This document shows positions 1-64,000 of a DNA stretch of 64,000 bases, one piece after another; position 1 is the first letter of the stretch, and each line of letters starts with the position of its first letter. Below the pieces are notes generated by a model. It saw nothing but the letters and a program-made list of their open reading frames with translations. It had not been told where the DNA came from and did no database searches. Made by a program: the position numbers and the translations under genes. Source of the stretch: Oscillospiraceae bacterium (GTDB lineage: Bacteria; Bacillota; Clostridia; Oscillospirales; Acutalibacteraceae); the NCBI GenBank assembly GCA_902791335.1, contig CADAVL010000001.1, forward strand, positions 7,929-71,928. Direction: 5' to 3'.

Positions 1-133
1 GAAAGCCGGGCGAACGCAAAAAGCCGTTCGGGTGCAGAGCAACAAAGCTGTACCGCGCTCAAAAAGCGAAAACTGCCGATTTCGTATCAGCCGCCGTTTT
101 CAAAAAATCCGCGGCCACCGCAGGAACACAAAC

Positions 134-162
134 GCCCGACAGCAAAAAATCTGCTGTCGGGC
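134..162. terminator. Rho-independent terminator, probably bidirectional
   Basis: GCCCGACAGCA and its complement TGCTGTCGGGC form an 11-bp stem around a short A/T loop. It lies just past the stop codon of the minus-strand ABC ATPase gene, so it probably ends that transcript. The T tract on that side is short. Bases 1-133 upstream hold no gene I can support. Confidence 0.7.
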
Positions 163-190
163 TCGTCTTTAAACCAAACTTTATTAAAAA

Positions 191-1333
191 TCAGTTTGTA
201 ATGGTCAGCTCGGTATCCTTGTCGAAAATGTGAATACGGGAGGTATCAAAGGTAACCTTGATATCGTCCTGCGGACGGGCGGTAGACTTAGGATCCACGC
301 GGGCAATAATATTCTGCCCGGCACAATCCATGTAAAGGTAGGTTTCCGCACCCATAAGCTCGGTAACCTCAACCTTCGCGTCCACAATGCCTTCCGGCAT
401 GGAGGAAAGATACATCTGCTCGTCGTGAATGTGTTCCGGACGAATACCGATAATCACTTCCTTGTCGATATAGGCCTTTAGGCAATCTCTGTAGTTCTTC
501 TGCTCGGAAATCGGCAGAGAGAACTTGATCTCTTTTTCGGTTTTGGTGGCTTCTTTACCGAACTCAACAAAATACTGGCCGTCCTTCTCGCGGATAAATG
601 CTTTTAAGAAGTTCATCTGCGGAGAGCCCAAGAAGCCGGCAACGAACACGTTGCAGGGCTGATCATAAAGCTTCTGCGGAGAATCAACCTGCTGAATCAC
701 GCCGTCCTTCATAACCACGATTCTGGAAGCCATAGTCATAGCCTCGGTCTGGTCATGGGTAACGTAAATGAAGGTGGTGCCGAGTCTCTGGTGAAGTTTG
801 GAAAGCTCGGTACGCATCTGTGCACGCAGCTTTGCATCCAGGTTGGAAAGCGGTTCGTCCAAAAGGAATACCTTCGGCTCACGAACGATTGCACGTCCCA
901 AAGCAACACGCTGACGCTGGCCGCCGGACAAAGCCTTCGGCTTTCTTTCAAGCAGGTGGTCAATGTCCAGTGCGCGGGCGGCTTCTTCAACGCGGCGCTT
1001 AATTTCATCTTTCGGGGTCTTGCGGAGCTTTAAGCCAAACGCCATGTTATCAAACACAGTCATGTGAGGATACAGCGCATAGTTCTGGAACACCATGGCA
1101 ATATCTCTGTCTTTCGGGGCAACGTCGTTTACCAGACGGTCGCCGATATAAAGCTCGCCCTCCGTAATTTCCTCAAGGCCGGCAACCATACGCAGTGTGG
1201 TGGATTTACCGCAGCCGGACGGTCCGACGAGGATCACAAATTCCTTATCTTTGATTTCAAGGTTAAAGTCCGAAACGGCAACTACGCCGCCTGCGTACTT
1301 CTTATAAATACCTTTCAGTGTAACACTTGCCAT
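191..1333 (-). CDS. ugpC: Carbohydrate ABC transporter ATP-binding protein (UgpC/MsmK/MalK type)
   Basis: This is the ATPase subunit that powers uptake of sugars through a membrane permease pair. The Walker A motif GPSGCGKST is at residues 37-45, the signature LSGGQ at 136-140 and Walker B VFLLDEP at 156-162. After about residue 235 comes a TOBE-like regulatory domain typical of MalK and UgpC. At 380 residues it is full length. The start is supported by AGGAGGACAATAT before the ATG. No permease or binding protein lies beside it, so it may be a shared ATPase (MsmK-like) serving several transporters. The sugar cannot be told from sequence. Confidence 0.93.
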
Positions 1334-1517
1334 ATATTGTCCTCCTATGTGTATATCACACGAATTTACTTAAGATATTATATCAAAAACCACGGCAAAT
1401 TTCTATACGTCAACTATACAAATATCAGAAGTATTCTTTATGTAATATGACGATAAGAGTAAAAAGCGTATGTGAAAAATGACTAAACAGTTGCAACAAT
1501 TGTTAAATAATATTGTA

Positions 1518-2231
1518 TCACTTATAAATGAGGCTGATTTCGTCGTTTTTCATCGCCCGACAGTCGCCCTCCCGCAGATTTTCGTCCAACGAAACCTCGC
1601 CGATCGACACCCTGTGAAGCTCGTCCACGCCGAGCCCGAGCGTGCCGAACATTCGTTTGATCTGATGATATTTTCCCTCATAGATCGTGGCAAATACAAG
1701 ATACGGGTTTTCTTGTGAAATTTCAAGTTCCGCCGGCATACATTTTGTGCCGTCCGCAAGGGTGATCCCATCTCGAAAAGCCTTGACAGCCGACGCGTCG
1801 GCCGGTGCGTCCAGCAGCACGCGGTATCGTTTTTTCAAGTGACTTTTGGGCGAGATGACATAGTGGGCAAAATCGCCGTCGTCGGTGAGGATCAAAAGCC
1901 CCGTCGTGTCGCGATCCAGCCTTCCTACGGGAAACAAGGTCCGCCGAAAAAGTGCCGGCGGTACAAGATCCACCACCGTCTTGCGGGTTTTGTCGGTCGA
2001 AGCCGACAAAACGCCCTTCGGCTTGTTCATCATGATGTATACATGCTTTTGGTATCGGATCGCTTCGCCGCCCACAGCCACCTCGTCCGTTTCGGCCGTG
2101 ATCTTCTCCTCAGGCTTTTTTAAAACCGCACCGTTCACCGTGACCGCGCCGCGCGCGATCAGCTTGCGGCACACACTGCGCGGCAGATTTAACTGCGAGG
2201 AGATAAATTTGTCAAGTCGGCAAACAGTCAT
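1518..2231 (-). CDS. rsuA: 16S rRNA pseudouridine synthase, RsuA family
   Basis: This enzyme isomerises a uridine in rRNA to pseudouridine, probably U516 of 16S rRNA as known for RsuA. An N-terminal S4 RNA-binding domain (about residues 1-60, with RLDKFISSQ at 5-13) precedes the synthase domain. The catalytic motif GRLDRDTTG is at 103-111, with Asp106 as the expected nucleophile, and a late KYHQIKRM motif follows. The length of 237 residues is normal. The target base is inferred from the family; RluB/RluE-like paralogues share the same fold, so the gene symbol is less certain than the activity. Confidence 0.88.
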   Translation of the reverse strand: MTVCRLDKFISSQLNLPRSVCRKLIARGAVTVNGAVLKKPEEKITAETDEVAVGGEAIRYQKHVYIMMNKPKGVLSASTDKTRKTVVDLVPPALFRRTLFPVGRLDRDTTGLLILTDDGDFAHYVISPKSHLKKRYRVLLDAPADASAVKAFRDGITLADGTKCMPAELEISQENPYLVFATIYEGKYHQIKRMFGTLGLGVDELHRVSIGEVSLDENLREGDCRAMKNDEISLIYK

Positions 2232-2281
2232 TTTTTAAACGATCCTTTTTTGTTTTTTTCGTAATTCCGAACGGCAGCGCT

Positions 2282-2902
2282 TTACCGTCCGGATTTTTGT
2301 GCCTGCACTTTTTGTGGTTGCGCTTTTTCGGACTGTTCTTTTCCGGATGATTCTTTTCCGGACTGCGCTTTTTTGGACAATTCTTTTTCGGACTGCACTA
2401 CTCCGGACTGCGCTTTTTGCAGCTCAGAATTTTGATCGGCCGATTTTTGCGGCTGGGATCTTCTTGGCAACAGCGGAAATATAAATCCGCCGTCCTCAAT
2501 AGAAGAAATATCACCGCCGATGATCCGGCCGTTTTCCACCAGCAAATTGGCATAAACCTCCGAATAGCCGCCGAACTCCTCCACCTTATAGGTGAAAAGA
2601 CGGGCAATGGTATTGCGATAGCCGTCAAGATCAAAGCCGGCCTTCAGCTGTTTTTTATTATAGCTTTTATAAACGTCCTCAAAATCGTCGGGTATCTTCA
2701 CCTCTACCTCCACCTCGGAGGACGCGCAAACCTTGTAGCCGAGCGTGCGAAGATAGGTCGTTCGGTCAATATAATCCTTGCCCGACGGCAGACTCAACCG
2801 TCCGCCGCAGGTAAAATGCACCAAAAGCACCGCCAGAGCGAGCAAAACACAAATACCGAGAACAACACGGTTCTTTGTGAGTTTCACACGGAACACAAAC
2901 AT
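2282..2902 (-). CDS. DUF4830-type membrane-anchored protein with pentapeptide-repeat tail
   Basis: Residues 1-35 hold a basic start and one hydrophobic helix (about 13-31), so the protein is probably anchored in the membrane with its body outside. Residues 45-150 resemble the clostridial DUF4830 family, with the pattern IPDDFEDVYKSYN and a later NLLVENGRIIGGD segment. From about residue 150 the chain becomes a low-complexity tail with a five-residue period rich in Ser, Glu, Lys and Gln (SGKES, SGKEQ, SEKAQ). This reflects a 15-bp tandem repeat in the DNA. The function of the family is unknown to me. Confidence 0.75.
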   Translation of the reverse strand: MFVFRVKLTKNRVVLGICVLLALAVLLVHFTCGGRLSLPSGKDYIDRTTYLRTLGYKVCASSEVEVEVKIPDDFEDVYKSYNKKQLKAGFDLDGYRNTIARLFTYKVEEFGGYSEVYANLLVENGRIIGGDISSIEDGGFIFPLLPRRSQPQKSADQNSELQKAQSGVVQSEKELSKKAQSGKESSGKEQSEKAQPQKVQAQKSGR

Positions 2903-2960
2903 AAAAACAGCTCCTTTTTAAAAGCCTCTGCCTTTAAAGATTATGTCCGCGAAAAGTTTA

Positions 2961-3434
2961 TTATGCTTCTTCCAGAATACAAACGGCGTGCGCCGCAATG
3001 CCCTCCCGACGTCCTGTGAATCCAAGCCCCTCCTCGGTGGTGGCTTTCATGTTCACCTGCGTTTCCGAAATACCGCAGTCCGCTGCAAGATTTCTTTTCA
3101 TTTTTTCCATGTATTTTTGAAGCTTCGGCGCCTGACAGATTACGGTCGCGTCGATATTTCCGACCTTGTAGCCCCGACCTTTTATGAGCGCCACGGTGTG
3201 CCGAAGAAGAATTCTCGAATCAATGCCCGAATAGCGCTCATCACTGTCCGGAAAATGCTTGCCGATATCCCCTAGCGCCGCCGCGCCCAAAAGCGCGTCG
3301 CAAACGGCGTGGAGCAAAACATCCGCGTCGGAGTGACCCAAAAGGCCCATTTCGTGTGGAATCTCAACACCGCCGAGGATCAGCGCCCGATCGGGTGCAA
3401 AGCGGTGAACGTCGTATCCGTGGCCTATTCGCAT
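2961..3434 (-). CDS. ispF: 2-C-methyl-D-erythritol 2,4-cyclodiphosphate synthase
   Basis: IspF closes the cyclic diphosphate ring in the MEP (non-mevalonate) isoprenoid pathway. The N-terminus [12 protein letters not shown] supplies the metal ligands Asp8 and His10, and [13 protein letters not shown] the next conserved stretch. The C-terminal [11 protein letters not shown] segment is also typical. At 157 residues it is full length. It overlaps the end of ispD by 10 bases, so the two consecutive-branch enzymes are probably translationally coupled. Confidence 0.95.
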
Positions 3435-4171
3435 GATCTTTTCTCCCTGTTTTTCAGTATTTCCTCCGCGATCGGAAGGTCGCCCGGCACCGTGATCTTG
3501 ATATTCTCGTAAGACCCCTTTACCGTGTACACCGGAAAGCCTGCGGCCTCCAAAAGCTGACTGTCGTCATAAAAATCTTCGATCTTTTGAACCTTTTCAA
3601 GTGCCTCGCGATAGGTGGAAAGCTTAAATCCCTGCGGCGTCTGCGCGGCAAACAGCCGACTTCTTTCGGGGGTCTTCACCACGTGTCCCGAATCGTCCAC
3701 TTCCTTTACGGCATCCTTTACCGGTACCACCGGCACGGCGGCGCCGAAAAGCTCGGCGGCATTTTTTACAGCCTCCGTAATTTCCGATGTTACCAGCGGC
3801 CTTGCGCCGTCGTGGATCAAAACAATATCCGATTGAAGCCCGATTGCCGCAATGCCGTTTTTTACCGACTGCGCGCGGGTCTCGCCGCCCGTCACAATAT
3901 CGGTCACTTTTTGAAAGCCGTAGCTTTTTATGAGCTTTTGCACCTCTAAAAGGCTGTCCTCTGCCGTTACAACAACGATATTATCCACCACCCGGCTATC
4001 TTCAAAAGCCGCAATGCTGTGTGCCAAAACCGGCTTTCCCAAAAGCGGCAGCAACTGCTTGTCCCGACCCATTCGTGCCGACGAGCCGGCCGCCACGATC
4101 ACAGCGGTCGTTTTGCCGCCGACCTCACTGTCGACAACTTCGAATTCCAGTTTAAATTCTGTAGTAATCAT
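3425..4171 (-). CDS. ispD: 2-C-methyl-D-erythritol 4-phosphate cytidylyltransferase
   Basis: IspD transfers CMP from CTP to methylerythritol phosphate, two steps before IspF. The nucleotide-binding start [12 protein letters not shown] appears after a short extension of about 23 residues that is unusual for the family. [11 protein letters not shown] is the conserved central motif. I chose the ATG at 4171 because AAAAAGGGTGACACAG sits directly before it; a reading frame open to 4213 lacks a good ribosome site. The N-terminal extension is either lineage-specific or means a later start that I cannot see. Confidence 0.93.
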
Positions 4172-4320
4172 CTGTGTCACCCTTTTTATCGGCCGCGTTT
4201 TTTGCGCAAACATAGCTTTTTGCTGCTATGCCACCGATGGCCCCAATCCTTTTTGAGAAATTTCAGCGTTCCGATTGCCCCTCTGACCGAAAGATCCGCA
4301 ACGCTCGCGGCGGTCGGATT

Positions 4321-4428
4321 TCAGAAAAGTGCCGCAACAAAGCCGACGACAAAAGGCAAAATCCCAAACACAACAGACCTTTTTGCCGCGTCAGCCACAA
4401 ACCCCAATGCAAAGTCCTTTTTTGGCAC
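4321..4428 (-). CDS. Possible 35-residue hydrophobic small protein
   Basis: A GTG-started frame encodes VPKKDFALGF followed by a basic patch and a roughly 18-residue hydrophobic helix ending in FVAALF. It lies in the 450-base space between ispD and the CD1247-domain gene. The shape is that of a small membrane protein, but there is no convincing Shine-Dalgarno site and only an alternative start codon. I give it low confidence. The rest of 4172-4619 holds nothing else I can support. Confidence 0.25.
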   Translation of the reverse strand: MPKKDFALGFVADAAKRSVVFGILPFVVGFVAALF

Positions 4429-4619
4429 GCGATTTATGCAAAATTTCTCTTATTAAAAGTTCGGACTTGACAGGAAAACCGGCGGCTTTCGCTATCAAGT
4501 CCTTATTTGTTGCAATATTTTAGCGTTACACCGGCAAACAGGGACATTCCGAAATCGGCCGCGGCACAAAAGCTTTATGAGCTTTTATAAGCGCACAACT
4601 CCCCTGCCGAAAAAAACGC

Positions 4620-5042
4620 TTATTCCGCCTTCGGGTCGCAGCCGGGGCAATCCTCGCAGTCACCGTCTTCTTCAATGTCGAATTCCAACGTTTCACCGCA
4701 GTTCGGGCAGTCGATACTGCCGTCGAGCAGCATATCTTCGTTCAGACAAATCGTTTCGTTACAATTGGGGCAGGTCACCTCATAATAGGTGTCGTCCTCG
4801 TCATCGTAATCCTCGTCATCGTCATCATCATAAACATCGTCTTCCAAAGCGGCGAGATCCTCGTCCACTTCGTCCAGCTGCTGCGCCATCTCGGTCACAT
4901 CGTCATCCAGATCGGAAACGGTGTCGGAAACCTCTTCCAAAACGTCAATAATCGCCTTTAAAAGCTTGTCTTCCTTGCTGTCGCCCAGCTCCAAGCCCTC
5001 GGCAAGGCCTTTGATGTAGGATACTTTTTCGGAAAGTGTCAT
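4620..5042 (-). CDS. CD1247 N-terminal domain protein with acidic linker and zinc ribbon
   Basis: The first 45 residues (MTLSEKVSYIKGLAEGLEL and on) match the clostridial family I know as the CD1247 N-terminal domain. A predicted coiled, very acidic stretch follows (about 45-85, mostly Asp and Glu). A zinc ribbon comes next, with CPNCNETICL and CPNCGETL giving two CxxC pairs, and a short tail adds CEDCPGC. The fold suggests a regulator or adaptor, but the actual role is unknown. It sits downstream of efp and may share its transcript. Confidence 0.75.
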   Translation of the reverse strand: MTLSEKVSYIKGLAEGLELGDSKEDKLLKAIIDVLEEVSDTVSDLDDDVTEMAQQLDEVDEDLAALEDDVYDDDDDEDYDDEDDTYYEVTCPNCNETICLNEDMLLDGSIDCPNCGETLEFDIEEDGDCEDCPGCDPKAE

Positions 5043-5113
5043 TGTAATACGCTCCTTTCTGACTTTAAAAAGATGAATACTCCATCTGGTGTTTTTATAA
5101 AAGCATCGAAGCT

Positions 5114-5671
5114 TTAAGCGCGCTCCATGTATTCGCCGGTTCTTGTGTCAATGCGAATCTTGTCGCCCTCATTGATAAACAGCGGTACGCGGATCTCAGC
5201 GCCGGTTTCAAGCTTTGCAGGCTTTGTTGCGTTGGTTGCAGTGTCGCCCTTAAATCCGGGTTCGGTTTCCACAACGTCCAGTTCCACAAAGGTGGGCGGC
5301 TCCAGGCCAAACACATTGCCCTTGTAAGAAAGTACCTTGCAGATCATGTCCTCTTTTACAAATTTGAAGTTTTCGCCAAGATCGGATTCATTGATCGGAA
5401 CCATGTCATAGGTTTCGGGGTCCATGAAATAATAAAGACCGCCGTCGTTATAAGAATACTGCATTTCCTTGCGTTCAATATAAGCAGTGGGGAATTTTTC
5501 GGTCGGGTTAAAGGTCTGCTCAACCACAGAGCCGCCGATGACGTCCCTGATTTTGGTGCGAACAAAAGCCGCGCCCTTGCCGGGTTTCACGTGCTGGAAC
5601 TCAATAATCTGATAAACCTTTCCATCCATTTCAAAAGTCATACCGTTACGAAAATCGCCGGCTGTTACCAT
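5114..5671 (-). CDS. efp: Translation elongation factor P
   Basis: EF-P enters stalled ribosomes and helps form peptide bonds at polyproline stretches. The 185-residue protein has the three beta-barrel domains expected: the N-terminal KOW-like domain with the loop [12 protein letters not shown] (Lys at the tip, the usual modification site), a central OB domain and the C-terminal S1-like domain ending in [14 protein letters not shown]. The order aroQ-pepP-efp upstream is a standard Firmicutes arrangement. No modification enzyme is encoded nearby. Confidence 0.96.
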
Positions 5672-5734
5672 AAAAAACTACCTCCAAAAATTGATTATAT
5701 TCATTTTATACTATTTTCGCTCATTTTTCAATAC

Positions 5735-6787
5735 TTATTTAAGAATTATAAGATTTTTTTGGCAATTCGTGAGGTTTTGAGCGCCGTTTTGCGTGACAAA
5801 CAGCATATCTTCAATGCGGACGCCGAAACGGTCTTCAAGATAAATTCCCGGCTCGCAGGTGACGATATTGCCGGGACTGAGGCGGCTTTCACTTCGCGCC
5901 GATAAATTCGGCTGCTCGTGAATTTCCAGTCCCACGCCGTGACCGGTGCTGTGATTGAAGCAATCACCAAAACCCGCTTTCTCAATCACCGATCTTGCGG
6001 TCTTGTCCACATCACGGCACAAAGCCCCGGGCTTTATGGCGGCAATGCCGGCTTCCTGCGCGCGCAACACCGTGTTGTAGCAATAGATCATTTCATCGGT
6101 CGCATGCCCCACGGCCACCGTCCTTGTCATATCCGAGCAGTAGCCGCCCACGGTTGCGCCAAAATCCATAGTGACAAAATCGCCTGCCTCTATAGGCTTT
6201 TCGGTGGGTACGCCGTGCGGCTTCGAGGTGTTTTTGCCCGAAATTGCAATGGTTTCAAAGGACATTCCCTCGGCGCCGGCAAGCTGCATTTTGTATTCCA
6301 GCTCCAGTTTTAATCGGCGCTCGGTCACGCCGGGCTTTATAAAATTAAGAATTTCACCGAATGCTTTTTCCGCCGCGCGCTGTGCCGAGATCACAAAGAA
6401 CAGCTCTTTTTGCGATTTGACCGCGCGCAGATTTAAAATAAGGTCGGAAAGCGCCTGCGATGCTTTAAGCGGCACAGAAAGCATTTCTTTCAGCTGCTCG
6501 TATTCGCAAACAGTCAGATCGGTTTCGCAATAAAGCTCCTTCACCTTAAGATCGCGCACGATTTCCGAAACCGCCTCGGAAAGCTTTGATAAAAGCCGCA
6601 CTTCAACGCCCTCAAAAACAGCTTGCCTTGCGGCTTCAATGTACCGCCCGTCCACATAAAGAATTTTACAGCCGTCGCTTAAAAACAAATAGCCAAGGCT
6701 TGAGCGCATACCGCTGAGATAAAAGCGGTTGACCTCCGAGAGAATCAGCGCGGTCTTATCCTTTAAAAACGCTTTCAGTTCGTCCAT
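5735..6787 (-). CDS. pepP: Xaa-Pro aminopeptidase (M24 family)
   Basis: The enzyme removes an N-terminal residue that precedes proline. A creatinase-type N-terminal domain (1-120) is followed by the pita-bread catalytic domain. Metal ligands are visible in order: MDFGATVGGYCSDMTR (two Asp), GHGVGLEIHE (His), CEPGIYL (Glu) and GVRIEDM (Glu). At 350 residues it is the usual size for the short Firmicutes PepP. Its ATG abuts the aroQ stop directly (TAAATG), so the two genes are one operon. It may act on general peptide turnover. Confidence 0.93.
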   Translation of the reverse strand: MDELKAFLKDKTALILSEVNRFYLSGMRSSLGYLFLSDGCKILYVDGRYIEAARQAVFEGVEVRLLSKLSEAVSEIVRDLKVKELYCETDLTVCEYEQLKEMLSVPLKASQALSDLILNLRAVKSQKELFFVISAQRAAEKAFGEILNFIKPGVTERRLKLELEYKMQLAGAEGMSFETIAISGKNTSKPHGVPTEKPIEAGDFVTMDFGATVGGYCSDMTRTVAVGHATDEMIYCYNTVLRAQEAGIAAIKPGALCRDVDKTARSVIEKAGFGDCFNHSTGHGVGLEIHEQPNLSARSESRLSPGNIVTCEPGIYLEDRFGVRIEDMLFVTQNGAQNLTNCQKNLIILK

Positions 6788-7225
6788 TTATAAAAGCTCC
6801 CTTAATGCGCTCACAGCCAGAAGATAGCTGTTCTTGCCAAAGCCTGCAATGGTGCCGACACACGCCGGTGCAATCACCGATTTGCGGCGGAATTCCTCGC
6901 GCTTTTGCGGATTGGAAATGTGCACCTCCACAAAGGGTTTGTTCACAGAGCGGATTGCGTCGTACAGTGCATAGCTGTAATGCGTGTACGCGCCGGCGTT
7001 TAAAATACAGCCGTCGTAATCGGTCAGCACCTCGTGAATTTTCGATACCAGTGCGCCCTCGCTGTTTGACTGGAAAAAGTCGCAGTTTATTTTCAGCGCC
7101 TTTGCATACGTCCGAATCGCCGCATTGATGTCGTCAAGCGTTTCGCTGCCGTAGATCTCCGGCTCGCGGCGGCCGGTCATATCAAGGTTCGGGCCGTTGA
7201 TGATCAAAATTTTTTTCTCTGTCAT
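6788..7225 (-). CDS. aroQ: Type II 3-dehydroquinate dehydratase
   Basis: AroQ dehydrates 3-dehydroquinate in the shikimate pathway. The signature LIINGPNLDMTGRREPEIYG lies at the N-terminus, with the catalytic Tyr at its end. NAGAYTHYSYALYDAI and VEVHISNP are the conserved central motifs (catalytic His in VHISN). I set the start at 7225 because GGAGGAGAAGGGGAA sits before that ATG; an open frame runs further to 7270 without a ribosome site. Stop and pepP start touch each other. Confidence 0.95.
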   Translation of the reverse strand: MTEKKILIINGPNLDMTGRREPEIYGSETLDDINAAIRTYAKALKINCDFFQSNSEGALVSKIHEVLTDYDGCILNAGAYTHYSYALYDAIRSVNKPFVEVHISNPQKREEFRRKSVIAPACVGTIAGFGKNSYLLAVSALRELL

Positions 7226-7250
7226 TTCCCCTTCTCCTCCGTTTTCAAAA

Positions 7251-8114
7251 TTAATTTTTGCTAAGAGCAATATAATAATCCTTCATGGTTTTGGCGTCCT
7301 CGGCCTGCGTGCCGGCTGATTCACAGATCACAGTGGGTTCGCAGTTTTTCTTTACAATGAGGTTGATGACCGGCTCAAAATCCGGCCCATACACGGCGTC
7401 CTCAAAGGTCAAATGGCGCTTCTCACCGCCCGAAGTGTATTCGATCTTTGAAAAATGCGAATGGAATTCCCGAAGCCTTGCCGCGCCGAGCCGATTTTCG
7501 ATCGCCTCAAAAATCGTTAAAAAATCCGCTTCGGATCGGTAACCGCCCAAAGTTCTTGCATTCAAGTGACCGAAGTCGATGCAAGGCAGCAGCCGCTCGT
7601 CCAGCTCGCACAGGGAAAGCACCTCGTCGAGCGTGCCGAGCTGATTGATCTTGCCCATGGTTTCCGGGCAGATGCGAATGTGAGAAAGCCCCTCGGCGTC
7701 AAGTGCCGAAAGCGCGTTTTTCATGGTGTCAATGGCCAGTGACAGCGCCTCCTCTCGGCTGATCTTGCCGCAGGAGCCGGTGTGCACCACAATGCGGTTG
7801 CCGCCCATGGCGTTCACGGCGCGCGCCGAGTCCAAAATATAATTAATGGAATTGTCGCGCTTTTCTTTTTCCACTGACGACATAGAAATATAGTACGGTG
7901 CGTGCAAAGAGAGCGTAATGCCCTTTTCTTTTGAGAGTTTGCCAAATTCCTGCGCTTTTTCAAGTCCGATATTCACGCCACGGCCGCACTGGTATTCGTA
8001 CGCGTCCAGACCCATTTTTTCAATGTATTCCGGCACGTCGAGCGTGCCTTTGTATTTCATTTCTTTAAAGGAGGCCGCGTTTCCGGCCGGACCGAATTTT
8101 GCTGACATAATCAC
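7251..8114 (-). CDS. TIM-barrel protein, endonuclease IV / xylose isomerase-like
   Basis: The 287-residue protein has the AP endonuclease family 2 pattern: SLHAPYYISMSS, VVHTGSCGKISREEAL, ICPETMGKINQLGTLDEV, CIDFGHLNARTLGG, and EFHSHFSKIEYT. The His, Glu and Asp positions that bind three zinc ions in endonuclease IV are present, which favours a deoxyribonuclease IV that cuts at abasic sites. Sugar-phosphate isomerases share this fold, so the substrate is not proven. It lies 25 bases upstream of aroQ in the same direction. Confidence 0.8.
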   Translation of the reverse strand: MIMSAKFGPAGNAASFKEMKYKGTLDVPEYIEKMGLDAYEYQCGRGVNIGLEKAQEFGKLSKEKGITLSLHAPYYISMSSVEKEKRDNSINYILDSARAVNAMGGNRIVVHTGSCGKISREEALSLAIDTMKNALSALDAEGLSHIRICPETMGKINQLGTLDEVLSLCELDERLLPCIDFGHLNARTLGGYRSEADFLTIFEAIENRLGAARLREFHSHFSKIEYTSGGEKRHLTFEDAVYGPDFEPVINLIVKKNCEPTVICESAGTQAEDAKTMKDYYIALSKN

Positions 8115-8143
8115 TCACTCCCCAAGGTGTTTTTTGAATGTAT

Positions 8144-8293
8144 CACGAGTGCATTTTGCTTTGTGAAAACCGCACGACCGGTTCTTGCGTTGGCCGGTCA
8201 AAAAATCAATAAGTTCCCGTCACTCGCTCCAATTGATGTTCAAAATTGTGCGCTGCGGTTTTCACATAAGACGGCAGCACCTACGCGCTCGTG
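8144..8293. repeat. Branched inverted repeat in the spacer
   Basis: An outer CACGAG/CTCGTG pair (8144-8149, 8288-8293) encloses a perfect 13-bp stem (8162-8174 with 8254-8266). Inside are two smaller hairpins, GACCGG/CCGGTC (8176-8199) and ATCAAT/ATTGAT (8205-8237). The layout, a long stem enclosing several hairpins, is like the stronger elements at 29222 and 36148 but with a different sequence. It lies between yqeG and the TIM-barrel gene. Confidence 0.6.
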
Positions 8294-8301
8294 CATAATT
8301 T

Positions 8302-8802
8302 TTATTTTAGGACCTTTCTGCAGGTTTTATACTTTTTCCGAAGTCCCTTTTCAAGCAATCGGCGAACCTTAAAGCTCCACTTTGTTTCGGGCTGGATCGG
8401 CTCCAATAAAATCACTTTCACACCTGCAAGCTTCGCGCCCAAAACATCGGTGAAGATCTGGTCGCCGGCCAGTGCCAGCCGCCGTTTTTTTATTTTTAAA
8501 CGCTTTGCCGCTTTAAAAAAGCCGTTTGGCAAAGGCTTTAATCCCAAAGAAATATACGGCAGCCCGATTTTTTTTGCGAACGGCTTTACTCTTTTTTCCT
8601 TGGAATTGGAAAGCAATAAAAGCGGAACACCGGCGGCTTTCATGCCGTCGATCCACTGCGGCAGACCCTCTAAAAGCTCGGTTCCGTGGTGGGTGGAAAG
8701 GGTGTTGTCCACATCTAAAAGCAGTGCGTCGGCACCGATATCCCTTAAAAACTGCGGGGTGATTTCGGTTACACGTTTTTTTACGGCGTTGGGCTTCAGC
8801 AT
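8302..8802 (-). CDS. yqeG: YqeG family HAD IIIA-type phosphatase
   Basis: The HAD nucleophile motif LLLDVDNTLSTH is at about residue 27, followed by LLLLSNSKEKRV (motif II) and GDQIFTDVLGAKLAG (motif IV), so the active site is complete. The length of 166 residues fits YqeG proteins. Family members act on small phosphate substrates; a phosphatidylglycerophosphate phosphatase role is known for some relatives (PgpP/GEP4). The gene stands alone here, in the same direction as its neighbours. The C-terminus is unusually Lys/Arg-rich. Confidence 0.85.
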   Translation of the reverse strand: MLKPNAVKKRVTEITPQFLRDIGADALLLDVDNTLSTHHGTELLEGLPQWIDGMKAAGVPLLLLSNSKEKRVKPFAKKIGLPYISLGLKPLPNGFFKAAKRLKIKKRRLALAGDQIFTDVLGAKLAGVKVILLEPIQPETKWSFKVRRLLEKGLRKKYKTCRKVLK

Positions 8803-8873
8803 AGTTAAAATAAGCTCCGTTTTTTGTTTTTTTCGTTTTTATAGGCTATTTGTTTTGTAGGCTATTTTTTATA

Positions 8874-8994
8874 GGCGCTGTTTCCTGTTTCAAAGACCGC
8901 CGCAAAGCGCCAAGCGGCGGTCGGTCTTATATCGCAACACAAGAAAAGCTGCTCCACACAAGGCTGACCTAACGGACGCCATTGCATGAAACAG
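8874..8994. repeat. Hairpin cluster after rpsU
   Basis: The space between rpsU and yqeG holds GACCGCCGC/GCGGCGGTC (about 8896-8924) and a second stem formed by ACACAAGGCTG and CAGCCTTTGTGT (about 8970-9002). A flanking GCTGTTTC/GAAACAG pairing may join them. One of these hairpins probably ends rpsU transcription, though no clean T tract follows. It is a weaker case of the branched repeats seen elsewhere. Confidence 0.4.
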
Positions 8995-9009
8995 CCTTTG
9001 TGTTTTTCA

Positions 9010-9186
9010 TTAGCGATACTTGCGCTTGCGTGCAGCTTCAGACTTTTTCTTACGCTTTACGGAAGGCTTTTCGTAATGCTCTCTTTTACGAACCTCCTGA
9101 ATAACACCGTCTTTCGCGGTCTGTCTTTTAAAACGGCGAAGTGCATTATCAAGTGATTCATTTTCTTTAACTCGAACCTGGCTCAT
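9010..9186 (-). CDS. rpsU: 30S ribosomal protein S21
   Basis: The 58-residue basic protein begins [20 protein letters not shown] and ends in the Lys/Arg-rich [10 protein letters not shown], as S21 does. S21 joins the small subunit platform near the anti-Shine-Dalgarno region and helps initiation. GGAGGGAGGGAATATAG precedes the ATG. The gene has its own strong promoter at 9265-9294 and appears to be monocistronic. Confidence 0.95.
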
Positions 9187-9264
9187 CTATATTCCCTCCC
9201 TCCGTGGAATAGGGATAGGTCGGCGGGAAAGAATTCCCAACGCCTATTATAAACATTTTAAAAC

Positions 9265-9294
9265 ATTATAGCACGGCCGATATACGTTTGTCAA
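9265..9294 (-). promoter_or_regulatory. Sigma-A promoter of rpsU
   Basis: Read on the minus strand, TTGACA (9294-9289) and TATAAT (9270-9265) are both perfect and are 18 bases apart. Transcription should start near 9257, giving a leader of about 70 bases before rpsU. Confidence 0.85.
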
Positions 9295-9411
9295 GCAATT
9301 TCGCCGTTTATAAAAGCGAACAAAATTTTATGGCAGGAAACCGGCGCTGCCGAACCTCTCTTTTTTGAAAATTCAGCCAAAAAGGTTTTTGAAAGCCTCA
9401 GAGGATCGCGC

Positions 9412-11820
9412 TTATTTTACTACGATGTTTACAAGCTTTTTGGGCACATAAAGCTCTTTGACAACGGTTTTGCCCTCGATCGCCTCGGCAACGCCCGGCT
9501 GGCTCTTGGCAAGCGCGATCGCGTCGGCCGCGGAAATATCGGCGGCTACTTGCAATTTCAAGCGGATCTTGCCGTTGATCTGCACCACGATCTCCACCGT
9601 TGCGTCCTGGCATTTTGCTTCGTCAAAGCTCGGCCATTCGGTTCCGTTCAGTTCGCCCTCAAAGCCGGCTTTCTCCCAAAGCTCCTCGGTAATGTGCGGC
9701 GCAAAAGGATTTAATAACGTAATAAAGGTTTTAAATTCGCCGCGCGTAATGCTGCCCTTGGCGGCAATATCGTTGAGCAAGGACATCAACGCCGCAATGG
9801 CGGTGTTCATTTTCAGCTCGTCAATATCGGAGGTGACCTTTTTCACGGTTCTGTGGAAATCGGCTTCTAATTCCTTGGAGTATTCGTCCGAATCGGTCAG
9901 CTGTTCTGACAGCGCGCAGACTCTTTCCAAAAAGCGCTTACAGCCGCGAATGGATTTGGGGCTCCAGGGAGCAGACTTTTCAAAGTCGCCGATGAACATT
10001 TCATAAAGGCGCATGGTGTCGGCGCCGTATTCGTTCACAATATCGTCGGGATTGACGACGTTGCCGCGGGATTTGGACATTTTTTCGCCGTTTTCACCCA
10101 GAATCATGCCGTGGCTTGTACGCTTGGCATACGGCTCGGCCGTGGGCACAACGCCGATATCATAAAGGAATTTGTGCCAAAAACGGCTGTAAAGCAGGTG
10201 CAGCGTGGTGTGCTCCATGCCGCCGTTATACCAATCCACCGGCATCCAGTATTTGAGTGCCTCTTTTGAAGCCAATTCCTTTTTGTTGTGCGGATCGCAA
10301 TAGCGCAGGAAGTACCACGAAGACCCGGCCCACTGCGGCATGGTATCGGTTTCGCGCTGTGCGTCGCCGCCGCATTTCGGGCACTTGGTATTGACCCAGT
10401 CGGTGATTTTGGAAAGCGGCGATTCGCCGGTTTCGCTCGGCTCGTAGGAGTCCACCTCGGGCAGCTTTAACGGCAATTCGCTCTCCGGCAGGGTGACATA
10501 GCCGCACTTTGGACAATGCACCACCGGAATCGGCTCGCCCCAATAGCGCTGACGGGAGAATACCCAGTCACGCAATTTGAAGTTGACCTTTTCCTCGCCC
10601 AAATTGTTTTCTTTTAAGTATTCCAGCATTTTTACCTTGGCTTCTTCCACCGAAAGGCCGTTTAAGAAACCGGAATTGCAAAGCGTGCCGGTGGCACAGT
10701 CGGTAAAGGCGGCTTTTTCAATATCCTCGCCGCCGGCAACGACCTCCACAATGGGCAGACCGAACTTTTTGGCGAATTCCCAGTCACGCGTATCGTGCGC
10801 CGGTACGGCCATAATGGCGCCGGTGCCGTAGGAAACCAAAACATAGTCCGAAATAAAGATCGGAATTTCCTTGCCGTTGACAGGGTTGATCGCCGTAACA
10901 CCGTCTAAGCGAACGCCGGTTTTGTCCTTGACGACCTCGGTGCGCTCAAAGTCGGATTTTTTGGCCGCTTCTTTTTGATAAGCGCGGATCTCGTCCATAT
11001 TTTTCAGACGATCCTGCCATTTTTCAAGGAACGGATGCTCCGGCGACACAACCATATACGTTGCGCCGAACAGGGTGTCGCAACGGGTGGTATAGACCTC
11101 CAGAATATCGCCGGCGGTGGTTTTGAATTTCACCTGCGCGCCGGTGGAACGGCCGATCCAGTTGCGCTGCTGCGTCTTTACACGCTCGATATAATTGACA
11201 TCATTCAGACCCTCTAACAGCTTGTCGGCGTATTCCGTAATTTTTAACATCCACTGGCTCTTTACTTTATGTATCACTTCACTGCCGCAGCGCTCGCAAA
11301 CGCCGTTGACGACCTCCTCGTTTGCCAGCACGCATTTGCAGGAGGTGCACCAGTTAACCGACATTTCTTTTTTGTAAGCAAGCCCCTTTTTGAAAAGCTG
11401 AATAAAGATCCACTGCGTCCATTTATAGTATTCAGGGTCGGTGGTGTTGATCTCGCGACTCCAGTCAAACGAAAAACCAAGCATTTTCAACTGGCGCTTG
11501 AAGTTTTTAATGTTATTTGCGGTCACGATCTCGGGGTGAATGTGGTTTTTGATCGCATAATTTTCCGTGGGCAGACCGAATGCATCCCAACCCATGGGAT
11601 AAAGCACATTAAAGCCCTGCAAGCGCTTTTTCCTGCTGACAATATCCAACGCGGTGTAAGAACGGGGATGTCCTACATGAAGTCCCTGACCCGAAGGGTA
11701 AGGGAACTCTACCAACGCATAAAATTTCGGCATGGAATAATCGTCCCTGGCGGCAAACGTGTTTTCGCTGTCCCAACGGTCCTGCCACTTTTTTTCAATT
11801 GTTTTAAAATCGTATTTCAT
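9412..11820 (-). CDS. leuS: Leucyl-tRNA synthetase
   Basis: LeuRS charges tRNA-Leu and edits misactivated residues. The class I HIGH-type motif is [18 protein letters not shown] near residue 42, and the KMSKS loop appears as [11 protein letters not shown] at about residue 570. The CP1 editing domain sits between, with [18 protein letters not shown]. An anticodon-binding domain follows and the C-terminal domain ends at the stop. I place the start at [13 protein letters not shown] (11820), where AAAGG precedes the ATG; the frame is open to 11868. About 802 residues is normal for bacteria. Confidence 0.97.
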
Positions 11821-11931
11821 TGTAACCTTTAAATCTCCATTCTGCCGATCGCGTGGATCATCTTTCAAACGGTCGCGCGCATATTTAAATCTTTTATAAA
11901 AAGCGTGCTTTGCTTTTCGGTGTCGGTTTTT

Positions 11932-12297
11932 TTAATTGTCGGTTTCGGTTTTTAGTATCTCATTCAGCTCCACGTGCTCGCCGTCGTTCCAGATCTTATC
12001 GAGATTATAAAACTCTCTGGCGGTCTTTGTGAAAACATGAATGATGATACAGCCGTAGTCCAGTAGGATCCAGTCGGTCGCGCGCCCCTCAATGTGAAGC
12101 GGTTCGATACCGGCCTTGGAAAGTTTGTCCTCCGCTTCCTCGGCCAAAGCTCTTACATGGGTGGAGGACGTTGCCGACGCCATTAAAAAATATTCGGTGA
12201 TCACCGTAAGGTCGGCAACTTTGATCGCGGCAAGGTCGAGCGCTTTTTTCTCGTTGAGCGCATTGGCCGCAATTTCTAAAATTTCCTTGGTATTCAA
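11932..12297 (-). CDS. rsfS: Ribosomal silencing factor RsfS
   Basis: RsfS binds ribosomal protein L14 and blocks subunit joining when nutrients run low. The 121-residue protein has the family's core pattern LTVITEYFLMASATS and the later EGRATDWILLDYGCIIIHVF. It lies 21 bases downstream of the LCP gene and before leuS, as in many clostridia. It probably belongs to the yhbY-nadD/yqeK-LCP-rsfS transcript. Confidence 0.95.
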   Translation of the reverse strand: MNTKEILEIAANALNEKKALDLAAIKVADLTVITEYFLMASATSSTHVRALAEEAEDKLSKAGIEPLHIEGRATDWILLDYGCIIIHVFTKTAREFYNLDKIWNDGEHVELNEILKTETDN

Positions 12298-12318
12298 ATG
12301 CTTTTGCCTCTTTCTTTG

Positions 12319-13608
12319 TTAATATTCTTCCAAAGTGGAATCGTCGGGGCTGAGCCAGTTGTTGTTCTTTGCGTAGCCTGCGATCGAATAAATTTCCTGC
12401 ATTTTAATATCGTCCATGGTCAGCTTTTTGCCGTAGGGATTGAAATAATTGTTAAAGCAGGTCAGATAATCGTCCTTGTGAATGGAATAATAGGAAACGC
12501 CGTTGTAATAGCAGGCCTGGCCGGGAAGGCCGAAAATATGAATATCCTTGCTCTTGAGATCCTTTGCGGCCAGCGCATAGGCGGCGGTTTCGTTCAGGGA
12601 AAGATCGGTCTGTACCTGATTAAAGCAGCTGTTGGCAATGCGCCAGATATCTCCCGTAGACATGGTTTGAAGCTCTTTAAACAGCGCCGCGTAGAATTTA
12701 CGCTGCTGCTTTACACGGCCGATGTCGCTGCCGTCGTAGTTTTTGTCCTCGCTTTGGTTGCCGTAGCGTTTTCTCACAAAGCCAATCGCGTCGCGTCCTT
12801 TTAAGCGCACCTTGCCGGGGCCGATCTTATAATATTTGCCGAAATGCAGCGGATCCTCAATTTCAATGGCGTTTTTCAAATTCATGGTAACGCCGCCAAT
12901 CGCGTCCACCACATTTACGGCGCCCTTAATGGAGAACAGCACATAGTGGTCGATCGGAATACCGAGCTGATTGGAAAGACAGCGGCGAAGCGCGTTGATC
13001 TTCAATTCGCCCTGCTGTGCGTTCGGGTAAACCGAGTTGATCTTGTAAGCATTTGCATAGCCCACATAGGTATCTCTGGGAATTTGCAGCATGCTGCAGG
13101 TCTTATTTTTGTGATCCATGCAGACCACCACAATCACGTCGGTTTGCTTCGTGTCCGTCCAGTCGCAGCCAACTACCAAAAAATAGGTGACGTTTTCGTT
13201 GATACTGGTTTTAAGCTTTTCAAAATCGCCGCTTTCCACCTTGCCGTCATCGTCGTAGCCGATGTCGTCAAACTTTGAGCCGCCGAACAGCCAGCGAAGC
13301 AGCGGAACGTCTTTAATAGAAGTGTCGGCATTGGCAACAAACCAGCCCATGGCCGAGGTGACCAGTACACTGAACGCCAGGATCACCGAGGTCACCACAT
13401 TGATGATAATGCGCGGCCGATTGTGCTTTTTCTTCTTTGCATTTTTTGAACTGCTCATAATATCCACTCCGTTTTCGCCGTTTTCCGGCGCTGAGGAACT
13501 CGAAATATCCACAAAATCGGAAGGCTCGTCCTGTAGATCACCGGCAGGAGGAGTCACGGGGTCTTCCGCGTCTTTAAAATCGTCCTTGCTTTCAAATTCA
13601 AAATCCAT
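12319..13608 (-). CDS. LytR-CpsA-Psr (LCP) family cell wall ligase
   Basis: LCP enzymes attach wall teichoic acid or capsule polymers to peptidoglycan outside the membrane. A long acidic cytoplasmic N-terminus (about 60 residues) and a basic stretch KKKKHNRPR precede one membrane helix (about 68-90). The LCP domain follows, with QTDVIVVVCMDHKNKTCSML, the arginine motif IPRDTYVG, and GRDAIGFVRKRYG with its conserved Arg residues. The 429-residue size is usual. AAAGGAACACCCGTC precedes the start. The polymer it transfers cannot be told. Confidence 0.92.
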   Translation of the reverse strand: MDFEFESKDDFKDAEDPVTPPAGDLQDEPSDFVDISSSSAPENGENGVDIMSSSKNAKKKKHNRPRIIINVVTSVILAFSVLVTSAMGWFVANADTSIKDVPLLRWLFGGSKFDDIGYDDDGKVESGDFEKLKTSINENVTYFLVVGCDWTDTKQTDVIVVVCMDHKNKTCSMLQIPRDTYVGYANAYKINSVYPNAQQGELKINALRRCLSNQLGIPIDHYVLFSIKGAVNVVDAIGGVTMNLKNAIEIEDPLHFGKYYKIGPGKVRLKGRDAIGFVRKRYGNQSEDKNYDGSDIGRVKQQRKFYAALFKELQTMSTGDIWRIANSCFNQVQTDLSLNETAAYALAAKDLKSKDIHIFGLPGQACYYNGVSYYSIHKDDYLTCFNNYFNPYGKKLTMDDIKMQEIYSIAGYAKNNNWLSPDDSTLEEY

Positions 13609-13725
13609 GACGGGTGTTCCTTTCTTTCCTTAATAGGAAGGCACTCAGATTCAAACGATAAAAATGAAACCTTGCCGCAAACAATGTATTTTCGGCGAAT
13701 TTTCACTTGTCGTCTTTATAAGGCC

Positions 13726-14901
13726 TTAGTCTTTTTCGTTTTCAAAATACTGATGATACGCGGCCAGCGTGTCCGGATGCACGGGACAGCCCTTGGCCTT
13801 GAGATCCTCCACCGTAAATTTCAGTGCCACGCGCATGGCCGAAGAAAGATCCTTTTCCACAGCGGCGCGCATTTCCTCCACGCCGTCATAATCGCGGTCG
13901 CGGGAGGTATAATCCGCTAAATAGAGAATTTTTTCCAAAAGCGTCATGTTGGCCTTGGCGGTGGTGTGACAGCGAATGGCGCTGATGATCTCGGGATCGC
14001 GAACGCCCAAAACCTCTTTGACATAAGCGCTGCCGATAATGGAATGATACAGCTTTGGCGCGTTCAATTCCAAATCACTGAGTATTATACCAAATTGTTT
14101 TGCAAATTTCAACTGTTCTTCGGGCGGCGTGTCCTTTAAAACATCGTGCAAAAGTCCCGCAATGTATGCTTTCTCCCCGTTCGCGCCGTAGCGGTCGGCC
14201 AGGCGTACCGCTTCTTCTGCCACACAAAGGGAATGAAAATAGCGCTTTTCACTCAGCCGTGCTTTTATATGCTCCTTATATTGCTCCGTAGTCATATCCT
14301 TTGCTCCTTTATACAGCTTATGCGCCGAAATATATTCCTCAATGACCGGCGAAACAAGACCTCTGAGGCTATTTCCCTCGGCCGCGGCGCGGCGGACGTC
14401 GGTGGAGGAAATATCCGGCAGCGTAATATTCATGATTTCGATTTCGGCGCCGGCCGCACGGAGTTTTTCACAGTCGCGGTCGAATTCTTCGCGATTTTCA
14501 CCCTCGCGAAAAACCGCCAAAATGCGGCAAAGCTTTAAAATTTTCTGCCATTCATACCAGGTGGAAAGGGTAACCAGCATATCCGCACCCATTAAAAAAT
14601 ACGGAACGTCGTCGTTTTCCTCCCGATATTGAAGCAGCGTATAGTACGTATAGCTTTTGGTTTTTCTTGTAAGCTCGGTGTCCCAAACAGACGCCTTGCG
14701 AAACTTTTCGCAGATTTTGCGGCACATATTGAGCCGATCGGCAGAGGGCGCAAGATCTCTACCTGCTTTATGCACCGGCTTAAAGGTTGGAACAAGCAGC
14801 ACGCGGTCAACGTCTTTCCTTTCACAGATCGCGCCGAGCAGCCGCTCGTGCCCTAAATGCGGCGGATTGAACGTGCCGCCGAACAGTACCGTCTTGCTCA
14901 T
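13726..14901 (-). CDS. nadD: Fused NadD-YqeK: nicotinate-nucleotide adenylyltransferase with HD-domain Ap4A hydrolase
   Basis: Residues 1-195 are NadD, which makes NaAD in NAD synthesis: VLFGGTFNPPHLGHERLL holds the HxGH motif, with DISSTDVRRA as the ISSTxIR motif. Residues 200-391 match YqeK, a symmetrical Ap4A hydrolase of the HD superfamily, with RYFHSLCVAEEAVRLA, the metal motif GLLHDVLKD, and ADYTSRDRDYDG. In Bacillus these are two adjacent genes; here they are one frame with an internal MTTEQYKEHI that resembles a former start. The last four bases overlap yhbY's start region. Confidence 0.94.
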   Translation of the reverse strand: MSKTVLFGGTFNPPHLGHERLLGAICERKDVDRVLLVPTFKPVHKAGRDLAPSADRLNMCRKICEKFRKASVWDTELTRKTKSYTYYTLLQYREENDDVPYFLMGADMLVTLSTWYEWQKILKLCRILAVFREGENREEFDRDCEKLRAAGAEIEIMNITLPDISSTDVRRAAAEGNSLRGLVSPVIEEYISAHKLYKGAKDMTTEQYKEHIKARLSEKRYFHSLCVAEEAVRLADRYGANGEKAYIAGLLHDVLKDTPPEEQLKFAKQFGIILSDLELNAPKLYHSIIGSAYVKEVLGVRDPEIISAIRCHTTAKANMTLLEKILYLADYTSRDRDYDGVEEMRAAVEKDLSSAMRVALKFTVEDLKAKGCPVHPDTLAAYHQYFENEKD

Positions 14902-15206
14902 TTTTTCTTTTTTACCAGCACGATCTTGCGGTTTTCGGCCTTCGGCGCCTCGCGATACAAAATAAAGCGACGGCCGATGACCTGCACCACATCGGCGTGG
15001 GTCTTTTCGGAAAGCGCGTCAGCGGCTTCACGGGCGCTTAACGGTGCGGTTTCCAGCACGCTGCATTTGATCAGCTCCCGAACCGAGATCGCCTCCTCAA
15101 CGTGGCGAACGGTCTGGTCGTTTACGCCGTCCTTGCCAATCTGTAAAATGGTTTCGTATGAATTTGCCATGCCGCGCAGCTGCGCACGTTGCTTTGATGT
15201 CAGCAT
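14898..15206 (-). CDS. yhbY: YhbY family CRM-domain RNA-binding protein
   Basis: This 102-residue protein has the CRM fold that binds pre-50S particles: LTSKQRAQLRGMAN at the start, QIGKDGVNDQTV in place of the usual GxxG-type loop, and KCSVLE later. Its stop overlaps the nadD-yqeK start (ATGA), so the two genes are translationally coupled. It heads the cluster running to leuS. Confidence 0.92.
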   Translation of the reverse strand: MLTSKQRAQLRGMANSYETILQIGKDGVNDQTVRHVEEAISVRELIKCSVLETAPLSAREAADALSEKTHADVVQVIGRRFILYREAPKAENRKIVLVKKKK

Positions 15207-15219
15207 AAATGTTTATCTC

Positions 15220-15475
15220 CTCTTGATTTTGCGGCTGTTTTTCGGTTGCCTTCGAGCCGCTTTTCAGCTGTTTTTGTCGGTTGTTTTTTGAGTTGTTTTT
15301 TAGTCTTTGTTCGTCCGCTCTTTGGACAATCCTCGGTCGTTCTCTTCGTTTCGCAGCGAATTCTTCGGCCATTGCCCGTCGTTTTCGGTCGTTGCTCGGA
15401 CATTCTTTGACCGATATTCAGTCATTCCGTCTTTGGCCCGTCACTTTGCGGCCGTTATTGAATATTTTTCGGGGG
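15220..15475. repeat. Degenerate TCGG(N)CRTT-type tandem repeats in the yhbY-ftsY spacer
   Basis: The 270-base spacer is built from diverged short units of about 14-15 bases that share TCGGTCGTT-like cores (for example around 15331, 15357, 15385 and 15402). It also holds T-rich GGTTGTTTTTTGAGTTG units near 15280. Frames through it give only low-complexity Lys/Gln-rich peptides, so I do not call a gene. Confidence 0.5.
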
Positions 15476-15477
15476 GC

Positions 15478-16398
15478 TTATTCCGCGTTTTCTGCCGAAA
15501 ACAGCGAGCGCGCAAAGCTTTTTACGTCAAACGGCTGCAGATCGTCGATCTGTTCGCCCACGCCGACAAATTTCACCGGAATTTTCAGCTCGTCGTGAAT
15601 CGCCAAAACAATGCCGCCGCGCGCCGTGCCGTCCAGCTTTGTCAGCACAATGCCGGTAATATCGGCCGCGGTTTTGAATTCCCTTGCCTGATTGACGGCG
15701 TTTTGTCCGGTGGCTGCGTCCAAAACGAGCAGGTTTTCCACCGACGCGTCGGGCAGCTCTCTTTTGATCACGCGGGAAATTTTCTTTAATTCCTCCATGA
15801 GGTTTTTCTTGTTGTGCAGTCGGCCGGCCGTATCGCAGATAATCACGTCGGCCGAGCGCGCTTTGGCAGCGGCAATGGTGTCATAGATCACCGATGCCGG
15901 ATCACTTCCCTCCACGCTTTTTACCATTTGAACGCCGGCGCGCTCGGCCCAGATGCCGAGCTGATCGATCGCGGCGGCACGGAAGGTATCGGCCGCGCCT
16001 AAGATCACGCTTTTGCCCTCAGCTTTCAGCCGCGCGGCAAGCTTTCCGATGGTGGTGGTCTTGCCCACGCCGTTGACGCCGATCACCAAAATGACCGACG
16101 GCGAGGTGGAAAGGTTCAGCGGCTCGCCTGCGCCCAAAAGCTCCTCAATAATTTCCTCCAAAGCCGCATGAATGCCCTTGGGGTCCTTAATACCGGTCTC
16201 CTTGACCTTTTTTCTTAAAAGCTCAATGATATGCTCCGCCGTGGGCATTCCCATATCGCTCATGATCATGGCTTCTTCAAGCTCTGAAAACAGCTCCTCG
16301 TCAATTTTTGTAAAGCTGTTGAGAATGCCGCTGACCGCGCCCATAAAGGAATCGCGGGTCTTTTTGAGTCCGGCGTTGATTTTTGAAAAAAGTCCCAT
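15478..16398 (-). CDS. ftsY: Signal recognition particle receptor FtsY
   Basis: FtsY is the membrane-associated GTPase that receives SRP-bound ribosomes. The 306-residue protein is the short NG-domain form without a long acidic A domain. G1 is GVNGVGKTTT, the RNC-interaction loop DTFRAAAIDQL follows, G3 is DTAGRLHNK, and G4 is TKLDGTARGG. The C-terminus has the usual FVGVGEQIDDLQPFD. Gene order next to smc is classical. Confidence 0.96.
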   Translation of the reverse strand: MGLFSKINAGLKKTRDSFMGAVSGILNSFTKIDEELFSELEEAMIMSDMGMPTAEHIIELLRKKVKETGIKDPKGIHAALEEIIEELLGAGEPLNLSTSPSVILVIGVNGVGKTTTIGKLAARLKAEGKSVILGAADTFRAAAIDQLGIWAERAGVQMVKSVEGSDPASVIYDTIAAAKARSADVIICDTAGRLHNKKNLMEELKKISRVIKRELPDASVENLLVLDAATGQNAVNQAREFKTAADITGIVLTKLDGTARGGIVLAIHDELKIPVKFVGVGEQIDDLQPFDVKSFARSLFSAENAE

Positions 16399-16506
16399 TG
16401 TTTTCTTCGGCTCCGTTTCTTGGCTGTTTTTCGTTTGTTGGTTTTTAAAATGCTGTGTTTTCTCTTGAGATTTGCGCTTTCGGATGTCTTGTGTGTGAAT
16501 TTTCGC

Positions 16507-19500
16507 TTATTTTAAATTGAGCTTTTGCTCCAGTTCGCTGATGTTGATTTCCAAAAGCTTTGAAACGCCCTTTTCCTGCATGGTCACGCCGTAAAGCATA
16601 TCGGCCGATTCCATAGTGCCCCGTCTGTGGGTGATGCAGATAAACTGCGTGGAGGCGTTCATGCGGTGCATATATTCCGCCACGCGGTCCACATTGACCT
16701 CGTCCAACGCGGATTCCACCTCGTCCAAAAGGCAGAACGGCGGCGGATTGACCATCATAATGGCAAAGTAAATGGAAATAGCAACCAGTGCCTTTTCGCC
16801 ACCCGAAAGCGGTTCGATCTTCGACACGGTCTTTCCGGGAATTCGCACCGAAATATCAATGCCGCTTTCCAGCACGTTTTCGGGGTCGGACAACGTCAGT
16901 TCGGCGCTGCCGCCGCCGAACAGATCGGTAAAGGTCTTTTTGAAATTCTGATTGATCTTCCCGAATCCGTCGGTGAACAGGTCGCGCATGGTTTCGGTAA
17001 GTCCCGTGATCATGCGGTTCAGTTCGCGCCGCGATTTTTCAATATCGTCCAGCTGCGTGCGGTAGTATTCGTGCCGTTCGCGTACTTCCTTATATTCGTC
17101 GATCGCACCGACGTTTACATCGCCGAGCGATTTCATTTTGGACTTGATTTCCGAAAGGGAACGCTTGGCCGCAGCCGGATCGGCAAGCTCAATGTGCAGC
17201 TCCTGCGCTTCTGTGCGCGTCATCTCGTATTCGTCAAAGAGCTTTTTCACAATATCGTCGTATTCCCTCATCATGCCGCCCTTGCGTTCTTCCAGACGCG
17301 CCAACTCACCGCTCAGCTTTTCCTTGGTTTCCATTAAGTCGCGTTCCTCGCGGCGAATGTCCACCGTTTGCTTTTCGGCGTTTTCGCGTTCTAAGCGCAG
17401 CTGTTCGGCATTTTGAAGTTCCGCTTTGGCCGAGGATCGCAATTCCTCAATGGAATTTTTCAACACCTCGATCTTTTTGTTGATCTCGTCGTTTTGCGCC
17501 GACAGCTGATCCGATTGCAGCTCTAACTGCTCCACGCGGTACGCGCGGTCGCTCAAATCGTTTTGCAGCGCTTTTACGTTGTTCGCCATGGTTTCGGTGT
17601 CCTTTTGAAGCTCCACCGAACGTAATTTTTCGGCCGTCAGTTCTTCGGAAAGCCGATCCCGGTTTTGAAGCAGTGCAGTCCTGCCGCCGGAAATACCGTC
17701 CATTTCCTCGTGCAATGCGCGCGCGGTTTCTTCTAAGGCTGCAATCTCCTTTTGCGCAGTTTCTATTGTTTCATGATTTCCGGTTTCGCGGGCTTTGCAA
17801 TCCTCCAGCTGCTTTTGAAGGCTCAAAAGATTTTGCTCTGCCGTTTGTACAAGGCCCTCCACGCGACGCACCTCGCCCATCACACGCAGGCGGTCGTCGC
17901 CGGCGGTCTTCAGCTCGGTCTCGGTGTTGCGGATGTTCCCCTCCACCGCCTTTACGGCTTCGTCGGCATTTGCGGCCTCTTTTTCGGCCGCCGCAAGATC
18001 GCTTTCAAGCTTTTGCGCGTTTTTGCGAAGCGCTTCAATTTCGCCCGAACGGCTTAAAAGTCCGGCCTGCTTTGAAAGCGAGCCGCCGGTCATGGAGCCG
18101 CCGGTGTGCACCACGGCGCCGTCTAAAGACACGGTTTTATATTTATACCCGAATTTTTTGGCAATTGCCACAGCCGAGTCTAAATCCTCGGCAACCACCG
18201 TGCGCCCAAGCAAAGCACCCACGATCTCGCAGTACTCTCGCTTGCAATCCACTAAATCGGACGCAATGCCCACAAAGCCGTAGCACTCCGTCAGTTTCTT
18301 TTCTTCAATATAGCGCCCTTTAACAGAGGACACCGGCAAAAAGGTCGCACGGCCCATTTTGCCCGATTTGAGCATTTCAATGGAGCGCTTTGCGTCGGAT
18401 TCCGTGTCCACAATAATATTCTGCTGTGCGTTGCCGAGCGCCGTTTCAATGGCAACGGAGTATTGCGGCTGCACGTCGATCAAGTGTACCACCGGTCCGT
18501 GAATGCCGCGAAGCTCGCCGTTTTTTTTGGCCTTCATCACCGATTTTACCGCGTGATTGAAGCCCTCCATGCTGCGCTCTAAATCCTCAAGCAGTTGGAT
18601 GCGGCGGCGGTTGTCCTCCAGGTCCATTTTGGCCTTTTGCGCGGTTTGGAGCGCAAGTTCTGCGGCCTGTTTTTTCAAAAGCAGGCGCTTTTGATAACCC
18701 GAAAGCGCGTTTTCATAAGAGGTGACCGATTCGCTCAAAGTCTCAAAATCGGATTTCAAAGCCGAAAGCTCCTGCTCGTCCTCTTTGGCCTGCGCCTCAA
18801 TCTCCTCCCGGTTTTCTTTTAAAAGCCGCTGTCTTGCGGTGATCTCCTCCACCGCCGTGCTGGCTGAAACCATTTTGACCCGTTGCTCCGCGCTTTTCGT
18901 TGTAATTTCATTCAGCTTTAAAACAAGATCCTCAATTTTTTTGGAATAGCCCTCGCTTTCGCTGATCAGCGCGTTTAACCGCTCGGTGATTTCGGCGGTC
19001 TTTTGGTTGCTTTCTTCCAAAAGCCCCCGCTTTTCTTCCAAAAGCTTCCGGGCTTCTTCAATGCGTTCGCGCGCGGAGTCGTCGGTCGCTTTTAAGCCGT
19101 CGATCTCAAACCGCAGGCGCTCGATGTTCTGATTGTTATGTAAGATCGTGTTCTCTTCCACCGCGATCTCGCCCTCGCTCTTCACGGCGGTTTCTTCCAG
19201 CTCTGCGGCGTGGTGGCGCTTTTGGTCGATTGCCGCGTTCAAAAACACGTTCTGCTCGGTGGTTTTCTCCTGCTCGGCCGCAATTTCCTCCAGCCGATTT
19301 TGCAGGTTCTCATACTGCGTGCTTGCGGCGGTGATCTTCTTCTCCTGCTGGCGCAGGGTGTCCTTTGAGGTGTCCAGCGCGTGCAGCCACAGCCCAATCT
19401 CAAGCTCCTTGCGCTCGTCGCGCAGCTTTAAAAAGCGCTCCGCCTTTTCGCTTTGCGTTTTCAAAGGCTTTAGGCGACCCTCCAGCTCCCCGAAAATATC

Positions 19501-20076
19501 GTTTAAGCGCACCATGTTTTCCTCGGCGGCGGAAAGCTTTCTTTCGGCCTCCAATTTGCGGTAACGATAGCGCGAGATTCCCGACGCTTCTTCAAAAATA
19601 TCGCGGCGCTCGTTCGGCTTTGCGCCCACAATACTGTCGATCTTTCCCTGCCCGATCATGGAATAGCCGTCCCGCCCGAGGCCGGTGTCCATAAACAGCT
19701 CGTTGACATCGCGCAGGCGCACCGAAACGCCGTTGATGAGATATTCACTTTCGTGCGAGCGGTAATACCGCCTGGTAACGGCCACGGTGTCGTTGTCAAA
19801 ATGCAGACTGCGGTCGGTATTGTCAATGGTCAGCGTAACCTCGGCAAAGCCCTGCGCCCTACGGGTGTCAGAACCCAAAAAGATGACGTCCTCCATGGAC
19901 GCGCCGCGCAGACTTTTGGTGGACTGCTCGCCCAACACCCAGCGCACTGCGTCGGAAATATTGCTTTTTCCGCTGCCGTTCGGACCCACCACGGCCGTAA
20001 TGCCCTGGCCGAACTGCAAATGCGTCTTGTCTGCAAAGGATTTAAAGCCCTGAATATCAATCGACTTTAAAAGCAT
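16507..20076 (-). CDS. smc: Chromosome partition protein SMC
   Basis: SMC is the long coiled-coil ATPase of the bacterial condensin. The N-terminal head has GPNGSGKSN at 32-40. Two long coiled coils (about 170-500 and 660-1020) flank a hinge domain (about 505-630, IHGPVVHLIDVQPQY and on). The C-terminal head carries the signature PLSGGEKALVAI and Walker B PPFCLLDEVESALDE. The total of 1189 residues is normal. It follows the radical SAM gene with a 20-base overlap. scpA and scpB are not in this window. Confidence 0.96.
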   Translation of the reverse strand: MLLKSIDIQGFKSFADKTHLQFGQGITAVVGPNGSGKSNISDAVRWVLGEQSTKSLRGASMEDVIFLGSDTRRAQGFAEVTLTIDNTDRSLHFDNDTVAVTRRYYRSHESEYLINGVSVRLRDVNELFMDTGLGRDGYSMIGQGKIDSIVGAKPNERRDIFEEASGISRYRYRKLEAERKLSAAEENMVRLNDIFGELEGRLKPLKTQSEKAERFLKLRDERKELEIGLWLHALDTSKDTLRQQEKKITAASTQYENLQNRLEEIAAEQEKTTEQNVFLNAAIDQKRHHAAELEETAVKSEGEIAVEENTILHNNQNIERLRFEIDGLKATDDSARERIEEARKLLEEKRGLLEESNQKTAEITERLNALISESEGYSKKIEDLVLKLNEITTKSAEQRVKMVSASTAVEEITARQRLLKENREEIEAQAKEDEQELSALKSDFETLSESVTSYENALSGYQKRLLLKKQAAELALQTAQKAKMDLEDNRRRIQLLEDLERSMEGFNHAVKSVMKAKKNGELRGIHGPVVHLIDVQPQYSVAIETALGNAQQNIIVDTESDAKRSIEMLKSGKMGRATFLPVSSVKGRYIEEKKLTECYGFVGIASDLVDCKREYCEIVGALLGRTVVAEDLDSAVAIAKKFGYKYKTVSLDGAVVHTGGSMTGGSLSKQAGLLSRSGEIEALRKNAQKLESDLAAAEKEAANADEAVKAVEGNIRNTETELKTAGDDRLRVMGEVRRVEGLVQTAEQNLLSLQKQLEDCKARETGNHETIETAQKEIAALEETARALHEEMDGISGGRTALLQNRDRLSEELTAEKLRSVELQKDTETMANNVKALQNDLSDRAYRVEQLELQSDQLSAQNDEINKKIEVLKNSIEELRSSAKAELQNAEQLRLERENAEKQTVDIRREERDLMETKEKLSGELARLEERKGGMMREYDDIVKKLFDEYEMTRTEAQELHIELADPAAAKRSLSEIKSKMKSLGDVNVGAIDEYKEVRERHEYYRTQLDDIEKSRRELNRMITGLTETMRDLFTDGFGKINQNFKKTFTDLFGGGSAELTLSDPENVLESGIDISVRIPGKTVSKIEPLSGGEKALVAISIYFAIMMVNPPPFCLLDEVESALDEVNVDRVAEYMHRMNASTQFICITHRRGTMESADMLYGVTMQEKGVSKLLEINISELEQKLNLK

Positions 20077-21100
20077 GGTTTCGCTCCTTCCTTTTTTCTG
20101 ATTGATGCGAAGAAATTTCTAAATGATACGGCGGCAGCGCCTTCGATATTTTTACACAGCAGTCGTACCCCGCCGCCGAAAGCGTTTCAAGGTTTTGCCG
20201 GTGCTGTCCCACCGTTTTAGAAACCGCCGCCGGAGAAACAAAAATATCGTATCTGCCGCGCGGTAAGTTTTTCAGCTGTGCCAAAGCAAGATTTAAGTAA
20301 AGCCTGCTCTCGCACAGCTCGCCAAACGCCGGGTGCCACGGCCCTGCCGCCACCTTGGTTTGGTCAACATCGTGAAGCCCCAGACGGATTACGCGGATAT
20401 TTTCACGGTGAAATATTTTTAAAAGCTCGGCACAAAGCGCCACGGCCGACTCAACGGTCTGCGGCTTGTACACTCCTTTTTCATAAAGCGCAAAAAGATA
20501 GGTGTCTCTCAGCACGATCGTGGGGTAGATTCGCACCGTTTCGGGGCTTAGCGCCGCAAGATCTGCGGCGGTCTTCAAAGCGCCGTCGTCGGTATCGCCG
20601 TAAAGACCGGTCATCATCTGCAGCCCCAGTTCAAGGTTTGCGGCCTTGATCCTTTGGGCGGCGTTTCTCACATCGGCCGCCGTGTGACCGCGCCGATTGA
20701 GCTTCAGCACCCGATCATCCATGCTCTGCGCGCCCAGCTCCACCGACGTAACGCCGTAGGCCGAAAGCTCGCTTAAAATATCCGCCGATATCGCGTCCGG
20801 CCTTGTCGAAACGCGAATGCCGCGCACCGTGCCGTTTTTGACAAATTCCGCGCCGACTTTCAAAAGCGATCTGCGGTATTCTGCTTTGATGGCGGTAAAA
20901 CTGCCGCCGAAAAAGGCAAGCTCGGTGTTTTTAGGATCGTAGTTTTTAGAACTTTCGGCTAGCGCGACCGCTTTCTTTATATCGTTTGCCGTCGGTACGC
21001 CCGAACTGCCGGAAATTGTTACTTGGTCGCAAAAGCTGCAGCGGTTTTTGCATCCGATGTGCGGCACAAAAACGGAAATATTTGCGTGCCGCGCGCTCAT
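20057..21100 (-). CDS. Radical SAM protein, Elp3-like family
   Basis: The Cys motif CKNRCSFC at residues 18-25 binds the 4Fe-4S cluster, and FFGGSFTAI and GAQSMDD are the next radical SAM motifs. The sequence resembles the small Elp3/YhcC-like radical SAM proteins that sit between rnc and smc in clostridia. It lacks the C-terminal acetyltransferase domain of true Elp3. The substrate is unknown; tRNA modification is a guess from family. Its start overlaps the rnc stop by 4 bases (ATGA) and its end overlaps smc. Confidence 0.85.
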   Translation of the reverse strand: MSARHANISVFVPHIGCKNRCSFCDQVTISGSSGVPTANDIKKAVALAESSKNYDPKNTELAFFGGSFTAIKAEYRRSLLKVGAEFVKNGTVRGIRVSTRPDAISADILSELSAYGVTSVELGAQSMDDRVLKLNRRGHTAADVRNAAQRIKAANLELGLQMMTGLYGDTDDGALKTAADLAALSPETVRIYPTIVLRDTYLFALYEKGVYKPQTVESAVALCAELLKIFHRENIRVIRLGLHDVDQTKVAAGPWHPAFGELCESRLYLNLALAQLKNLPRGRYDIFVSPAAVSKTVGQHRQNLETLSAAGYDCCVKISKALPPYHLEISSHQSEKRKERNHAFKVD

Positions 21101-21777
21101 AAATTCTCGCCCATTAAGCTCAGCGCCTGCCGCGCCGCGTCCTGCTCTGCTCGTTTTTTGCTGCCGGCCGTGCCGCGACCGATGACATTGGAATTGAGAT
21201 GGACCTCCACCGTGAACACCTTGGCGTGGTCGGGGCCTTTTTCATCGGTCAGCACATATTCGAGCTTTTCCTCCGGATTTTTCTGAATGACCTCCTGCAG
21301 CACGGTCTTATAGTCTTTAAAAGCCACCGCGTCCATACAGCGAAGTTTTTCGTCCACAAACCGCAAAACGTGCTTTTTGGCAGGCTCAATGCCGCCGTCA
21401 AGATAAATCGCCGCCAAAACCGCCTCAAATGCGTCGGACAAAATGGACGGCCGTTCGGCACCGCCGCCGCGCTGTTCGCCGTGACCGAGCCGCAAAAACT
21501 CGCCCAGATGAATTTCCTTTGCAAATTCAAACAACGCGCTTTCGCAGACTAAGGACGCACGGATCTTGGTCAGTTCTCCCTCGGGCAGATTGCGGTAATT
21601 CAAGAAAATGTGCTCCGCCACAATAATGGACAGCACCGAATCCCCCAAAAATTCCAGCCGCTCATTGCAGCCGCCCGACGATTTGTTCTCGTTCGCGTAG
21701 GAAGAATGGGTCAGCGCACGCTCCAACAGCTTTTTGTTTTTAAAGGTATATCCTAAATATTGCTCCAGTGTTTTCAT
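21097..21777 (-). CDS. rnc: Ribonuclease III (chromosomal copy)
   Basis: RNase III cuts double-stranded RNA in rRNA processing. The catalytic signature NERLEFLGDSVLSI is at about 39-52 and the second acidic motif SDAFEAVLAAIYLDGG at about 110-125. A double-stranded RNA-binding domain fills the C-terminus (about 155-224, ending in KKRAEQDAARQALS). The 226-residue length is standard. A second, larger RNase III protein lies in the mobile element at 60787-61926. Confidence 0.96.
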   Translation of the reverse strand: MKTLEQYLGYTFKNKKLLERALTHSSYANENKSSGGCNERLEFLGDSVLSIIVAEHIFLNYRNLPEGELTKIRASLVCESALFEFAKEIHLGEFLRLGHGEQRGGGAERPSILSDAFEAVLAAIYLDGGIEPAKKHVLRFVDEKLRCMDAVAFKDYKTVLQEVIQKNPEEKLEYVLTDEKGPDHAKVFTVEVHLNSNVIGRGTAGSKKRAEQDAARQALSLMGENL

Positions 21778-21835
21778 GGTTGATTCTTCCGTCTTTTCTT
21801 TTGTTGTTTTTTTCTGATTCTTCTACTTCTTCTTA

Positions 21836-22912
21836 TTATTCTGTTGCTTCTTTGGCCGTTTCTTTCGTTGCTTCTTGTGTTTCTTCTGCTTTTTCTGCTT
21901 TTTCCTGCGGCTTTCCCGATTCCTGCGGTTTTAAATGCTCCGTCAACTTTTCAATCATGCCGCCTTTTACACTGCGTACCGCAAGGCCGATCGCGCTTTT
22001 AAAAGCTTCGGCGTCGGAATTTCCGTGGGCTTTGAACACCGGCTTTTGCACGCCGATAATGGGCGCGCCGCCGATCTGCTTATAATCCATGGTTTTTTTC
22101 ATAGATCTGAGCCCCGGCATCACAAGCAGTGCGGCAAGCTTTGAAAGAATGCCCTTTTTAAATACGGACTTCAGCATTTTCATTAAAGCCGAAGCCGTGC
22201 CCTCAATGGATTTCAGCAGTACGTTTCCGGTAAATCCGTCGGTCACCACAACGTCACAAACGCCGTTCATCAAATCCCTTGCTTCCACGTTGCCGATAAA
22301 GTTGAGGTTCGACTGCGACAAAAGCTTGTAAGCCTCCAGCTGTAATTCGCCGCCCTTGGAGTCCTCCGTGCCGATATTGAGCAGCCCCACACGCGGATTT
22401 TTCATATCAAGAACATTTTCACAATAGACCGAGGCCATAATGCCGTACTGCAAAAGCATTTCCGGCCGACAGGCCACGTTTGCGCCCTCGTCCATCAAAA
22501 AGAAATGCCGTCCGTCCACCGTAGGCAGCTGGGAGCCGAACGCCGCTCGTTTTACGCCGCGAATCCGTTTCACAAGAAAGGTACTGCCCACCACCAGTGC
22601 ACCGGTGGAGCCGGCCGAAATAAAGGCGTCGCCTTTGCCCTCCGCCAGCGCGCGCAGACCCACTGCCATAGAGCAGTCGGATTTTGACCTGCGAATTTCC
22701 ATGGGGTCGTCGTGCATGGAGATCACGTCGCCGGCCGGCAGAATTTCCATATTTTTTAAAGAGAGGCCATTTTCCGCGGCGCACTTTCGAATCTTTTCCT
22801 CATCGCCGCAAAGCAGCACCTCTATGCCGTATTCCTCCACGGCCGCGGCGGCACCCTTTATAATTTCCAGCGGCGCGTTATCTCCGCCGAATGCGTCTGC
22901 AATAATTTTCAT
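21836..22912 (-). CDS. plsX: Phosphate acyltransferase PlsX
   Basis: PlsX makes acyl-phosphate from acyl-ACP for phospholipid synthesis. MKIIADAFGGDNAP starts the protein, and STGALVVGSTFLV and TDGFTGNVLLKSIEG are conserved. I chose 22912 because GAAAGGGTAAAATT precedes that ATG; the open frame to 23032 overlaps trmFO. The last 35 or so residues are a repetitive Glu/Lys/Ala/Thr tail (EKAEKAEETQEATKE) that PlsX normally lacks. An acpP gene, often found next to plsX, is absent here. Confidence 0.94.
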   Translation of the reverse strand: MKIIADAFGGDNAPLEIIKGAAAAVEEYGIEVLLCGDEEKIRKCAAENGLSLKNMEILPAGDVISMHDDPMEIRRSKSDCSMAVGLRALAEGKGDAFISAGSTGALVVGSTFLVKRIRGVKRAAFGSQLPTVDGRHFFLMDEGANVACRPEMLLQYGIMASVYCENVLDMKNPRVGLLNIGTEDSKGGELQLEAYKLLSQSNLNFIGNVEARDLMNGVCDVVVTDGFTGNVLLKSIEGTASALMKMLKSVFKKGILSKLAALLVMPGLRSMKKTMDYKQIGGAPIIGVQKPVFKAHGNSDAEAFKSAIGLAVRSVKGGMIEKLTEHLKPQESGKPQEKAEKAEETQEATKETAKEATE

Positions 22913-22973
22913 AATTTTACCCTTTCGGCCAAATTTTTCGGAGAGGTTCTCCCGGTTTCGGCCGTTCCTTTTT

Positions 22974-24269
22974 TTAAAAATTTCGGTCGTACCATAAAAG
23001 CGAACGTGCGGACAGCGCGGCATAGCGCTCACGCTTGTCCCGAATTTTTTCCGGCAACGACGGCAAAATGCCGAAATTCGCGCCCATGGGCTGAAAATGC
23101 GTTACCGTGGGGTCGCTGATATAATGACTGAGCGCACCAAGCATGGTGTAATTTGGAAAATCCACCGGCGGCTCGCCCGAAAGCCTTTTTAAAAGTCCGC
23201 GCGCGGCAAGAATTCCGGACGCGGCCGACTCCATGTAGCCCTCCACGCCGCTTAACTGTCCGCAGAAGCTGATATTCGGCCGACTTTTCAGCGAAAAATC
23301 CGCCGCCAAAAGCTTTGGACTGTTGATAAAGGAATTGCGGTGCATCACGCCGTACCGCACAAATTCGGCGTTTTCAAGGCCGGGAATCATGGAAAACACT
23401 CTTTTTTGCTCGCCCCATTTTAAGTTGGTCTGAAAGCCCACCAGGTTGTAAAGCGTTTTTTCGCTGTTTTCCGTGCGAAGCTGCACCACCGCCCAGGGTC
23501 GGTGCCCCGTGTTGGGGTCGCGAAGTCCCACCGGCTTCATGGGGCCGAACCGTGCGGCGTCCAGACCGCGCGTGGCCAGAATTTCAATGGGCATACACCC
23601 CTCGTAAACCGTCAGCGGCTTGTCAAAATCGTGAAGCAGGGCGCTTTCGGCGTGCGTGAGTTCCTCGTGAAAGGCTTCGTATTCCGCCTTTGAAAAGGGG
23701 CAGTTGATATAATCGTCGTCGCCGCGGTCGTAGCGCGACGCGCGAAAGGCTCTTTCAAAATTAATGCTCTCGGCCGTCACAATGGGCGCGGCCGCGTCGA
23801 AAAAGCTTAAATAATCGGTGCCGCAAAGCGCGGCGATATCCAAAGAAAGCGCGCCGTCGGTCAAAGGCCCTGTGGCCACAATCGTGTAGCCGTCGCGCGG
23901 GATCTCGTTGACCCGACCCTCGATCACCTGAATATTTTTGTGCGATCGGATTTTCTTTGTGATATACTCCGAAAAAAGGCCGCGATCCACGGCCAGTGCG
24001 CCGCCGGCCGGCACCTTACAGGTGGCGGCGGCCTCCATACAAACAGAGCCCAGTCGGCGCATTTCTTCCTTTAAAAGCCCTGCGGCCGATTCGATTCTTT
24101 CGGCCTTTAGGGAATTGGAGCAGACAAGCTCCGCAAAACCGTCCTTGCGGTGCGCCGCGGAATGCTCTTTCGGCTTCATTTCGTAAAGCGTTACTTTTAC
24201 GCCGTTGTTTGCAAGCGTATACGCCGCCTCACAGCCGGCAAGACCGGCGCCGATCACCCGAACGTTCAT
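22974..24269 (-). CDS. trmFO: Methylenetetrahydrofolate-tRNA-(uracil-5-)-methyltransferase
   Basis: TrmFO makes 5-methyluridine at position 54 of tRNA with a folate carbon donor and FAD. The N-terminal Rossmann motif VIGAGLAGCEAAY binds FAD. Typical later motifs include LVCSNSLKAERIESAAGLL, MEAAATCKVPAGGALAVDR and CGQLSGVEGYMESAASG. The start at 24269 overlaps the topA stop (ATGA). An open frame upstream only reads through the repetitive topA tail in another frame. Length is about 431 residues, as expected. Confidence 0.95.
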   Translation of the reverse strand: MNVRVIGAGLAGCEAAYTLANNGVKVTLYEMKPKEHSAAHRKDGFAELVCSNSLKAERIESAAGLLKEEMRRLGSVCMEAAATCKVPAGGALAVDRGLFSEYITKKIRSHKNIQVIEGRVNEIPRDGYTIVATGPLTDGALSLDIAALCGTDYLSFFDAAAPIVTAESINFERAFRASRYDRGDDDYINCPFSKAEYEAFHEELTHAESALLHDFDKPLTVYEGCMPIEILATRGLDAARFGPMKPVGLRDPNTGHRPWAVVQLRTENSEKTLYNLVGFQTNLKWGEQKRVFSMIPGLENAEFVRYGVMHRNSFINSPKLLAADFSLKSRPNISFCGQLSGVEGYMESAASGILAARGLLKRLSGEPPVDFPNYTMLGALSHYISDPTVTHFQPMGANFGILPSLPEKIRDKRERYAALSARSLLWYDRNF

Positions 24270-26512
24270 GCTTCTTCGTCCTTTTTTAAGGTTTTCTTGG
24301 TCGATTTTGACGCTTTGGTCGTTTTTGTCGCTTTCGAGCTCTTTTCGGCCGTTGTCGATTTTGCCGTCTTTGCCGATTTTGCGGTTTTCGCCGTCTTTGC
24401 GGCCGTTGTCTTTGTCTTTGCGGCTTTTGCCGTTTTTTCGGTTTTCTTTCTGGTGGGGCATTCGCTGTTCATGCAGAATTTTCTGCCCTTATATCCGGAA
24501 ATAATGTAGCCGCCGCACTCCGGACAGATCTCTCCGGTGGGAATTCCCGGCGCGGCAAAATCGCAGGCAGGGTAATTCGAGCAGCCGTAAAACTTCTTTC
24601 CGGTCTTTTTGGAGGCTCTGCGAATGAGCTTACCGCCGCACTTGGGACAAGGCTCCTTAACCTCGTCCTCCGGCACGGGCTTTGTATTTTTACACTCCGG
24701 ATAGCCGGGGCAGGCCAAAAACTTGCCGAACCTGCTTGACTTGATCACCATGTTTCGGCCGCATTTTTCGCAAATAACGTCGGTCACCTCGTCCGGCACC
24801 TTTACGCGCACGCCGTCCAGCGATTTTTCGGCTTTTTCCAGTGTTTTCTGGAATCCCTCGTAAAAATCGTCCATCGTCTTTACCCAGTCGCGTTTACCGG
24901 CGCCGATCTCGTCTAAATTATTTTCCATGCCGGCGGTGAATTTTACATCGACGATCGACTTGAAATACTCCGTCATGAGATCGGATACAATGGTGCCGAG
25001 CTTGGTGGGCACCAGCTGTTTGTTTTCGCGCTCCACATAATTGCGCTGCAAAATATTGCTGATGATCGGCGCGTAGGTGGAAGGTCTGCCAATACCGTTT
25101 TCGTCCAGCGCTTTTGTCAGCGTGGCTTCGTTGTACCGCGCCGGCGGCTGTGTAAAGTGCTGGGTGGGATCCAAAGTCTTCAGCTTTACACTTTCGCCCT
25201 CTTTCATGGGCGGCAGCACGTTTTCCTTGTCGGCCGCGCCGTCGTCGCGACCCTCTTCATAAAGCGCGGTAAAGCCGTCAAAACGGACGGTATAGCCGGA
25301 GGCTTTGAAAAGATAGCCGTTGCCCTCAATATCAATGGCGGTGGTGTCCTGAATGCAGTTGGCCATTAAGCTTGCAATAAAGCGCGACCAGATCAGGCGG
25401 TAAAGCTTTAGCTGATCGGCTGTGAGCGCGCCGCTGACATCCTTCGGTGAGAGACTTGCCATGGTGGGACGAATGGCCTCGTGCGCGTCCTGCGCGCTGG
25501 ATTTCGATTTAAAATAACGCGGCTTTTCGGGCAGATATTTTTCGGAATAGGTTTCCTTGATATACTGATTCGCCGCGGCTCTGGCTTCTTCGGAAATACG
25601 CAGAGAGTCGGTTCTCATGTAAGTGATCAGACCGATCGTGCCCATACCGGGAATATCCACGCCTTCATAAAGCTGCTGGGCAATCCGCATGGTGCGTTGA
25701 CCGGTAAATCCGAGCTTTCTGGAAGCCTCCTGCTGCAAAGTGGAGGTAATAAACGGCGGCGCGGGGCTTTTCTGCCGCTTGCCTTTTTTCACCTTTGTCA
25801 CGGTGAATTCGGCGTTTTCGAGCGCCTTAACAATGGCCGACGCCTGCTCTCCGTTTTCAATTTTCAGCTTTTTCGAGCCGCTTTCGCCGTAAAGCTTCGC
25901 TTCAAAGCTCTTGCGCTGATATAAAAATTTTGCGTCGATCGACCAGAATTCCTCCGGTTTGAAGGCTTCGATCTCCTTTTCACGGTCAACGATCAGCTTT
26001 AACGCGACCGACTGCACCCGACCGGCTGAAAGGCCGCTTTTCACCTTTTTCCACAAAAAGGGGCTTAATTTATAGCCCACAATGCGATCCAGTACGCGGC
26101 GCGCCTGCTGTGCGTCCACCAGATCGTGGTTGATTTTGTGGGGGCTTTTCATGCCGGCGGCTACGCCCGATTTTGTAATTTCATTAAAGGCCACGCGGTT
26201 TTCGTCGTTCATGTCAAGGTCCAATAAGGTGGCCAAGTGCCAGGCAATTGCCTCCCCCTCGCGATCCGGGTCGGTTGCAAGGTAAACGTAATCGCTTTTT
26301 TTGGCGGCGGCTTTCAGCTCTTTTAAAAGTTCCTTTTTGTCGCTCATCACAATGTAGTTCGGCTTAAATCCGTTTTCAATATCAATGCCGATGCGTGACT
26401 TCGGCAGGTCGCGAACGTGACCGACCGACGCCATGACCTCGTAATCCTTGCCGAGGTATTTTTGAATGGTTTTTGCCTTGGAGGGAGACTCCACAATCAC
26501 CAGGTTTGACAT
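24266..26512 (-). CDS. topA: DNA topoisomerase I
   Basis: TopA relaxes negative supercoils. The TOPRIM domain starts with LVIVESPSKAKTI and holds ATDPDREGEAIAWH. The active-site tyrosine is in GLITYMRTDSLRIS. Three C-terminal zinc ribbons follow (CEKCGRN...CPGYPEC, CPKCGGK...CSNYPAC, CPECGGY...CMNSEC). A Lys/Ala/Thr-rich tail of about 55 residues (KTAK and KATK units) ends the chain; such basic tails can bind DNA. The 748-residue size includes that tail. Confidence 0.96.
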   Translation of the reverse strand: MSNLVIVESPSKAKTIQKYLGKDYEVMASVGHVRDLPKSRIGIDIENGFKPNYIVMSDKKELLKELKAAAKKSDYVYLATDPDREGEAIAWHLATLLDLDMNDENRVAFNEITKSGVAAGMKSPHKINHDLVDAQQARRVLDRIVGYKLSPFLWKKVKSGLSAGRVQSVALKLIVDREKEIEAFKPEEFWSIDAKFLYQRKSFEAKLYGESGSKKLKIENGEQASAIVKALENAEFTVTKVKKGKRQKSPAPPFITSTLQQEASRKLGFTGQRTMRIAQQLYEGVDIPGMGTIGLITYMRTDSLRISEEARAAANQYIKETYSEKYLPEKPRYFKSKSSAQDAHEAIRPTMASLSPKDVSGALTADQLKLYRLIWSRFIASLMANCIQDTTAIDIEGNGYLFKASGYTVRFDGFTALYEEGRDDGAADKENVLPPMKEGESVKLKTLDPTQHFTQPPARYNEATLTKALDENGIGRPSTYAPIISNILQRNYVERENKQLVPTKLGTIVSDLMTEYFKSIVDVKFTAGMENNLDEIGAGKRDWVKTMDDFYEGFQKTLEKAEKSLDGVRVKVPDEVTDVICEKCGRNMVIKSSRFGKFLACPGYPECKNTKPVPEDEVKEPCPKCGGKLIRRASKKTGKKFYGCSNYPACDFAAPGIPTGEICPECGGYIISGYKGRKFCMNSECPTRKKTEKTAKAAKTKTTAAKTAKTAKSAKTAKSTTAEKSSKATKTTKASKSTKKTLKKDEEA

Positions 26513-26569
26513 CTATCTTCAGCTCCTTTTTTGTTTTCACAAGCGCAGGCAAATCCGCCCGCTTTGATG

Positions 26570-26639
26570 GCTCGGTTTAATCCGCTCGGTTCTATCCGTT
26601 CGGCTTTCATCGTTCGGTTTTCATCGTTCGGTTCTAACC
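26570..26639. repeat. Five tandem 14-bp repeats upstream of topA
   Basis: Five units of exactly 14 bases lie head to tail: GCTCGGTTTAATCC, GCTCGGTTCTATCC, GTTCGGCTTTCATC, GTTCGGTTTTCATC and GTTCGGTTCTAACC. They lie in the dprA-topA spacer, about 60 to 125 bases before the topA start. Similar 15-bp units occur inside the dprA coding region. Confidence 0.85.
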
Positions 26640-26763
26640 GTTTCGTTTTTTCTTTGTCGGACTTAAAAAAGCGCTGCGCTTTGAGGACGGTTTTCTTCTT
26701 TGCGGTTGTATTTATTAAAAAATTATTAAAAAAGCGTTTTTACCTATCTGACCGTTTTCGTGT

Positions 26764-28200
26764 CTAAGAAAGCTTATATCGGCCGCCGGGCAAGGCTTTG
26801 ACGTATCCCTTGATCTCCAGCATCGTCAGTGCCGAAAGTACGGCCGAAGTCGGAAGTCCTACACGTTCCACCAGCTCGTCGGTCAGATACTCGCCGCCAC
26901 GAAACGCGGCGTATACCTGAAGCTCGTTGCCGCTGAGTGCTTTTTTTGCTGCGGTTCTTCTTAACGACTCCTGCCTCGGCGAAAATTCGGCCGATTTCGA
27001 TTTTGTATTTTTACCTGCGCTTTCCATTGGTTGGTCGGTTGGATTCTTTCCGGTTCGGTTCGTGCCGGTTCTATTCGTGTCGGTTTTGCGTGCGCCGCTT
27101 TGGTCGGCACCGTTTTCCGCGTTTCGTTCCTTTTCACTACGGGTTGCCGGTCTTGCCGCAGCACCGCTTTTTTTGAAAAGACCGAAACCTGCGAACGTCG
27201 GTTTTTTCCCGTCGCGCGATCTTTGCGTGCTTTCTCCGTTTTGCGACTTTTCGCCGATACATTTTGCGTAGGCTTTTTTGATCTCATCGGACGACAGCGC
27301 CGCCATCTTTTCGGGCGACAGTGCGGCACTTGTTCCCGTCTGCCCCTCTGATAATATCTCATCGACCGACAAAAGCAGCCGTGCGCCCTCCGAGATCAGG
27401 CGGTTCGTACCAACGTACTGCGGCGCTGTGGGACTGCCGGGCATACTGAATACCTCGCGGCCCATTTCCGCGGCGTGGTGTGCGGTGATCAGCGTGCCGC
27501 TTTTGGCACCGGCCTCGATTACCGCTACGGTTTTGCAAAGGCCTGCCAGAACACGGTTTCTTATTGGGAAAGAAAAGCTGCCGCGCGGCGTATAATCCGG
27601 CGAGAATTCCGTGACAAGCAAGCCGCCGTTCCGAACGATTCTTTCGCGCAGCGGCGCATTGGCCTTTAAATAAGTGCTTGAAAGGCCGCCGCCGGTAACC
27701 GCTACAGTGCGGCCGCCGGGCGCCGAAAGCGCGCCGGAATGCGCAAAGGTATCGCCGCCCAAAGCGCCGCCGGACACGATCACTGCACCGCCGGCTGCAA
27801 GCCTTGCCGCAAGGGAAAACGCCGCCTTTGCGCCATATTCCGAAATATTTCGGGTGCCGACAATGCCCACGGTATATTCGCGGTCGAAATCCACCCATTC
27901 GCCTTTATAATACAAAACTGCAGGCGGCGCGTCGGTTTCTCTTAACAGCTGCGGATACCGCTCGTCTGACAGCGTAACTACCTTAATATGGTCCTTTTCG
28001 CACTGCTTTATAATTTTTTCGGTTTCGTGCTTTGCACGGTCGCCGCGCTTTGCCTGCGCCGGCGTAAGCCCCAATGCGATCAGCTCGCGCTCGGACATAT
28101 CAAAAAGCTTTTCGGGGTTTTTAATATGTCCCAGCACGGTGATTACAGCCGCACTGCCGTACATCAGCAGCTGCTGCAAATAAATATAACCTTCCGTCAA
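26764..28200 (-). CDS. dprA: DNA-processing protein DprA
   Basis: DprA loads RecA on incoming single-stranded DNA during transformation. The Rossmann-like core (about 70-275) has VGIVGTRNISEYG, IVSGGALGGDTFAHSGAL and GRTVAVTGGGL. A winged-helix domain closes the C-terminus (LPTSAVLSALTMLEIKGYV). Between them is a disordered Arg/Lys/Thr/Asn-rich insert of about 100 residues with TNRTG repeats. The protein is therefore longer (478) than the usual 300-370. It overlaps the rRNA methylase gene by 4 bases. Confidence 0.93.
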   Translation of the reverse strand: MTEGYIYLQQLLMYGSAAVITVLGHIKNPEKLFDMSERELIALGLTPAQAKRGDRAKHETEKIIKQCEKDHIKVVTLSDERYPQLLRETDAPPAVLYYKGEWVDFDREYTVGIVGTRNISEYGAKAAFSLAARLAAGGAVIVSGGALGGDTFAHSGALSAPGGRTVAVTGGGLSSTYLKANAPLRERIVRNGGLLVTEFSPDYTPRGSFSFPIRNRVLAGLCKTVAVIEAGAKSGTLITAHHAAEMGREVFSMPGSPTAPQYVGTNRLISEGARLLLSVDEILSEGQTGTSAALSPEKMAALSSDEIKKAYAKCIGEKSQNGESTQRSRDGKKPTFAGFGLFKKSGAAARPATRSEKERNAENGADQSGARKTDTNRTGTNRTGKNPTDQPMESAGKNTKSKSAEFSPRQESLRRTAAKKALSGNELQVYAAFRGGEYLTDELVERVGLPTSAVLSALTMLEIKGYVKALPGGRYKLS

Positions 28201-28991
28201 CGCTGCTCCGCCCCCTTTTGAAGCTCATAGACCAGCACAGCAGAGGCCGCCGCGGCGTTCAAAGACTCCGCGCGTCCGATCATGGGGATCGTCACTTTGT
28301 GGTCTGATTTTTTTATAGCGTCCGCACTCAAACCCCCGGCTTCGTTTCCAATCAGTAAAAGGCTGCACGCTGAGGGCTTCGCCCGATAAATAGGCAAGGC
28401 GTCCTTTGTTACTACCGAGGCGAAAACCGTGGCGCCGCAGTCTTTGAATCGGTCGATCGCACCTATAAAATCCTCCGCTTTTATCATCGGCAGCCGCAGC
28501 AGTGCGCCCATGCCGGCTCTTAAAGCCTTGGGTGCAAAGGGATCGCAGCCTTTGGCGCTCACCAAAAGCCCGGCTGCGCCGAACGCCTCGGCTGAACGGG
28601 CAATTGCGCCGAGATTGGAGGGGTCCTGCGTATTTTCAAGGCCGATATAAAGCCCTTTCGGGTTTTGGGGGAATTCGGCCTGCGGCATTTTAAAGAGCGC
28701 GGCCACGCCCTGCGGCGAAACCGTGTCGCAAAGCTTTTCCATTACCGGCTCGCTCACCGTAAAGGCTCTTGTTTCGTCACATTCGAGCGCCGTCACAGCG
28801 TCGGGATGCTCCCAAATGAACTGCTCGGTCAAAAACACCGTTTGAGGGAAAATCCCCCACTGCACCGCGTCGAGCACCAGGCGCAGTCCTTCCGAAAAGA
28901 ACAGGCCGATCTCACGGCGATAACGTGCGGAATTTCTTAATTTCACGGCTTGTTTGATTTTTGGATTTTGTAAGCTGTCAATTCGTTCCAC
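28197..28991 (-). CDS. TrmH/SpoU family RNA 2'-O-methyltransferase
   Basis: The SPOUT knot motifs are all present: LENTQDPSNLGAIARSAEAF (motif 1), LLLIGNEAGGLS (motif 2) and IPMIGRAESLNAAAASAVL (motif 3). An N-terminal RNA-binding region starts IDSLQNPKIKQAVKLR. The protein is 264 residues and methylates a ribose in rRNA or tRNA. RlmB-type and TsnR-type targets are both possible; sequence alone does not decide. Its stop overlaps the dprA start. Confidence 0.88.
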   Translation of the reverse strand: MERIDSLQNPKIKQAVKLRNSARYRREIGLFFSEGLRLVLDAVQWGIFPQTVFLTEQFIWEHPDAVTALECDETRAFTVSEPVMEKLCDTVSPQGVAALFKMPQAEFPQNPKGLYIGLENTQDPSNLGAIARSAEAFGAAGLLVSAKGCDPFAPKALRAGMGALLRLPMIKAEDFIGAIDRFKDCGATVFASVVTKDALPIYRAKPSACSLLLIGNEAGGLSADAIKKSDHKVTIPMIGRAESLNAAAASAVLVYELQKGAEQR

Positions 28992-29221
28992 GCGCGTGTT
29001 TGCCTCCTTTTTGCGGTATTTTTTCGGGTGTTTCCAATAAAATGCACTACATATTATATAAGCATACGCTGAAAAAGTAAAGAAACAAAATGTTAAATTT
29101 CAAAATCTGCGGTTTCGGGATCATCGGATTTTTGATATTTTGCTTTTTGAAAAGAGCTTTTCACGTCTGCACCCGTGTTTTAAAAAGCGCTGTTTCTGAA
29201 AAGTGTCTGCTCGCGCATTTA

Positions 29222-29361
29222 CGCGCGCCGCGCAGCCTGTTTTACGGTGGCGAAAAACTTTTTCGCCGCCGTAAACAGGCTCGTTTCGGCCGGGGCCAAT
29301 GCGTTGGCCACCGGCCGAAAGCCAAAGGAGGGCTTCGGCCCTCCTTTGGCCGCGGCGCGCG
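29222..29361. repeat. Cloverleaf inverted repeat element
   Basis: An 11-bp outer stem (29222-29232 with 29351-29361, CGCGCGCCGCG) encloses three long hairpins with almost no linkers. These are 29234-29281 (about 23 bp with one bulge), 29284-29320, and 29321-29350 (13 bp closed by a TTCG loop). Nearly every base in 140 is paired, giving a four-way junction. Frames across it on either strand are shadows, not genes. It lies in a roughly 590-base spacer between the rRNA methylase gene and rplT; the rest of the spacer holds only the rplT terminator. Confidence 0.85.
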
Positions 29362-29544
29362 AACACCGTATCCGCACGAAAAAACGATCGCCGAAAATTT
29401 CTTTTTGTACCGACATAAACGACCGCTTTTTTTAAGACGGAACGATCCATTCCCGCACCGCACCGGCAATGAATTCCAGCCCCGGCGCAGCCGGTTTCTT
29501 CGCTAAAATGCCAAAACACGGAACCCGCGCCCAAATACAAAAAC

Positions 29545-29581
29545 AACGCCCGTACACGTGCGGGCGTTCTTTTTTGTTTTT
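29545..29581. terminator. Terminator of the infC-rpmI-rplT operon
   Basis: AACGCCCG and CGGGCGTT form a stem at 29545-29568, with T-rich sequence on both sides. It directly follows the rplT stop, so it should end the operon and may work in both directions. Confidence 0.8.
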
Positions 29582-29582
29582 A

Positions 29583-29936
29583 TTAAAGCGCGGCTTTGGC
29601 CTGCTCACAAAGAGAGGTGAAAGCTGCCGGATCGCTGATCGCGATTTCGGAAAGCATTTTTCTGTTGATCTCAACATTTGCTTTCTTCAGGCCGTTCATG
29701 AGGGTAGAATAGTTCATACCGTTCATTTTTGCGCCGGAAGAAATACGGGTGATCCACAGACGGCGGAAATCACGCTTTTTCTGTTTGCGGCCGATGTAGG
29801 CATAGTTGCCGGATTTCATAACCGCTTCTTTTGCGGTTTTAAACAGTCTGTGCTTTGCGCCAAAGTAACCCTTGGCAAGCTTTAAAGTCTTTTTTCTTCT
29901 TTTGCGAGTAGCCATCGCACCTTTGATACGTGCCAT
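29583..29936 (-). CDS. rplT: 50S ribosomal protein L20
   Basis: The 117-residue basic protein starts [20 protein letters not shown] and has [18 protein letters not shown], as L20 does. L20 is needed early in 50S assembly. In low-GC Gram-positives it also represses its own operon by binding the mRNA leader; the leader here lies at 30716-30890. It is the last gene of the operon. Confidence 0.97.
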
Positions 29937-29973
29937 TTCAAGTAACCTCCGTTAAGTAAATTTCAAGATTGGT

Positions 29974-30171
29974 TTATTTGTAAGGGATCATCAGCTTGAC
30001 GGCTGCTACATTGGTCTTGTCAGCAACCGAGGTCTTACGGAGATTTCTCTTACGCTTGGTGGTCTTTTTATTCAGAATGTGGGATTTGTAGGCGTGTGCG
30101 CGCTTTACTTTGCCGTTTGCGGTGAGTTTAAAACGCTTTTTTGCGCCGGAATGGGTCTTGATTTTGGGCAT
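29974..30171 (-). CDS. rpmI: 50S ribosomal protein L35
   Basis: The 65-residue protein [20 protein letters not shown] has the standard L35 start, and the middle [16 protein letters not shown] is likewise typical. It lies between infC and rplT with short spacers, each with its own ribosome site. It is a structural protein of the large subunit. Confidence 0.97.
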
Positions 30172-30196
30172 TTTAAATATCCTCCTTAAATTGAAA

Positions 30197-30715
30197 CTAT
30201 TTTACAGGGCGCGGTGCTAAGAACATCAACATGTTGCGTCCTTCCATTTTTGCAGGCTTTTCAACGATCGCAAACTCCTCACAGTATTTTGCAAAGCGTT
30301 GCATTGTATCATATCCGATCTCCGGGTGACCCATTTCACGTCCGCGGAAGCGAATGGAAACCTTGACCTTGTTGCCGCTTTTTAAAAAGCGAATGGCGTG
30401 GGAACCCTTGGTTTCAAAATCATGAACATCAATGGAAAGCCCCAGACGGATCTCTTTTAATTCCACGATTTTCTGGTTCTTTCTGGCGTCTTTTTCACGC
30501 TTGGCCTGCTCAAAACGGTACTTGCCGTAGTCCATAATTTTACAAACGGGCGGCTGTGCGCCGGGAGCAATTTTGACTAAGTCGAGATCACGGCTTTCGG
30601 CGGCGCTGAGCGCTTCTTTTAAAGGCAGAATGCCAAGCTGTTCGCCGTCCGCGGTGATAACGCGAACTTCTTTGTCTTTGATTTCTTCGTTTATGAACAA
30701 TTCTTTGCTGCTGAT
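30197..30715 (-). CDS. infC: Translation initiation factor IF-3 with a probable AUC start codon
   Basis: IF-3 binds the 30S subunit and checks the start codon and initiator tRNA. The body reads [14 protein letters not shown], with the linker [17 protein letters not shown] and a C-terminal domain ending in [12 protein letters not shown] at 30700 would leave the ribosome site GGAGGTGC about 20 bases away. An in-frame ATC at 30715 lies 8 bases after GGAGGT and gives the normal N-terminus [13 protein letters not shown]-3 genes are known to use rare start codons (AUU in E. coli) for self-control, so I prefer AUC. The protein is then 172 residues. Confidence 0.95.
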
Positions 30716-30890
30716 GGTTAAGCACCTCCAATAAAAATATACAAAACACGGACAGAGAACCCAAAGATCTCCGTCCGTGCAATAAACTGTTCCAACCGAG
30801 GCTTTGAAACAAAACCCCTTTTAAAACCGGAATATTGACCTTTTCGGGAAACCCTGAAGGTGAGAACGGGGATCGCTCTGCTTTGTTTTA
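30716..30890 (-). ncRNA. infC operon leader RNA with attenuator (L20-leader type)
   Basis: The transcript from the promoter at 30898-30926 carries about 175 untranslated bases. A 12-bp hairpin at 30747-30779 (CACGGAC-rich stem) is followed by a T-rich run, so it looks like a terminator just before the infC ribosome site. Upstream bases (about 30830-30885) can form alternative pairings. Such leaders are known to respond to L20 in Bacillus. I infer the ligand from operon content; the family match needs a covariance search. Confidence 0.7.
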
Positions 30891-30897
30891 CCAATTG

Positions 30898-30926
30898 ATT
30901 ATACAGCACCGCGCATTATTTGTCAA
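30898..30926 (-). promoter_or_regulatory. Sigma-A promoter of infC-rpmI-rplT
   Basis: On the minus strand TTGACA (30926-30921) and TATAAT (30903-30898) are perfect and 17 bases apart. The position predicts a start near 30890. Confidence 0.92.
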
Positions 30927-30960
30927 GTGCCATTTTCTTGTTTTTTGAAATTCTTCAAAA

Positions 30961-31932
30961 TCAACTGTTTTGTGCAATATATTCCTCCATGGAAAGACCG
31001 CTTGCGGCGATTTTCTTTGCGTTTTCCACGCCGACAAATCGATAATGCCACGGCTCGTAAATGACGCCGGTATAGCTCTGCTTGGATTTGGCATAGCGCA
31101 TGATAAAGCCGTATTCCGTGCAGTGCTTTTGAAGCCAGCGGAACTCCTTGGTGTTTTTAAAGGATTCCTCCACCGAGTTAAAGTCCACGGCAAGGCCGAT
31201 GTTGTGCTCACTGGTGCCGGGGCGCGCCACGACTGTTGCGGCCTCCTCTTTGGCCTCCTTGTCGCTCATGTTCGGATTGGAAGCTTTCACGCTGGCCACC
31301 TGATTATCGTAAAGCATTTTTTGATAATCGTAGGTTCTGTAGGTGGAGATCGCGTAAAGGTTTGCGCCGTCCTTGCTGGCGGCCTTGCACATATTGTTTA
31401 AGTATTTCACCGCGCGGGAATCGAAATATTTGCCGTCGCCGTATCTGGAATCCATTAAGGTAACGTCTATACTGTAGTTTTTATTCAGCGTGTTCCAGGG
31501 ATTGATCAGGGTCATCTCCCAGTTGCTGCCGCTGTTGTTTTTGCGGCCGGTAGACTGAATACCCGTGGGATTATAGAGCTTTGAGATCGGCACAAGATTG
31601 CTGTTTTTCTTCTTTGAAGAAGTACTTTTTGAGGACGTTGTGCTCACATCCTTTTTGGGTGTAGTTGCCGCGCTTTGCGGCTCTGAAGAACTGACGGTAT
31701 CGGCTTTGGAAGCAACCGACGACGCAGCAGAAGATACTGCGGCCGAGGACGCATTGGAAGAGGTGCTGTCCGAAGAAGTGTCGTACGAGGTAACAAGTCC
31801 TAAATCGTTGCCACTCTCCTCCAGCATTTTATCCACAGCCTTTGAAATAGACGAGGTGTTGCTCTTGCTGCCACAGCCGCAAAATGCCGCAGTCATAGCT
31901 ACTGCGAGCAAGAAAGCAAATGCTCTTTTCAT
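30961..31932 (-). CDS. Lipoprotein D-alanyl-D-alanine carboxypeptidase, VanY/M15 family
   Basis: This enzyme should remove the terminal D-Ala of peptidoglycan side chains outside the cell. A lipoprotein signal (MKRAFAFLLAVAMTAAFCG before the lipid Cys) is followed by a long Ser/Thr/Ala-rich linker (about 25-110). The M15 domain holds the zinc ligands in TSEHNIGLAVDFN and EPWHYRFVG. The length of 323 residues includes the linker. It has no vancomycin-resistance genes around it, so a housekeeping wall role is likely. Confidence 0.9.
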   Translation of the reverse strand: MKRAFAFLLAVAMTAAFCGCGSKSNTSSISKAVDKMLEESGNDLGLVTSYDTSSDSTSSNASSAAVSSAASSVASKADTVSSSEPQSAATTPKKDVSTTSSKSTSSKKKNSNLVPISKLYNPTGIQSTGRKNNSGSNWEMTLINPWNTLNKNYSIDVTLMDSRYGDGKYFDSRAVKYLNNMCKAASKDGANLYAISTYRTYDYQKMLYDNQVASVKASNPNMSDKEAKEEAATVVARPGTSEHNIGLAVDFNSVEESFKNTKEFRWLQKHCTEYGFIMRYAKSKQSYTGVIYEPWHYRFVGVENAKKIAASGLSMEEYIAQNS

Positions 31933-32061
31933 AATATATCACTCTTTCTAATGAAAATATGACTGAATTTTGCGAAGCCTTCAAATGAATACCGCTCCGC
32001 GCGCCTCCCCTTTGAAAGCCCTGAAGCGGCGCTTGAGCGCTTTATAAAAGTCCCACAAAAG

Positions 32062-32113
32062 CAAACCGCACTTTTTTCTATCCGTTACATTGTAACACAA
32101 AAAGCGCGGTTTT
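32062..32113. terminator. Long hairpin between serA and the carboxypeptidase gene
   Basis: GCAAACCGC and GCGGTTTT pair around an inner GTTACATTGTAAC palindrome, with A/T-rich runs in both arms. It lies in the 324-base spacer downstream of serA and before the carboxypeptidase gene. It may end the serCA transcript. A weaker GAT-CCG/CGG-ATC stem at about 32150-32172 is also present. I see nothing else in this spacer. Confidence 0.5.
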
Positions 32114-32256
32114 AAAATACCTAAATAAAAAATTTAAGAATTTTTAATTTTGATGCCGAAAAGCGACGGTATCTTTCGTCCGGTAACGCTGCAGGATTCT
32201 CTTGCGACCGGTCAGCCGTAATCCCACGAAAAACATCGGCGTTTTGTTGGCGCAGC

Positions 32257-33420
32257 TCAGATCACGCGGACGCGGATGACGCCGTCGATTGCCTTGATCG
32301 CGTCGGCCACGGCGTTCGGATCCTCGGTGCGAATATCCAGCATGGTATACGCGTAATCCTTTTTGGATTTATTCAGCATATTTTCAATATTCAGCTGATA
32401 TTCCGTGGTAACGGCGGTAATGCTGTTGAGCATATTGGGAATATTACGGTGAATGACGCAAATTCTTGCGCCGCCGGAGCGCGGCATGACCACGTTCGGC
32501 AGGTTGACAGAATTGGTGATATTGCCGTTTTCAATGTAGTCGATCAGCTCGTCGGCCGCCATCGTTGCACAGTTTTCTTCCGATTCCGGCGTGGACGCAC
32601 CGAGATGCGGAATGGCGATGACGCCGTTGGCACCGATCAGGCTGTCGCTCGGGAAGTCGGTCACATAAGAAGAGACCTTGCCGCTGTCCAGTGCCGCCAG
32701 AATATCCTTGTCGTTCACAAGACCCCCGCGCGAGAAGTTGAGAATGCGGACGCCGTCCTTCATGCGGGCAATGGCGTCAGCCGTAAGATAACCACGGGTC
32801 TCGTCGGTCAGCGGCACGTGAATGGTGATATAATCGCAGTTTTCATAAATTTCGTTAATGTCGGTGGCGTGAATGGCGTGCTGCGTCAGATTCCAGGCAG
32901 AATTTACCGAAAGATACGGGTCGAAGCCGTACACCTTCATGCCGAGGTGATTGGCAACATTGGCCACCATGCCGCCGATGGCTCCGAGGCCGATGATACC
33001 GAGCGACTTGCCGCGAATCTCAGGGCCTGCGAAAGCGCTTTTGCCCTTTTCCACCAGCTTCGCTACCTCGTCGCCCTGACCCTTTAAGGTTTTTGCCCAT
33101 TCAATGGCCGGAACAATGCGGCGCGAGCTTAAAAGTAGGCCTGCAATGACCAGCTCTTTTACGGCATTGGCGTTCGCACCGGGCGTATTGAACACCACAA
33201 TGCCGTTTTCGGAACAACGGTCAATGGGAATGTTGTTCGTGCCGGCTCCGGCGCGCGCGATTGCCTTTAAATTCTCCGGGAATTCAACCTCGTGAAGCAC
33301 CGCCGAGCGCACAATCGCACCGTCGGCATTTTCCACGTCGTCACCGCAGATATACTTTTTCTCATCGAACCGATTCAGTCCGGTTTTGGAAATTTTGTTG
33401 TAGGTTTTAATATTGTACAT
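32257..33420 (-). CDS. serA: 3-phosphoglycerate dehydrogenase
   Basis: SerA oxidises 3-phosphoglycerate in the first step of serine synthesis. The NAD-binding motif GIIGLGAIGGMVAN is near residue 135, FSRGGLVNDKDIL and the HLGAST segment with the catalytic His follow. A C-terminal ACT domain (from about 315) probably senses serine. I start it at MYNIKTYNKIS (33420), where AAAGGGAGAAAAACC precedes the ATG, giving 387 residues. It follows serC by 60 bases in the same direction; serB is not in this window. Confidence 0.94.
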   Translation of the reverse strand: MYNIKTYNKISKTGLNRFDEKKYICGDDVENADGAIVRSAVLHEVEFPENLKAIARAGAGTNNIPIDRCSENGIVVFNTPGANANAVKELVIAGLLLSSRRIVPAIEWAKTLKGQGDEVAKLVEKGKSAFAGPEIRGKSLGIIGLGAIGGMVANVANHLGMKVYGFDPYLSVNSAWNLTQHAIHATDINEIYENCDYITIHVPLTDETRGYLTADAIARMKDGVRILNFSRGGLVNDKDILAALDSGKVSSYVTDFPSDSLIGANGVIAIPHLGASTPESEENCATMAADELIDYIENGNITNSVNLPNVVMPRSGGARICVIHRNIPNMLNSITAVTTEYQLNIENMLNKSKKDYAYTMLDIRTEDPNAVADAIKAIDGVIRVRVI

Positions 33421-33480
33421 GGTTTTTCTCCCTTTTTTGGTTGATGAATGCACGAAAAGATATTGAAATGCTCCGGGTTT

Positions 33481-34566
33481 TCAGGCGTTTTCCTTTTCAA
33501 ATTTTTCCATAAACTGCACGAGCTTTTCCACGCCCTCAATCGGCATCGCATTGTAAATAGACGCGCGCATACCGCCGACAGTGCGGTGGCCTTTCAGGTT
33601 TACAAAGCCTGCGGCCTTGGAAGCGGCAACAAATTTTGCGTCCATTTCCTTGTCGCCCGTGACAAACGGCACATTCATTAAAGAACGGTCCTCCGGAACG
33701 ACCGTGCCGCGGAACAGCTTGCTGTGGTCAAGATAATCATACAAAATGGCGGCTTTCTTTTCGTTGTGCGCCTTCATGTGTTCAAGATCGCCGAAGGTGT
33801 CCTTGACCCACTGGAGTACAAGCCCTGCCACATAGATCGCATAGCACGGCGGCGTGTTGAACATCGAGCCGTTTTCAGCGTGGGTACTGTAGTTGAACAT
33901 CGTGGGCGTAATGTCCATTGCGTGACCGATGAGATCCTCACGGACAATGGCAATGGTAAGGCCGGCCGGTGCAAGGTTTTTCTGCGCGCCGGCATAAAGA
34001 ATACCGAACTTTGTAACGTCGATCGGCTCGGAAAGGATGCAGCTGGAAATATCGGCAACCAGCGGTACGTTGCCGGTGTCCGGCAGAGTGTGATATTTTG
34101 TGCCGTAAATGGTGTTGTTCATGCAGATGTGGAAATAATCGGCGTCCTTTGTGAAATCCTTCGGATCAAGCTTTGGAATATAAGAAAAGGTTTTATCCTC
34201 CGAGGACGCTACAATATGCGCGTTGCCGTAACGTGCGGCCTCCTTATAAGCCTTTTTTGCCCACTGGCCGGTAATGACAAAATCAGCCTTTGCCTTTTCG
34301 GAATAAAGATTCATGGGCACCATGGCAAACTGCGAAGACGCGCCGCCCTGCAAAAACAGTACCTTATAGTTTTCGGGAATGTTCATCAGCTCGCGCATTA
34401 ATGCCTCAGTCTGATCGAAAATTGCCTGATATTCCGCACTGCGGTGGGACATCTCCATGACCGACTGGCCGCTGGTGCCATACTCCAACATTTCTTTTGC
34501 ACAGCGCTCCAATACCGGAACCGGTAATGTGGAAGGACCTGCACTGAAATTATAAACTCTTGCCAT
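33481..34566 (-). CDS. serC: Phosphoserine aminotransferase
   Basis: SerC transaminates 3-phosphohydroxypyruvate to phosphoserine with PLP. The start MARVYNFSAGPSTLPVPVLE is the family signature, with FLQGGASSQFAMVPMNL and the PLP lysine in YAGAQKNLAPAG. AACGGAGGTAATTTAAAA precedes the ATG at 34566; the frame open to 34656 is leader. The 361-residue length is normal. It is transcribed first, then serA, from the promoter at 34793-34821. Confidence 0.96.
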   Translation of the reverse strand: MARVYNFSAGPSTLPVPVLERCAKEMLEYGTSGQSVMEMSHRSAEYQAIFDQTEALMRELMNIPENYKVLFLQGGASSQFAMVPMNLYSEKAKADFVITGQWAKKAYKEAARYGNAHIVASSEDKTFSYIPKLDPKDFTKDADYFHICMNNTIYGTKYHTLPDTGNVPLVADISSCILSEPIDVTKFGILYAGAQKNLAPAGLTIAIVREDLIGHAMDITPTMFNYSTHAENGSMFNTPPCYAIYVAGLVLQWVKDTFGDLEHMKAHNEKKAAILYDYLDHSKLFRGTVVPEDRSLMNVPFVTGDKEMDAKFVAASKAAGFVNLKGHRTVGGMRASIYNAMPIEGVEKLVQFMEKFEKENA

Positions 34567-34786
34567 TTTTAAATTACCTCCGTTAAAAAACAATGATCCA
34601 TAAATATTTTTTGTTCGGCGTGTTTTTGCCGATCGTTGCGCTGAAAAGCGGTTCACCGGCTAAGTGACCCCCGTATATGTGCGGTGTTTTTGTCCTTGCG
34701 GTATTCCTGCTTTTGAGTCAGGCTGCTTTGTGTGAACGCGCACAGCTTTCAGCACCTGCCGACTTTAGAGCCGTTTTCTTGAACTG
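34567..34786 (-). promoter_or_regulatory. Structured 5' leader of serC-serA, class not recognised
   Basis: About 220 bases separate the predicted transcription start from serC. The leader can form a GTCGGCAGG...CCTGAC stem near 34690-34760 and a GGTCAC...GGTGAACC stem near 34645-34670. A short CGGC/GCCG hairpin followed by A-rich sequence lies near 34612-34627. I looked for the T-box core (AGGGTGG-ACCGCG) and did not find it. Some control of serine synthesis is likely but the mechanism is open. Confidence 0.45.
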
Positions 34787-34792
34787 AATGCT

Positions 34793-34821
34793 ATTATATA
34801 CGGCCTTTCCTCTTCCGTCAA
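34793..34821 (-). promoter_or_regulatory. Sigma-A promoter of serC-serA
   Basis: On the minus strand TTGACG (34821-34816) and TATAAT (34798-34793) are 17 bases apart. The 545 bases beyond it (34822-35366) are A/T-rich and hold no gene I can support. Confidence 0.8.
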
Positions 34822-35366
34822 TAGGATTGTTAAAAACTTAAATAACTTTTTCCGGATTATTTTCAACTCGTTTATTTTATTGTTATTTTTTTAACAATAT
34901 AAAGCACAAAATACCCCTAGCCCTTGCTTTCATCCTATTCATGTCTGCGCGTCTTGTTTCTTCCATTCGATGTTTGCAATTTAAACCGTCAGCCGTTGTA
35001 TTTCCGGGGATAAAAACGCGAAATATCACTTATACTATAAAATAAAGCGCTGAAATACCCAAAGAAAAAGCAGACGCTTAAAACTACTTTTCTTTTCGCA
35101 TTGCTTTTGTTCGTGCAAAATATATTTTCTACACTTTAACAAGTAAACCGGCCGCTTTCGCCTTGCACTCAAAAACGCAGGAAGTGAATACGGACGCACC
35201 ATTTTCGCGATCTGTTTGTTTCTTTAGGCTGTCGAGCATCCGAAAAAAGCACTGCGAAAAAATTGCAAAACGTCAATTTTTTCGTTTCTGAACAGTTTTT
35301 TGGAAAAAATTCGCATAATCTTAACAGTATATTCACAATCCTGCAACATTTTTTCGCATTTCATGC

Positions 35367-35395
35367 TTGAAATCTTCTAAAACATCTTGTATAAT
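35367..35395 (+). promoter_or_regulatory. Orphan sigma-A promoter pointing at the tRNA-Thr terminator
   Basis: TTGAAA (35367-35372) and TATAAT (35390-35395) are 17 bases apart on the plus strand. No coding region follows until the XRE regulator at 35628. Confidence 0.65.
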
Positions 35396-35401
35396 ATATA
35401 A

Positions 35402-35477
35402 AAGGCTTGAATCAAGTGCGCTTTGTGGAAACAAAAAGACAAGCCACCAAATTTTCAACCAGTGACTTGCCTTTTTA
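35402..35477 (+). ncRNA. Candidate small RNA of about 75 bases
   Basis: A transcript from the promoter at 35367-35395 would start near 35402 and meet the GACAAGCCAC/GTGACTTGCC hairpin and a CTTTTT run ending at about 35477. That makes a compact transcription unit with its own promoter and terminator. The same hairpin read from the other strand ends the tRNA-Thr gene. It could instead be the first part of a leader for the XRE gene. Confidence 0.4.
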
Positions 35478-35480
35478 TGC

Positions 35481-35556
35481 TGGAGCTGAAGATGGGACTT
35501 GAACCCACGACCTGCTGATTACGAATCAGCTGCTCTACCAACTGAGCCACTTCAGC
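35481..35556 (-). tRNA. tRNA-Thr(CGT)
   Basis: A complete cloverleaf reads on the minus strand: acceptor GCTGAAG/CTTCAGC, D arm GCTCAGTTGGTAGAGC, anticodon arm with CGT in the loop TTCGTAA, T arm GTGGGTTCAAGTCCCAT. The CCA end is encoded (35483-35481). It reads ACG threonine codons. A bidirectional hairpin at about 35437-35475 terminates it. Confidence 0.96.
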
Positions 35557-35570
35557 GCACCGCAAATATG

Positions 35571-35599
35571 AGTATACCAAGATTTTGCATTCAAGTCAA
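35571..35599 (-). promoter_or_regulatory. Promoter of tRNA-Thr
   Basis: On the minus strand TTGACT (35599-35594) and TATACT (35576-35571) are 17 bases apart, ending about 14 bases before the tRNA. Confidence 0.75.
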
Positions 35600-35627
35600 G
35601 TATTTTTTTGAAAAAGGGTGATCGTTT

Positions 35628-36014
35628 ATGAAAGACGACAAAAAAACAATTCTTGCCGAAAATTTGATCCGTTTTCGCAAGCAGATGGGTATTACGCAGG
35701 CAGCGATTGCAAGTTCCGTTGGCATTGAGCGCTCCCGTTATGCTCATTACGAAAAGGACACCACGCCGACTGCAAACATTCTTCGCAAGCTGGCCGCCGT
35801 TCTGAATGTCACACTGGACGAGCTGATGTATTCTCCCGAGCAGCTCCAGCGTTTCAACGAACTGGACGAGCCCGACGAGATGGACAGTTTCTTCTTTAAC
35901 GAGCTTCGCAAGGACGAGAAAGAGCTTGTGATGAAGCTCCGCCTTTTGGATCCCACCAGCAAGGCCTCCATTCGCAAAGCTGTTGACGAAAAGCTTTCCA
36001 AGTCTGAAATGTAA
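35628..36014 (+). CDS. XRE-family helix-turn-helix regulator
   Basis: An N-terminal HTH_3 domain (about residues 8-64) has the pattern MGITQAAIASSVGIERSRYAH and a conserved ANILRKLAAVLNVTLDEL. The remaining 60 residues are charged and helical and probably mediate dimer contacts. It is a DNA-binding repressor or activator of unknown targets. AAAAAGGGTGATCGTTT precedes the ATG. It is the first plus-strand gene after a long minus-strand run and stands alone, with its own terminator. Confidence 0.88.
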   Translation: MKDDKKTILAENLIRFRKQMGITQAAIASSVGIERSRYAHYEKDTTPTANILRKLAAVLNVTLDELMYSPEQLQRFNELDEPDEMDSFFFNELRKDEKELVMKLRLLDPTSKASIRKAVDEKLSKSEM

Positions 36015-36087
36015 TTTGTGGCACATTTCATCGCAGTCGAAATTTAAAAAGATTTCGGCCGGTTCTTAAAATTTAATTGTTCGTCTA

Positions 36088-36128
36088 AGCAGAAGCTATC
36101 GTTTTTTGTCGTAGCTTCTGCTTTTTTG
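36088..36128 (+). terminator. Terminator after the XRE gene
   Basis: AGCAGAAGCTA and TAGCTTCTGCT form an 11-bp stem followed by TTTTTTG on the plus strand, 70 bases past the XRE stop codon. Confidence 0.85.
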
Positions 36129-36147
36129 TTTTTTCAGTCGGTTCTTT

Positions 36148-36323
36148 GAAATTTTGAACCTTTTTGGGAAAACCGGCAGCCTCCCCTCGCGCGCCGTCGC
36201 CAAAGGCGACAAGAAGCCGAAATAAAATATTTCGGCTTCGAAAACCCCGGGGCGTTTTAAAAAACGCCCCGGGTTCGCGCGCGAGGGGAGGCTGCCGGTT
36301 TTCCCAAAAGGGTTCAAAATTTC
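36148..36323. repeat. Large cloverleaf inverted repeat element
   Basis: An outer stem of about 46 bp (36148-36194 with 36276-36323, one G/U-compatible mismatch) encloses three nearly perfect hairpins: 36196-36210 (GTCGCC/GGCGAC), 36213-36239 (GAAGCCGAAAT stem) and 36243-36275 (CGGGGCGTTTT stem with one bulge). Almost all of 176 bases pair into a four-way junction. It sits between the XRE gene and the deacetylase gene. The stem preservation argues for selection or recent origin. Confidence 0.92.
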
Positions 36324-36399
36324 AAGCGCAGCTTGTTAAAGAAGAAAAACGAGCAAAAACCTGCCACGCCCTGAAAAGGCTTTCGCTCTCCTTTCAATT

Positions 36400-37233
36400 T
36401 TAAATGCCCTCATTATCCACTTTCAACGTTTCTCCCGGTTTTACACAGTAATCCTTACCACAGCAGGTAAACCAGATCGGCTCGGCGTTGGGGTTTTGCA
36501 CGCGGGTGGCCTCCAGATTCCAGCGAAGCCGCCGGAAGCTCTCCACATAGTGGAAAATTTCAATGTTTGTGGCATACCACACGTTGTCCTTTCCGCTCAC
36601 CTTATCGCAGAAGTTTTCCATAAGCTCCCAGTTGTTGTTATTCTCAAACTCAAAGGAATGTCCCCACACATAGAAAAGCATCGGCCGCTTGTCATAAAGA
36701 TCGTCGGTAAATTTCTTTTCTAAAAATGTATCCGCAAGCTCCGAAAGCCGCTCGTCGTTGTGGTGACAGGTCGGATGCCAAAGATAAAAATTATCGGGAA
36801 TTCTAAAAGCATGCGTCGCGGCACAGGTTCTGGAATAATCCACACCGGCGGCTTTCATGGCCGCAAAAACTTCTTCGTTGTAAAGCCCGAACGGATAAGC
36901 CATGCCGGTAATGATTCTGCCGGTCGCCTTTTCAAAAAGCTCGCGGTCGTGCATCGTTTCGTAAGCAATGGTTGCGTGTGGGATCGAATCGTAAAGCGGG
37001 TGGTTGAGCCCGTGCAATGCAATCTCGTGGCCCTCGTATCTTTTGTTTACAAGCGCGGCTTCTTTTAGGCCTTCGCCCAGCATTTTGGCGTTTAAATTAA
37101 ACGTCGCCTTCATGTGATGCGCGTTGAAAATATCCAACAGCCGCTCGTCTGCCGGTGCTCCGTCATCGTAGCTGAGGGTCAGTGCCTTGTATTTCCCGCC
37201 CGGAAAACGCAAAAAAATGTTACCCTTTGCCAT
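36400..37233 (-). CDS. Polysaccharide deacetylase family protein (NodB fold)
   Basis: The NodB motif 1 variant LSYDDGAPADERLL holds the two Asp residues, and ALHGLNHP carries the metal His pair. MAYPFGLYNEEVFAAMKAAG and LWHPTCHH follow. There is no signal peptide or membrane helix, so the enzyme may act in the cytoplasm or on imported sugars, unlike wall deacetylases. I start it at MAKGNIFLRFPGG (37233), preceded by GAGGAGAGAAAAACT. The protein is 277 residues. The substrate is unknown. Confidence 0.87.
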   Translation of the reverse strand: MAKGNIFLRFPGGKYKALTLSYDDGAPADERLLDIFNAHHMKATFNLNAKMLGEGLKEAALVNKRYEGHEIALHGLNHPLYDSIPHATIAYETMHDRELFEKATGRIITGMAYPFGLYNEEVFAAMKAAGVDYSRTCAATHAFRIPDNFYLWHPTCHHNDERLSELADTFLEKKFTDDLYDKRPMLFYVWGHSFEFENNNNWELMENFCDKVSGKDNVWYATNIEIFHYVESFRRLRWNLEATRVQNPNAEPIWFTCCGKDYCVKPGETLKVDNEGI

Positions 37234-37342
37234 AGTTTTTCTCTCCTCTTTCATCTGCATTTTTATCATAGATTTGTTTGTCGGTAGCGCCACTCAAACT
37301 TGAGCCTTTGGCGCAAATTTCAGGAATACCGAACCTACAATA

Positions 37343-37371
37343 GATATAGCACGGTTTCTATGGTTTGTCAA
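37343..37371 (-). promoter_or_regulatory. Promoter of the deacetylase gene with a leader hairpin
   Basis: On the minus strand TTGACA (37371-37366) and TATATC (37348-37343) are 17 bases apart. The roughly 100-base leader contains a GCGCCA...TGGCGC stem with an inner CTCAA/TTGAG pairing (about 37286-37315), which may affect translation. Confidence 0.6.
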
Positions 37372-37602
37372 CTGTTGTTTTTTATCGAATTATTGCTGTT
37401 TTTTATCAAATCATTGTCGTTTTTTACCTTCCGTTTGCACAGCCCGTCGCTCATAAAACACCGCGTACATTTTTACAGAATCTTAACACCCAAACCGGGG
37501 AATTTATGGTAAAATATGAGTGTAGATTATAGAATGATTTATAGAATAATGCTTTTAATACTTTCCACCGCAGTGAAAAATTCCCCCTAAAGGAGGCACC
37601 TT

Positions 37603-38481
37603 GTGACTGTACAAAAATACTTAAAATCCAATATTTTCGACTGGCTGATGTTGACCGTTGCCGGTATTGTCAACGCTTTCGGCGTAACGGTTTTTCTCTC
37701 GCCCGTCAATCTTTACGACAGTGGTATCTCCGGCACCTCCATGCTGCTTTCCGGCATTACGCCGCCGATGTTTTCCCTCTCATTCTTTCTTCTTATCTTA
37801 AATGTACCGCTGTTTTTATACGGTCTTAAAAAGCAGGGCGGCAGCTTTACCGCACGCGCCATTTACACCGTGGCGGTGTATTCGGTTTCGGCGTGGCTCA
37901 TCACCGATGTCCTGCCGATCGACGTCAGTATCGCCTCGCCGCTTGCAGGAAAGGATCTTCTTTTGTGCGCTTTGTTTGGTGGACTGATCTCCGGCGTGGG
38001 ATCGGGTCTTGCCATTCGCTTCGGCGGTGCTATGGACGGCGTCGAGGTGCTGGCCGTTATCTTTTCAGGACGGCTCGGCGTCACGGTAGGCACCTTTGTA
38101 ATGACCTATAACGTGCTTTTATATATCGTGTGCGGCATTGTCCTCGAAAGCTGGATCCTGCCGCTTTATTCCATTGTGACCTACGGCGCCGGCATTAAGA
38201 CCATCGACTTTATCGTGGAGGGTATTGACCGCTCAAAGGCCGCCTTTATTGTGACCTCCTGCCCCGAAGAAATTTGCCAAAAGCTTTCGGAAAAATTTGA
38301 GCGCGGCATTACCACCATAAAAGCCCAGGGATTTTATTCCGGCACGGAGAAAACCGTAATATACTTTGTGGTCAACCGCTTTCAGATCGGCAAGCTCAAA
38401 GAGATTGTCCACACCGCCGATCCGGAAGCCTATGTTTCTATCAGCGAAATTGCTGACATTTACGGCAAAGGGAAGAATTAG
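37603..38481 (+). CDS. YitT family membrane protein
   Basis: The 292-residue protein has five or six hydrophobic helices in its first 200 residues (for example LMLTVAGIVNAFGVTVFLSP and LLLCALFGGLISGVGSGLAI) and a soluble C-terminal domain of DUF2179 type with ERGITTIKAQGFYSGTEKTV. Members are common in Firmicutes and poorly understood; transport is suspected. The start is a GTG preceded by AAGGAGGCACCTT. It is the last chromosomal gene before the mobile element. Confidence 0.9.
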   Translation: MTVQKYLKSNIFDWLMLTVAGIVNAFGVTVFLSPVNLYDSGISGTSMLLSGITPPMFSLSFFLLILNVPLFLYGLKKQGGSFTARAIYTVAVYSVSAWLITDVLPIDVSIASPLAGKDLLLCALFGGLISGVGSGLAIRFGGAMDGVEVLAVIFSGRLGVTVGTFVMTYNVLLYIVCGIVLESWILPLYSIVTYGAGIKTIDFIVEGIDRSKAAFIVTSCPEEICQKLSEKFERGITTIKAQGFYSGTEKTVIYFVVNRFQIGKLKEIVHTADPEAYVSISEIADIYGKGKN

Positions 38482-38510
38482 CAAATTCTCACGAAAATCC
38501 GTTTTTTCGG

Positions 38511-38539
38511 TTGACATTCCCCTCAATATCCTTTATAAT
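38511..38539 (+). promoter_or_regulatory. Strong promoter of the tRNA-Ser locus
   Basis: TTGACA (38511-38516) and TATAAT (38534-38539) are perfect and 17 bases apart. It precedes the truncated tRNA-Ser half and then the intact tRNA-Ser, so it probably drives the latter. Confidence 0.88.
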
Positions 38540-38603
38540 AGCTATTGTTCCTTTGCAAAAGACACAAATTCGGCCTTTTGCAAAGAGGACAAACTTCATA
38601 TCC

Positions 38604-38644
38604 GGAGACGTATCGAAGTGGTCATAACGGACATGACTCGAAAT
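38604..38644 (+). pseudogene. 5' half of a broken tRNA-Ser
   Basis: GGAGACG, a D-arm like TCGAAGTGGTCATAACGGA and an anticodon loop CTCGAAA follow one another as in tRNA-Ser(CGA). After GACTCGAAAT the sequence stops matching a tRNA: no anticodon-stem partner, variable arm, T arm or acceptor 3' strand follows. The break falls in the anticodon arm, a usual crossover point for tyrosine integrases. Confidence 0.65.
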
Positions 38645-38786
38645 TTTACGGCAGCTTGGTCGTTTCGTCCGCCGGAAAACCCTCTGTTTATAAGGGTTTT
38701 CAGAATCAAAAATCGAATATTTTTCAGTGTTCTCTCCTGCTTTTCTCTCCAAAAATTTTTTGAGTTAAAAGCAGACAGAAATATAC

Positions 38787-38880
38787 GGAGATGTACCCAA
38801 GTGGTTGAAGGGTCCGCACTCGAAATGCGGTAGGTCGGGAGTTCCCCGGCGCAAGAGTTCAAATCTCTTCATCTCCGCCA
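38787..38880 (+). tRNA. tRNA-Ser(CGA), element attachment site
   Basis: The acceptor stem GGAGATG/CATCTCC, anticodon arm CCGCA-CTCGAAA-TGCGG with anticodon CGA, a long variable arm (GGTCGGGAGTTCCCCGGC region) and T arm GAGTTCAAATCTC are complete. CCA is encoded at the end. It reads UCG serine codons. The integrase gene begins 50 bases beyond, so this is the likely left attachment site. Confidence 0.95.
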
Positions 38881-38882
38881 CC

Positions 38883-38920
38883 ATATCGGAGCAAAGTTCG
38901 CTTTGCTCCGATATTCTTTT
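38883..38920 (+). terminator. Terminator of tRNA-Ser
   Basis: ATATCGGAGCAAAG and CTTTGCTCCGATAT form a 14-bp stem with a four-base loop, followed by TCTTTT. It lies two bases after the tRNA and before the integrase stop. Confidence 0.85.
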
Positions 38921-38930
38921 ATGTTCTTCA

Positions 38931-40136
38931 TTATTCACTTCTTTCAGCAATATCCCACTTGCTTGTAAAATCACCGCTTACAGGCAAGGCAAGTCCTGTT
39001 TCCATAGCCTGCGCCGAGGTGATTTTAGAACTGTAATCAAGGTGCGCATAGATATTTGCCGTTGTGGTAAAATCACTGTGCCCGAGCCACTCCTGAATGT
39101 GCTTCAACGGTACGCCGTTTGCAAGCAGTAAGCTTGCGCAGCTATGCCGAAGATCGTGAAAGCGCATACGGCGTAGTCCGTGCCTTTCAAGAAACTTCGG
39201 AAAAGCCGACGTCAAATAATTCATCTTCATACGCTCGCCCATTTCATCCACAAACACAAAACCGTCGTATTCGTAGTTATAGCAGTTACCGCAGACTTTC
39301 TTGTTCAGCTCCTGCGCCTCTTTCACCTGCATAAAGTAATCACGGAAACTGCCGACCAAAGGCAAAGTTCTCAAACTGGATTTTGTTTTTGCGGACTGTT
39401 GTTCCACTTCCCGATAAGTACCGTCTGCTTTTGTAAAAGTCACCGTGCGCTTAATTGAAATCGTACCACGCTCAAAGTCGATAGCGTCCCATTTCAATCC
39501 CAGCACCTCGCCACGGCGAAAGCCGTAAAAGGCGGCAACCAGTACAGGAAGCTCCAGCCTTGTCCCTCGGAGTGCTTCAAACATTTTCTGCATTTCCTCC
39601 GCCGAAAGGAACACCGGTTGAAAGTCGTTCTTTTTCGGTCGGTCAACCTTGTCCGCTACATTCTGCAATAGCATATCGGTTTTCACCGCATATTTGAGTG
39701 CCGAATGGATAATTGCGTGGTAGTGAATGACGGTGTTTGGCTTAACCTTTTTAAGTAGCTCGGAGTAAAACATCTGCAAATGCCTTGCTTCAAGCTCACG
39801 GAGCGTCAGCTTCTTTTTGCGGAAATATGGGGCGATAGGATTTTTTATCATTGCCGTATAAGAACAGTAGGTCGCAACAGCCAGCCGCCCTTTGGCGATT
39901 TCCAACCATTCGAGAAGATAATCGGCGAACAGCATATCGCTGCTTAAATCGCCCACCTCCTCGGGGACTTCAAATTCCGCCCGCAACTTTGCAAGCTCGG
40001 CTTCGGCTTTGCGCTTGTTGCCCTTTTCGGGCAGTCCTAAGGAAATCCATTTTGTTTTTCGTTTGCCTTCGGCGTTTTTGTAATTGAGTACGGCATAATA
40101 GTTGCCGTGCTTTACGGATAAGTGTCCTGCTACCAT
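38931..40136 (-). CDS. int: Tyrosine site-specific integrase
   Basis: The 401-residue integrase has an N-terminal arm-binding-like region (1-60), a SAM-like core-binding domain (about 70-170) and the catalytic domain. Catalytic residues are seen in FYGFRRGEVLGLKW (Arg), FHDLRHSCASLLLANG (His-x-x-Arg) and LGHSDFTTTANIYAHL (His and the Tyr nucleophile). It carries out integration into and, with an excisionase, excision from tRNA-Ser. It is transcribed toward the tRNA. A close relative, truncated, lies at 63285-63928. Confidence 0.95.
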   Translation of the reverse strand: MVAGHLSVKHGNYYAVLNYKNAEGKRKTKWISLGLPEKGNKRKAEAELAKLRAEFEVPEEVGDLSSDMLFADYLLEWLEIAKGRLAVATYCSYTAMIKNPIAPYFRKKKLTLRELEARHLQMFYSELLKKVKPNTVIHYHAIIHSALKYAVKTDMLLQNVADKVDRPKKNDFQPVFLSAEEMQKMFEALRGTRLELPVLVAAFYGFRRGEVLGLKWDAIDFERGTISIKRTVTFTKADGTYREVEQQSAKTKSSLRTLPLVGSFRDYFMQVKEAQELNKKVCGNCYNYEYDGFVFVDEMGERMKMNYLTSAFPKFLERHGLRRMRFHDLRHSCASLLLANGVPLKHIQEWLGHSDFTTTANIYAHLDYSSKITSAQAMETGLALPVSGDFTSKWDIAERSE

Positions 40137-40171
40137 TTATAATTCCTCCAATAATTTTAATTTGCAGAACA

Positions 40172-40215
40172 GAACTCCAAACCGACAGCAACAGTATACC
40201 ATCGGTTTGGGGTTC
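40172..40215. repeat. Inverted repeat between int and the ParB-like gene
   Basis: GAACTCCAAACCGA (40172-40185) and TCGGTTTGGGGTTC (40202-40215) pair over 14 positions with one mismatch. It may be the terminator of the upstream minus-strand genes, though its T tract is poor, or an operator for the integrase gene. Confidence 0.55.
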
Positions 40216-40259
40216 TCTCCACTGTGCGATTTGTTTTGCCATATTCGTATCAATACGAA

Positions 40260-41171
40260 TCAGCGTGCATCACGGTTGCGTTCTCTCTGCCGCTTTAACA
40301 GCTCCAAGCCCTTGATGATTTCCCGACGCATTTGCTCGTCGGTATAACCTGCCGGAAAATACTTTTTCAAATCCTCACGCTTGAACTTTATCTGCTCCTG
40401 CTGATTCGGCTTTTCTTCCGACATCACTGTATAAATCATCTGATCGTCCAGCACACCCTCCTGCGACAGCTTTTTAAGCCGTATGCTTTGTGCGTGGGAC
40501 GGCGTGCAGTCGTTCAGTTCCATAGCATCCAGCAATACCCGTTGTTCCGACTTATCTAAGTACGATATTTCCACCGCAGGGTTGAAAGCAATTTTGTTTT
40601 CATCTACCATGGAAAGCAGTTCAGGGATTAAGTAAGTTAAGCGAATATAACGCTGAATTTGAGTTTCGCTTGTTTTTGCATCTGCGGCTACAGAGCTTCG
40701 AGATAGTAACTTCTGTCCAACTTGGACAGAAGTCATACCCTGATGTTTTATCGCTTCCAGCTTCATCTTATAGGCGAACGCTTTTTCGCTGGGTAAAATC
40801 GTTTCCCTTTGCAAATTTGCGTCCACCATTGCAATCACCGCTTCGTCGTCTGACATCTCACGGACGATAACCGGCATAGTTTCAATTCCGAGTACCTGAC
40901 ACGCCGCCAATCTTCTATGCCCTGAGATTAACTCATAGCCGCCGTCAGGCAGCGGTCTTGCAAGCGCCGGGGTGATTGCGCCCACCTTGCGGATACTTTC
41001 AATCATTCGTTCCATCTCCTCGTTGTTCTGCACCTTAAAGGGATGATCCTTGAACGGGTGCAGTTCTGAAAGCGAAATGTTCTGCACACGCTCCAACTTT
41101 GCATCGTCCCGCATTTCCTGCGTGGTGAATAAATCGTCCAGCTTTGGTAAAGTAAAATCTGTTTTTCTCAT
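40260..41171 (-). CDS. ParB/RepB-like partition or regulator protein
   Basis: The N-terminal ParB domain shows ISLSELHPFKDHPF, RPLPDGGYELISGHRRLAA (the CTP/DNA-contact GHRR box) and MSDDEAVIAMVDANLQRE. A helix-turn-helix region follows (about 140-200). ParA is absent, so this may act in replication control, conjugative regulation or DNA-site recognition rather than partition. I start it at MRKTDFTLPKLDD (41171), preceded by GAGAGGAAAACGACA. The protein is 303 residues. Confidence 0.85.
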   Translation of the reverse strand: MRKTDFTLPKLDDLFTTQEMRDDAKLERVQNISLSELHPFKDHPFKVQNNEEMERMIESIRKVGAITPALARPLPDGGYELISGHRRLAACQVLGIETMPVIVREMSDDEAVIAMVDANLQRETILPSEKAFAYKMKLEAIKHQGMTSVQVGQKLLSRSSVAADAKTSETQIQRYIRLTYLIPELLSMVDENKIAFNPAVEISYLDKSEQRVLLDAMELNDCTPSHAQSIRLKKLSQEGVLDDQMIYTVMSEEKPNQQEQIKFKREDLKKYFPAGYTDEQMRREIIKGLELLKRQRERNRDAR

Positions 41172-41191
41172 TGTCGTTTTCCTCTCTTTCG

Positions 41192-41530
41192 TTATTTCCA
41201 TTTAAGTTTGCTTTCGGCGGGGCGTAAAAAGGTCGCCTCAATGTCCGCCTGAAAGCGGTGCCAGCGGTTGGCTTCGTTTTTTAACATCGGCACATCAATA
41301 AACCCCAGCGTATGCGCTTTGGCGGCAAGCTGATTGATGTTGTTGCCGATAGCGGACAGATTCCGCATCGCTTCATAGAAACGCCCGTCCGGTTTTTCTC
41401 TCGGCTCGTAGCCGCGGATAAGTAAGCGGACGACCGCCGTTTCGGTAAGTCCGGCAAGCTCTGCCTTGCGTTTTAGCTCTTCGGCGTCCTTGGGTGACAG
41501 CCAAAACTGTTTTTTAATTCTTTTGTTCAT
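41192..41530 (-). CDS. mobC: MobC-like plasmid mobilization protein
   Basis: The 112-residue basic protein begins MNKRIKKQFWLSPKDAEEL and continues with an RHH-like helix pair and NLSAIGNNINQLAAKAHTLG, the core pattern of MobC relaxosome proteins. Such proteins open the origin of transfer for a relaxase. GGAAAGGAAAGGTT precedes the ATG at 41530. It lies just upstream of the ParB-like gene. The partner relaxase is missing from this window. Confidence 0.82.
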   Translation of the reverse strand: MNKRIKKQFWLSPKDAEELKRKAELAGLTETAVVRLLIRGYEPREKPDGRFYEAMRNLSAIGNNINQLAAKAHTLGFIDVPMLKNEANRWHRFQADIEATFLRPAESKLKWK

Positions 41531-41646
41531 AACCTTTCCTTTCCGCAAGAGGTTTTAGGGTGCACCCTAACAAGTTTTTACCGTTTGGGAGTACAAACGG
41601 TCTGCTTGCTAAAGATTGTGCAGACTATATCCTCCGCTTCGTTTTA

Positions 41647-41907
41647 TTACTTAAGCAAATTTTCTATTGCGTTTATCCGATAGAGAATTTCGCTTCTTTC
41701 GAGTGAATCAAAATCCTTTTTCAGTTGTCTAACCAGCCGAAAAGCCTTGTAGATTTTCTCATCGGTTGTGGCTTTTACATTTTTCCCAAGCCCCAATCTT
41801 CTGAGATATTCCGACAGAGAAAGTCCGCAATAAAATGCGTTTTCGCTGAGCTTTTCTTTTTCGGCAGCTGTCACACGCACATTGATTCCGAGCGTTTTGC
41901 TTCGCAT
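41647..41907 (-). CDS. Second small MobC/RHH-like mobilization protein
   Basis: The 86-residue protein has MRSKTLGINVRVTAAEKEKL and LSLSEYLRRLGLGK, a ribbon-helix-helix start like those of relaxosome accessory proteins. The rest is helical and charged (RLVRQLKKDFDSLERSE). GGAAGGAGGGAAGATT precedes the ATG at 41907. It probably binds an origin of transfer or regulates the neighbouring genes. The C-terminal half does not show the full MobC pattern. Confidence 0.65.
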   Translation of the reverse strand: MRSKTLGINVRVTAAEKEKLSENAFYCGLSLSEYLRRLGLGKNVKATTDEKIYKAFRLVRQLKKDFDSLERSEILYRINAIENLLK

Positions 41908-41964
41908 AATCTTCCCTCCTTCCACAGTTTTGTGACGGCAATGACGGTTATGACGGACTTTTCT

Positions 41965-42981
41965 CTATATAGTGAAATCGCTGTCATTTTCGTCACCGCC
42001 GTCATTTCGTATAAACTTTATAAGCCTGCTTTTGCCCGTGCGCCTAGTTCGGTACTCAATGCCCACAGGCTCCAAAACCTCGCAGGAAAACTGCCCTAAG
42101 TACTTTGTAACCACGTTAGGCGTGGTTTCGGTCTCCTTCATTTCGGCAAGTAATTCGGTTGCCGTGCCTACCCATTCGGCTCGGCTTTCCATAAAATCCA
42201 CCACCCGAAAAAGGAATTTCGGCAGCTCCGCTTTGTGAATATCCTCGCTGTTTTTTCGCTCCACCAGCTCCCAAACAAGGTTGTTAAACTGCAAGGTCAG
42301 CTCCTGATATTCCATATCACGACCGCTGACTAAAAGCGTAGCGGCGTTTGTACTTCGCTTGCGTTTGAACACATAATTGGTGTCCGCCGCACCGATAATT
42401 CCCGTCGAGCCGCTGACCTCGTTGAACGGATCGTCGCTGTCCTTCAACTTTCGCAGGTGGTGAACAAGAAGAACGGCAATGTTGTATTCGTCGGCGATTC
42501 GCTTTATCGAGGAAATATCGTCGTAATCATTTCCGTACATTCCCGTTTTGCCGGCGCCGCCTTTGGTGTCACGAACCTTTTGAAGCGTATCGATAATCAC
42601 AAGCTTTGTTTTCGGGTGGTCGCTTAAAAAATCGGTGATCTGTTCCTCCAGTCCGCCGCCGATGAGACCGCACATCACGGCGAAATACAGATTGCTCGGC
42701 GCTGTGTCGGTCAGGTTATAAAGCCTGTCCTTAATGCGCCTCTGCGTGTCCTCAAGACTTAAATACAGCACATCGCATTGCTGTGTCGTCAGTCCCCAAA
42801 CGGGCAGTCCCTGCGCTACTTGAAGCCCCAGCCATAGCATCAGCCAGCTTTTTCCGATCTTGCTCGCACCGCTGATGACATCGACGCCCTGCGGAATAAG
42901 TTTGTCGACGATGAACATTGTTTTGCTCATCGGTGTGGATAACAGCGTTTCCGCATCCACGGTTTTCAGTTTGTTTTCCAT
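41965..42981 (-). CDS. RepA-like AAA ATPase (RecA fold)
   Basis: Walker A is SGASKIGKSWLML at about residue 37, Walker B KLVIIDTLQKV at about 128, and a later VLLVHHLRKLKD motif fits the RecA-type hexameric helicases of the RepA/AAA_25 group. A winged-helix-like C-terminus follows (about 260-320). The family includes plasmid replication helicases and replication regulators. With the ParB-like gene next door it suggests the element can replicate briefly after excision. The length of 338 residues fits. Confidence 0.82.
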   Translation of the reverse strand: MENKLKTVDAETLLSTPMSKTMFIVDKLIPQGVDVISGASKIGKSWLMLWLGLQVAQGLPVWGLTTQQCDVLYLSLEDTQRRIKDRLYNLTDTAPSNLYFAVMCGLIGGGLEEQITDFLSDHPKTKLVIIDTLQKVRDTKGGAGKTGMYGNDYDDISSIKRIADEYNIAVLLVHHLRKLKDSDDPFNEVSGSTGIIGAADTNYVFKRKRSTNAATLLVSGRDMEYQELTLQFNNLVWELVERKNSEDIHKAELPKFLFRVVDFMESRAEWVGTATELLAEMKETETTPNVVTKYLGQFSCEVLEPVGIEYRTRRTGKSRLIKFIRNDGGDENDSDFTI

Positions 42982-43106
42982 AAATAAATCTTCCTTTCAT
43001 TTTTGTGTGGACAGTTAGAAAGCCGAAATCGTGGGTTTTGGTATATTTACACTAACATCCCCGATTCGGCTCAAAAAGCCTTTATAAACAGGGCATTTCC
43101 GCGCCC

Positions 43107-43463
43107 CTAACTGTCCGCTCGGCGCTTTCTTGCGCTCTCATTTTTCTGCTTTCGGTGAACCTTTCGACTGCACGCCGGGCAGTATTTTTGTCGGTTGGAA
43201 TCGGGCACAAAAGCCGCTTTGCACTCGACGCAATGATAAGTACGCCGTCTGAAAATCTCCGCATACAGCTCCTTGTCGGCTGGTAAAACCGCATTTCGGA
43301 AATACTTGCATATCAGGGAAAGCGAAATCATCTGCACGCAAACGCACCCGTCACCCTCGTCCAATGGCAGGCAGTTGCCGTTATCGTAATTGGCACAAAG
43401 CCTGCGAATCAGGCGGTTACAGCGTGTCCGCTGTGACGGGGTAATCTCTATTCTTTCAGGCAC
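43107..43463 (-). CDS. Cysteine-rich VLP domain protein
   Basis: The 118-residue protein has cysteines in the pattern CNRLIRRLCANYDNGNCLPL, then CVCVQMISLSLICKYF, CVECKAAF and CPACSRKVHRK. This is the Cys-rich VLP type of protein that is common in mobile elements of Clostridia. It probably binds zinc. Its function is unknown to me. It overlaps the end of the excisionase-like gene by 8 bases, so the two are co-translated. Confidence 0.78.
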   Translation of the reverse strand: MPERIEITPSQRTRCNRLIRRLCANYDNGNCLPLDEGDGCVCVQMISLSLICKYFRNAVLPADKELYAEIFRRRTYHCVECKAAFVPDSNRQKYCPACSRKVHRKQKNESARKRRADS

Positions 43464-43698
43464 CGGGCTTCACCTCCCTTCGCTCCTCGGTCACGAAATT
43501 GATTACGCTGACCTTTGGAATTTTCAGTGATGATCCGATTTTGACCGCCTGTATTTCGCCGTCGTTAATCAGCTTATAGGCAAGATGTCGGCTGACGCCG
43601 AGCATTACCTGAAGCTGTTTGACGGTTACAATGTCCGGATAATTCGGGAACATCATTTGATATAGCTCTTTGAGCTCTGTTTTTTTCATAGCATTCAT
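43456..43698 (-). CDS. Excisionase-like helix-turn-helix protein
   Basis: The 80-residue protein has DIVTVKQLQVMLGVSRHLAYKLINDG, a MerR/excisionase-type winged helix (HTH_17), in its centre. Small proteins of this type direct integrases toward excision or regulate element genes. AAGGAGGAATGA precedes the ATG at 43698; a second ATG nine bases later is also possible. A stem-loop lies just upstream at 43716-43772. Confidence 0.78.
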   Translation of the reverse strand: MNAMKKTELKELYQMMFPNYPDIVTVKQLQVMLGVSRHLAYKLINDGEIQAVKIGSSLKIPKVSVINFVTEERREVKPGA

Positions 43699-43715
43699 TC
43701 CTCCTTTACAGCTAT

Positions 43716-43772
43716 GTAAAATCGAATATCGGCTGAGGAATTCCTTGCCGCCGATATTCGCCGCCGTTTTAC
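43716..43772 (-). promoter_or_regulatory. Stem-loop before the excisionase-like gene
   Basis: CGAATATCGGC and GCCGATATTCG form an 11-bp stem, extended by GTAAAA/TTTTAC after a small bulge (43716-43733 with 43750-43772). It lies about 10 bases upstream of the ribosome site. It may control expression of the excisionase-like gene, or be an operator. Confidence 0.5.
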
Positions 43773-43936
43773 CCGAATGTCGTTTTTTCTATCCCTGCCC
43801 CCATCTCGGCGGCGTTGCTTTGCTCCCGTCATCTCCGACTGTCATCGCAAAGTCATATCCCATTCGGACGGTCATTCAATTTTTAGAAAATCAAATAATA
43901 TACAATCTTGATTTGCAAATTTATTATAGCTATGTA

Positions 43937-43965
43937 TTGACACGAAGGCAATGCTTTTGTATAAT
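43937..43965 (+). promoter_or_regulatory. Sigma-A promoter of the DUF6076 gene
   Basis: TTGACA (43937-43942) and TATAAT (43960-43965) are perfect and 17 bases apart. The gene starts 69 bases beyond. Confidence 0.88.
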
Positions 43966-44034
43966 GTTATTTGTAGTGATATAGATTTGCCAACAATTCA
44001 AAATTTCTCATTTTCTAAAACGGAGGTCTCAATA

Positions 44035-45456
44035 ATGAGCGGGAACCTACTTCAAACAGAAGATAAATACAGCGCTGTGTCCTTTGGCTTTGCTCCAAAC
44101 AGATGGTATATGACAGATGATGAGAAGTCCTGCGTGCTGTCAGTAAATGACGAGTACAACTATTCGAAGCTCCTTGAACTGTTTAATGCTATTGACGCAG
44201 ATAAGCGAGAAGCGATTGCTCTGGCTGTTACCGGCAAAAAAGAATTTGCTTTATCGGACGGCGAAATTGCTCAAATTAAGCAGGATACTGCCGATACGCT
44301 TGCCCGTTTGCGAGCCGTAACGCAAAAAATAAACTCCGCATTTGACTTTCTTCCTTTGGGCGACAGCAGAGCTTATATTTCACCGATGAACACCTCTTCT
44401 GTCTTTTTTTCACCGGGCGAAGGAATTTTGAATTTTCTCTACGCCGATTTTGATTCGGCATATAATGAATGCTTGAATCGCTCAAAAAAAGACTTGCCTA
44501 CCAATGAGGCAAGTCTGGATATTTCTTCACTGCCCGAAGAAGAAAAGAAATTGTATTATTATTTGGCTTTAACCGAAACGCAAAAACGCTTTAAGCCATT
44601 GATAGATGCTTCCCTGTTTACAGCGGAATTTCCGCCTATTCTGCTTCATTGTTCAGAACAGGAGTTGACGGACTACTATCAATATCTTAAAGAAATACAA
44701 AGTAATCTCTTGAATTTAATCGAGGCGACATTTGACGAGAATTTTTGCGACGGATTTTTTAATCATCTTACCCATAAAACAAGATTTTCCGGATATTGCC
44801 GTAAACTCGGCTTGCCGGCAGAGCAAAAGCGAACGATTGTGCATAGCATCAGCATCATTGATGCCGAACATCAGATAGAAAATGTGCTTGACGGCTATAT
44901 AGATAGTGATTTTGATTTAAATATAAAAATGGCTGCCGTTTCCGAGGTGGATTCGAGTATTCAAAAGAATTTGGACAAGCTTGGTTTTACTATGCCGGAA
45001 ATGATTGCCTTGTCCGTAATGCAAGCTGATGAATACGAAACCTGTATTTGCGAAAGTATTGAACAGCAAATTGAGTTTGAGTTGATACAGTTATTGAAGT
45101 CCGACACCGGAATGCGCAAATGCAAACGCTGCGGTAAGTATTTCATTATGAAGGGCAACTACGACACCAACTACTGCGACCGCATTGCCGAGGGCGAAAC
45201 CCGTAACTGTCAGGACTTAGCCGCACAGGAAAACTACAAAAAGAAAATGGCGGACAATGCCGCCATCCCGTTGTATCAAAAGTATTATAAGCGTTATGCC
45301 GCCCGTGTGCGTGTAAGGCAAATTAAAGAGCCTGATTTCAAAAAGTGGAAGTATCAGGCGATGACAAAGCGTGACGAATGCTCCGACGGCAAAATCACCC
45401 TTGCGGATTTTGAAGAATGGCTTGAAGCCAGCTTTCCAAATAGGAAGAAGAAATAA
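44035..45456 (+). CDS. DUF6076-type protein with C-terminal zinc motif
   Basis: The 473-residue protein matches, as I recall, the DUF6076 family found in clostridial mobile elements. Its first 350 residues are helical without a domain I know. Residues about 360-390 hold CKRCGKYFIMKGNYDTNYCD and a later Cys in ETRNCQDLA, a CGNR-like zinc finger. The C-terminus is basic and ends in NRKKK. I start it at MSGNLLQTEDKYS (44035), preceded by CGGAGGTCTCAATA. The promoter at 43937 points at it. The function is unknown. Confidence 0.72.
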   Translation: MSGNLLQTEDKYSAVSFGFAPNRWYMTDDEKSCVLSVNDEYNYSKLLELFNAIDADKREAIALAVTGKKEFALSDGEIAQIKQDTADTLARLRAVTQKINSAFDFLPLGDSRAYISPMNTSSVFFSPGEGILNFLYADFDSAYNECLNRSKKDLPTNEASLDISSLPEEEKKLYYYLALTETQKRFKPLIDASLFTAEFPPILLHCSEQELTDYYQYLKEIQSNLLNLIEATFDENFCDGFFNHLTHKTRFSGYCRKLGLPAEQKRTIVHSISIIDAEHQIENVLDGYIDSDFDLNIKMAAVSEVDSSIQKNLDKLGFTMPEMIALSVMQADEYETCICESIEQQIEFELIQLLKSDTGMRKCKRCGKYFIMKGNYDTNYCDRIAEGETRNCQDLAAQENYKKKMADNAAIPLYQKYYKRYAARVRVRQIKEPDFKKWKYQAMTKRDECSDGKITLADFEEWLEASFPNRKKK

Positions 45457-45467
45457 AACTCGATTTA

Positions 45468-45550
45468 GTAAATCATAATTAAGTAAATGTTGTAAAAGCT
45501 ATTGACAGCACGGTAGAAGTTGATTATAATTAAGTAAATCGTAAATCACT
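45468..45550 (+). promoter_or_regulatory. Promoter with repeated GTAAAT motifs before the AAA/DUF234 gene
   Basis: TTGACA (45502-45507) and TATAAT (45525-45530) are 17 bases apart. Four AGTAAAT or CGTAAAT copies surround it, two of them in the longer repeat ATAATTAAGTAAAT (about 45475-45488 and 45526-45539). This arrangement suggests an operator that straddles the promoter. Confidence 0.75.
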
Positions 45551-45570
45551 AATCGCTTGGAGGTGCGCTA

Positions 45571-46959
45571 ATGTTTGTAGGAAGGCAGCAGGAATTAAAT
45601 ACACTTCATAAGTTATACAATTCCGGTAAGTTTGAATTTGCGGTTATTTACGGTCGCCGTCGGGTGGGAAAAACTGCCCTCATCAGCGAGTTTTCAAAGG
45701 ATAAAGACACTATTTTCTTTACAGGCGTGGAAACCAACGCAAAGCAAAATTTAGATAACTTTTCAAGATGTATCATGGAATATAGCACGGGAACCGCTGT
45801 TGATTCGTCCTTTGCCTCTTTTCAGGCAGCGCTGGAATATGTTTTTGAACTGGCGAAAACGAAAAGGCTTGTGCTTGTCATCGATGAATACCCCTATGTC
45901 GCCCGTGCATCCAAGAGCCTTGCCTCCACGCTCCAGTTTTTGATTGACAAAAACAAGGACGACTCCAAATTGTTCCTGATTCTCTGCGGTTCTTCCATGT
46001 CATATATGGAGGATCATGTTCTGGCATATAAAGCGCCGCTTTACGGAAGAAGGACGGCACAGCTTAAGATTAATCCCTTTGATTTTTTTGAAGCATGCCG
46101 CTATTTTACAAGGTTTTCTGATGTTGACAAAGCGCTGGCATACGGAGTTGTCGGTGGAACACCACAGTATTTGATGCAGATGGATGACAACCTTTCGATT
46201 GAGGAGAATATTAAAAATACCCACTTGAATCCTTCCTCTTCCATTTTTGAAGAGCCGAACAACCTCTTAAAACAGGAGGTGCGTGAACCGGCGATTTATA
46301 ATGCGGTCATTACAGCGATTGCCACCGGCTGCTCCAAAATGAATGAAATCTCCACCAAAATAGATGAAGATACCAGCGTGTGCGCCACCTACATCAAGAA
46401 CCTGATTGCGTTGGGCATTGTAAAAAAAGAATCGCCCTACGGTGAAAAATCAAGCCGCAGGACCATTTACTCCATTGAGGACAATATGTTCCGATTTTGG
46501 TATCGCTTTGTGCCGGAGAACACCTCGGTCATTTCCCGTGGTGCAACCGACCTTGCATACCGGCGCATCGCTCCTGAGCTTTCCTCCTATATGGGCGCTG
46601 TGTTTGAGGAAATTTGCAGGCAGTACCTTTGGAAGCTGCTGCTTGATGGGAAATGCGCCGTGAATTTCAGTGACCTTGGTCGTTGGTGGGGCACAAATTC
46701 AAAAACCAGAACGCAGGAAGAAATCGACATTATGGGAACTGACAAAGATGTAGCCCTGTTTGCCGAATGTAAATGGACAAATGAAAAGGTGGATCTCGGT
46801 GTTCTGGAAACTCTTGTAGAGCGTAGTAGTCTGTTTAACTATAAGAAAAAGCATTTTTATCTTTTTGCCAAAACAGGCTTCACAAAGGGCTGTGTGGATA
46901 AAGCGGCAGAGATGGGTAATGTAACGCTTATTGAATATGGTGAGATGCTGAAAGCGTAA
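45571..46959 (+). CDS. AAA ATPase with DUF234-type C-terminal domain
   Basis: The N-terminal ATPase domain has FVGRQQELNTLHKLY, Walker A YGRRRVGKTALIS at about residue 27, and Walker B LVLVIDEYPYVA at about 108. A winged-helix region (about 240-310) is followed by a C-terminal DUF234-like nuclease-fold domain with EIDIMGTDKDVALFAECKW. These archaeal-type ATPases are frequent in mobile elements and may act as toxins or nucleases. The Glu-Asp-Lys residues (EEIDIM, ECKW) fit a PD-(D/E)xK core. TTGGAGGTGCGCTA precedes the ATG. Confidence 0.85.
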   Translation: MFVGRQQELNTLHKLYNSGKFEFAVIYGRRRVGKTALISEFSKDKDTIFFTGVETNAKQNLDNFSRCIMEYSTGTAVDSSFASFQAALEYVFELAKTKRLVLVIDEYPYVARASKSLASTLQFLIDKNKDDSKLFLILCGSSMSYMEDHVLAYKAPLYGRRTAQLKINPFDFFEACRYFTRFSDVDKALAYGVVGGTPQYLMQMDDNLSIEENIKNTHLNPSSSIFEEPNNLLKQEVREPAIYNAVITAIATGCSKMNEISTKIDEDTSVCATYIKNLIALGIVKKESPYGEKSSRRTIYSIEDNMFRFWYRFVPENTSVISRGATDLAYRRIAPELSSYMGAVFEEICRQYLWKLLLDGKCAVNFSDLGRWWGTNSKTRTQEEIDIMGTDKDVALFAECKWTNEKVDLGVLETLVERSSLFNYKKKHFYLFAKTGFTKGCVDKAAEMGNVTLIEYGEMLKA

Positions 46960-47012
46960 AGGCAAGTTTACAATATAGCGTTACACACCACCAACAACGA
47001 TGGAGATTCAAT

Positions 47013-47618
47013 ATGGCACTTGAAAATAATTTAGGGCTGACAAGTTCTGCCGATCTTGCCCGTGAAGAAGAGCGTATCAGCAAGAAAAAGGCATTTGAGC
47101 TATTTGATACCGGTATGCGGGACAGGCTTGAAGCCGGTACGGTCGCTTCGCTTCTGGCTATCCATAAATACCTCTTCGAGGACATTTACGACTTCGCAGG
47201 CGAACTTAGAACAGTCAATATTGCAAAGGGCAATTTCCGTTTTGCGCCTTTAATATACTTGCAAGCGGCTCTTGAGAACATTGACAAAATGCCGCAGTCA
47301 AACTTTGATGAGATCGTTGAAAAGTATGTTGAGATGAATATTGCCCACCCGTTCCGAGAGGGCAACGGTCGCAGCACCCGCATTTGGCTTGACCATATCT
47401 TGAAAAACAAAATCGGCAGGGTTGTCGATTGGAGCAAGGTGGATAAAGAGGATTATCTGCTCGCAATGGAGCGAAGCCCGATTAAAGATGTGGAAATTAA
47501 AGTGTTACTAAAAGGTGCGCTTACAGACGAAATAAACAGCCGTGAAGTCTATATGAAAGGTATCGACCACAGCTACTACTATGAGGGTTATACGACCTTT
47601 AAGACGGAAGAATTATAG
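47013..47618 (+). CDS. Fic family protein, complete catalytic motif
   Basis: Fic enzymes usually transfer AMP to a protein target. The core motif HPFREGNGRSTR (about residues 111-122) has all expected residues: the catalytic His, the acidic residue, the GNG loop and the final Arg. DIYDFAGELRTVNIAKGNF is the flap region. No inhibitory (S/T)xxxE(G/N) helix is obvious. The 201-residue size matches small toxin-like Fic proteins. It lies 16 bases upstream of the second fic gene. Confidence 0.88.
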   Translation: MALENNLGLTSSADLAREEERISKKKAFELFDTGMRDRLEAGTVASLLAIHKYLFEDIYDFAGELRTVNIAKGNFRFAPLIYLQAALENIDKMPQSNFDEIVEKYVEMNIAHPFREGNGRSTRIWLDHILKNKIGRVVDWSKVDKEDYLLAMERSPIKDVEIKVLLKGALTDEINSREVYMKGIDHSYYYEGYTTFKTEEL

Positions 47619-47634
47619 GAAATGAGGTGCAAAT

Positions 47635-48717
47635 ATGCCCGACAAGAATTGGCAATTTGAACTTGAAGAATATATAAAACAGGGCGAGCCTGAAAGGGCC
47701 GAAAAAAGCGAAGCTTGGCAAACAGCTATCGGCTTGCAGGCGGTTGACGGGTTGAAAACCTCTGATTATTTGCTGGATACTGCAAAGGAACACATTGAGG
47801 GCAAAATCACTATCGACGAAGCTCAGAAGCGTATTCACAGCTATTACGAGCAGAGAACTAACCGCACCGAGGTTGAGGACAACACCAAAGAAGCCGACAT
47901 CGTTTCCGCAAGGATCACAAAGCTGTTGGGCGAAAAAGCGTTTCAGTTTTCTCCTGCCGAGTGGATTACCATTCACCGCAGATTGTTTGAGGGCGTATTT
48001 GACCACGCCGGACAAATTCGTCAGTATAACATTTCCAAAAAGGAATGGATACTGAATGGCGAAACGGTTATCTACGCTGATTTTAACAGCATAAAAGACA
48101 CATTGGATTATGATTTTGCCACCGAAAAGCAGTTCTCTTATGAGGGACTGTCGGTTGAAGCATCAGTGAAACACCTTGCAAAATTTGCATCGGATATTTG
48201 GCAAATTCATCCCTTTGGCGAGGGTAACACAAGAGCCACCGCCGTGTTTATGATTAAGTATATGAAAACCTTTGGGTTCCGTGTCAATAACGATGCGTTC
48301 CGTGAAAACTCTTGGTATTTTCGTAATGCATTGGTTCGAGCAAACTATAACGATTTGCAAAAAGGTATTCATTCCACCACAAAGTTCTTGGAATTGTTTT
48401 TCTCAAACCTTCTGCTCGGTACAAACTACGAATTAAAGAATCGCTATATGCATGTTGATTTTGTAGATGAAAACACTTCCCAAAGTGCCAAAAGCGAATC
48501 GCCAAAGTGCCAAATTGACACTTTGAAATGCACTTTAGAAGAACTTGCGGTGTTAGACTTAATAAAAAAGAACCCGTCTGTTAAGCAAACCGAACTTGCA
48601 GAACAAACAGGAAAGTCCGTCAGAAGCATAAAGCGCATTATAGACTCTCTGAAAGAGAAACAATATATCCGTAGAGTTGACGGCAAACGCTACGGCAAAT
48701 GGGAAGTGTTAGTATAA
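47635..48717 (+). CDS. Fic family protein with VbhA-like N-terminus and wHTH C-terminus
   Basis: Residues about 20-75 (WQTAIGLQAVDGL... ITIDEAQKRI) resemble the VbhA-type antitoxin domain. The Fic domain follows with flap VFDHAGQIRQYNISKKEW and motif HPFGEGNTRAT, which has Thr for the second Gly and lacks the last Arg. The C-terminus (about 290-360) is a winged-helix DNA-binding domain (VKQTELAEQTGKSVRSIKRI). The pairing with the first fic gene suggests a regulated toxin unit. The linker DNA carries a palindrome-like CCAAAGT block repeated upstream of the RM operon. Confidence 0.82.
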   Translation: MPDKNWQFELEEYIKQGEPERAEKSEAWQTAIGLQAVDGLKTSDYLLDTAKEHIEGKITIDEAQKRIHSYYEQRTNRTEVEDNTKEADIVSARITKLLGEKAFQFSPAEWITIHRRLFEGVFDHAGQIRQYNISKKEWILNGETVIYADFNSIKDTLDYDFATEKQFSYEGLSVEASVKHLAKFASDIWQIHPFGEGNTRATAVFMIKYMKTFGFRVNNDAFRENSWYFRNALVRANYNDLQKGIHSTTKFLELFFSNLLLGTNYELKNRYMHVDFVDENTSQSAKSESPKCQIDTLKCTLEELAVLDLIKKNPSVKQTELAEQTGKSVRSIKRIIDSLKEKQYIRRVDGKRYGKWEVLV

Positions 48718-48805
48718 TACATTTACTACAGCTACTACCATGAATGCTATACAACCTTAAGACGGAAGAATTGTAAAGTCCCAAAGTATCAAATTGACAC
48801 TTTGG
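48718..48805 (+). repeat. Decayed duplication of fic sequences
   Basis: Bases 48728-48776 repeat the coding end of the first fic gene (TACAGCTACTAC and AAGACGGAAGAATT in the same order) with frame-breaking changes. Bases 48781-48805 are a 25-base near-palindrome starting CCAAAGTATC and matching 48502-48525 inside the second fic gene. The block is a remnant of a local duplication. Its TTGACA (48794-48799) could be a -35 box for the operon that follows, but no good -10 lies at the right distance. Confidence 0.7.
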
Positions 48806-48922
48806 AAGAACATAAATCTTATTATCCCGCATATATCTTTTTCAAGAATTGGCTCAGTGAAATCATTGGTGCGAATTTTGTAGATATGTGAGATATATTA
48901 ATTTTATCAGGAGTAAATAAAA

Positions 48923-50002
48923 ATGATACAAATAGCAACAGTTTTCAGTGGAATCGGTGCAGCTGAGCAAGCATTACAGCAACTTGGTGTTGAGCACAGA
49001 ATAGTATTTGCTTGCGATAATGGCGAGAGATATTTGCAACCAACTTTTAAAGAAATAACAAATATACTCGAACACTTTTTGCCAGAATACAGGGAAAGCA
49101 TATTAAGAATGCTATATGATTCTACTGGAAAGCCTAACAATGTAAAAAAGTCATATTTTGCAAATTATGATATTGATGAATCAAGATGGTTTGAAGACAT
49201 TAGATTTATAGATGGGAAACCATACAAAGGACAGGTTGATTTATTTGTAGGAGGAAGTCCATGCCAAAGTTTTTCCACATATGGCCATAAACGTGGACTT
49301 GAAGATGTTCGTGGAACACTTTTTTATGATTACGCAAGGTTGGTTCAAGAAATCCAACCAAAAGCGTTCATTTTTGAAAATGTAACAGGAATGCTAACAC
49401 ACGACCACAAACGCACTTGGCAGGTCATAAAAGATACATTTGAAATGCTTAACTATGATATAAAGTATGAAGTGTTAAATGCCAAAGATTATAATCTTCC
49501 ACAACTGAGAAAAAGGCTTTTTGTTGTAGGGATAAATAGAAAACTAAAGTGCCCTGAGTATGAATTTCCCAAAGCTGTTCCCCTCACTCATAAAAGTACG
49601 GAATACTTAGAAGATAATATTCCAAACGAGTATTATTTACCCGAAAAAGGATTTAATTTTGTCACAAAAGTTGAACGAAGCCAAAGACGAGCAAGAGTAA
49701 ACCAAGATATAATAGGTTGTCAAACAGCAAATCAACAGTTTAACTGGGTTGGAGATTTTAGAGTAGAAACACCCCAACAAAGACACATTGACGATCCCCG
49801 AATATTCGTTGGTGAATATGAAGGTAAACCAGCGGTTGCACGAAAAATGATACCACGAGAATTGCTTAGGTTAATGGGCTTTTCAGACAACTTTAAAATA
49901 GTAGTTGATGATAATGTTATGTGGAGACAAACAGGAAACTCTATAGCAGTACCTGTTATCAAAGCTGTTATTGAACAAATTATAAAAACACTTGATTTAT
50001 AA
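48923..50002 (+). CDS. DNA (cytosine-5) methyltransferase, first of a LlaJI-type system
   Basis: Motif I is TVFSGIGAAEQAL, motif IV is GGSPCQSFSTYG with the catalytic Cys near residue 115, and motif VI is FIFENVTGML. The C-terminal RQTGNSIAVPVI is motif X. A short target-recognition region lies between (about 200-290). The 359-residue protein methylates the C5 of a cytosine. It starts the run of eight genes to 59518; the next gene begins 18 bases after its stop. AGGAGTAAATAAAA precedes the ATG. Confidence 0.94.
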   Translation: MIQIATVFSGIGAAEQALQQLGVEHRIVFACDNGERYLQPTFKEITNILEHFLPEYRESILRMLYDSTGKPNNVKKSYFANYDIDESRWFEDIRFIDGKPYKGQVDLFVGGSPCQSFSTYGHKRGLEDVRGTLFYDYARLVQEIQPKAFIFENVTGMLTHDHKRTWQVIKDTFEMLNYDIKYEVLNAKDYNLPQLRKRLFVVGINRKLKCPEYEFPKAVPLTHKSTEYLEDNIPNEYYLPEKGFNFVTKVERSQRRARVNQDIIGCQTANQQFNWVGDFRVETPQQRHIDDPRIFVGEYEGKPAVARKMIPRELLRLMGFSDNFKIVVDDNVMWRQTGNSIAVPVIKAVIEQIIKTLDL

Positions 50003-50020
50003 AAGATAGGAGATTAAATT

Positions 50021-51652
50021 ATGTCAACCTACAAGCAAGCTTTTAATGCATTGATAGAAAAGTTTAGAAATGACAATTTAATAAAATACAGATTTTATGA
50101 TTTTGCTAATAAAGATTTTAACGAAAATGCTCAATCAAGAATTTGTCACCTTTCAATCACAAATGAATGTGACTATAATAAAGATGCGTTGCTTATGATT
50201 TTCACCATAGGCAAAAACATGAGCAGAATAGTAATCCAAAGCGAAGGAGAAAGAACTACAAACCCTAGTTCGACTTATCCGCAAAAATTAGAGGCTTTGC
50301 GATTAGCCAAAGACAATAAATGGAAGTATATTGCAGTTGCTATTTCCTCGGACGATTTTGAAAATGAAACAATAAGAAATTATGTTGTTTCAATTGAATC
50401 AACTACATATGGAAAAGCGACAGTCTGTGTTATTGACGAATGTATTGATTATCTTAAGAAACATAATCTTCCAGATTTCTATCGTTGTAAACAAAAAGCT
50501 GGCGATATTGAATATTCATTATCTTTCATAAAAAAGGATAAGCTTATTGATTATATTAAGATATTTGACAATCGAGCAGAAGTCGAATCATCTATCATCG
50601 ATACCCCCAGACAAAATTATGACTATTCTACAACTAAAGGTATTGGCATCAACAAAATATTTTATGGCGTACCTGGTTGCGGTAAGTCATATCACATCGA
50701 ACATAATATATTAGGCAAAGATAAAGAAACTAAAAAATATAAAGGTGAATACGAAGAAGAAAACATCATTCGAACAACCTTCTATCAAGATTATTCAAAC
50801 AGTGATTTTGTGGGCCAAATTTTACCTAAAATCACAAAAGATGATAATGGCAAAGATATAGTGGAATACATATTCAATCCCGGCCCGTTTACACTTGCTT
50901 TAATTCAAGCTATTAAGAATCCAAATCAAAATGTTGCTCTTGTAGTTGAAGAGATAAACAGAGGTAATGCACCCGCTATTTTTGGTGACATTTTCCAGCT
51001 ACTTGATAGAGATGATAATGGCGTTAGCGAATACGGAATTGTTAATGTAGGCGTGATAGATTACTTGGAACAAGTAAACTTTGGTACAGAGGAAGCCCCT
51101 GTTTATTACACATTTAATGATATTAAAATTCCTGGTAATATGTCTATTTATGCAACTATGAACACAAGTGACCAAAATGTTTACACTTTGGATACCGCTT
51201 TCACTCGTCGCTGGGCAAAAGAGCGTATTGCTAATGATTTTGGCGACAACGATATTAAAGATATGTATGTTCCTGGTATTATCGATTGTGAATGGAAAAC
51301 TTTTGTTGATGCTATCAACAATCATATCCAAAATAAACTTGATGATTTACAAGTAAATGAAGACAAACAGTTGGGTGCCTTCTTTGTTAAAAAATCAGAT
51401 TTATTGAAACCGAGCGTTGCCTGGAGCGCAGACAATTTAACCGAGGAACAGAAAAAAGAAAAGTTGGATAAAGCAAATGCTTTTGCATATAAGGTTTTGG
51501 AATATCTTTGGGAAGATGTTTCGAAATTAGACCATTCTGTAATTTTCATTCCAAACTATAAAACTTTCGATAGTTTAGTTCGGGATTATATTAAAAATGG
51601 AGCCAATGTTTTCTGTGATGATATCAAAAATAAAATAACTAAGGCAGAATAG
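50021..51652 (+). CDS. McrB-like AAA+ GTPase/ATPase, restriction subunit (LlaJI R1 type)
   Basis: The first 210 residues are a recognition-like domain. The AAA+ module follows, with Walker A FYGVPGCGKSYHIE at about 215-228, Walker B ALVVEEINRGNAPAIFGDI at about 306 and MNTSDQNVYTLDTAFTRRW as the sensor and Arg-finger region. This is the McrB type of motor, which drives a partner nuclease to cleave DNA. In the LlaJI system R1 is of this type. Spacing to the next gene is 17 bases. Confidence 0.9.
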   Translation: MSTYKQAFNALIEKFRNDNLIKYRFYDFANKDFNENAQSRICHLSITNECDYNKDALLMIFTIGKNMSRIVIQSEGERTTNPSSTYPQKLEALRLAKDNKWKYIAVAISSDDFENETIRNYVVSIESTTYGKATVCVIDECIDYLKKHNLPDFYRCKQKAGDIEYSLSFIKKDKLIDYIKIFDNRAEVESSIIDTPRQNYDYSTTKGIGINKIFYGVPGCGKSYHIEHNILGKDKETKKYKGEYEEENIIRTTFYQDYSNSDFVGQILPKITKDDNGKDIVEYIFNPGPFTLALIQAIKNPNQNVALVVEEINRGNAPAIFGDIFQLLDRDDNGVSEYGIVNVGVIDYLEQVNFGTEEAPVYYTFNDIKIPGNMSIYATMNTSDQNVYTLDTAFTRRWAKERIANDFGDNDIKDMYVPGIIDCEWKTFVDAINNHIQNKLDDLQVNEDKQLGAFFVKKSDLLKPSVAWSADNLTEEQKKEKLDKANAFAYKVLEYLWEDVSKLDHSVIFIPNYKTFDSLVRDYIKNGANVFCDDIKNKITKAE

Positions 51653-51669
51653 TATAAAGGAATGAAAGC

Positions 51670-52992
51670 ATGAGCAACGAAAACAAAAGAATTTATTTGG
51701 TGCGTTCTACAAATGAAGATAATAATGCTTTTGTTGGAGTTCGCATTTCAAATGATAGCATAGAGTTTCATTACCCTGAATCTTATGATCTTTCAGGTTT
51801 AGATGGTGTGTCAACTATTAAAAATCTCAAAGAGTTTAGACGAGATATGATAGATATTTTGCATACTATATCATTGGCAAAAACTCGTTCTTCATCAATT
51901 CAAAAAACAGCAGATGGAATTTCATCAACAAAAAGCTTTGCGTTCATGTCATATCTTTGGGTAATAAGAGATTATATCACTAATGGTATGTATAGAAATG
52001 CCGAGAAAGTATATAAGAATAACGCTAAAGGTAAAGTGAATTGGAAAAGAACTCTTTCAACACGACCTATAATTTCTAATGGCAATGTTATATATAACAA
52101 TCTTGTTGTTGAAATAAATAATGAGTGTGACACTATAATAACGGATGCTCATAGGCTTTGCGTTTATGACTCCGTGCGCAAGGTGGGTTGGTTGTTTGGA
52201 ATTAATGAGAAAGCATTTTATGTTCCAACACCTACAAATAATCTGTTAAAAAAATATATTAATACAATAAAAGATGAAATGAAGAGGACTTTTGATGATG
52301 CAAAAAAAATGAGACTTAGACACATGTTGAAAGTACTTTCTGGTATTGATGATTCAAAAAAAGTTGCAGAAATTGTCTATGGTGTAGACAAGTATAATTA
52401 TGTTTATGAGCGTATGATTGATGCAATATTTAGCAATATTGTTGATATTAAAAAATACAATCCGAACGCAAGTTGGTATATCACAAAAGGCAACTCAACA
52501 TTTGAGAAAAAAGATGCATCTTCTTTAAGACCTGATACATTACGCATTGAACCATATCCTAAGACTTATATATTTGATGATACTACTAAAACTGCTTATG
52601 TGTTAGATGCCAAGTTTTATCGTTTTGGTACAACCGGTAACAGAGATGATTTGCCCGAGACTACTTCGGTGCAAAAGCAAATTACCTATGCAACACATAT
52701 AAAAACCAATATACGAAAAGAAGAGAAAATTGAGCGTATACATAATGCATTTGTTTTGCCTTATAACAAAAACAATAATGTCTTTGGATTCGATAATAAC
52801 CTTGAATATATTGGTTTCTCAAAAGCAAACTGGGTTGACCAACCTAATGATAGTGTTGTTCATGCATTTTTGATAGATACAAAACATTTGATATCGTCGT
52901 GGTCACAAGGCAATTGTAAAGATGATATTAGCAAACTTATAAGTGATATTGAGGAGTATGTGACCAAACATGAAAGTTGGCAGTTTATTTAG
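51670..52992 (+). CDS. LlaJI family restriction endonuclease (R2)
   Basis: The 440-residue protein resembles the LlaJI restriction endonuclease family over its length. A core such as TAYVLDAKFYRFG (about residue 313) with Asp-x-Lys, together with IFDDTT upstream, fits a PD-(D/E)xK nuclease site. It should be the cutting subunit paired with the McrB-like motor. Its 3' end overlaps the start of the second methyltransferase by 23 bases. Codon use is A/T-rich like the rest of the operon. Confidence 0.85.
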   Translation: MSNENKRIYLVRSTNEDNNAFVGVRISNDSIEFHYPESYDLSGLDGVSTIKNLKEFRRDMIDILHTISLAKTRSSSIQKTADGISSTKSFAFMSYLWVIRDYITNGMYRNAEKVYKNNAKGKVNWKRTLSTRPIISNGNVIYNNLVVEINNECDTIITDAHRLCVYDSVRKVGWLFGINEKAFYVPTPTNNLLKKYINTIKDEMKRTFDDAKKMRLRHMLKVLSGIDDSKKVAEIVYGVDKYNYVYERMIDAIFSNIVDIKKYNPNASWYITKGNSTFEKKDASSLRPDTLRIEPYPKTYIFDDTTKTAYVLDAKFYRFGTTGNRDDLPETTSVQKQITYATHIKTNIRKEEKIERIHNAFVLPYNKNNNVFGFDNNLEYIGFSKANWVDQPNDSVVHAFLIDTKHLISSWSQGNCKDDISKLISDIEEYVTKHESWQFI

Positions 52993-53908
52993 TGGCATTG
53001 GCGGTATTGATCTTGGCTTTCAACAGGCAGGATTTAATATTGTGTGGGCAAATGAATTGGATAAAGATGCAGCAACCACTTACCGTCACAACTTTGGAAA
53101 TAAATGTTTAGTCGAAAAGGATATTTGCAAAGTTAAAGCAAAAGAAATGCCCGATTTTGATATTCTTGTAGCCGGCTTCCCTTGCCAACCATTTTCTATA
53201 ATGGGTAGACAAAAAGGGTTTAAAGACCCACGAGGAACTTTATTTTATGAAATTGTTCGAGTTGTTAAAGAGAAACAACCTAAGATTATATTTTTAGAAA
53301 ATGTTTCAAACTTGATAAAACATGATGACGGGAAAACATTTTTAGCAATATACAATGCACTGGCACCGTTGGGATATAGTTTACGTTATTCAGTAATGGA
53401 TGCAACAGAGTATGGAAACGTTCCCCAAATTAGAACTCGGATATTTATCGTTGCTTTTCTTGACGAGGAAAAGTGCGAAAAATTCAAATTTCCGGAAAAA
53501 ATTGAACGCACCGTACAGCTCAATGATATTATCAAAAGAGATATTAAGCATGATAATTCCTATTACTATAACGAGAACAGTCCATATTATAAAGATCTAA
53601 AAATAATAGTAACGGACAAACGGGCATTGTATAAAATTTATGATACGGGGGTATCCCGAAAAGCTCACTATATTTGCCCTACATTGACGGCTAATATGGG
53701 AACATATCCTGATAGAGTTCCAATAGTATTGGATGATTATGGTATTAGAAAAATCACGCCGTATGAATGCCTTGCATTACAAGGATTTCCAAAAGAATAT
53801 CGATTCCCAAAAATCCCACTGCCAAGCGCATATAAACAATGCGGCAATAGTGTAGTTGTTCCGGTAATTAAAAGAATAGCCGAGAGCATTATGGCTGTTA
53901 TGTGTTAA
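52970..53908 (+). CDS. DNA (cytosine-5) methyltransferase, second of a LlaJI-type system
   Basis: Motif I is SLFSGIGGIDLGFQQAG, motif IV AGFPCQPFSIMGRQKGF with the catalytic Cys near residue 74, motif VI FLENVSNLI, and motif X QCGNSVVVPVI. It differs clearly from the methyltransferase at 48923. Two methyltransferases are expected when the recognition site is asymmetric, as in LlaJI (GACGC), since each strand needs its own enzyme. It overlaps the nuclease gene, so translation is coupled. At 312 residues it is the typical length. Confidence 0.94.
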   Translation: MKVGSLFSGIGGIDLGFQQAGFNIVWANELDKDAATTYRHNFGNKCLVEKDICKVKAKEMPDFDILVAGFPCQPFSIMGRQKGFKDPRGTLFYEIVRVVKEKQPKIIFLENVSNLIKHDDGKTFLAIYNALAPLGYSLRYSVMDATEYGNVPQIRTRIFIVAFLDEEKCEKFKFPEKIERTVQLNDIIKRDIKHDNSYYYNENSPYYKDLKIIVTDKRALYKIYDTGVSRKAHYICPTLTANMGTYPDRVPIVLDDYGIRKITPYECLALQGFPKEYRFPKIPLPSAYKQCGNSVVVPVIKRIAESIMAVMC

Positions 53909-53937
53909 ATAAGAAAAAAGTGAGTTGAAACAACCTA

Positions 53938-55392
53938 ATGGCATTCAAAAAGTTAACCTTAAAATCCAAGCAATTGCTTGACGAAATGCTGGCGGCAGAA
54001 AACCCTTCTGCTATGCTAAGCAAGCATTTTGATGACATTTCATCAAAAGAAGATGCAGAACTTCGTGGTATTATTCGAGAATTAAGAGAGTTAGGTTATA
54101 TAGATGTTAAGTGGGCTGATAATGTCCCATACTGCGTTATTATAAATAATTCCGCTCGAACATACAGCGAACAACTGGAAGAGCATGAAAAAGAGAGAAA
54201 CCAAGACTATTTGAAATCATCAAATGAATCGAAAATATTTATAAGCCATCGTTCATCTGATGGTTCCATAGCAGATGCCTTATTTGACTTCTTTGTAGCT
54301 ACGGGTATTTCGAGAGATAAGATTTTTTGCTCTTCACTCCCCGGCAATGACGTGAAGGAAAAGATTTCTGTGGAAGTAAGAGAAACTATGAAGAATAGCT
54401 GTCTTAATATAGCTATTCTTTCAACTGAGTACTACCAAAGTGCATATTGTCTTAATGAGGCAGGTATCCTTTGGTTTCAAGATATTCCCATTATACCCAT
54501 TGCACTACCTGAAATTCAGCCTACAGATATGATTGGCTTTCTGAATGATGATTATAAAATCAGACGATTAGATAATGCTGATGATCTTGCATATATTTAC
54601 GATACAGCCTGTGCGGCGAGCACTTCCAATCAAGCAAAAGCAAGTGTCGTTACGGCAGAAACACGTAAACTTATTCTCAAATATCAACAGTTGCTCTCCT
54701 CTAGAACTTATCCTCTGAAACCTACCACCGAAGTATCTTTAGATATCACTACAGATGACGAACGAATTGTGCTATATTATTTAATCTCAAAGCAGGTTCG
54801 CAAAGTAACCAAAAACACAATTTTATGTTGGCTACAGGATATGGAAATATATGATGTTAATGTTGATAATGCTTTCGATTTATTATCAACATTAGGAAAT
54901 GGTGATGTAGTAGACGGAACGCTTGAATTAAGCACTAATATATTCCGAGAATATTCATCAAAATCTTCACAAATTCTTAGTGAACTACAACCTATTGTGA
55001 ATTCTCGCATTGATTTGAGCTCTGAAAGATTTAGTAAATTGTGGAACGATTCAGCATTTGATGATATCATAAAACTTTTTGTTGCATACATAGTTGACGA
55101 AAAAATCGATGTATTCGGTGATCGTTGGATGGCTGAAGGACAAATAGAGGATATTAAAAGTTGGGAAGAAAAGTATTTTCTTGATTCTACATTGTCCTCT
55201 AATTACGGCAAGTGTTTATCCTTGTTCATACATAATCGCTTTGTGTACGAAAGTGATTGGACAAGTCACGGCAATGCACGAGCACATGCTTTATGCGCAT
55301 CTCTTAAGGAATTATTGTTTAATGCTCCTGCGGAAATTGTCGAAGAATTGATAAAAGTTAAAGAAACATATCATTACGACTTACCATTTTAA
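53938..55392 (+). CDS. TIR domain protein, probable immune effector
   Basis: Residues 1-90 form an N-terminal, winged-helix-like module. The TIR domain spans about 98-225, with KIFISHRSSDGSIADALF as the first strand and helix. SAYCLNEAGILWF carries Glu174 at the position of the catalytic glutamate of NAD-cleaving TIRs. Residues about 260-484 are a helical domain I do not recognise. Bacterial TIR proteins usually degrade or modify NAD after sensing a phage. It starts 29 bases after the RM methyltransferase and 24 bases before the helicase. Confidence 0.88.
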   Translation: MAFKKLTLKSKQLLDEMLAAENPSAMLSKHFDDISSKEDAELRGIIRELRELGYIDVKWADNVPYCVIINNSARTYSEQLEEHEKERNQDYLKSSNESKIFISHRSSDGSIADALFDFFVATGISRDKIFCSSLPGNDVKEKISVEVRETMKNSCLNIAILSTEYYQSAYCLNEAGILWFQDIPIIPIALPEIQPTDMIGFLNDDYKIRRLDNADDLAYIYDTACAASTSNQAKASVVTAETRKLILKYQQLLSSRTYPLKPTTEVSLDITTDDERIVLYYLISKQVRKVTKNTILCWLQDMEIYDVNVDNAFDLLSTLGNGDVVDGTLELSTNIFREYSSKSSQILSELQPIVNSRIDLSSERFSKLWNDSAFDDIIKLFVAYIVDEKIDVFGDRWMAEGQIEDIKSWEEKYFLDSTLSSNYGKCLSLFIHNRFVYESDWTSHGNARAHALCASLKELLFNAPAEIVEELIKVKETYHYDLPF

Positions 55393-55416
55393 TCTTTGCT
55401 AAAAGGAGGCAAGCAA

Positions 55417-58128
55417 ATGTTAAAAGTAGATGGCGCTATTTATGATACAAACAAAGTAATATGCCGAAACATTTCTGTGTTTGATGCCTCCGAACGAGGT
55501 TTATTATCACAGAACATTTTGGCTCAGATTAGAAATTTCGTCGAGTATATAGTTCAGAAGGTTTATTCAAACGGTGTTGATACCGATCCCAATGATTATC
55601 AAGATAAAAAAGCCGCTTGGGAGTTTGTGAAAACCAAGGGAGAACTGAGATTCTTAAGCAAATTCCATAATCTTCTCCAAAAATCTGTATCCCACTATAC
55701 GTTTGATGAGGGCGGTTCCGAAAGATTGATGCTTAAGTATTATGAGTATCTTCTTAAAATTAAGGTATTTCTCAAAGAAAAGTATAATATGGACGTTCTT
55801 GAGAATATTGATGATTTCCCATTAAACTTAGATGACAATTTGATGGAGTACTATAAACAAATTGCTGTTCGTATTGTTAAGCCGAGTCGTTATGCAACAC
55901 GTAATCCTTACAATGATCGTGCGTACATACAGAAAATCAAACCTTTTTTCGTAAAGCATCATATTTTCTACGAAGTAACATTTACAGTAGCAAATGATAA
56001 AGCTAGCAAATTTGATAGAGTAATTGCGTTCACCTCTCTTGATCTTTCTGATAATTATGCAGTTAGACTTTCCATACACAACGATGTAATCGGCGTGCTT
56101 GGGAAAGTTATGCCTATTCAAATTATTGATAGTTGGGAAGTATCCATAAGACCTTGTGAAGTTAATCGATTTGCCGATTTTTTTGGCAGTCACACTCAAA
56201 TTGGTGCCGGCAATAACGAGTTCCGTGATCTGATGAAATTTCTTACGGACACTCGAATGAGTCTTGTTGATTTGGTTACATCATCAGATTCATATTATTC
56301 TTGGGCAAAAGCTAAGTGTACCAAAGAAGCCAAAGTTACTCATATTTTTGATCTGCTTGACAAATCCCGTGACCTTATAAAAGATAAAGCACCCGGTAGC
56401 AATATTATTCGTTACTTCCTACACAAAATGAATAATAAGGTTATGCGACGCCAATACAGTAGAGAAACTTGTGAAAGGTTATCTGGTTTGCATCTGCGTT
56501 GGGGTTGTATTCCGTTTGATCAAATGCCGTATGCGACATCTTTGATTAAACATAATCCACGAATTTATGATTTATTTGAATGTATTAATTCGGGTAACAG
56601 AGAGCACGAATTTCTTGCTCGTACAATACAGAACAATACCGAACAAGGGGGTGTTCTATTTACACCCTTAAGTGAGTTGGAACGATTTGATGATATAAAT
56701 GGTTTAATAAGAAAATACAACTCTCTTGTATATGCAAGAAAACATGCAGAGCGGTATCTTCGCATTTACAAAGACCATTTATATATGAAGGGGTATGTTG
56801 ACGATACAACGAAAATCATTAAAAAGCTAAAAGAGTTATCTTCAACTGGAATGTCTGGTTACAGTGATTTCGTAGAATCATGGCTATCTAAGAATCCTTC
56901 TTACCGAATTGATAGCAAGGAAAAACTCAATGCTCTTAAAACGATATTTTCTGATTCTCACGTTGCTCTAATTTATGGTTCGGCGGGAACCGGAAAATCA
57001 ACCCTTATTAATCATATTTCGAATCTCTATAATGATCGCAAAAAGCTGTATTTGGCAAATACAAATCCTGCTGTAGATAACATGCGCCGAAAGGTGAATG
57101 CAGGTAATTGTGACTTTAAAACTATTGCTAAATTTTTGTCTGATTATAACACTGATACAGAATGCGATATCTTGTTTATCGATGAGTGTAGTACGGTGAG
57201 CAATAAAGATATGCGAGACATTCTGGAGAAGGCTACTTTTAAGCTCCTTGTATTAGTTGGAGATGTGTTCCAGATTGAAGCAATATTATTTGGAAATTGG
57301 TTTAGCATTGCACGTACTTTCGTGCCGGAGACATCTGTTTCTGAATTATCAAAACCATACCGCAGTACCAATGAAAGGTTGCTCACCATCTGGGATAGAG
57401 TTAGAAAACTTCAAGACGATATTCTTGAACCGCTGGTTAAAGGTAAATATACTGTAAAGTTAGATGAATCAATTTTTGAGCACTCGGAAGATGATGAAAT
57501 TATATTGTGTTTAAATTACGATGGACTTTACGGAATTAACAATATCAATAGATTCTTGCAGAGTAGTAATTCAAATCCTGAAATTGTTTGGGGAATCAAT
57601 ACATATAAAATTGGAGATCCTGTTCTATTCAATGAATCGGACAGATTTGCGCCTTTGATATACAACAACATGAAAGGCCGCATAAAGGATATTGAACCAA
57701 CCGAAAACAAAATCCGTTTTGATGTAGAACTGGATATTGCTATTACTGATTGGGAGGCAGAAGATTATGATTTTACCTTAGTTGGTACATCTGATAATGG
57801 CAATTCTATTATTAGTTTTTGGGTGGACAAGTATCTTAGCACCGATGATGATACTGATTCTTCAGATGCTATTGTACCTTTCCAAGTAGCATATGCGGTA
57901 TCAATTCACAAAGCTCAAGGTTTGGAATATAAATCAGTAAAGATTGTTATTACAAATGAAGTTGAGGAACTTATTACCCACAACATCTTTTACACTGCAA
58001 TAACTCGTGCAAAAGAAGATTTAAAAATTTATTGGACTCCGGAAACGGAGAAAAAAATTCTTGAGGGGCTATCCTTAAGGAATTATAAAAAGGATGCGGC
58101 TCTGCTTGCTGCAATGCAGAACTTGTAA
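55417..58128 (+). CDS. Large SF1 helicase-like ATPase with unknown N-terminal half
   Basis: The first 500 or so residues match no domain I recognise. The helicase part has Walker A GSAGTGKSTL at about 522, Walker B CDILFIDECSTV at about 585, VSIHKAQGLEYKSV at about 828 and FYTAITRAKEDL at about 858, the arrangement of UvrD/RecD-like SF1 enzymes. It may bind or translocate on nucleic acid and act as the sensor for the TIR protein. I start it at MLKVDGAIYDTN (55417), with AAAAGGAGGCAAGCAA before it. The protein is 903 residues. Confidence 0.88.
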   Translation: MLKVDGAIYDTNKVICRNISVFDASERGLLSQNILAQIRNFVEYIVQKVYSNGVDTDPNDYQDKKAAWEFVKTKGELRFLSKFHNLLQKSVSHYTFDEGGSERLMLKYYEYLLKIKVFLKEKYNMDVLENIDDFPLNLDDNLMEYYKQIAVRIVKPSRYATRNPYNDRAYIQKIKPFFVKHHIFYEVTFTVANDKASKFDRVIAFTSLDLSDNYAVRLSIHNDVIGVLGKVMPIQIIDSWEVSIRPCEVNRFADFFGSHTQIGAGNNEFRDLMKFLTDTRMSLVDLVTSSDSYYSWAKAKCTKEAKVTHIFDLLDKSRDLIKDKAPGSNIIRYFLHKMNNKVMRRQYSRETCERLSGLHLRWGCIPFDQMPYATSLIKHNPRIYDLFECINSGNREHEFLARTIQNNTEQGGVLFTPLSELERFDDINGLIRKYNSLVYARKHAERYLRIYKDHLYMKGYVDDTTKIIKKLKELSSTGMSGYSDFVESWLSKNPSYRIDSKEKLNALKTIFSDSHVALIYGSAGTGKSTLINHISNLYNDRKKLYLANTNPAVDNMRRKVNAGNCDFKTIAKFLSDYNTDTECDILFIDECSTVSNKDMRDILEKATFKLLVLVGDVFQIEAILFGNWFSIARTFVPETSVSELSKPYRSTNERLLTIWDRVRKLQDDILEPLVKGKYTVKLDESIFEHSEDDEIILCLNYDGLYGINNINRFLQSSNSNPEIVWGINTYKIGDPVLFNESDRFAPLIYNNMKGRIKDIEPTENKIRFDVELDIAITDWEAEDYDFTLVGTSDNGNSIISFWVDKYLSTDDDTDSSDAIVPFQVAYAVSIHKAQGLEYKSVKIVITNEVEELITHNIFYTAITRAKEDLKIYWTPETEKKILEGLSLRNYKKDAALLAAMQNL

Positions 58129-58144
58129 TACGAAAGGGAAGACT

Positions 58145-58633
58145 ATGAATAACGATGTTAAAATTTTAAGCTCAACAACTGATTTTAATGCATACTTTAA
58201 TACAATTTCTATTTCAGAAGATACTCGAAAAAAATTTGAAACTACAGATTTTTTAGTTGTGCCTTCAGAATATAAAGAAAACGAGTATTATTTTGCGCAA
58301 GAGTCAATCAGTTTTGTAAAATTCTGTCGTCAAAACAATCCTGAAAACAGCATTGATATACTTGCAGATTCCGATATTCAAGTACGCTCTTTACACTCTT
58401 TTGATATATGGATGCCTATTATTTGGGTTGCTGGAAACATCTTATTGCCCATTGCCATAAATCTTGTTTCGGACTACATAAAAGATAAGCTTAAAGGGCG
58501 TGAAAAAGAAGAAGCGAAAGTAGACGTTACATTTATTGTGAAGCGAGACGATGAAGAAAAAGTTCTTCATTATTCTGGTGATGCTAAAACATTTAAGGAA
58601 TCCTTTGAAAAGATCGACCTAAATAAAATGTGA
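58145..58633 (+). CDS. Small one-helix membrane protein of the TIR-helicase cluster
   Basis: The 162-residue protein has one hydrophobic helix (IWMPIIWVAGNILLPIAINL, about 83-102), with soluble parts on both sides. The C-terminal part (KVDVTFIVKRDDEEKVLHYS) looks like a small beta domain. I know no family for it. AAAGGGAAGACT precedes the ATG at 58145, 17 bases past the helicase stop. Its position between the helicase and SEC-C genes suggests a part in the same system, perhaps anchoring or regulating the complex. Confidence 0.75.
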   Translation: MNNDVKILSSTTDFNAYFNTISISEDTRKKFETTDFLVVPSEYKENEYYFAQESISFVKFCRQNNPENSIDILADSDIQVRSLHSFDIWMPIIWVAGNILLPIAINLVSDYIKDKLKGREKEEAKVDVTFIVKRDDEEKVLHYSGDAKTFKESFEKIDLNKM

Positions 58634-58642
58634 GGGAAGTAT

Positions 58643-59518
58643 ATGCTTAAATATTTTCTTCAAAATAAAGATATAAGTCAAATCGATACAGTATGTTACC
58701 ATCTCAACAAAACCAAACATAAACTGTTAGAAAACAATTGGAATAACCCTACAGAAGATTTTGAACTATGCGCTGATCTTTTTTCGGAGATAAAAGAAAT
58801 TGCAATTCAAAGAAACGATGAACAGCTTGCTAATTCACAATTCATTTTCAAGGATTATTTTAAGCTATTTTGTAATCTGCTTCGATATTTTAAAATGCTT
58901 GAAACTGGTCAATATAAAGAGTCTTGGAACAAGCTACAAGACTGTCTTGATGCGATAAAATATATTGGTCGTTTCACAGAAATTGATAACAGGCTAGAAC
59001 TAAATGAGCTCTATGATCTCTTGGTTCAATATGAAGAACTATACCCATACACTATTTTTGCCAGTAGCGAATATGTTATTTCAAAATCTCATTGCAGTAT
59101 ATGCGGTAAATCCATGCAAAGTTTAGACTGCCATCACATTAAGGGAGAACTTTATTGGGGAGAACCGGCAATAGAATGTATCGATAAGATAGATGTTATC
59201 CAAGCGATTTGTATTGTATCGCATCCCGAAGATAAACGATGTGTTCTGGAAATATCGGATGATACAAGACCTGAAAAAGAAAAATTCCTTATGCTGGATC
59301 AGTACTTGAAACTTAAGCAACCATATTTACAGAAGGTTACAATTAAAGGAATTAAAGAACAACGCATACGAGAAGATATTGAAGTGGTCGGAAGAAAGCA
59401 ACCTTGTCCGTGCGGAAGTGGAAAGAAATTTAAACACTGCTGTGGAAAAAATATGTACTACGAACATACACGATATGTTGTAACACCATCATCTGTAGTT
59501 GATATAATAAAGGTTTGA
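58643..59518 (+). CDS. SEC-C zinc-binding domain protein
   Basis: The 291-residue protein ends in a SEC-C motif, QPCPCGSGKKFKHCCGK (about 253-270), which binds zinc. A second zinc-binding pair, CSICGKSMQSLDCHH, lies at about 154-168. The first 150 residues are helical and unknown. SEC-C domains bind proteins or ribosomes in SecA and in many stress proteins. It follows the membrane protein by 10 bases and is the last gene of the run, before the terminator at 59526. Confidence 0.85.
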   Translation: MLKYFLQNKDISQIDTVCYHLNKTKHKLLENNWNNPTEDFELCADLFSEIKEIAIQRNDEQLANSQFIFKDYFKLFCNLLRYFKMLETGQYKESWNKLQDCLDAIKYIGRFTEIDNRLELNELYDLLVQYEELYPYTIFASSEYVISKSHCSICGKSMQSLDCHHIKGELYWGEPAIECIDKIDVIQAICIVSHPEDKRCVLEISDDTRPEKEKFLMLDQYLKLKQPYLQKVTIKGIKEQRIREDIEVVGRKQPCPCGSGKKFKHCCGKNMYYEHTRYVVTPSSVVDIIKV

Positions 59519-59525
59519 TAAATAG

Positions 59526-59568
59526 CAACAGGCACGAGAGATGAGTTTCCGTGCCTGTTGTCATTTTG
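59526..59568 (+). terminator. Terminator of the defence operon
   Basis: CAACAGGCACG and CGTGCCTGTTG form a perfect 11-bp stem followed by TCATTTTG on the plus strand. It lies 8 bases after the SEC-C gene and overlaps the end of the small minus-strand gene. Confidence 0.85.
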
Positions 59569-59707
59569 TGTATTTGATTATGAGCTCATCGACGCCGTCG
59601 GTGTACCTTCTTTGAGATAATAGTTTATTTCGGTACTCCAGCAAACATTGAATTATAAGGCGGTGTTCGGTGTCGGTTAGGCGTAGATAGTATTTTCGTT
59701 TTCTCAT
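59561..59707 (-). CDS. 48-residue basic protein next to tnpV
   Basis: The frame begins MRKRKYYLRLTDTEHRLIIQ and ends in VDELIIKYTK. The start overlaps the tnpV stop by four bases (ATGA), so the two are translationally coupled. Small proteins of this kind travel with TnpV in clostridial mobile elements. No function is known to me. It would be missed by a 60-residue cut-off. Confidence 0.7.
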   Translation of the reverse strand: MRKRKYYLRLTDTEHRLIIQCLLEYRNKLLSQRRYTDGVDELIIKYTK

Positions 59708-60075
59708 ACAAACACCACTTCTGAATTAACAACCTCTGTTGCTCGCTCACGGATATTGTTCATCCTAGGCACCCACGCCATTTGGTTGGCGGCTTTGAGT
59801 TGTTCTGAGACGCCTTCCTTTTCGGCGTATTCTTTTACCAGCCGAGAAAAGAGTTGTTGTGCCTGTTCTTCGGTATCGGCAAGGTGGGAATGGAGCGTTC
59901 CGGAAGTGAGCAGATTGTAATACATAACTTTGTGGTGTTGCTTCAAATATCGAAGTCTGCGCTGTCCCCATACGCCGATAGGGCGTTCATCTTCGGCGGG
60001 TAAGGTTATATTTGGCAAACGGTAATCGCCTTGCATTGTGTATGTGCCGCCGGATTGTTCAAATATTGATTTCAT
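59704..60075 (-). CDS. tnpV: TnpV transposon-encoded protein
   Basis: The 123-residue protein matches the TnpV family: GDYRLPNITLP, IGVWGQRRLRYLKQHHKVMYY and LHSHLADTEEQAQQLF are characteristic. TnpV accompanies conjugative transposons and mobilizable elements in Firmicutes but its function is not established. It marks the right module of the element as mobile. Bases 60076-60206 that follow hold nothing I can call. Confidence 0.85.
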   Translation of the reverse strand: MKSIFEQSGGTYTMQGDYRLPNITLPAEDERPIGVWGQRRLRYLKQHHKVMYYNLLTSGTLHSHLADTEEQAQQLFSRLVKEYAEKEGVSEQLKAANQMAWVPRMNNIRERATEVVNSEVVFV

Positions 60076-60206
60076 ATAGTAGACCTCCTATTGCGCTTAA
60101 AATGATTGCCGAAAATGCTCAATTACAAAAAATACAGCGAACATTCCGCTGTTCATGCCACTTTTTACGACGAACATTGAAAATGAGGCGTTTTTTCGGA
60201 ATAGAA

Positions 60207-60506
60207 TTACTCTTTAAGCAAATCTTGAAATGGTGTTTCGGTTGAGACAAAAGCTTCATAGGCGAAGTTTGCGCCGAGGCGGAAGCCCATAATGAAGCTA
60301 TCAAGATTGGATTCGCCGTTGACAACTCCCCAAGCGTTCACATAGTCGAGGAACCATTTCTTCGGCTTGTCGGTCAGGGCGTTGGTCAGCAAATCTTCGT
60401 TATTCATCAGGATTTCCATTTGCTTCTGCACCGCTTTATTGTCTTTTGTACTGCGTGCCTGCGGATCAATATTTCCGTAGTAAAATTCTTCTATAAACCG
60501 TGACAT
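60207..60506 (-). CDS. Small element protein, DUF6809-like
   Basis: The 99-residue protein reads MSRFIEEFYYGNIDPQAR and later FIMGFRLGANFAYEAF. I recall this pattern from hypothetical proteins labelled DUF6809 in gut Firmicutes mobile elements. I start it at 60506, where GGCAGGTGC precedes the ATG; the frame open to 60584 lacks a ribosome site. No function is known. Confidence 0.7.
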   Translation of the reverse strand: MSRFIEEFYYGNIDPQARSTKDNKAVQKQMEILMNNEDLLTNALTDKPKKWFLDYVNAWGVVNGESNLDSFIMGFRLGANFAYEAFVSTETPFQDLLKE

Positions 60507-60610
60507 AAATAATGCACCTGCCTTTCGATTACAGTTTAGCAAAATCGAAAAACAGGTGCGAGTATGCGAATTTTTAAATCGCACATTGATATTGTTTTAG
60601 TATCTGGGGG

Positions 60611-60784
60611 TCAGTCATCATCTTCATCATTAAATAAAGAATAGCGGCATTCTTCCTCTTCTTCATCGTGACGATACTCGCTATCATCCCAATTGTAAAC
60701 ATATTCGCCTCGGTCAATACTGAAGCCATCCTTTTCGATGTATTCATATTCGCCGGACTCATAATTAAAACACCACTTGGCCAT
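60611..60784 (-). CDS. 57-residue acidic protein coupled to the element RNase III
   Basis: The frame starts MAKWCFNYESGEYEYIEK and ends in a run of Glu and Asp (EEEEECRYSLFNDEDDD). GGAGGATGAATAAAA precedes the ATG, and the RNase III stop codon lies only two bases upstream. An overlapping frame at 60574-60762 lacks such a site and I rejected it. The strong negative charge recalls DNA- or RNA-mimic proteins or inhibitors of the upstream nuclease. That is inference only. Confidence 0.6.
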   Translation of the reverse strand: MAKWCFNYESGEYEYIEKDGFSIDRGEYVYNWDDSEYRHDEEEEECRYSLFNDEDDD

Positions 60785-60786
60785 TT

Positions 60787-61926
60787 TTATTCATCCTCCA
60801 TTCCGAGCACATAAAAAAGCATTCTAAAAGCAGAATCTTTCTTTGCTTCTTTTTTTGATGAGGATGTCCCATCAAAGTAACAATCTTCTCCCGCTATATG
60901 GCATTCACAATTCCAAATGGGATTACCATTGTCATCATATGTTTCCTTGAACTCATAAGTTGGAATGGAAAAATAACCTCTTCGAGCCAATGTTTCCAGT
61001 TGGTTAATAGCATCATCACGGTTAGGATTTTCAATTTCGTCACGGATAGATGGGAGCATATCATTTCTCTCTAAATACTCATACGCTAATTTGCAAGCAG
61101 CCATTCTCGCTTCACGGATAGACACACCGAAGCCGCAAAACACCGGTAGAGAATCAAGCAGTTTAAGGTAGCAATGATATTTAAGCTTAGAATAGTTGTA
61201 ATCTAACGGAAGGCTTTGATATATAGTGTTATCCTCTTTTAAATACCAAGTCGATGAGTAAGAAGTTTCTTTGTATTTGTACCAAGGAATGCACCCATTC
61301 TCGTTCATTTCCCATTCCTGAATAAGTCGCACATAATTGGTGTCGATATCATCAATTAGAAAGTCTTCGGGAACAAGCATTGCTTCAACCACTTTTTGCA
61401 AGTCCTTCAGATTCCATCCTGAATCGATTGCAACAGCTCCGATAATAGCTTCAAACAAATCTTCTTTTACAGAATCTTCTTGGTTGATATTATTCTGTAT
61501 ATCGCCCTTACCCATAATAAGATGTTCGGAAAAACCAAGTTCATCCATTCGGCGAGCCAATGCTTTTTTATTCACCATTCGACTTTTGATTTTAGATAAA
61601 TTATCTTCGTCATAGTCACAGCCGAAGCTATTTACTACCGGCGCTTCGTAACCCGCTTGATTACGTTTGAATTCTTGTTCCCAAACAGAAGGCTTTGTTC
61701 CGTCAACCGGATCCCCATTTGCTAAATGCCCGTACTTCTGAATAAGCAGTTTAACAATCACAAAATCAAGTGCTTTGTCTCCAATGAACTCGAGCACCTC
61801 ATTGTTTTCACCGCCGTTCTCTGCGGTATATGAGCGACGGGTGAAAGCTTGCTGCAATAAATCAAGGTTTTTAAAATCATACCCGATTTGCCCTTGCACC
61901 ATTTTCCATACTAATTCTTTTTCCAT
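60787..61926 (-). CDS. Second RNase III protein, element-encoded, extended C-terminus
   Basis: The N-terminal RNase III domain has NNEVLEFIGDKALDF (catalytic Glu and Asp) and EDLFEAIIGAVAIDSGW, so both acidic motifs are intact. An insert of about 55 residues separates them. Two later segments, AARMAACKLAYEYLE-like at about 285 and SSSKKEAKKDSAFRMLFYVL at the end, resemble double-stranded RNA-binding domain helices. I start it at MEKELVWKMVQG (61926), preceded by GAAAGGATTTTTTT; it is 379 residues. It is not a duplicate of the chromosomal rnc at 21097. Confidence 0.87.
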   Translation of the reverse strand: MEKELVWKMVQGQIGYDFKNLDLLQQAFTRRSYTAENGGENNEVLEFIGDKALDFVIVKLLIQKYGHLANGDPVDGTKPSVWEQEFKRNQAGYEAPVVNSFGCDYDEDNLSKIKSRMVNKKALARRMDELGFSEHLIMGKGDIQNNINQEDSVKEDLFEAIIGAVAIDSGWNLKDLQKVVEAMLVPEDFLIDDIDTNYVRLIQEWEMNENGCIPWYKYKETSYSSTWYLKEDNTIYQSLPLDYNYSKLKYHCYLKLLDSLPVFCGFGVSIREARMAACKLAYEYLERNDMLPSIRDEIENPNRDDAINQLETLARRGYFSIPTYEFKETYDDNGNPIWNCECHIAGEDCYFDGTSSSKKEAKKDSAFRMLFYVLGMEDE

Positions 61927-62180
61927 AAAAAAATCCTTTCGGTAATGTATTTTACCAAAAGGCATAATAATAGCCTGACAAAAACACTTTCCCCGTGAGA
62001 ATAGGAAAGTCAATGCCAGACATATATCATTAAATATAATTCTTTGTTTCCGTTTGTTTACTCGGGTTCACTTTCATAAACAGGAATAAACACTAAGATA
62101 CAATGTTTCAAATTTAATGTATTACGCCTTTAAGCATAATTATTATACCTCTATCACGAAAACAATGCAAGTATTTTATT

Positions 62181-62222
62181 AAAAAATCATCTCCTTTGTG
62201 GCTATCAAACACAAAGGAGATG
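62181..62222 (-). terminator. Terminator after the HTH gene
   Basis: On the minus strand CATCTCCTTTGTG pairs with CACAAAGGAGATG (13 bp), followed by ATTTTTT. It ends the transcript of the HTH gene at 62240. Bases 61927-62180 upstream of the RNase III gene hold no gene. Confidence 0.85.
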
Positions 62223-62239
62223 CAGAAATATATTAAGAT

Positions 62240-62812
62240 TTATTTTTTATGTTTCATCTTCCGTTGAAAATCATTTAGCGTTTGGATATGCCACAGGCTT
62301 TTGCGGGTGATGGAACGGAATGTCAGGGAGCAGAAAAAGTCGATGAGAAAGATTTTCGGTATGTAAAAGAGTTGTCCTTTGCGGAACGATTTAAGCTCCC
62401 CTCGGTTGCACCAATTATTTACGGTGGTTTTGGCGTAGCCGGTCAGGGTGACAACATCCTGCACGGTCACGACATCCTTATACTTGCTGAGCAGTTTGGC
62501 GTAATAGTCGTGCATTTGCCGGAGAACATCTTCTGGCAGTTCCTTTGAGAGCTTTGCAACATAGTGACCTCCGTACCATCCCCTCGGTGCGGAATAAAGT
62601 TCGGGATAAACGGCTCGCTCCTCAAGGTACGCCCGAACATCCTCTTTTTTGATTTTATAGCACCGTGTTTTCTTGCCTGTCCACTCGCATGGCACCTTGC
62701 CGCTTTTGAGCAAATGCAACGCCGTGGATTTGCTGATATGGCAGAGCCTATAAAACTGATCCTTGTTCATCACATCGGGAACGCTGTCCCAGTCAATCGG
62801 TAGATTCTTCAT
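62240..62812 (-). CDS. Protein with two excisionase-type HTH domains
   Basis: The 190-residue protein has two HTH_17-like winged helices, one at about 18-60 (MNKDQFYRLCHISKSTALHL) and one at about 115-160 (VVTVQDVVTLTGYAKTTVNN). Such proteins bind DNA and direct excision or regulate element genes. I start it at MKNLPIDWDSVPDV (62812), seven bases after GAGGT. It lies next to the right junction, a usual spot for a directionality factor. Confidence 0.8.
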   Translation of the reverse strand: MKNLPIDWDSVPDVMNKDQFYRLCHISKSTALHLLKSGKVPCEWTGKKTRCYKIKKEDVRAYLEERAVYPELYSAPRGWYGGHYVAKLSKELPEDVLRQMHDYYAKLLSKYKDVVTVQDVVTLTGYAKTTVNNWCNRGELKSFRKGQLFYIPKIFLIDFFCSLTFRSITRKSLWHIQTLNDFQRKMKHKK

Positions 62813-63031
62813 CTGATACACCTCAAAAATAGATTTCGTCAGTTTGAAGTCCTATTCTGCGGTGTATTGAATTTTGTATTGCCTTCTCTCGTGATTTCTC
62901 TCCTGTCTCCCCTGATATCTCTCCAAAATCGGCAAAAATGCCGATTTGAACCCACTTTGAAAAAACGCAGTCGTAACAAGGCTTCAAGGGCGAAAAAACC
63001 TTATTTTATGCGTGTTTTCGCTCAGACGAGA

Positions 63032-63070
63032 CGACCTGAAACTGACACGAAACGACCGGAAGTTGACACG
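63032..63070. repeat. Imperfect 18-bp direct repeat at the element end
   Basis: CGACCTGAAACTGACACG (63032-63049) and CGACCGGAAGTTGACACG (63053-63070) match at 15 of 18 positions and lie 21 bases apart, two helical turns. They end 11 bases before the tRNA-Ser half and could be arm-type binding sites for the integrase or excisionase. Confidence 0.6.
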
Positions 63071-63081
63071 CTGACTAAAAG

Positions 63082-63139
63082 ACTCGAAATGCTGTGTTCC
63101 CAAAAGGAACCTAGGGTTCGAATCCCTAACTCTCCGCCA
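63082..63139 (+). pseudogene. Displaced 3' half of tRNA-Ser (right attachment site)
   Basis: ACTCGAAATGC is followed by a variable arm (TGTTCCCAAAAGGAACC), T arm AGGGTTCGAATCCCT, acceptor strand ACTCTCC, discriminator G and CCA, exactly as in the second half of a tRNA-Ser(CGA). There is no 5' half before it. The first 11 bases equal those in the anticodon arm of the intact tRNA-Ser at 38818-38828. A hairpin with a T tract (63140-63182) follows. Confidence 0.85.
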
Positions 63140-63182
63140 AAAAGTCCAGTAAACAAGCGGGTTTGCCGGACTTTTCTTTTTT
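63140..63182 (+). terminator. Terminator after the tRNA-Ser 3' half
   Basis: AAAAGTCC and GGACTTTT form a stem followed by TCTTTT, the usual arrangement behind a tRNA gene. It supports the view that this was once a complete tRNA-Ser locus. Confidence 0.75.
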
Positions 63183-63284
63183 GCTCGTTTGCTCAAAATC
63201 GGCTCAAAACTATGGAAAGAACAGTCCGTTTTTTGGAAAGAACAAGGCGATTTCGGGCATTTTGGCGTATTCGAACCTTAAAAA

Positions 63285-63928
63285 TCAGTTCTTTCCGCCA
63301 TCGTCTGAAATTTCAGCCCACTTGCTGCCGAAATTCACCGATTCGGGAAGTGCCATTCCGCTGACCATTGCCTTTGCCGAGGAAAGTTTTGTAGTGTAGT
63401 CAAGGTGGGCATAGATGTTAACGGTGGTAGAAAAATCGCTGTGTCCCAGCCACTCCTGAATTTGTTTCAGCGGAACGCCGTTCGCAAGAAGCAGACTTGC
63501 ACAACTGTGTCTTAAATCGTGAAAACGCATTCTTTTACAGCCGTGCTTTTGAATATACTGCGGAAAATAGCTTGTCAGATAATCCGGTCGCATTAAATCT
63601 CCCAGCTCGTCCACAAAGACATAACCGTCATATTCGTAGTTGTAGCAGTTTCCGCAGACCCTTTTGTTGACTTCTTGTGCCGCTTTTACTTCTTTGAAAT
63701 ACTCAGCAAAGCTGCCGACAAGCGGAAGTGTACGCATACTGGATTTTGTTTTTGCAGAGTCCTGTGCGTACATTTTTGTTTTTCCGTCCACTTGCAGCGA
63801 TGTGACCGTGTGCCTAATAGTGATTGTGCCACGCTCAAAGTCAATGGCGTCCCATTTCAGTCCGCAGACCTCGCCACGACGCAAGCCGTAGAAAGCGGCG
63901 ACTAAAACAGGAAGTTCCAGCTTTTGGA
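63285..63928 (-). pseudogene. C-terminal remnant of a second tyrosine integrase
   Basis: The frame matches the catalytic half of the integrase at 38931, from LELPVLVAAFYG onward, and retains FHDLRHSCASLLLANG and LGHSDFSTTVNIYAHLDY with the Tyr. Everything N-terminal to LELP is replaced by unrelated sequence that reads into the probable IS end, so the gene has lost its start and DNA-binding domains. The break is near 63925. It once served another element at the same tRNA-Ser. Confidence 0.85.
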
Positions 63929-64000
63929 TGTATACTAAAAAAGTGGACAAGTGTGATAAAATAAAAGACAAGTAAAAAATACTGAAAGGATGACACACAA
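63929..64000 (+). mobile_element. Probable end of an insertion sequence with the start of its transposase
   Basis: From about 63929 the sequence no longer matches the integrase family and becomes A/T-rich. An AAAAAAGTGGACAAG segment of the type seen at IS3-like ends is present. GAAAGG then precedes an ATG at 63990 with the frame open to the window end. Only 72 bases are visible, so the IS family is uncertain. Confidence 0.45.

Follow-up and report, generated by a model that had tools for sequence, protein, structure and literature searches.

Among the closest described counterparts of the DNA reported here are REPINs (PMC3116915, PMC3733652), which are high-copy, intergenic, palindromic and non-autonomous, form a diverging population of copies within one genome and have a predicted single-strand hairpin unit. 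A REPIN is built from two REP hairpins, carries a GTAG/CGTC-type tag and has a RAYT gene nearby. The 'clover' configuration of REPINs imagined in PMC3116915 is the nearest published idea that we found in the open-access literature. MITEs and related palindromic repeats (ERIC, Correia/NEMIS, RPE, RUP/BOX and CIR; PMC2229807) offer a second comparison: they are dispersed, 100-200 bp long, complementary at their inverted termini and stable in their predicted fold. They are recognized by their conserved sequence and usually by TIR/TA or TSD, and they form long stem-loops, CIR having two arms. A third comparison is with the ends of IS200/IS605 elements, with their TnpA Y1 enzyme and subterminal hairpins. 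Finally, quasipalindrome template-switch correction (PMC8794818, PMC8604942, PMC7202029) predicts that two arms become identical in one event and that a spacer is inverted, both of which fit our observations.

Here we describe cloverleaf-shaped DNA elements that resemble each of these and coincide with none. Unlike REPINs, they have a long outer stem and exactly three hairpins, the stem sequences are not conserved, they lack the tag, and no accompanying RAYT was found. The open-access descriptions of ERIC-type repeats portray none of them as a three-hairpin junction of fixed layout whose arm sequence varies freely. Recognition of a folded single strand without target-site duplication (TSD), as at IS200/IS605 ends, would fit the missing duplications, but the cloverleafs have no left/right end pair and one carrier genome has no Y1 gene. 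Quasipalindrome correction is a mutational process, not an element, and yields no fixed three-hairpin layout. We found no description of the cloverleaf layout in the open-access literature. On balance, we favor the view that the element studied here is one copy of a family of non-autonomous, MITE/REPIN-like dispersed repeats whose heritable unit is the folded shape.

The cloverleaf in the window

The window, the whole 64-kb stretch of DNA that was analyzed, contains an inverted repeat whose outer arms lie at 36146-36194 and 36277-36325 on the forward strand. An inverted-repeat search paired 48 of the 49 arm positions (98% complementarity), the sole exception being T36161/G36310, a G-U/G-T pair. 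Between the arms lie 82 nt made up of three hairpins, all placed on the forward strand by the predicted fold. Hairpin 1 (36196-36210) is short, reads GTCGCC-AAA-GGCGAC and belongs to a GYCGCC type present in most elements of this genome. Hairpin 2 (36213-36239; GAAGCCGAAATA-AAA-TATTTCGGCTTC) is kept in three other copies, E001, E014 and E059, and hairpin 3 (36240-36276) has the core CCCGGGGCGTTT-TAAA-AAACGCCCCGGG at 36246-36273. With a predicted folding energy of -151.7 kcal/mol, the sequence lies 18 standard deviations below its 200 dinucleotide shuffles (-65.6 +/- 4.8; z = -18). The cloverleaf of a long stem and three hairpins proposed in the earlier note is therefore real; that note also correctly saw a single G-U-type exception, but its arms of about 46 positions were 2-3 nt too short on each side. 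The next-best inverted repeat in the window (within 300 nt) has 30-nt arms matching at 70%, so the window holds a single cloverleaf in its 64 kb.

The arms combine shared and private sequence. The junction-proximal part of the 5' arm, CCCCTCGCGCGC, is common to other copies, and the outer part is unique to the locus, with no match elsewhere in 1.3 Mb. Homology to other copies of its subfamily, here called B-type, was found on the reverse strand over 36130-36337 and extends a little past the palindrome on both sides, with flanks GCAGCGCTTGAA ... TTCAAAGAACCGACYGAAAAA.

The element sits between convergent genes. Upstream, an open reading frame named from its sequence as a helix-turn-helix regulator (35628-36014, forward strand) ends at 36014; downstream, a polysaccharide-deacetylase-like frame (36400-37242, reverse strand), its putative function taken from the appearance of the sequence, ends at 36400. 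A pattern scan of 35950-36450 found nothing terminator-like, and neither end of the cloverleaf is followed by a T-run. An intrinsic terminator was rejected, the hairpin having no U-tract. Rfam covariance models matched only tRNAs in the window and did not match the cloverleaf.

Copies, arms and junction core in the same genome

When the window element was compared by BLAST with the 2.1-Mb assembly it comes from (194 contigs), more than 12 dispersed partial relatives appeared, the best at 83% identity. We then ran a template-free inverted-repeat search over 1.30 of the 2.10 Mb, folding the candidates and accepting those with at least two branches. This census yielded 81 branched palindromes, 80 of them with exactly three hairpins; outer stems span 16-52 bp (mostly 30-45) and whole elements 124-251 nt. 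With a stricter detector the count was 75 in this genome and 6 in the 1.35 Mb taken from 80 relatives; with a relaxed one it was 84 and 9, respectively. Both detectors gave 0 when run on dinucleotide-shuffled sequence. A further 34 candidate regions fell outside the limits set for branches, stem or pairing; among them are some that resemble decayed or larger versions. Extrapolating from the 1.30 Mb, we estimate about 130 copies in the whole assembly; density in carrier genomes is roughly one element per 12-16 kb. Many contig ends lie in or near cloverleafs (for example C60, C28, C127, C135, C84 and C2 of this genome), so the assembly probably breaks there and the true copy number is likely to be higher. 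The search for the same architecture that the earlier note had proposed for the whole genome gave 80 three-hairpin elements in the 1.30 Mb covered; instead of the missing layout and uncompensated decay that the note had named as counting against its reading, we found massive compensatory change.

The copies fall into subfamilies that share few letters. The window element is B-type, with E001, E014 and E059 as relatives. The A-type consensus runs AACCGGCCGCGATAAAACCGGAAG...TGCGCGCCGC, then the hairpin CGCC-TTC-GGCG, hairpin 2 and GCGGTGTTTTCCC..., followed by the mirror. Searched in full with a covariance model of the A-type, the 2.1-Mb assembly gave matches at 48 distinct full-length sites; 39 relatives gave none. 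A-type copies share GAACCGRCCG ends, and divergence is 0.090 within elements versus 0.197 between copies. Elements outside A and B have little in common beyond the junction core, and across this genome letters are kept only there: at the outer stem's base, an alternating G+C segment (GCGCGC), mostly with a short GYCGCC hairpin beside it. The conserved core sequence can be written GCGCGCC/GYCGCC or GGCGGCGACC. Once the core is removed, 58 of the 80 elements, the window element (E000) included, have an outer arm that occurs at no other locus, and yet these arms are 91% complementary.

The stems stay matched as their letters change. Aligned A-type copies have 96.1% of their cells paired. Two-sided change, in 116 cells, affects 33 of the 62 pairs (the rows are related, so these are not independent events), a count reached in 0 of 500 shuffles. 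Sliding the partners by one column lowers pairing to about 45%. Two-sided changes far exceed one-sided intermediates; in some pairs, such as columns 119/142, the partners have been swapped by transversion with no intermediate present (UA 13, AU 8, CG 1). The four B-type copies, including that in the window, show two-sided change in 20 of 68 pairs.

Internal inversions also occur. In G324, a carrier genome described below, hairpins 1 and 3 are found in both orders relative to the loop of hairpin 2. Our own genome has A-linker-B tandem pairs at C14:2653-3034, C11:14773-15140 and C8:13700-14066, joined by a homologous linker of about 45 bp, an arrangement that suggests composite units; between the homologous loci on C14 and C11 the A element is inverted. 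Template switching between inverted repeats yields spacer inversion, according to PMC8604942, and can create perfect stems and mend them in one event (PMC8794818).

Elements avoid genes. In a genome whose sequence is 81% coding by a simple gene finder, 79 of the 81 elements are intergenic and 2 overlap coding sequence. Convergent gaps are enriched (27/73 with elements versus 85/451 among gaps of at least 150 nt; Fisher p = 0.001), and in tandem gaps elements lie nearer the upstream stop than the downstream start (median 146 versus 240 nt, p = 0.03). Such intergenic, often convergent placement is what insertion tolerance would give, and may simply reflect where insertion is tolerated.

Other genomes, fixed sites and mobility

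Scanning named genomes with the neighboring SerC protein, we gathered 80 loci from Clostridia that are Acutalibacteraceae-like by our reading of their organism titles. Three carry elements, in RUG13829 (G323), RUG11928 (G325) and Lapin-021 bin44 (G324), and L180 is one further weak case. The densest carrier, G324, has 17 elements in 200 kb, all intergenic, with the constant outer core GGGCGGCGACC. A model based on G324 and run against 300 genomes added two more carriers, G320 and G176, of one genus (g31); two of the four g31 genomes searched had no elements. Cloverleaf families with other sequences are therefore found in five other genomes, and most relatives among those searched are without them. 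The carriers are draft genomes, mostly metagenome assemblies broken at repeats.

The layout outlasts the sequence. In G176 the outer core is kept and the hairpin sequences are unrelated, yet they still form hairpins in the predicted fold. Sequence-only searches of 60 and of 300 relatives gave no real match, the weak ones not being cloverleafs by folding; phage and plasmid collections gave no match, and the exact core was absent from viral contigs. The G324 model matches the G323 and G325 elements end to end (best E about 1e-6), and the A model of our own genome gives a weak end-to-end match to G324 (best E 8e-5). These matches make it plausible that the elements share one architecture in different letters; the family of our own genome and that of g31 may also share descent.

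One cloverleaf can be followed at a fixed site. Upstream of serC, RUG13829 (L191:815-917) and RUG11928 (L195:9532-9625) carry, in two species, an orthologous element between flanks that are 75-81% identical; within the cloverleaf four pairs differ between the two, and all four have changed on both sides. Elsewhere, the L207 element has no counterpart at the syntenic position in L221 and L231, where the junction is too diverged for a clean empty site to be called. Copies can thus persist, and can be present or absent. The RUG13829 element is also nested: at L191:782-954 a second outer stem, GCGCGCTTTTC...GAAAAGCGCGC, encloses the cloverleaf together with one further hairpin on each side of it, making a larger three-branch structure, and the right-hand side hairpin likewise shows two-sided differences in the RUG11928 orthologue. 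A 78-bp A+T-rich miniature with three near-perfect hairpins occurs in RUG14213 (L177:8295-8372).

Signs of movement itself were sought in several ways. A joined-flank search for empty sites in our genome and the 80 relatives' loci returned nothing, and neither a transposition event nor a clean empty site was seen among the genomes and loci compared. Tests for target-site duplication found k-mers shared across element ends no more often than for shuffled partners, a result on which the elements part from classical MITEs. No version carrying a gene was noticed in the 1.3 Mb. Our genome, a MAG that is 81% complete, has one Y1 transposase gene, which looks like an ordinary stand-alone IS200 and has no cloverleaf at its ends. 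G324, an incomplete MAG, has none, and no mobilizing enzyme was found among the Y1 genes of these two genomes.

Proposed inheritance of the fold and its alternatives

How might a fold be inherited when its letters are not? In the explanation we favor, the unit passed on would be a four-way junction of three hairpins and the long outer stem that closes it. Its complementarity would be kept largely by template-switch (quasipalindrome) correction, in which replication copies one arm onto the other; selection on the fold may contribute. Copies would spread as folded single strands or cruciforms, moved by a candidate structure-specific enzyme that reads the junction core. The dispersal of the copies favors a mobile repeat, which the earlier note had suggested alongside a nucleoid or replication structure and an RNA junction; the locus-specific outer arms of many copies are unlike simple cut-and-paste with fixed ends. 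We advance more tentatively the broader idea that these elements represent a class of mobile DNA defined by shape and not by sequence, in which a three-hairpin junction presents a short core to an enzyme while the remaining letters drift in each lineage.

If the favored explanation holds, a fold can be what a dispersed DNA family passes on, and each such genome, with its tens of independent long palindromes, preserves a natural record of correction between arms, in two-sided changes that can be dated between strains. It would also imply a junction-reading enzyme, so far unrecognized, in gut Clostridia, and would allow a test of whether long stems are kept perfect by selection or by template switching.

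The clearest competing prediction comes from RNA. The elements could be 3'-UTR stabilizers, processing sites or bidirectional attenuators whose stems are under selection as RNA folds, as the very stable fold, the strong covariation, the convergent enrichment and the bias toward the upstream stop in tandem gaps would all allow. A selected RNA strand should show more G-U than A-C exceptions, polarizing each element. We observed 150 G-T and 127 A-C mismatches, per-element polarization of 196 versus 195.5 by chance (p = 0.50), and respective counts of 56 and 52 along the transcription of flanking tandem genes. Orientation is equally indifferent, with 21 elements in tandem gaps running with the genes and 16 against, and counts of 12 versus 10 and 17 versus 17 relative to local gene direction; a link between orientation and gene direction, suspected from G324, was ruled out (30 forward, 27 reverse). 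The lack of strand preference among mismatches is as expected for maintenance at the DNA level. Together with the missing Rfam match and the lack, at the window element, of any U-tract or terminator pattern, these results disfavor an RNA role, including the RNA junction considered in the earlier note, and we regard it as unlikely. About equally unlikely, in our estimation, are chromosome-architecture sites, cruciforms to which a nucleoid protein, gyrase or a junction-binding protein would attach, and which selection would keep in place, in the manner of enterobacterial BIMEs. Spacing of one per 12-16 kb in carriers, intergenic position, symmetry, indifference to orientation and the persistence of one orthologous element across diverged species would suit such a role, but most relatives, including two of the four g31 genomes searched, do without the elements, recently related A-type copies are dispersed, and the L207 element varies in presence.

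Template-switch mutagenesis acting alone might build and perfect palindromes as a by-product, giving a shape with neither recognizer nor function. That two-sided changes far outnumber one-sided ones, that arms are locus-specific yet complementary, and that template switching can make and mend perfect stems (PMC8794818) all speak for such a process; we nevertheless consider it improbable as the whole account, as it leaves the three hairpins in 80 of 81 elements, the conserved core and the dispersed copies unexplained. Least credible is that these are REPINs moved by RAYT (REP-associated Y1 transposase), although they too are intergenic, high-copy, hairpin-forming and non-autonomous, and a clover configuration has been proposed for REPINs (PMC3116915). 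The GTAG tag occurs at 0 of 80 element ends (control 5) and CGTC at 5 of 80 (control 6), and an ordinary IS200-like gene as the single Y1 of our genome, with none in G324, makes RAYT unlikely. The REPIN class, rejected on both tag and enzyme, is thus largely refuted.

Other repeats neighbor some cloverleafs. A second dispersed repeat, about 270 bp long and with copies that are up to 98% identical to one another, adjoins cloverleafs of different types (C48:5773-6041, C24:5050-5318, C14:2382-2629, C60:1-143 and C13:16502-16598). The right flank of the element at C42:1459-1631 bears TTTCATCGCGGTCGGTT, a sequence similar to the outer end of the A-type arm, in about five tandem copies.
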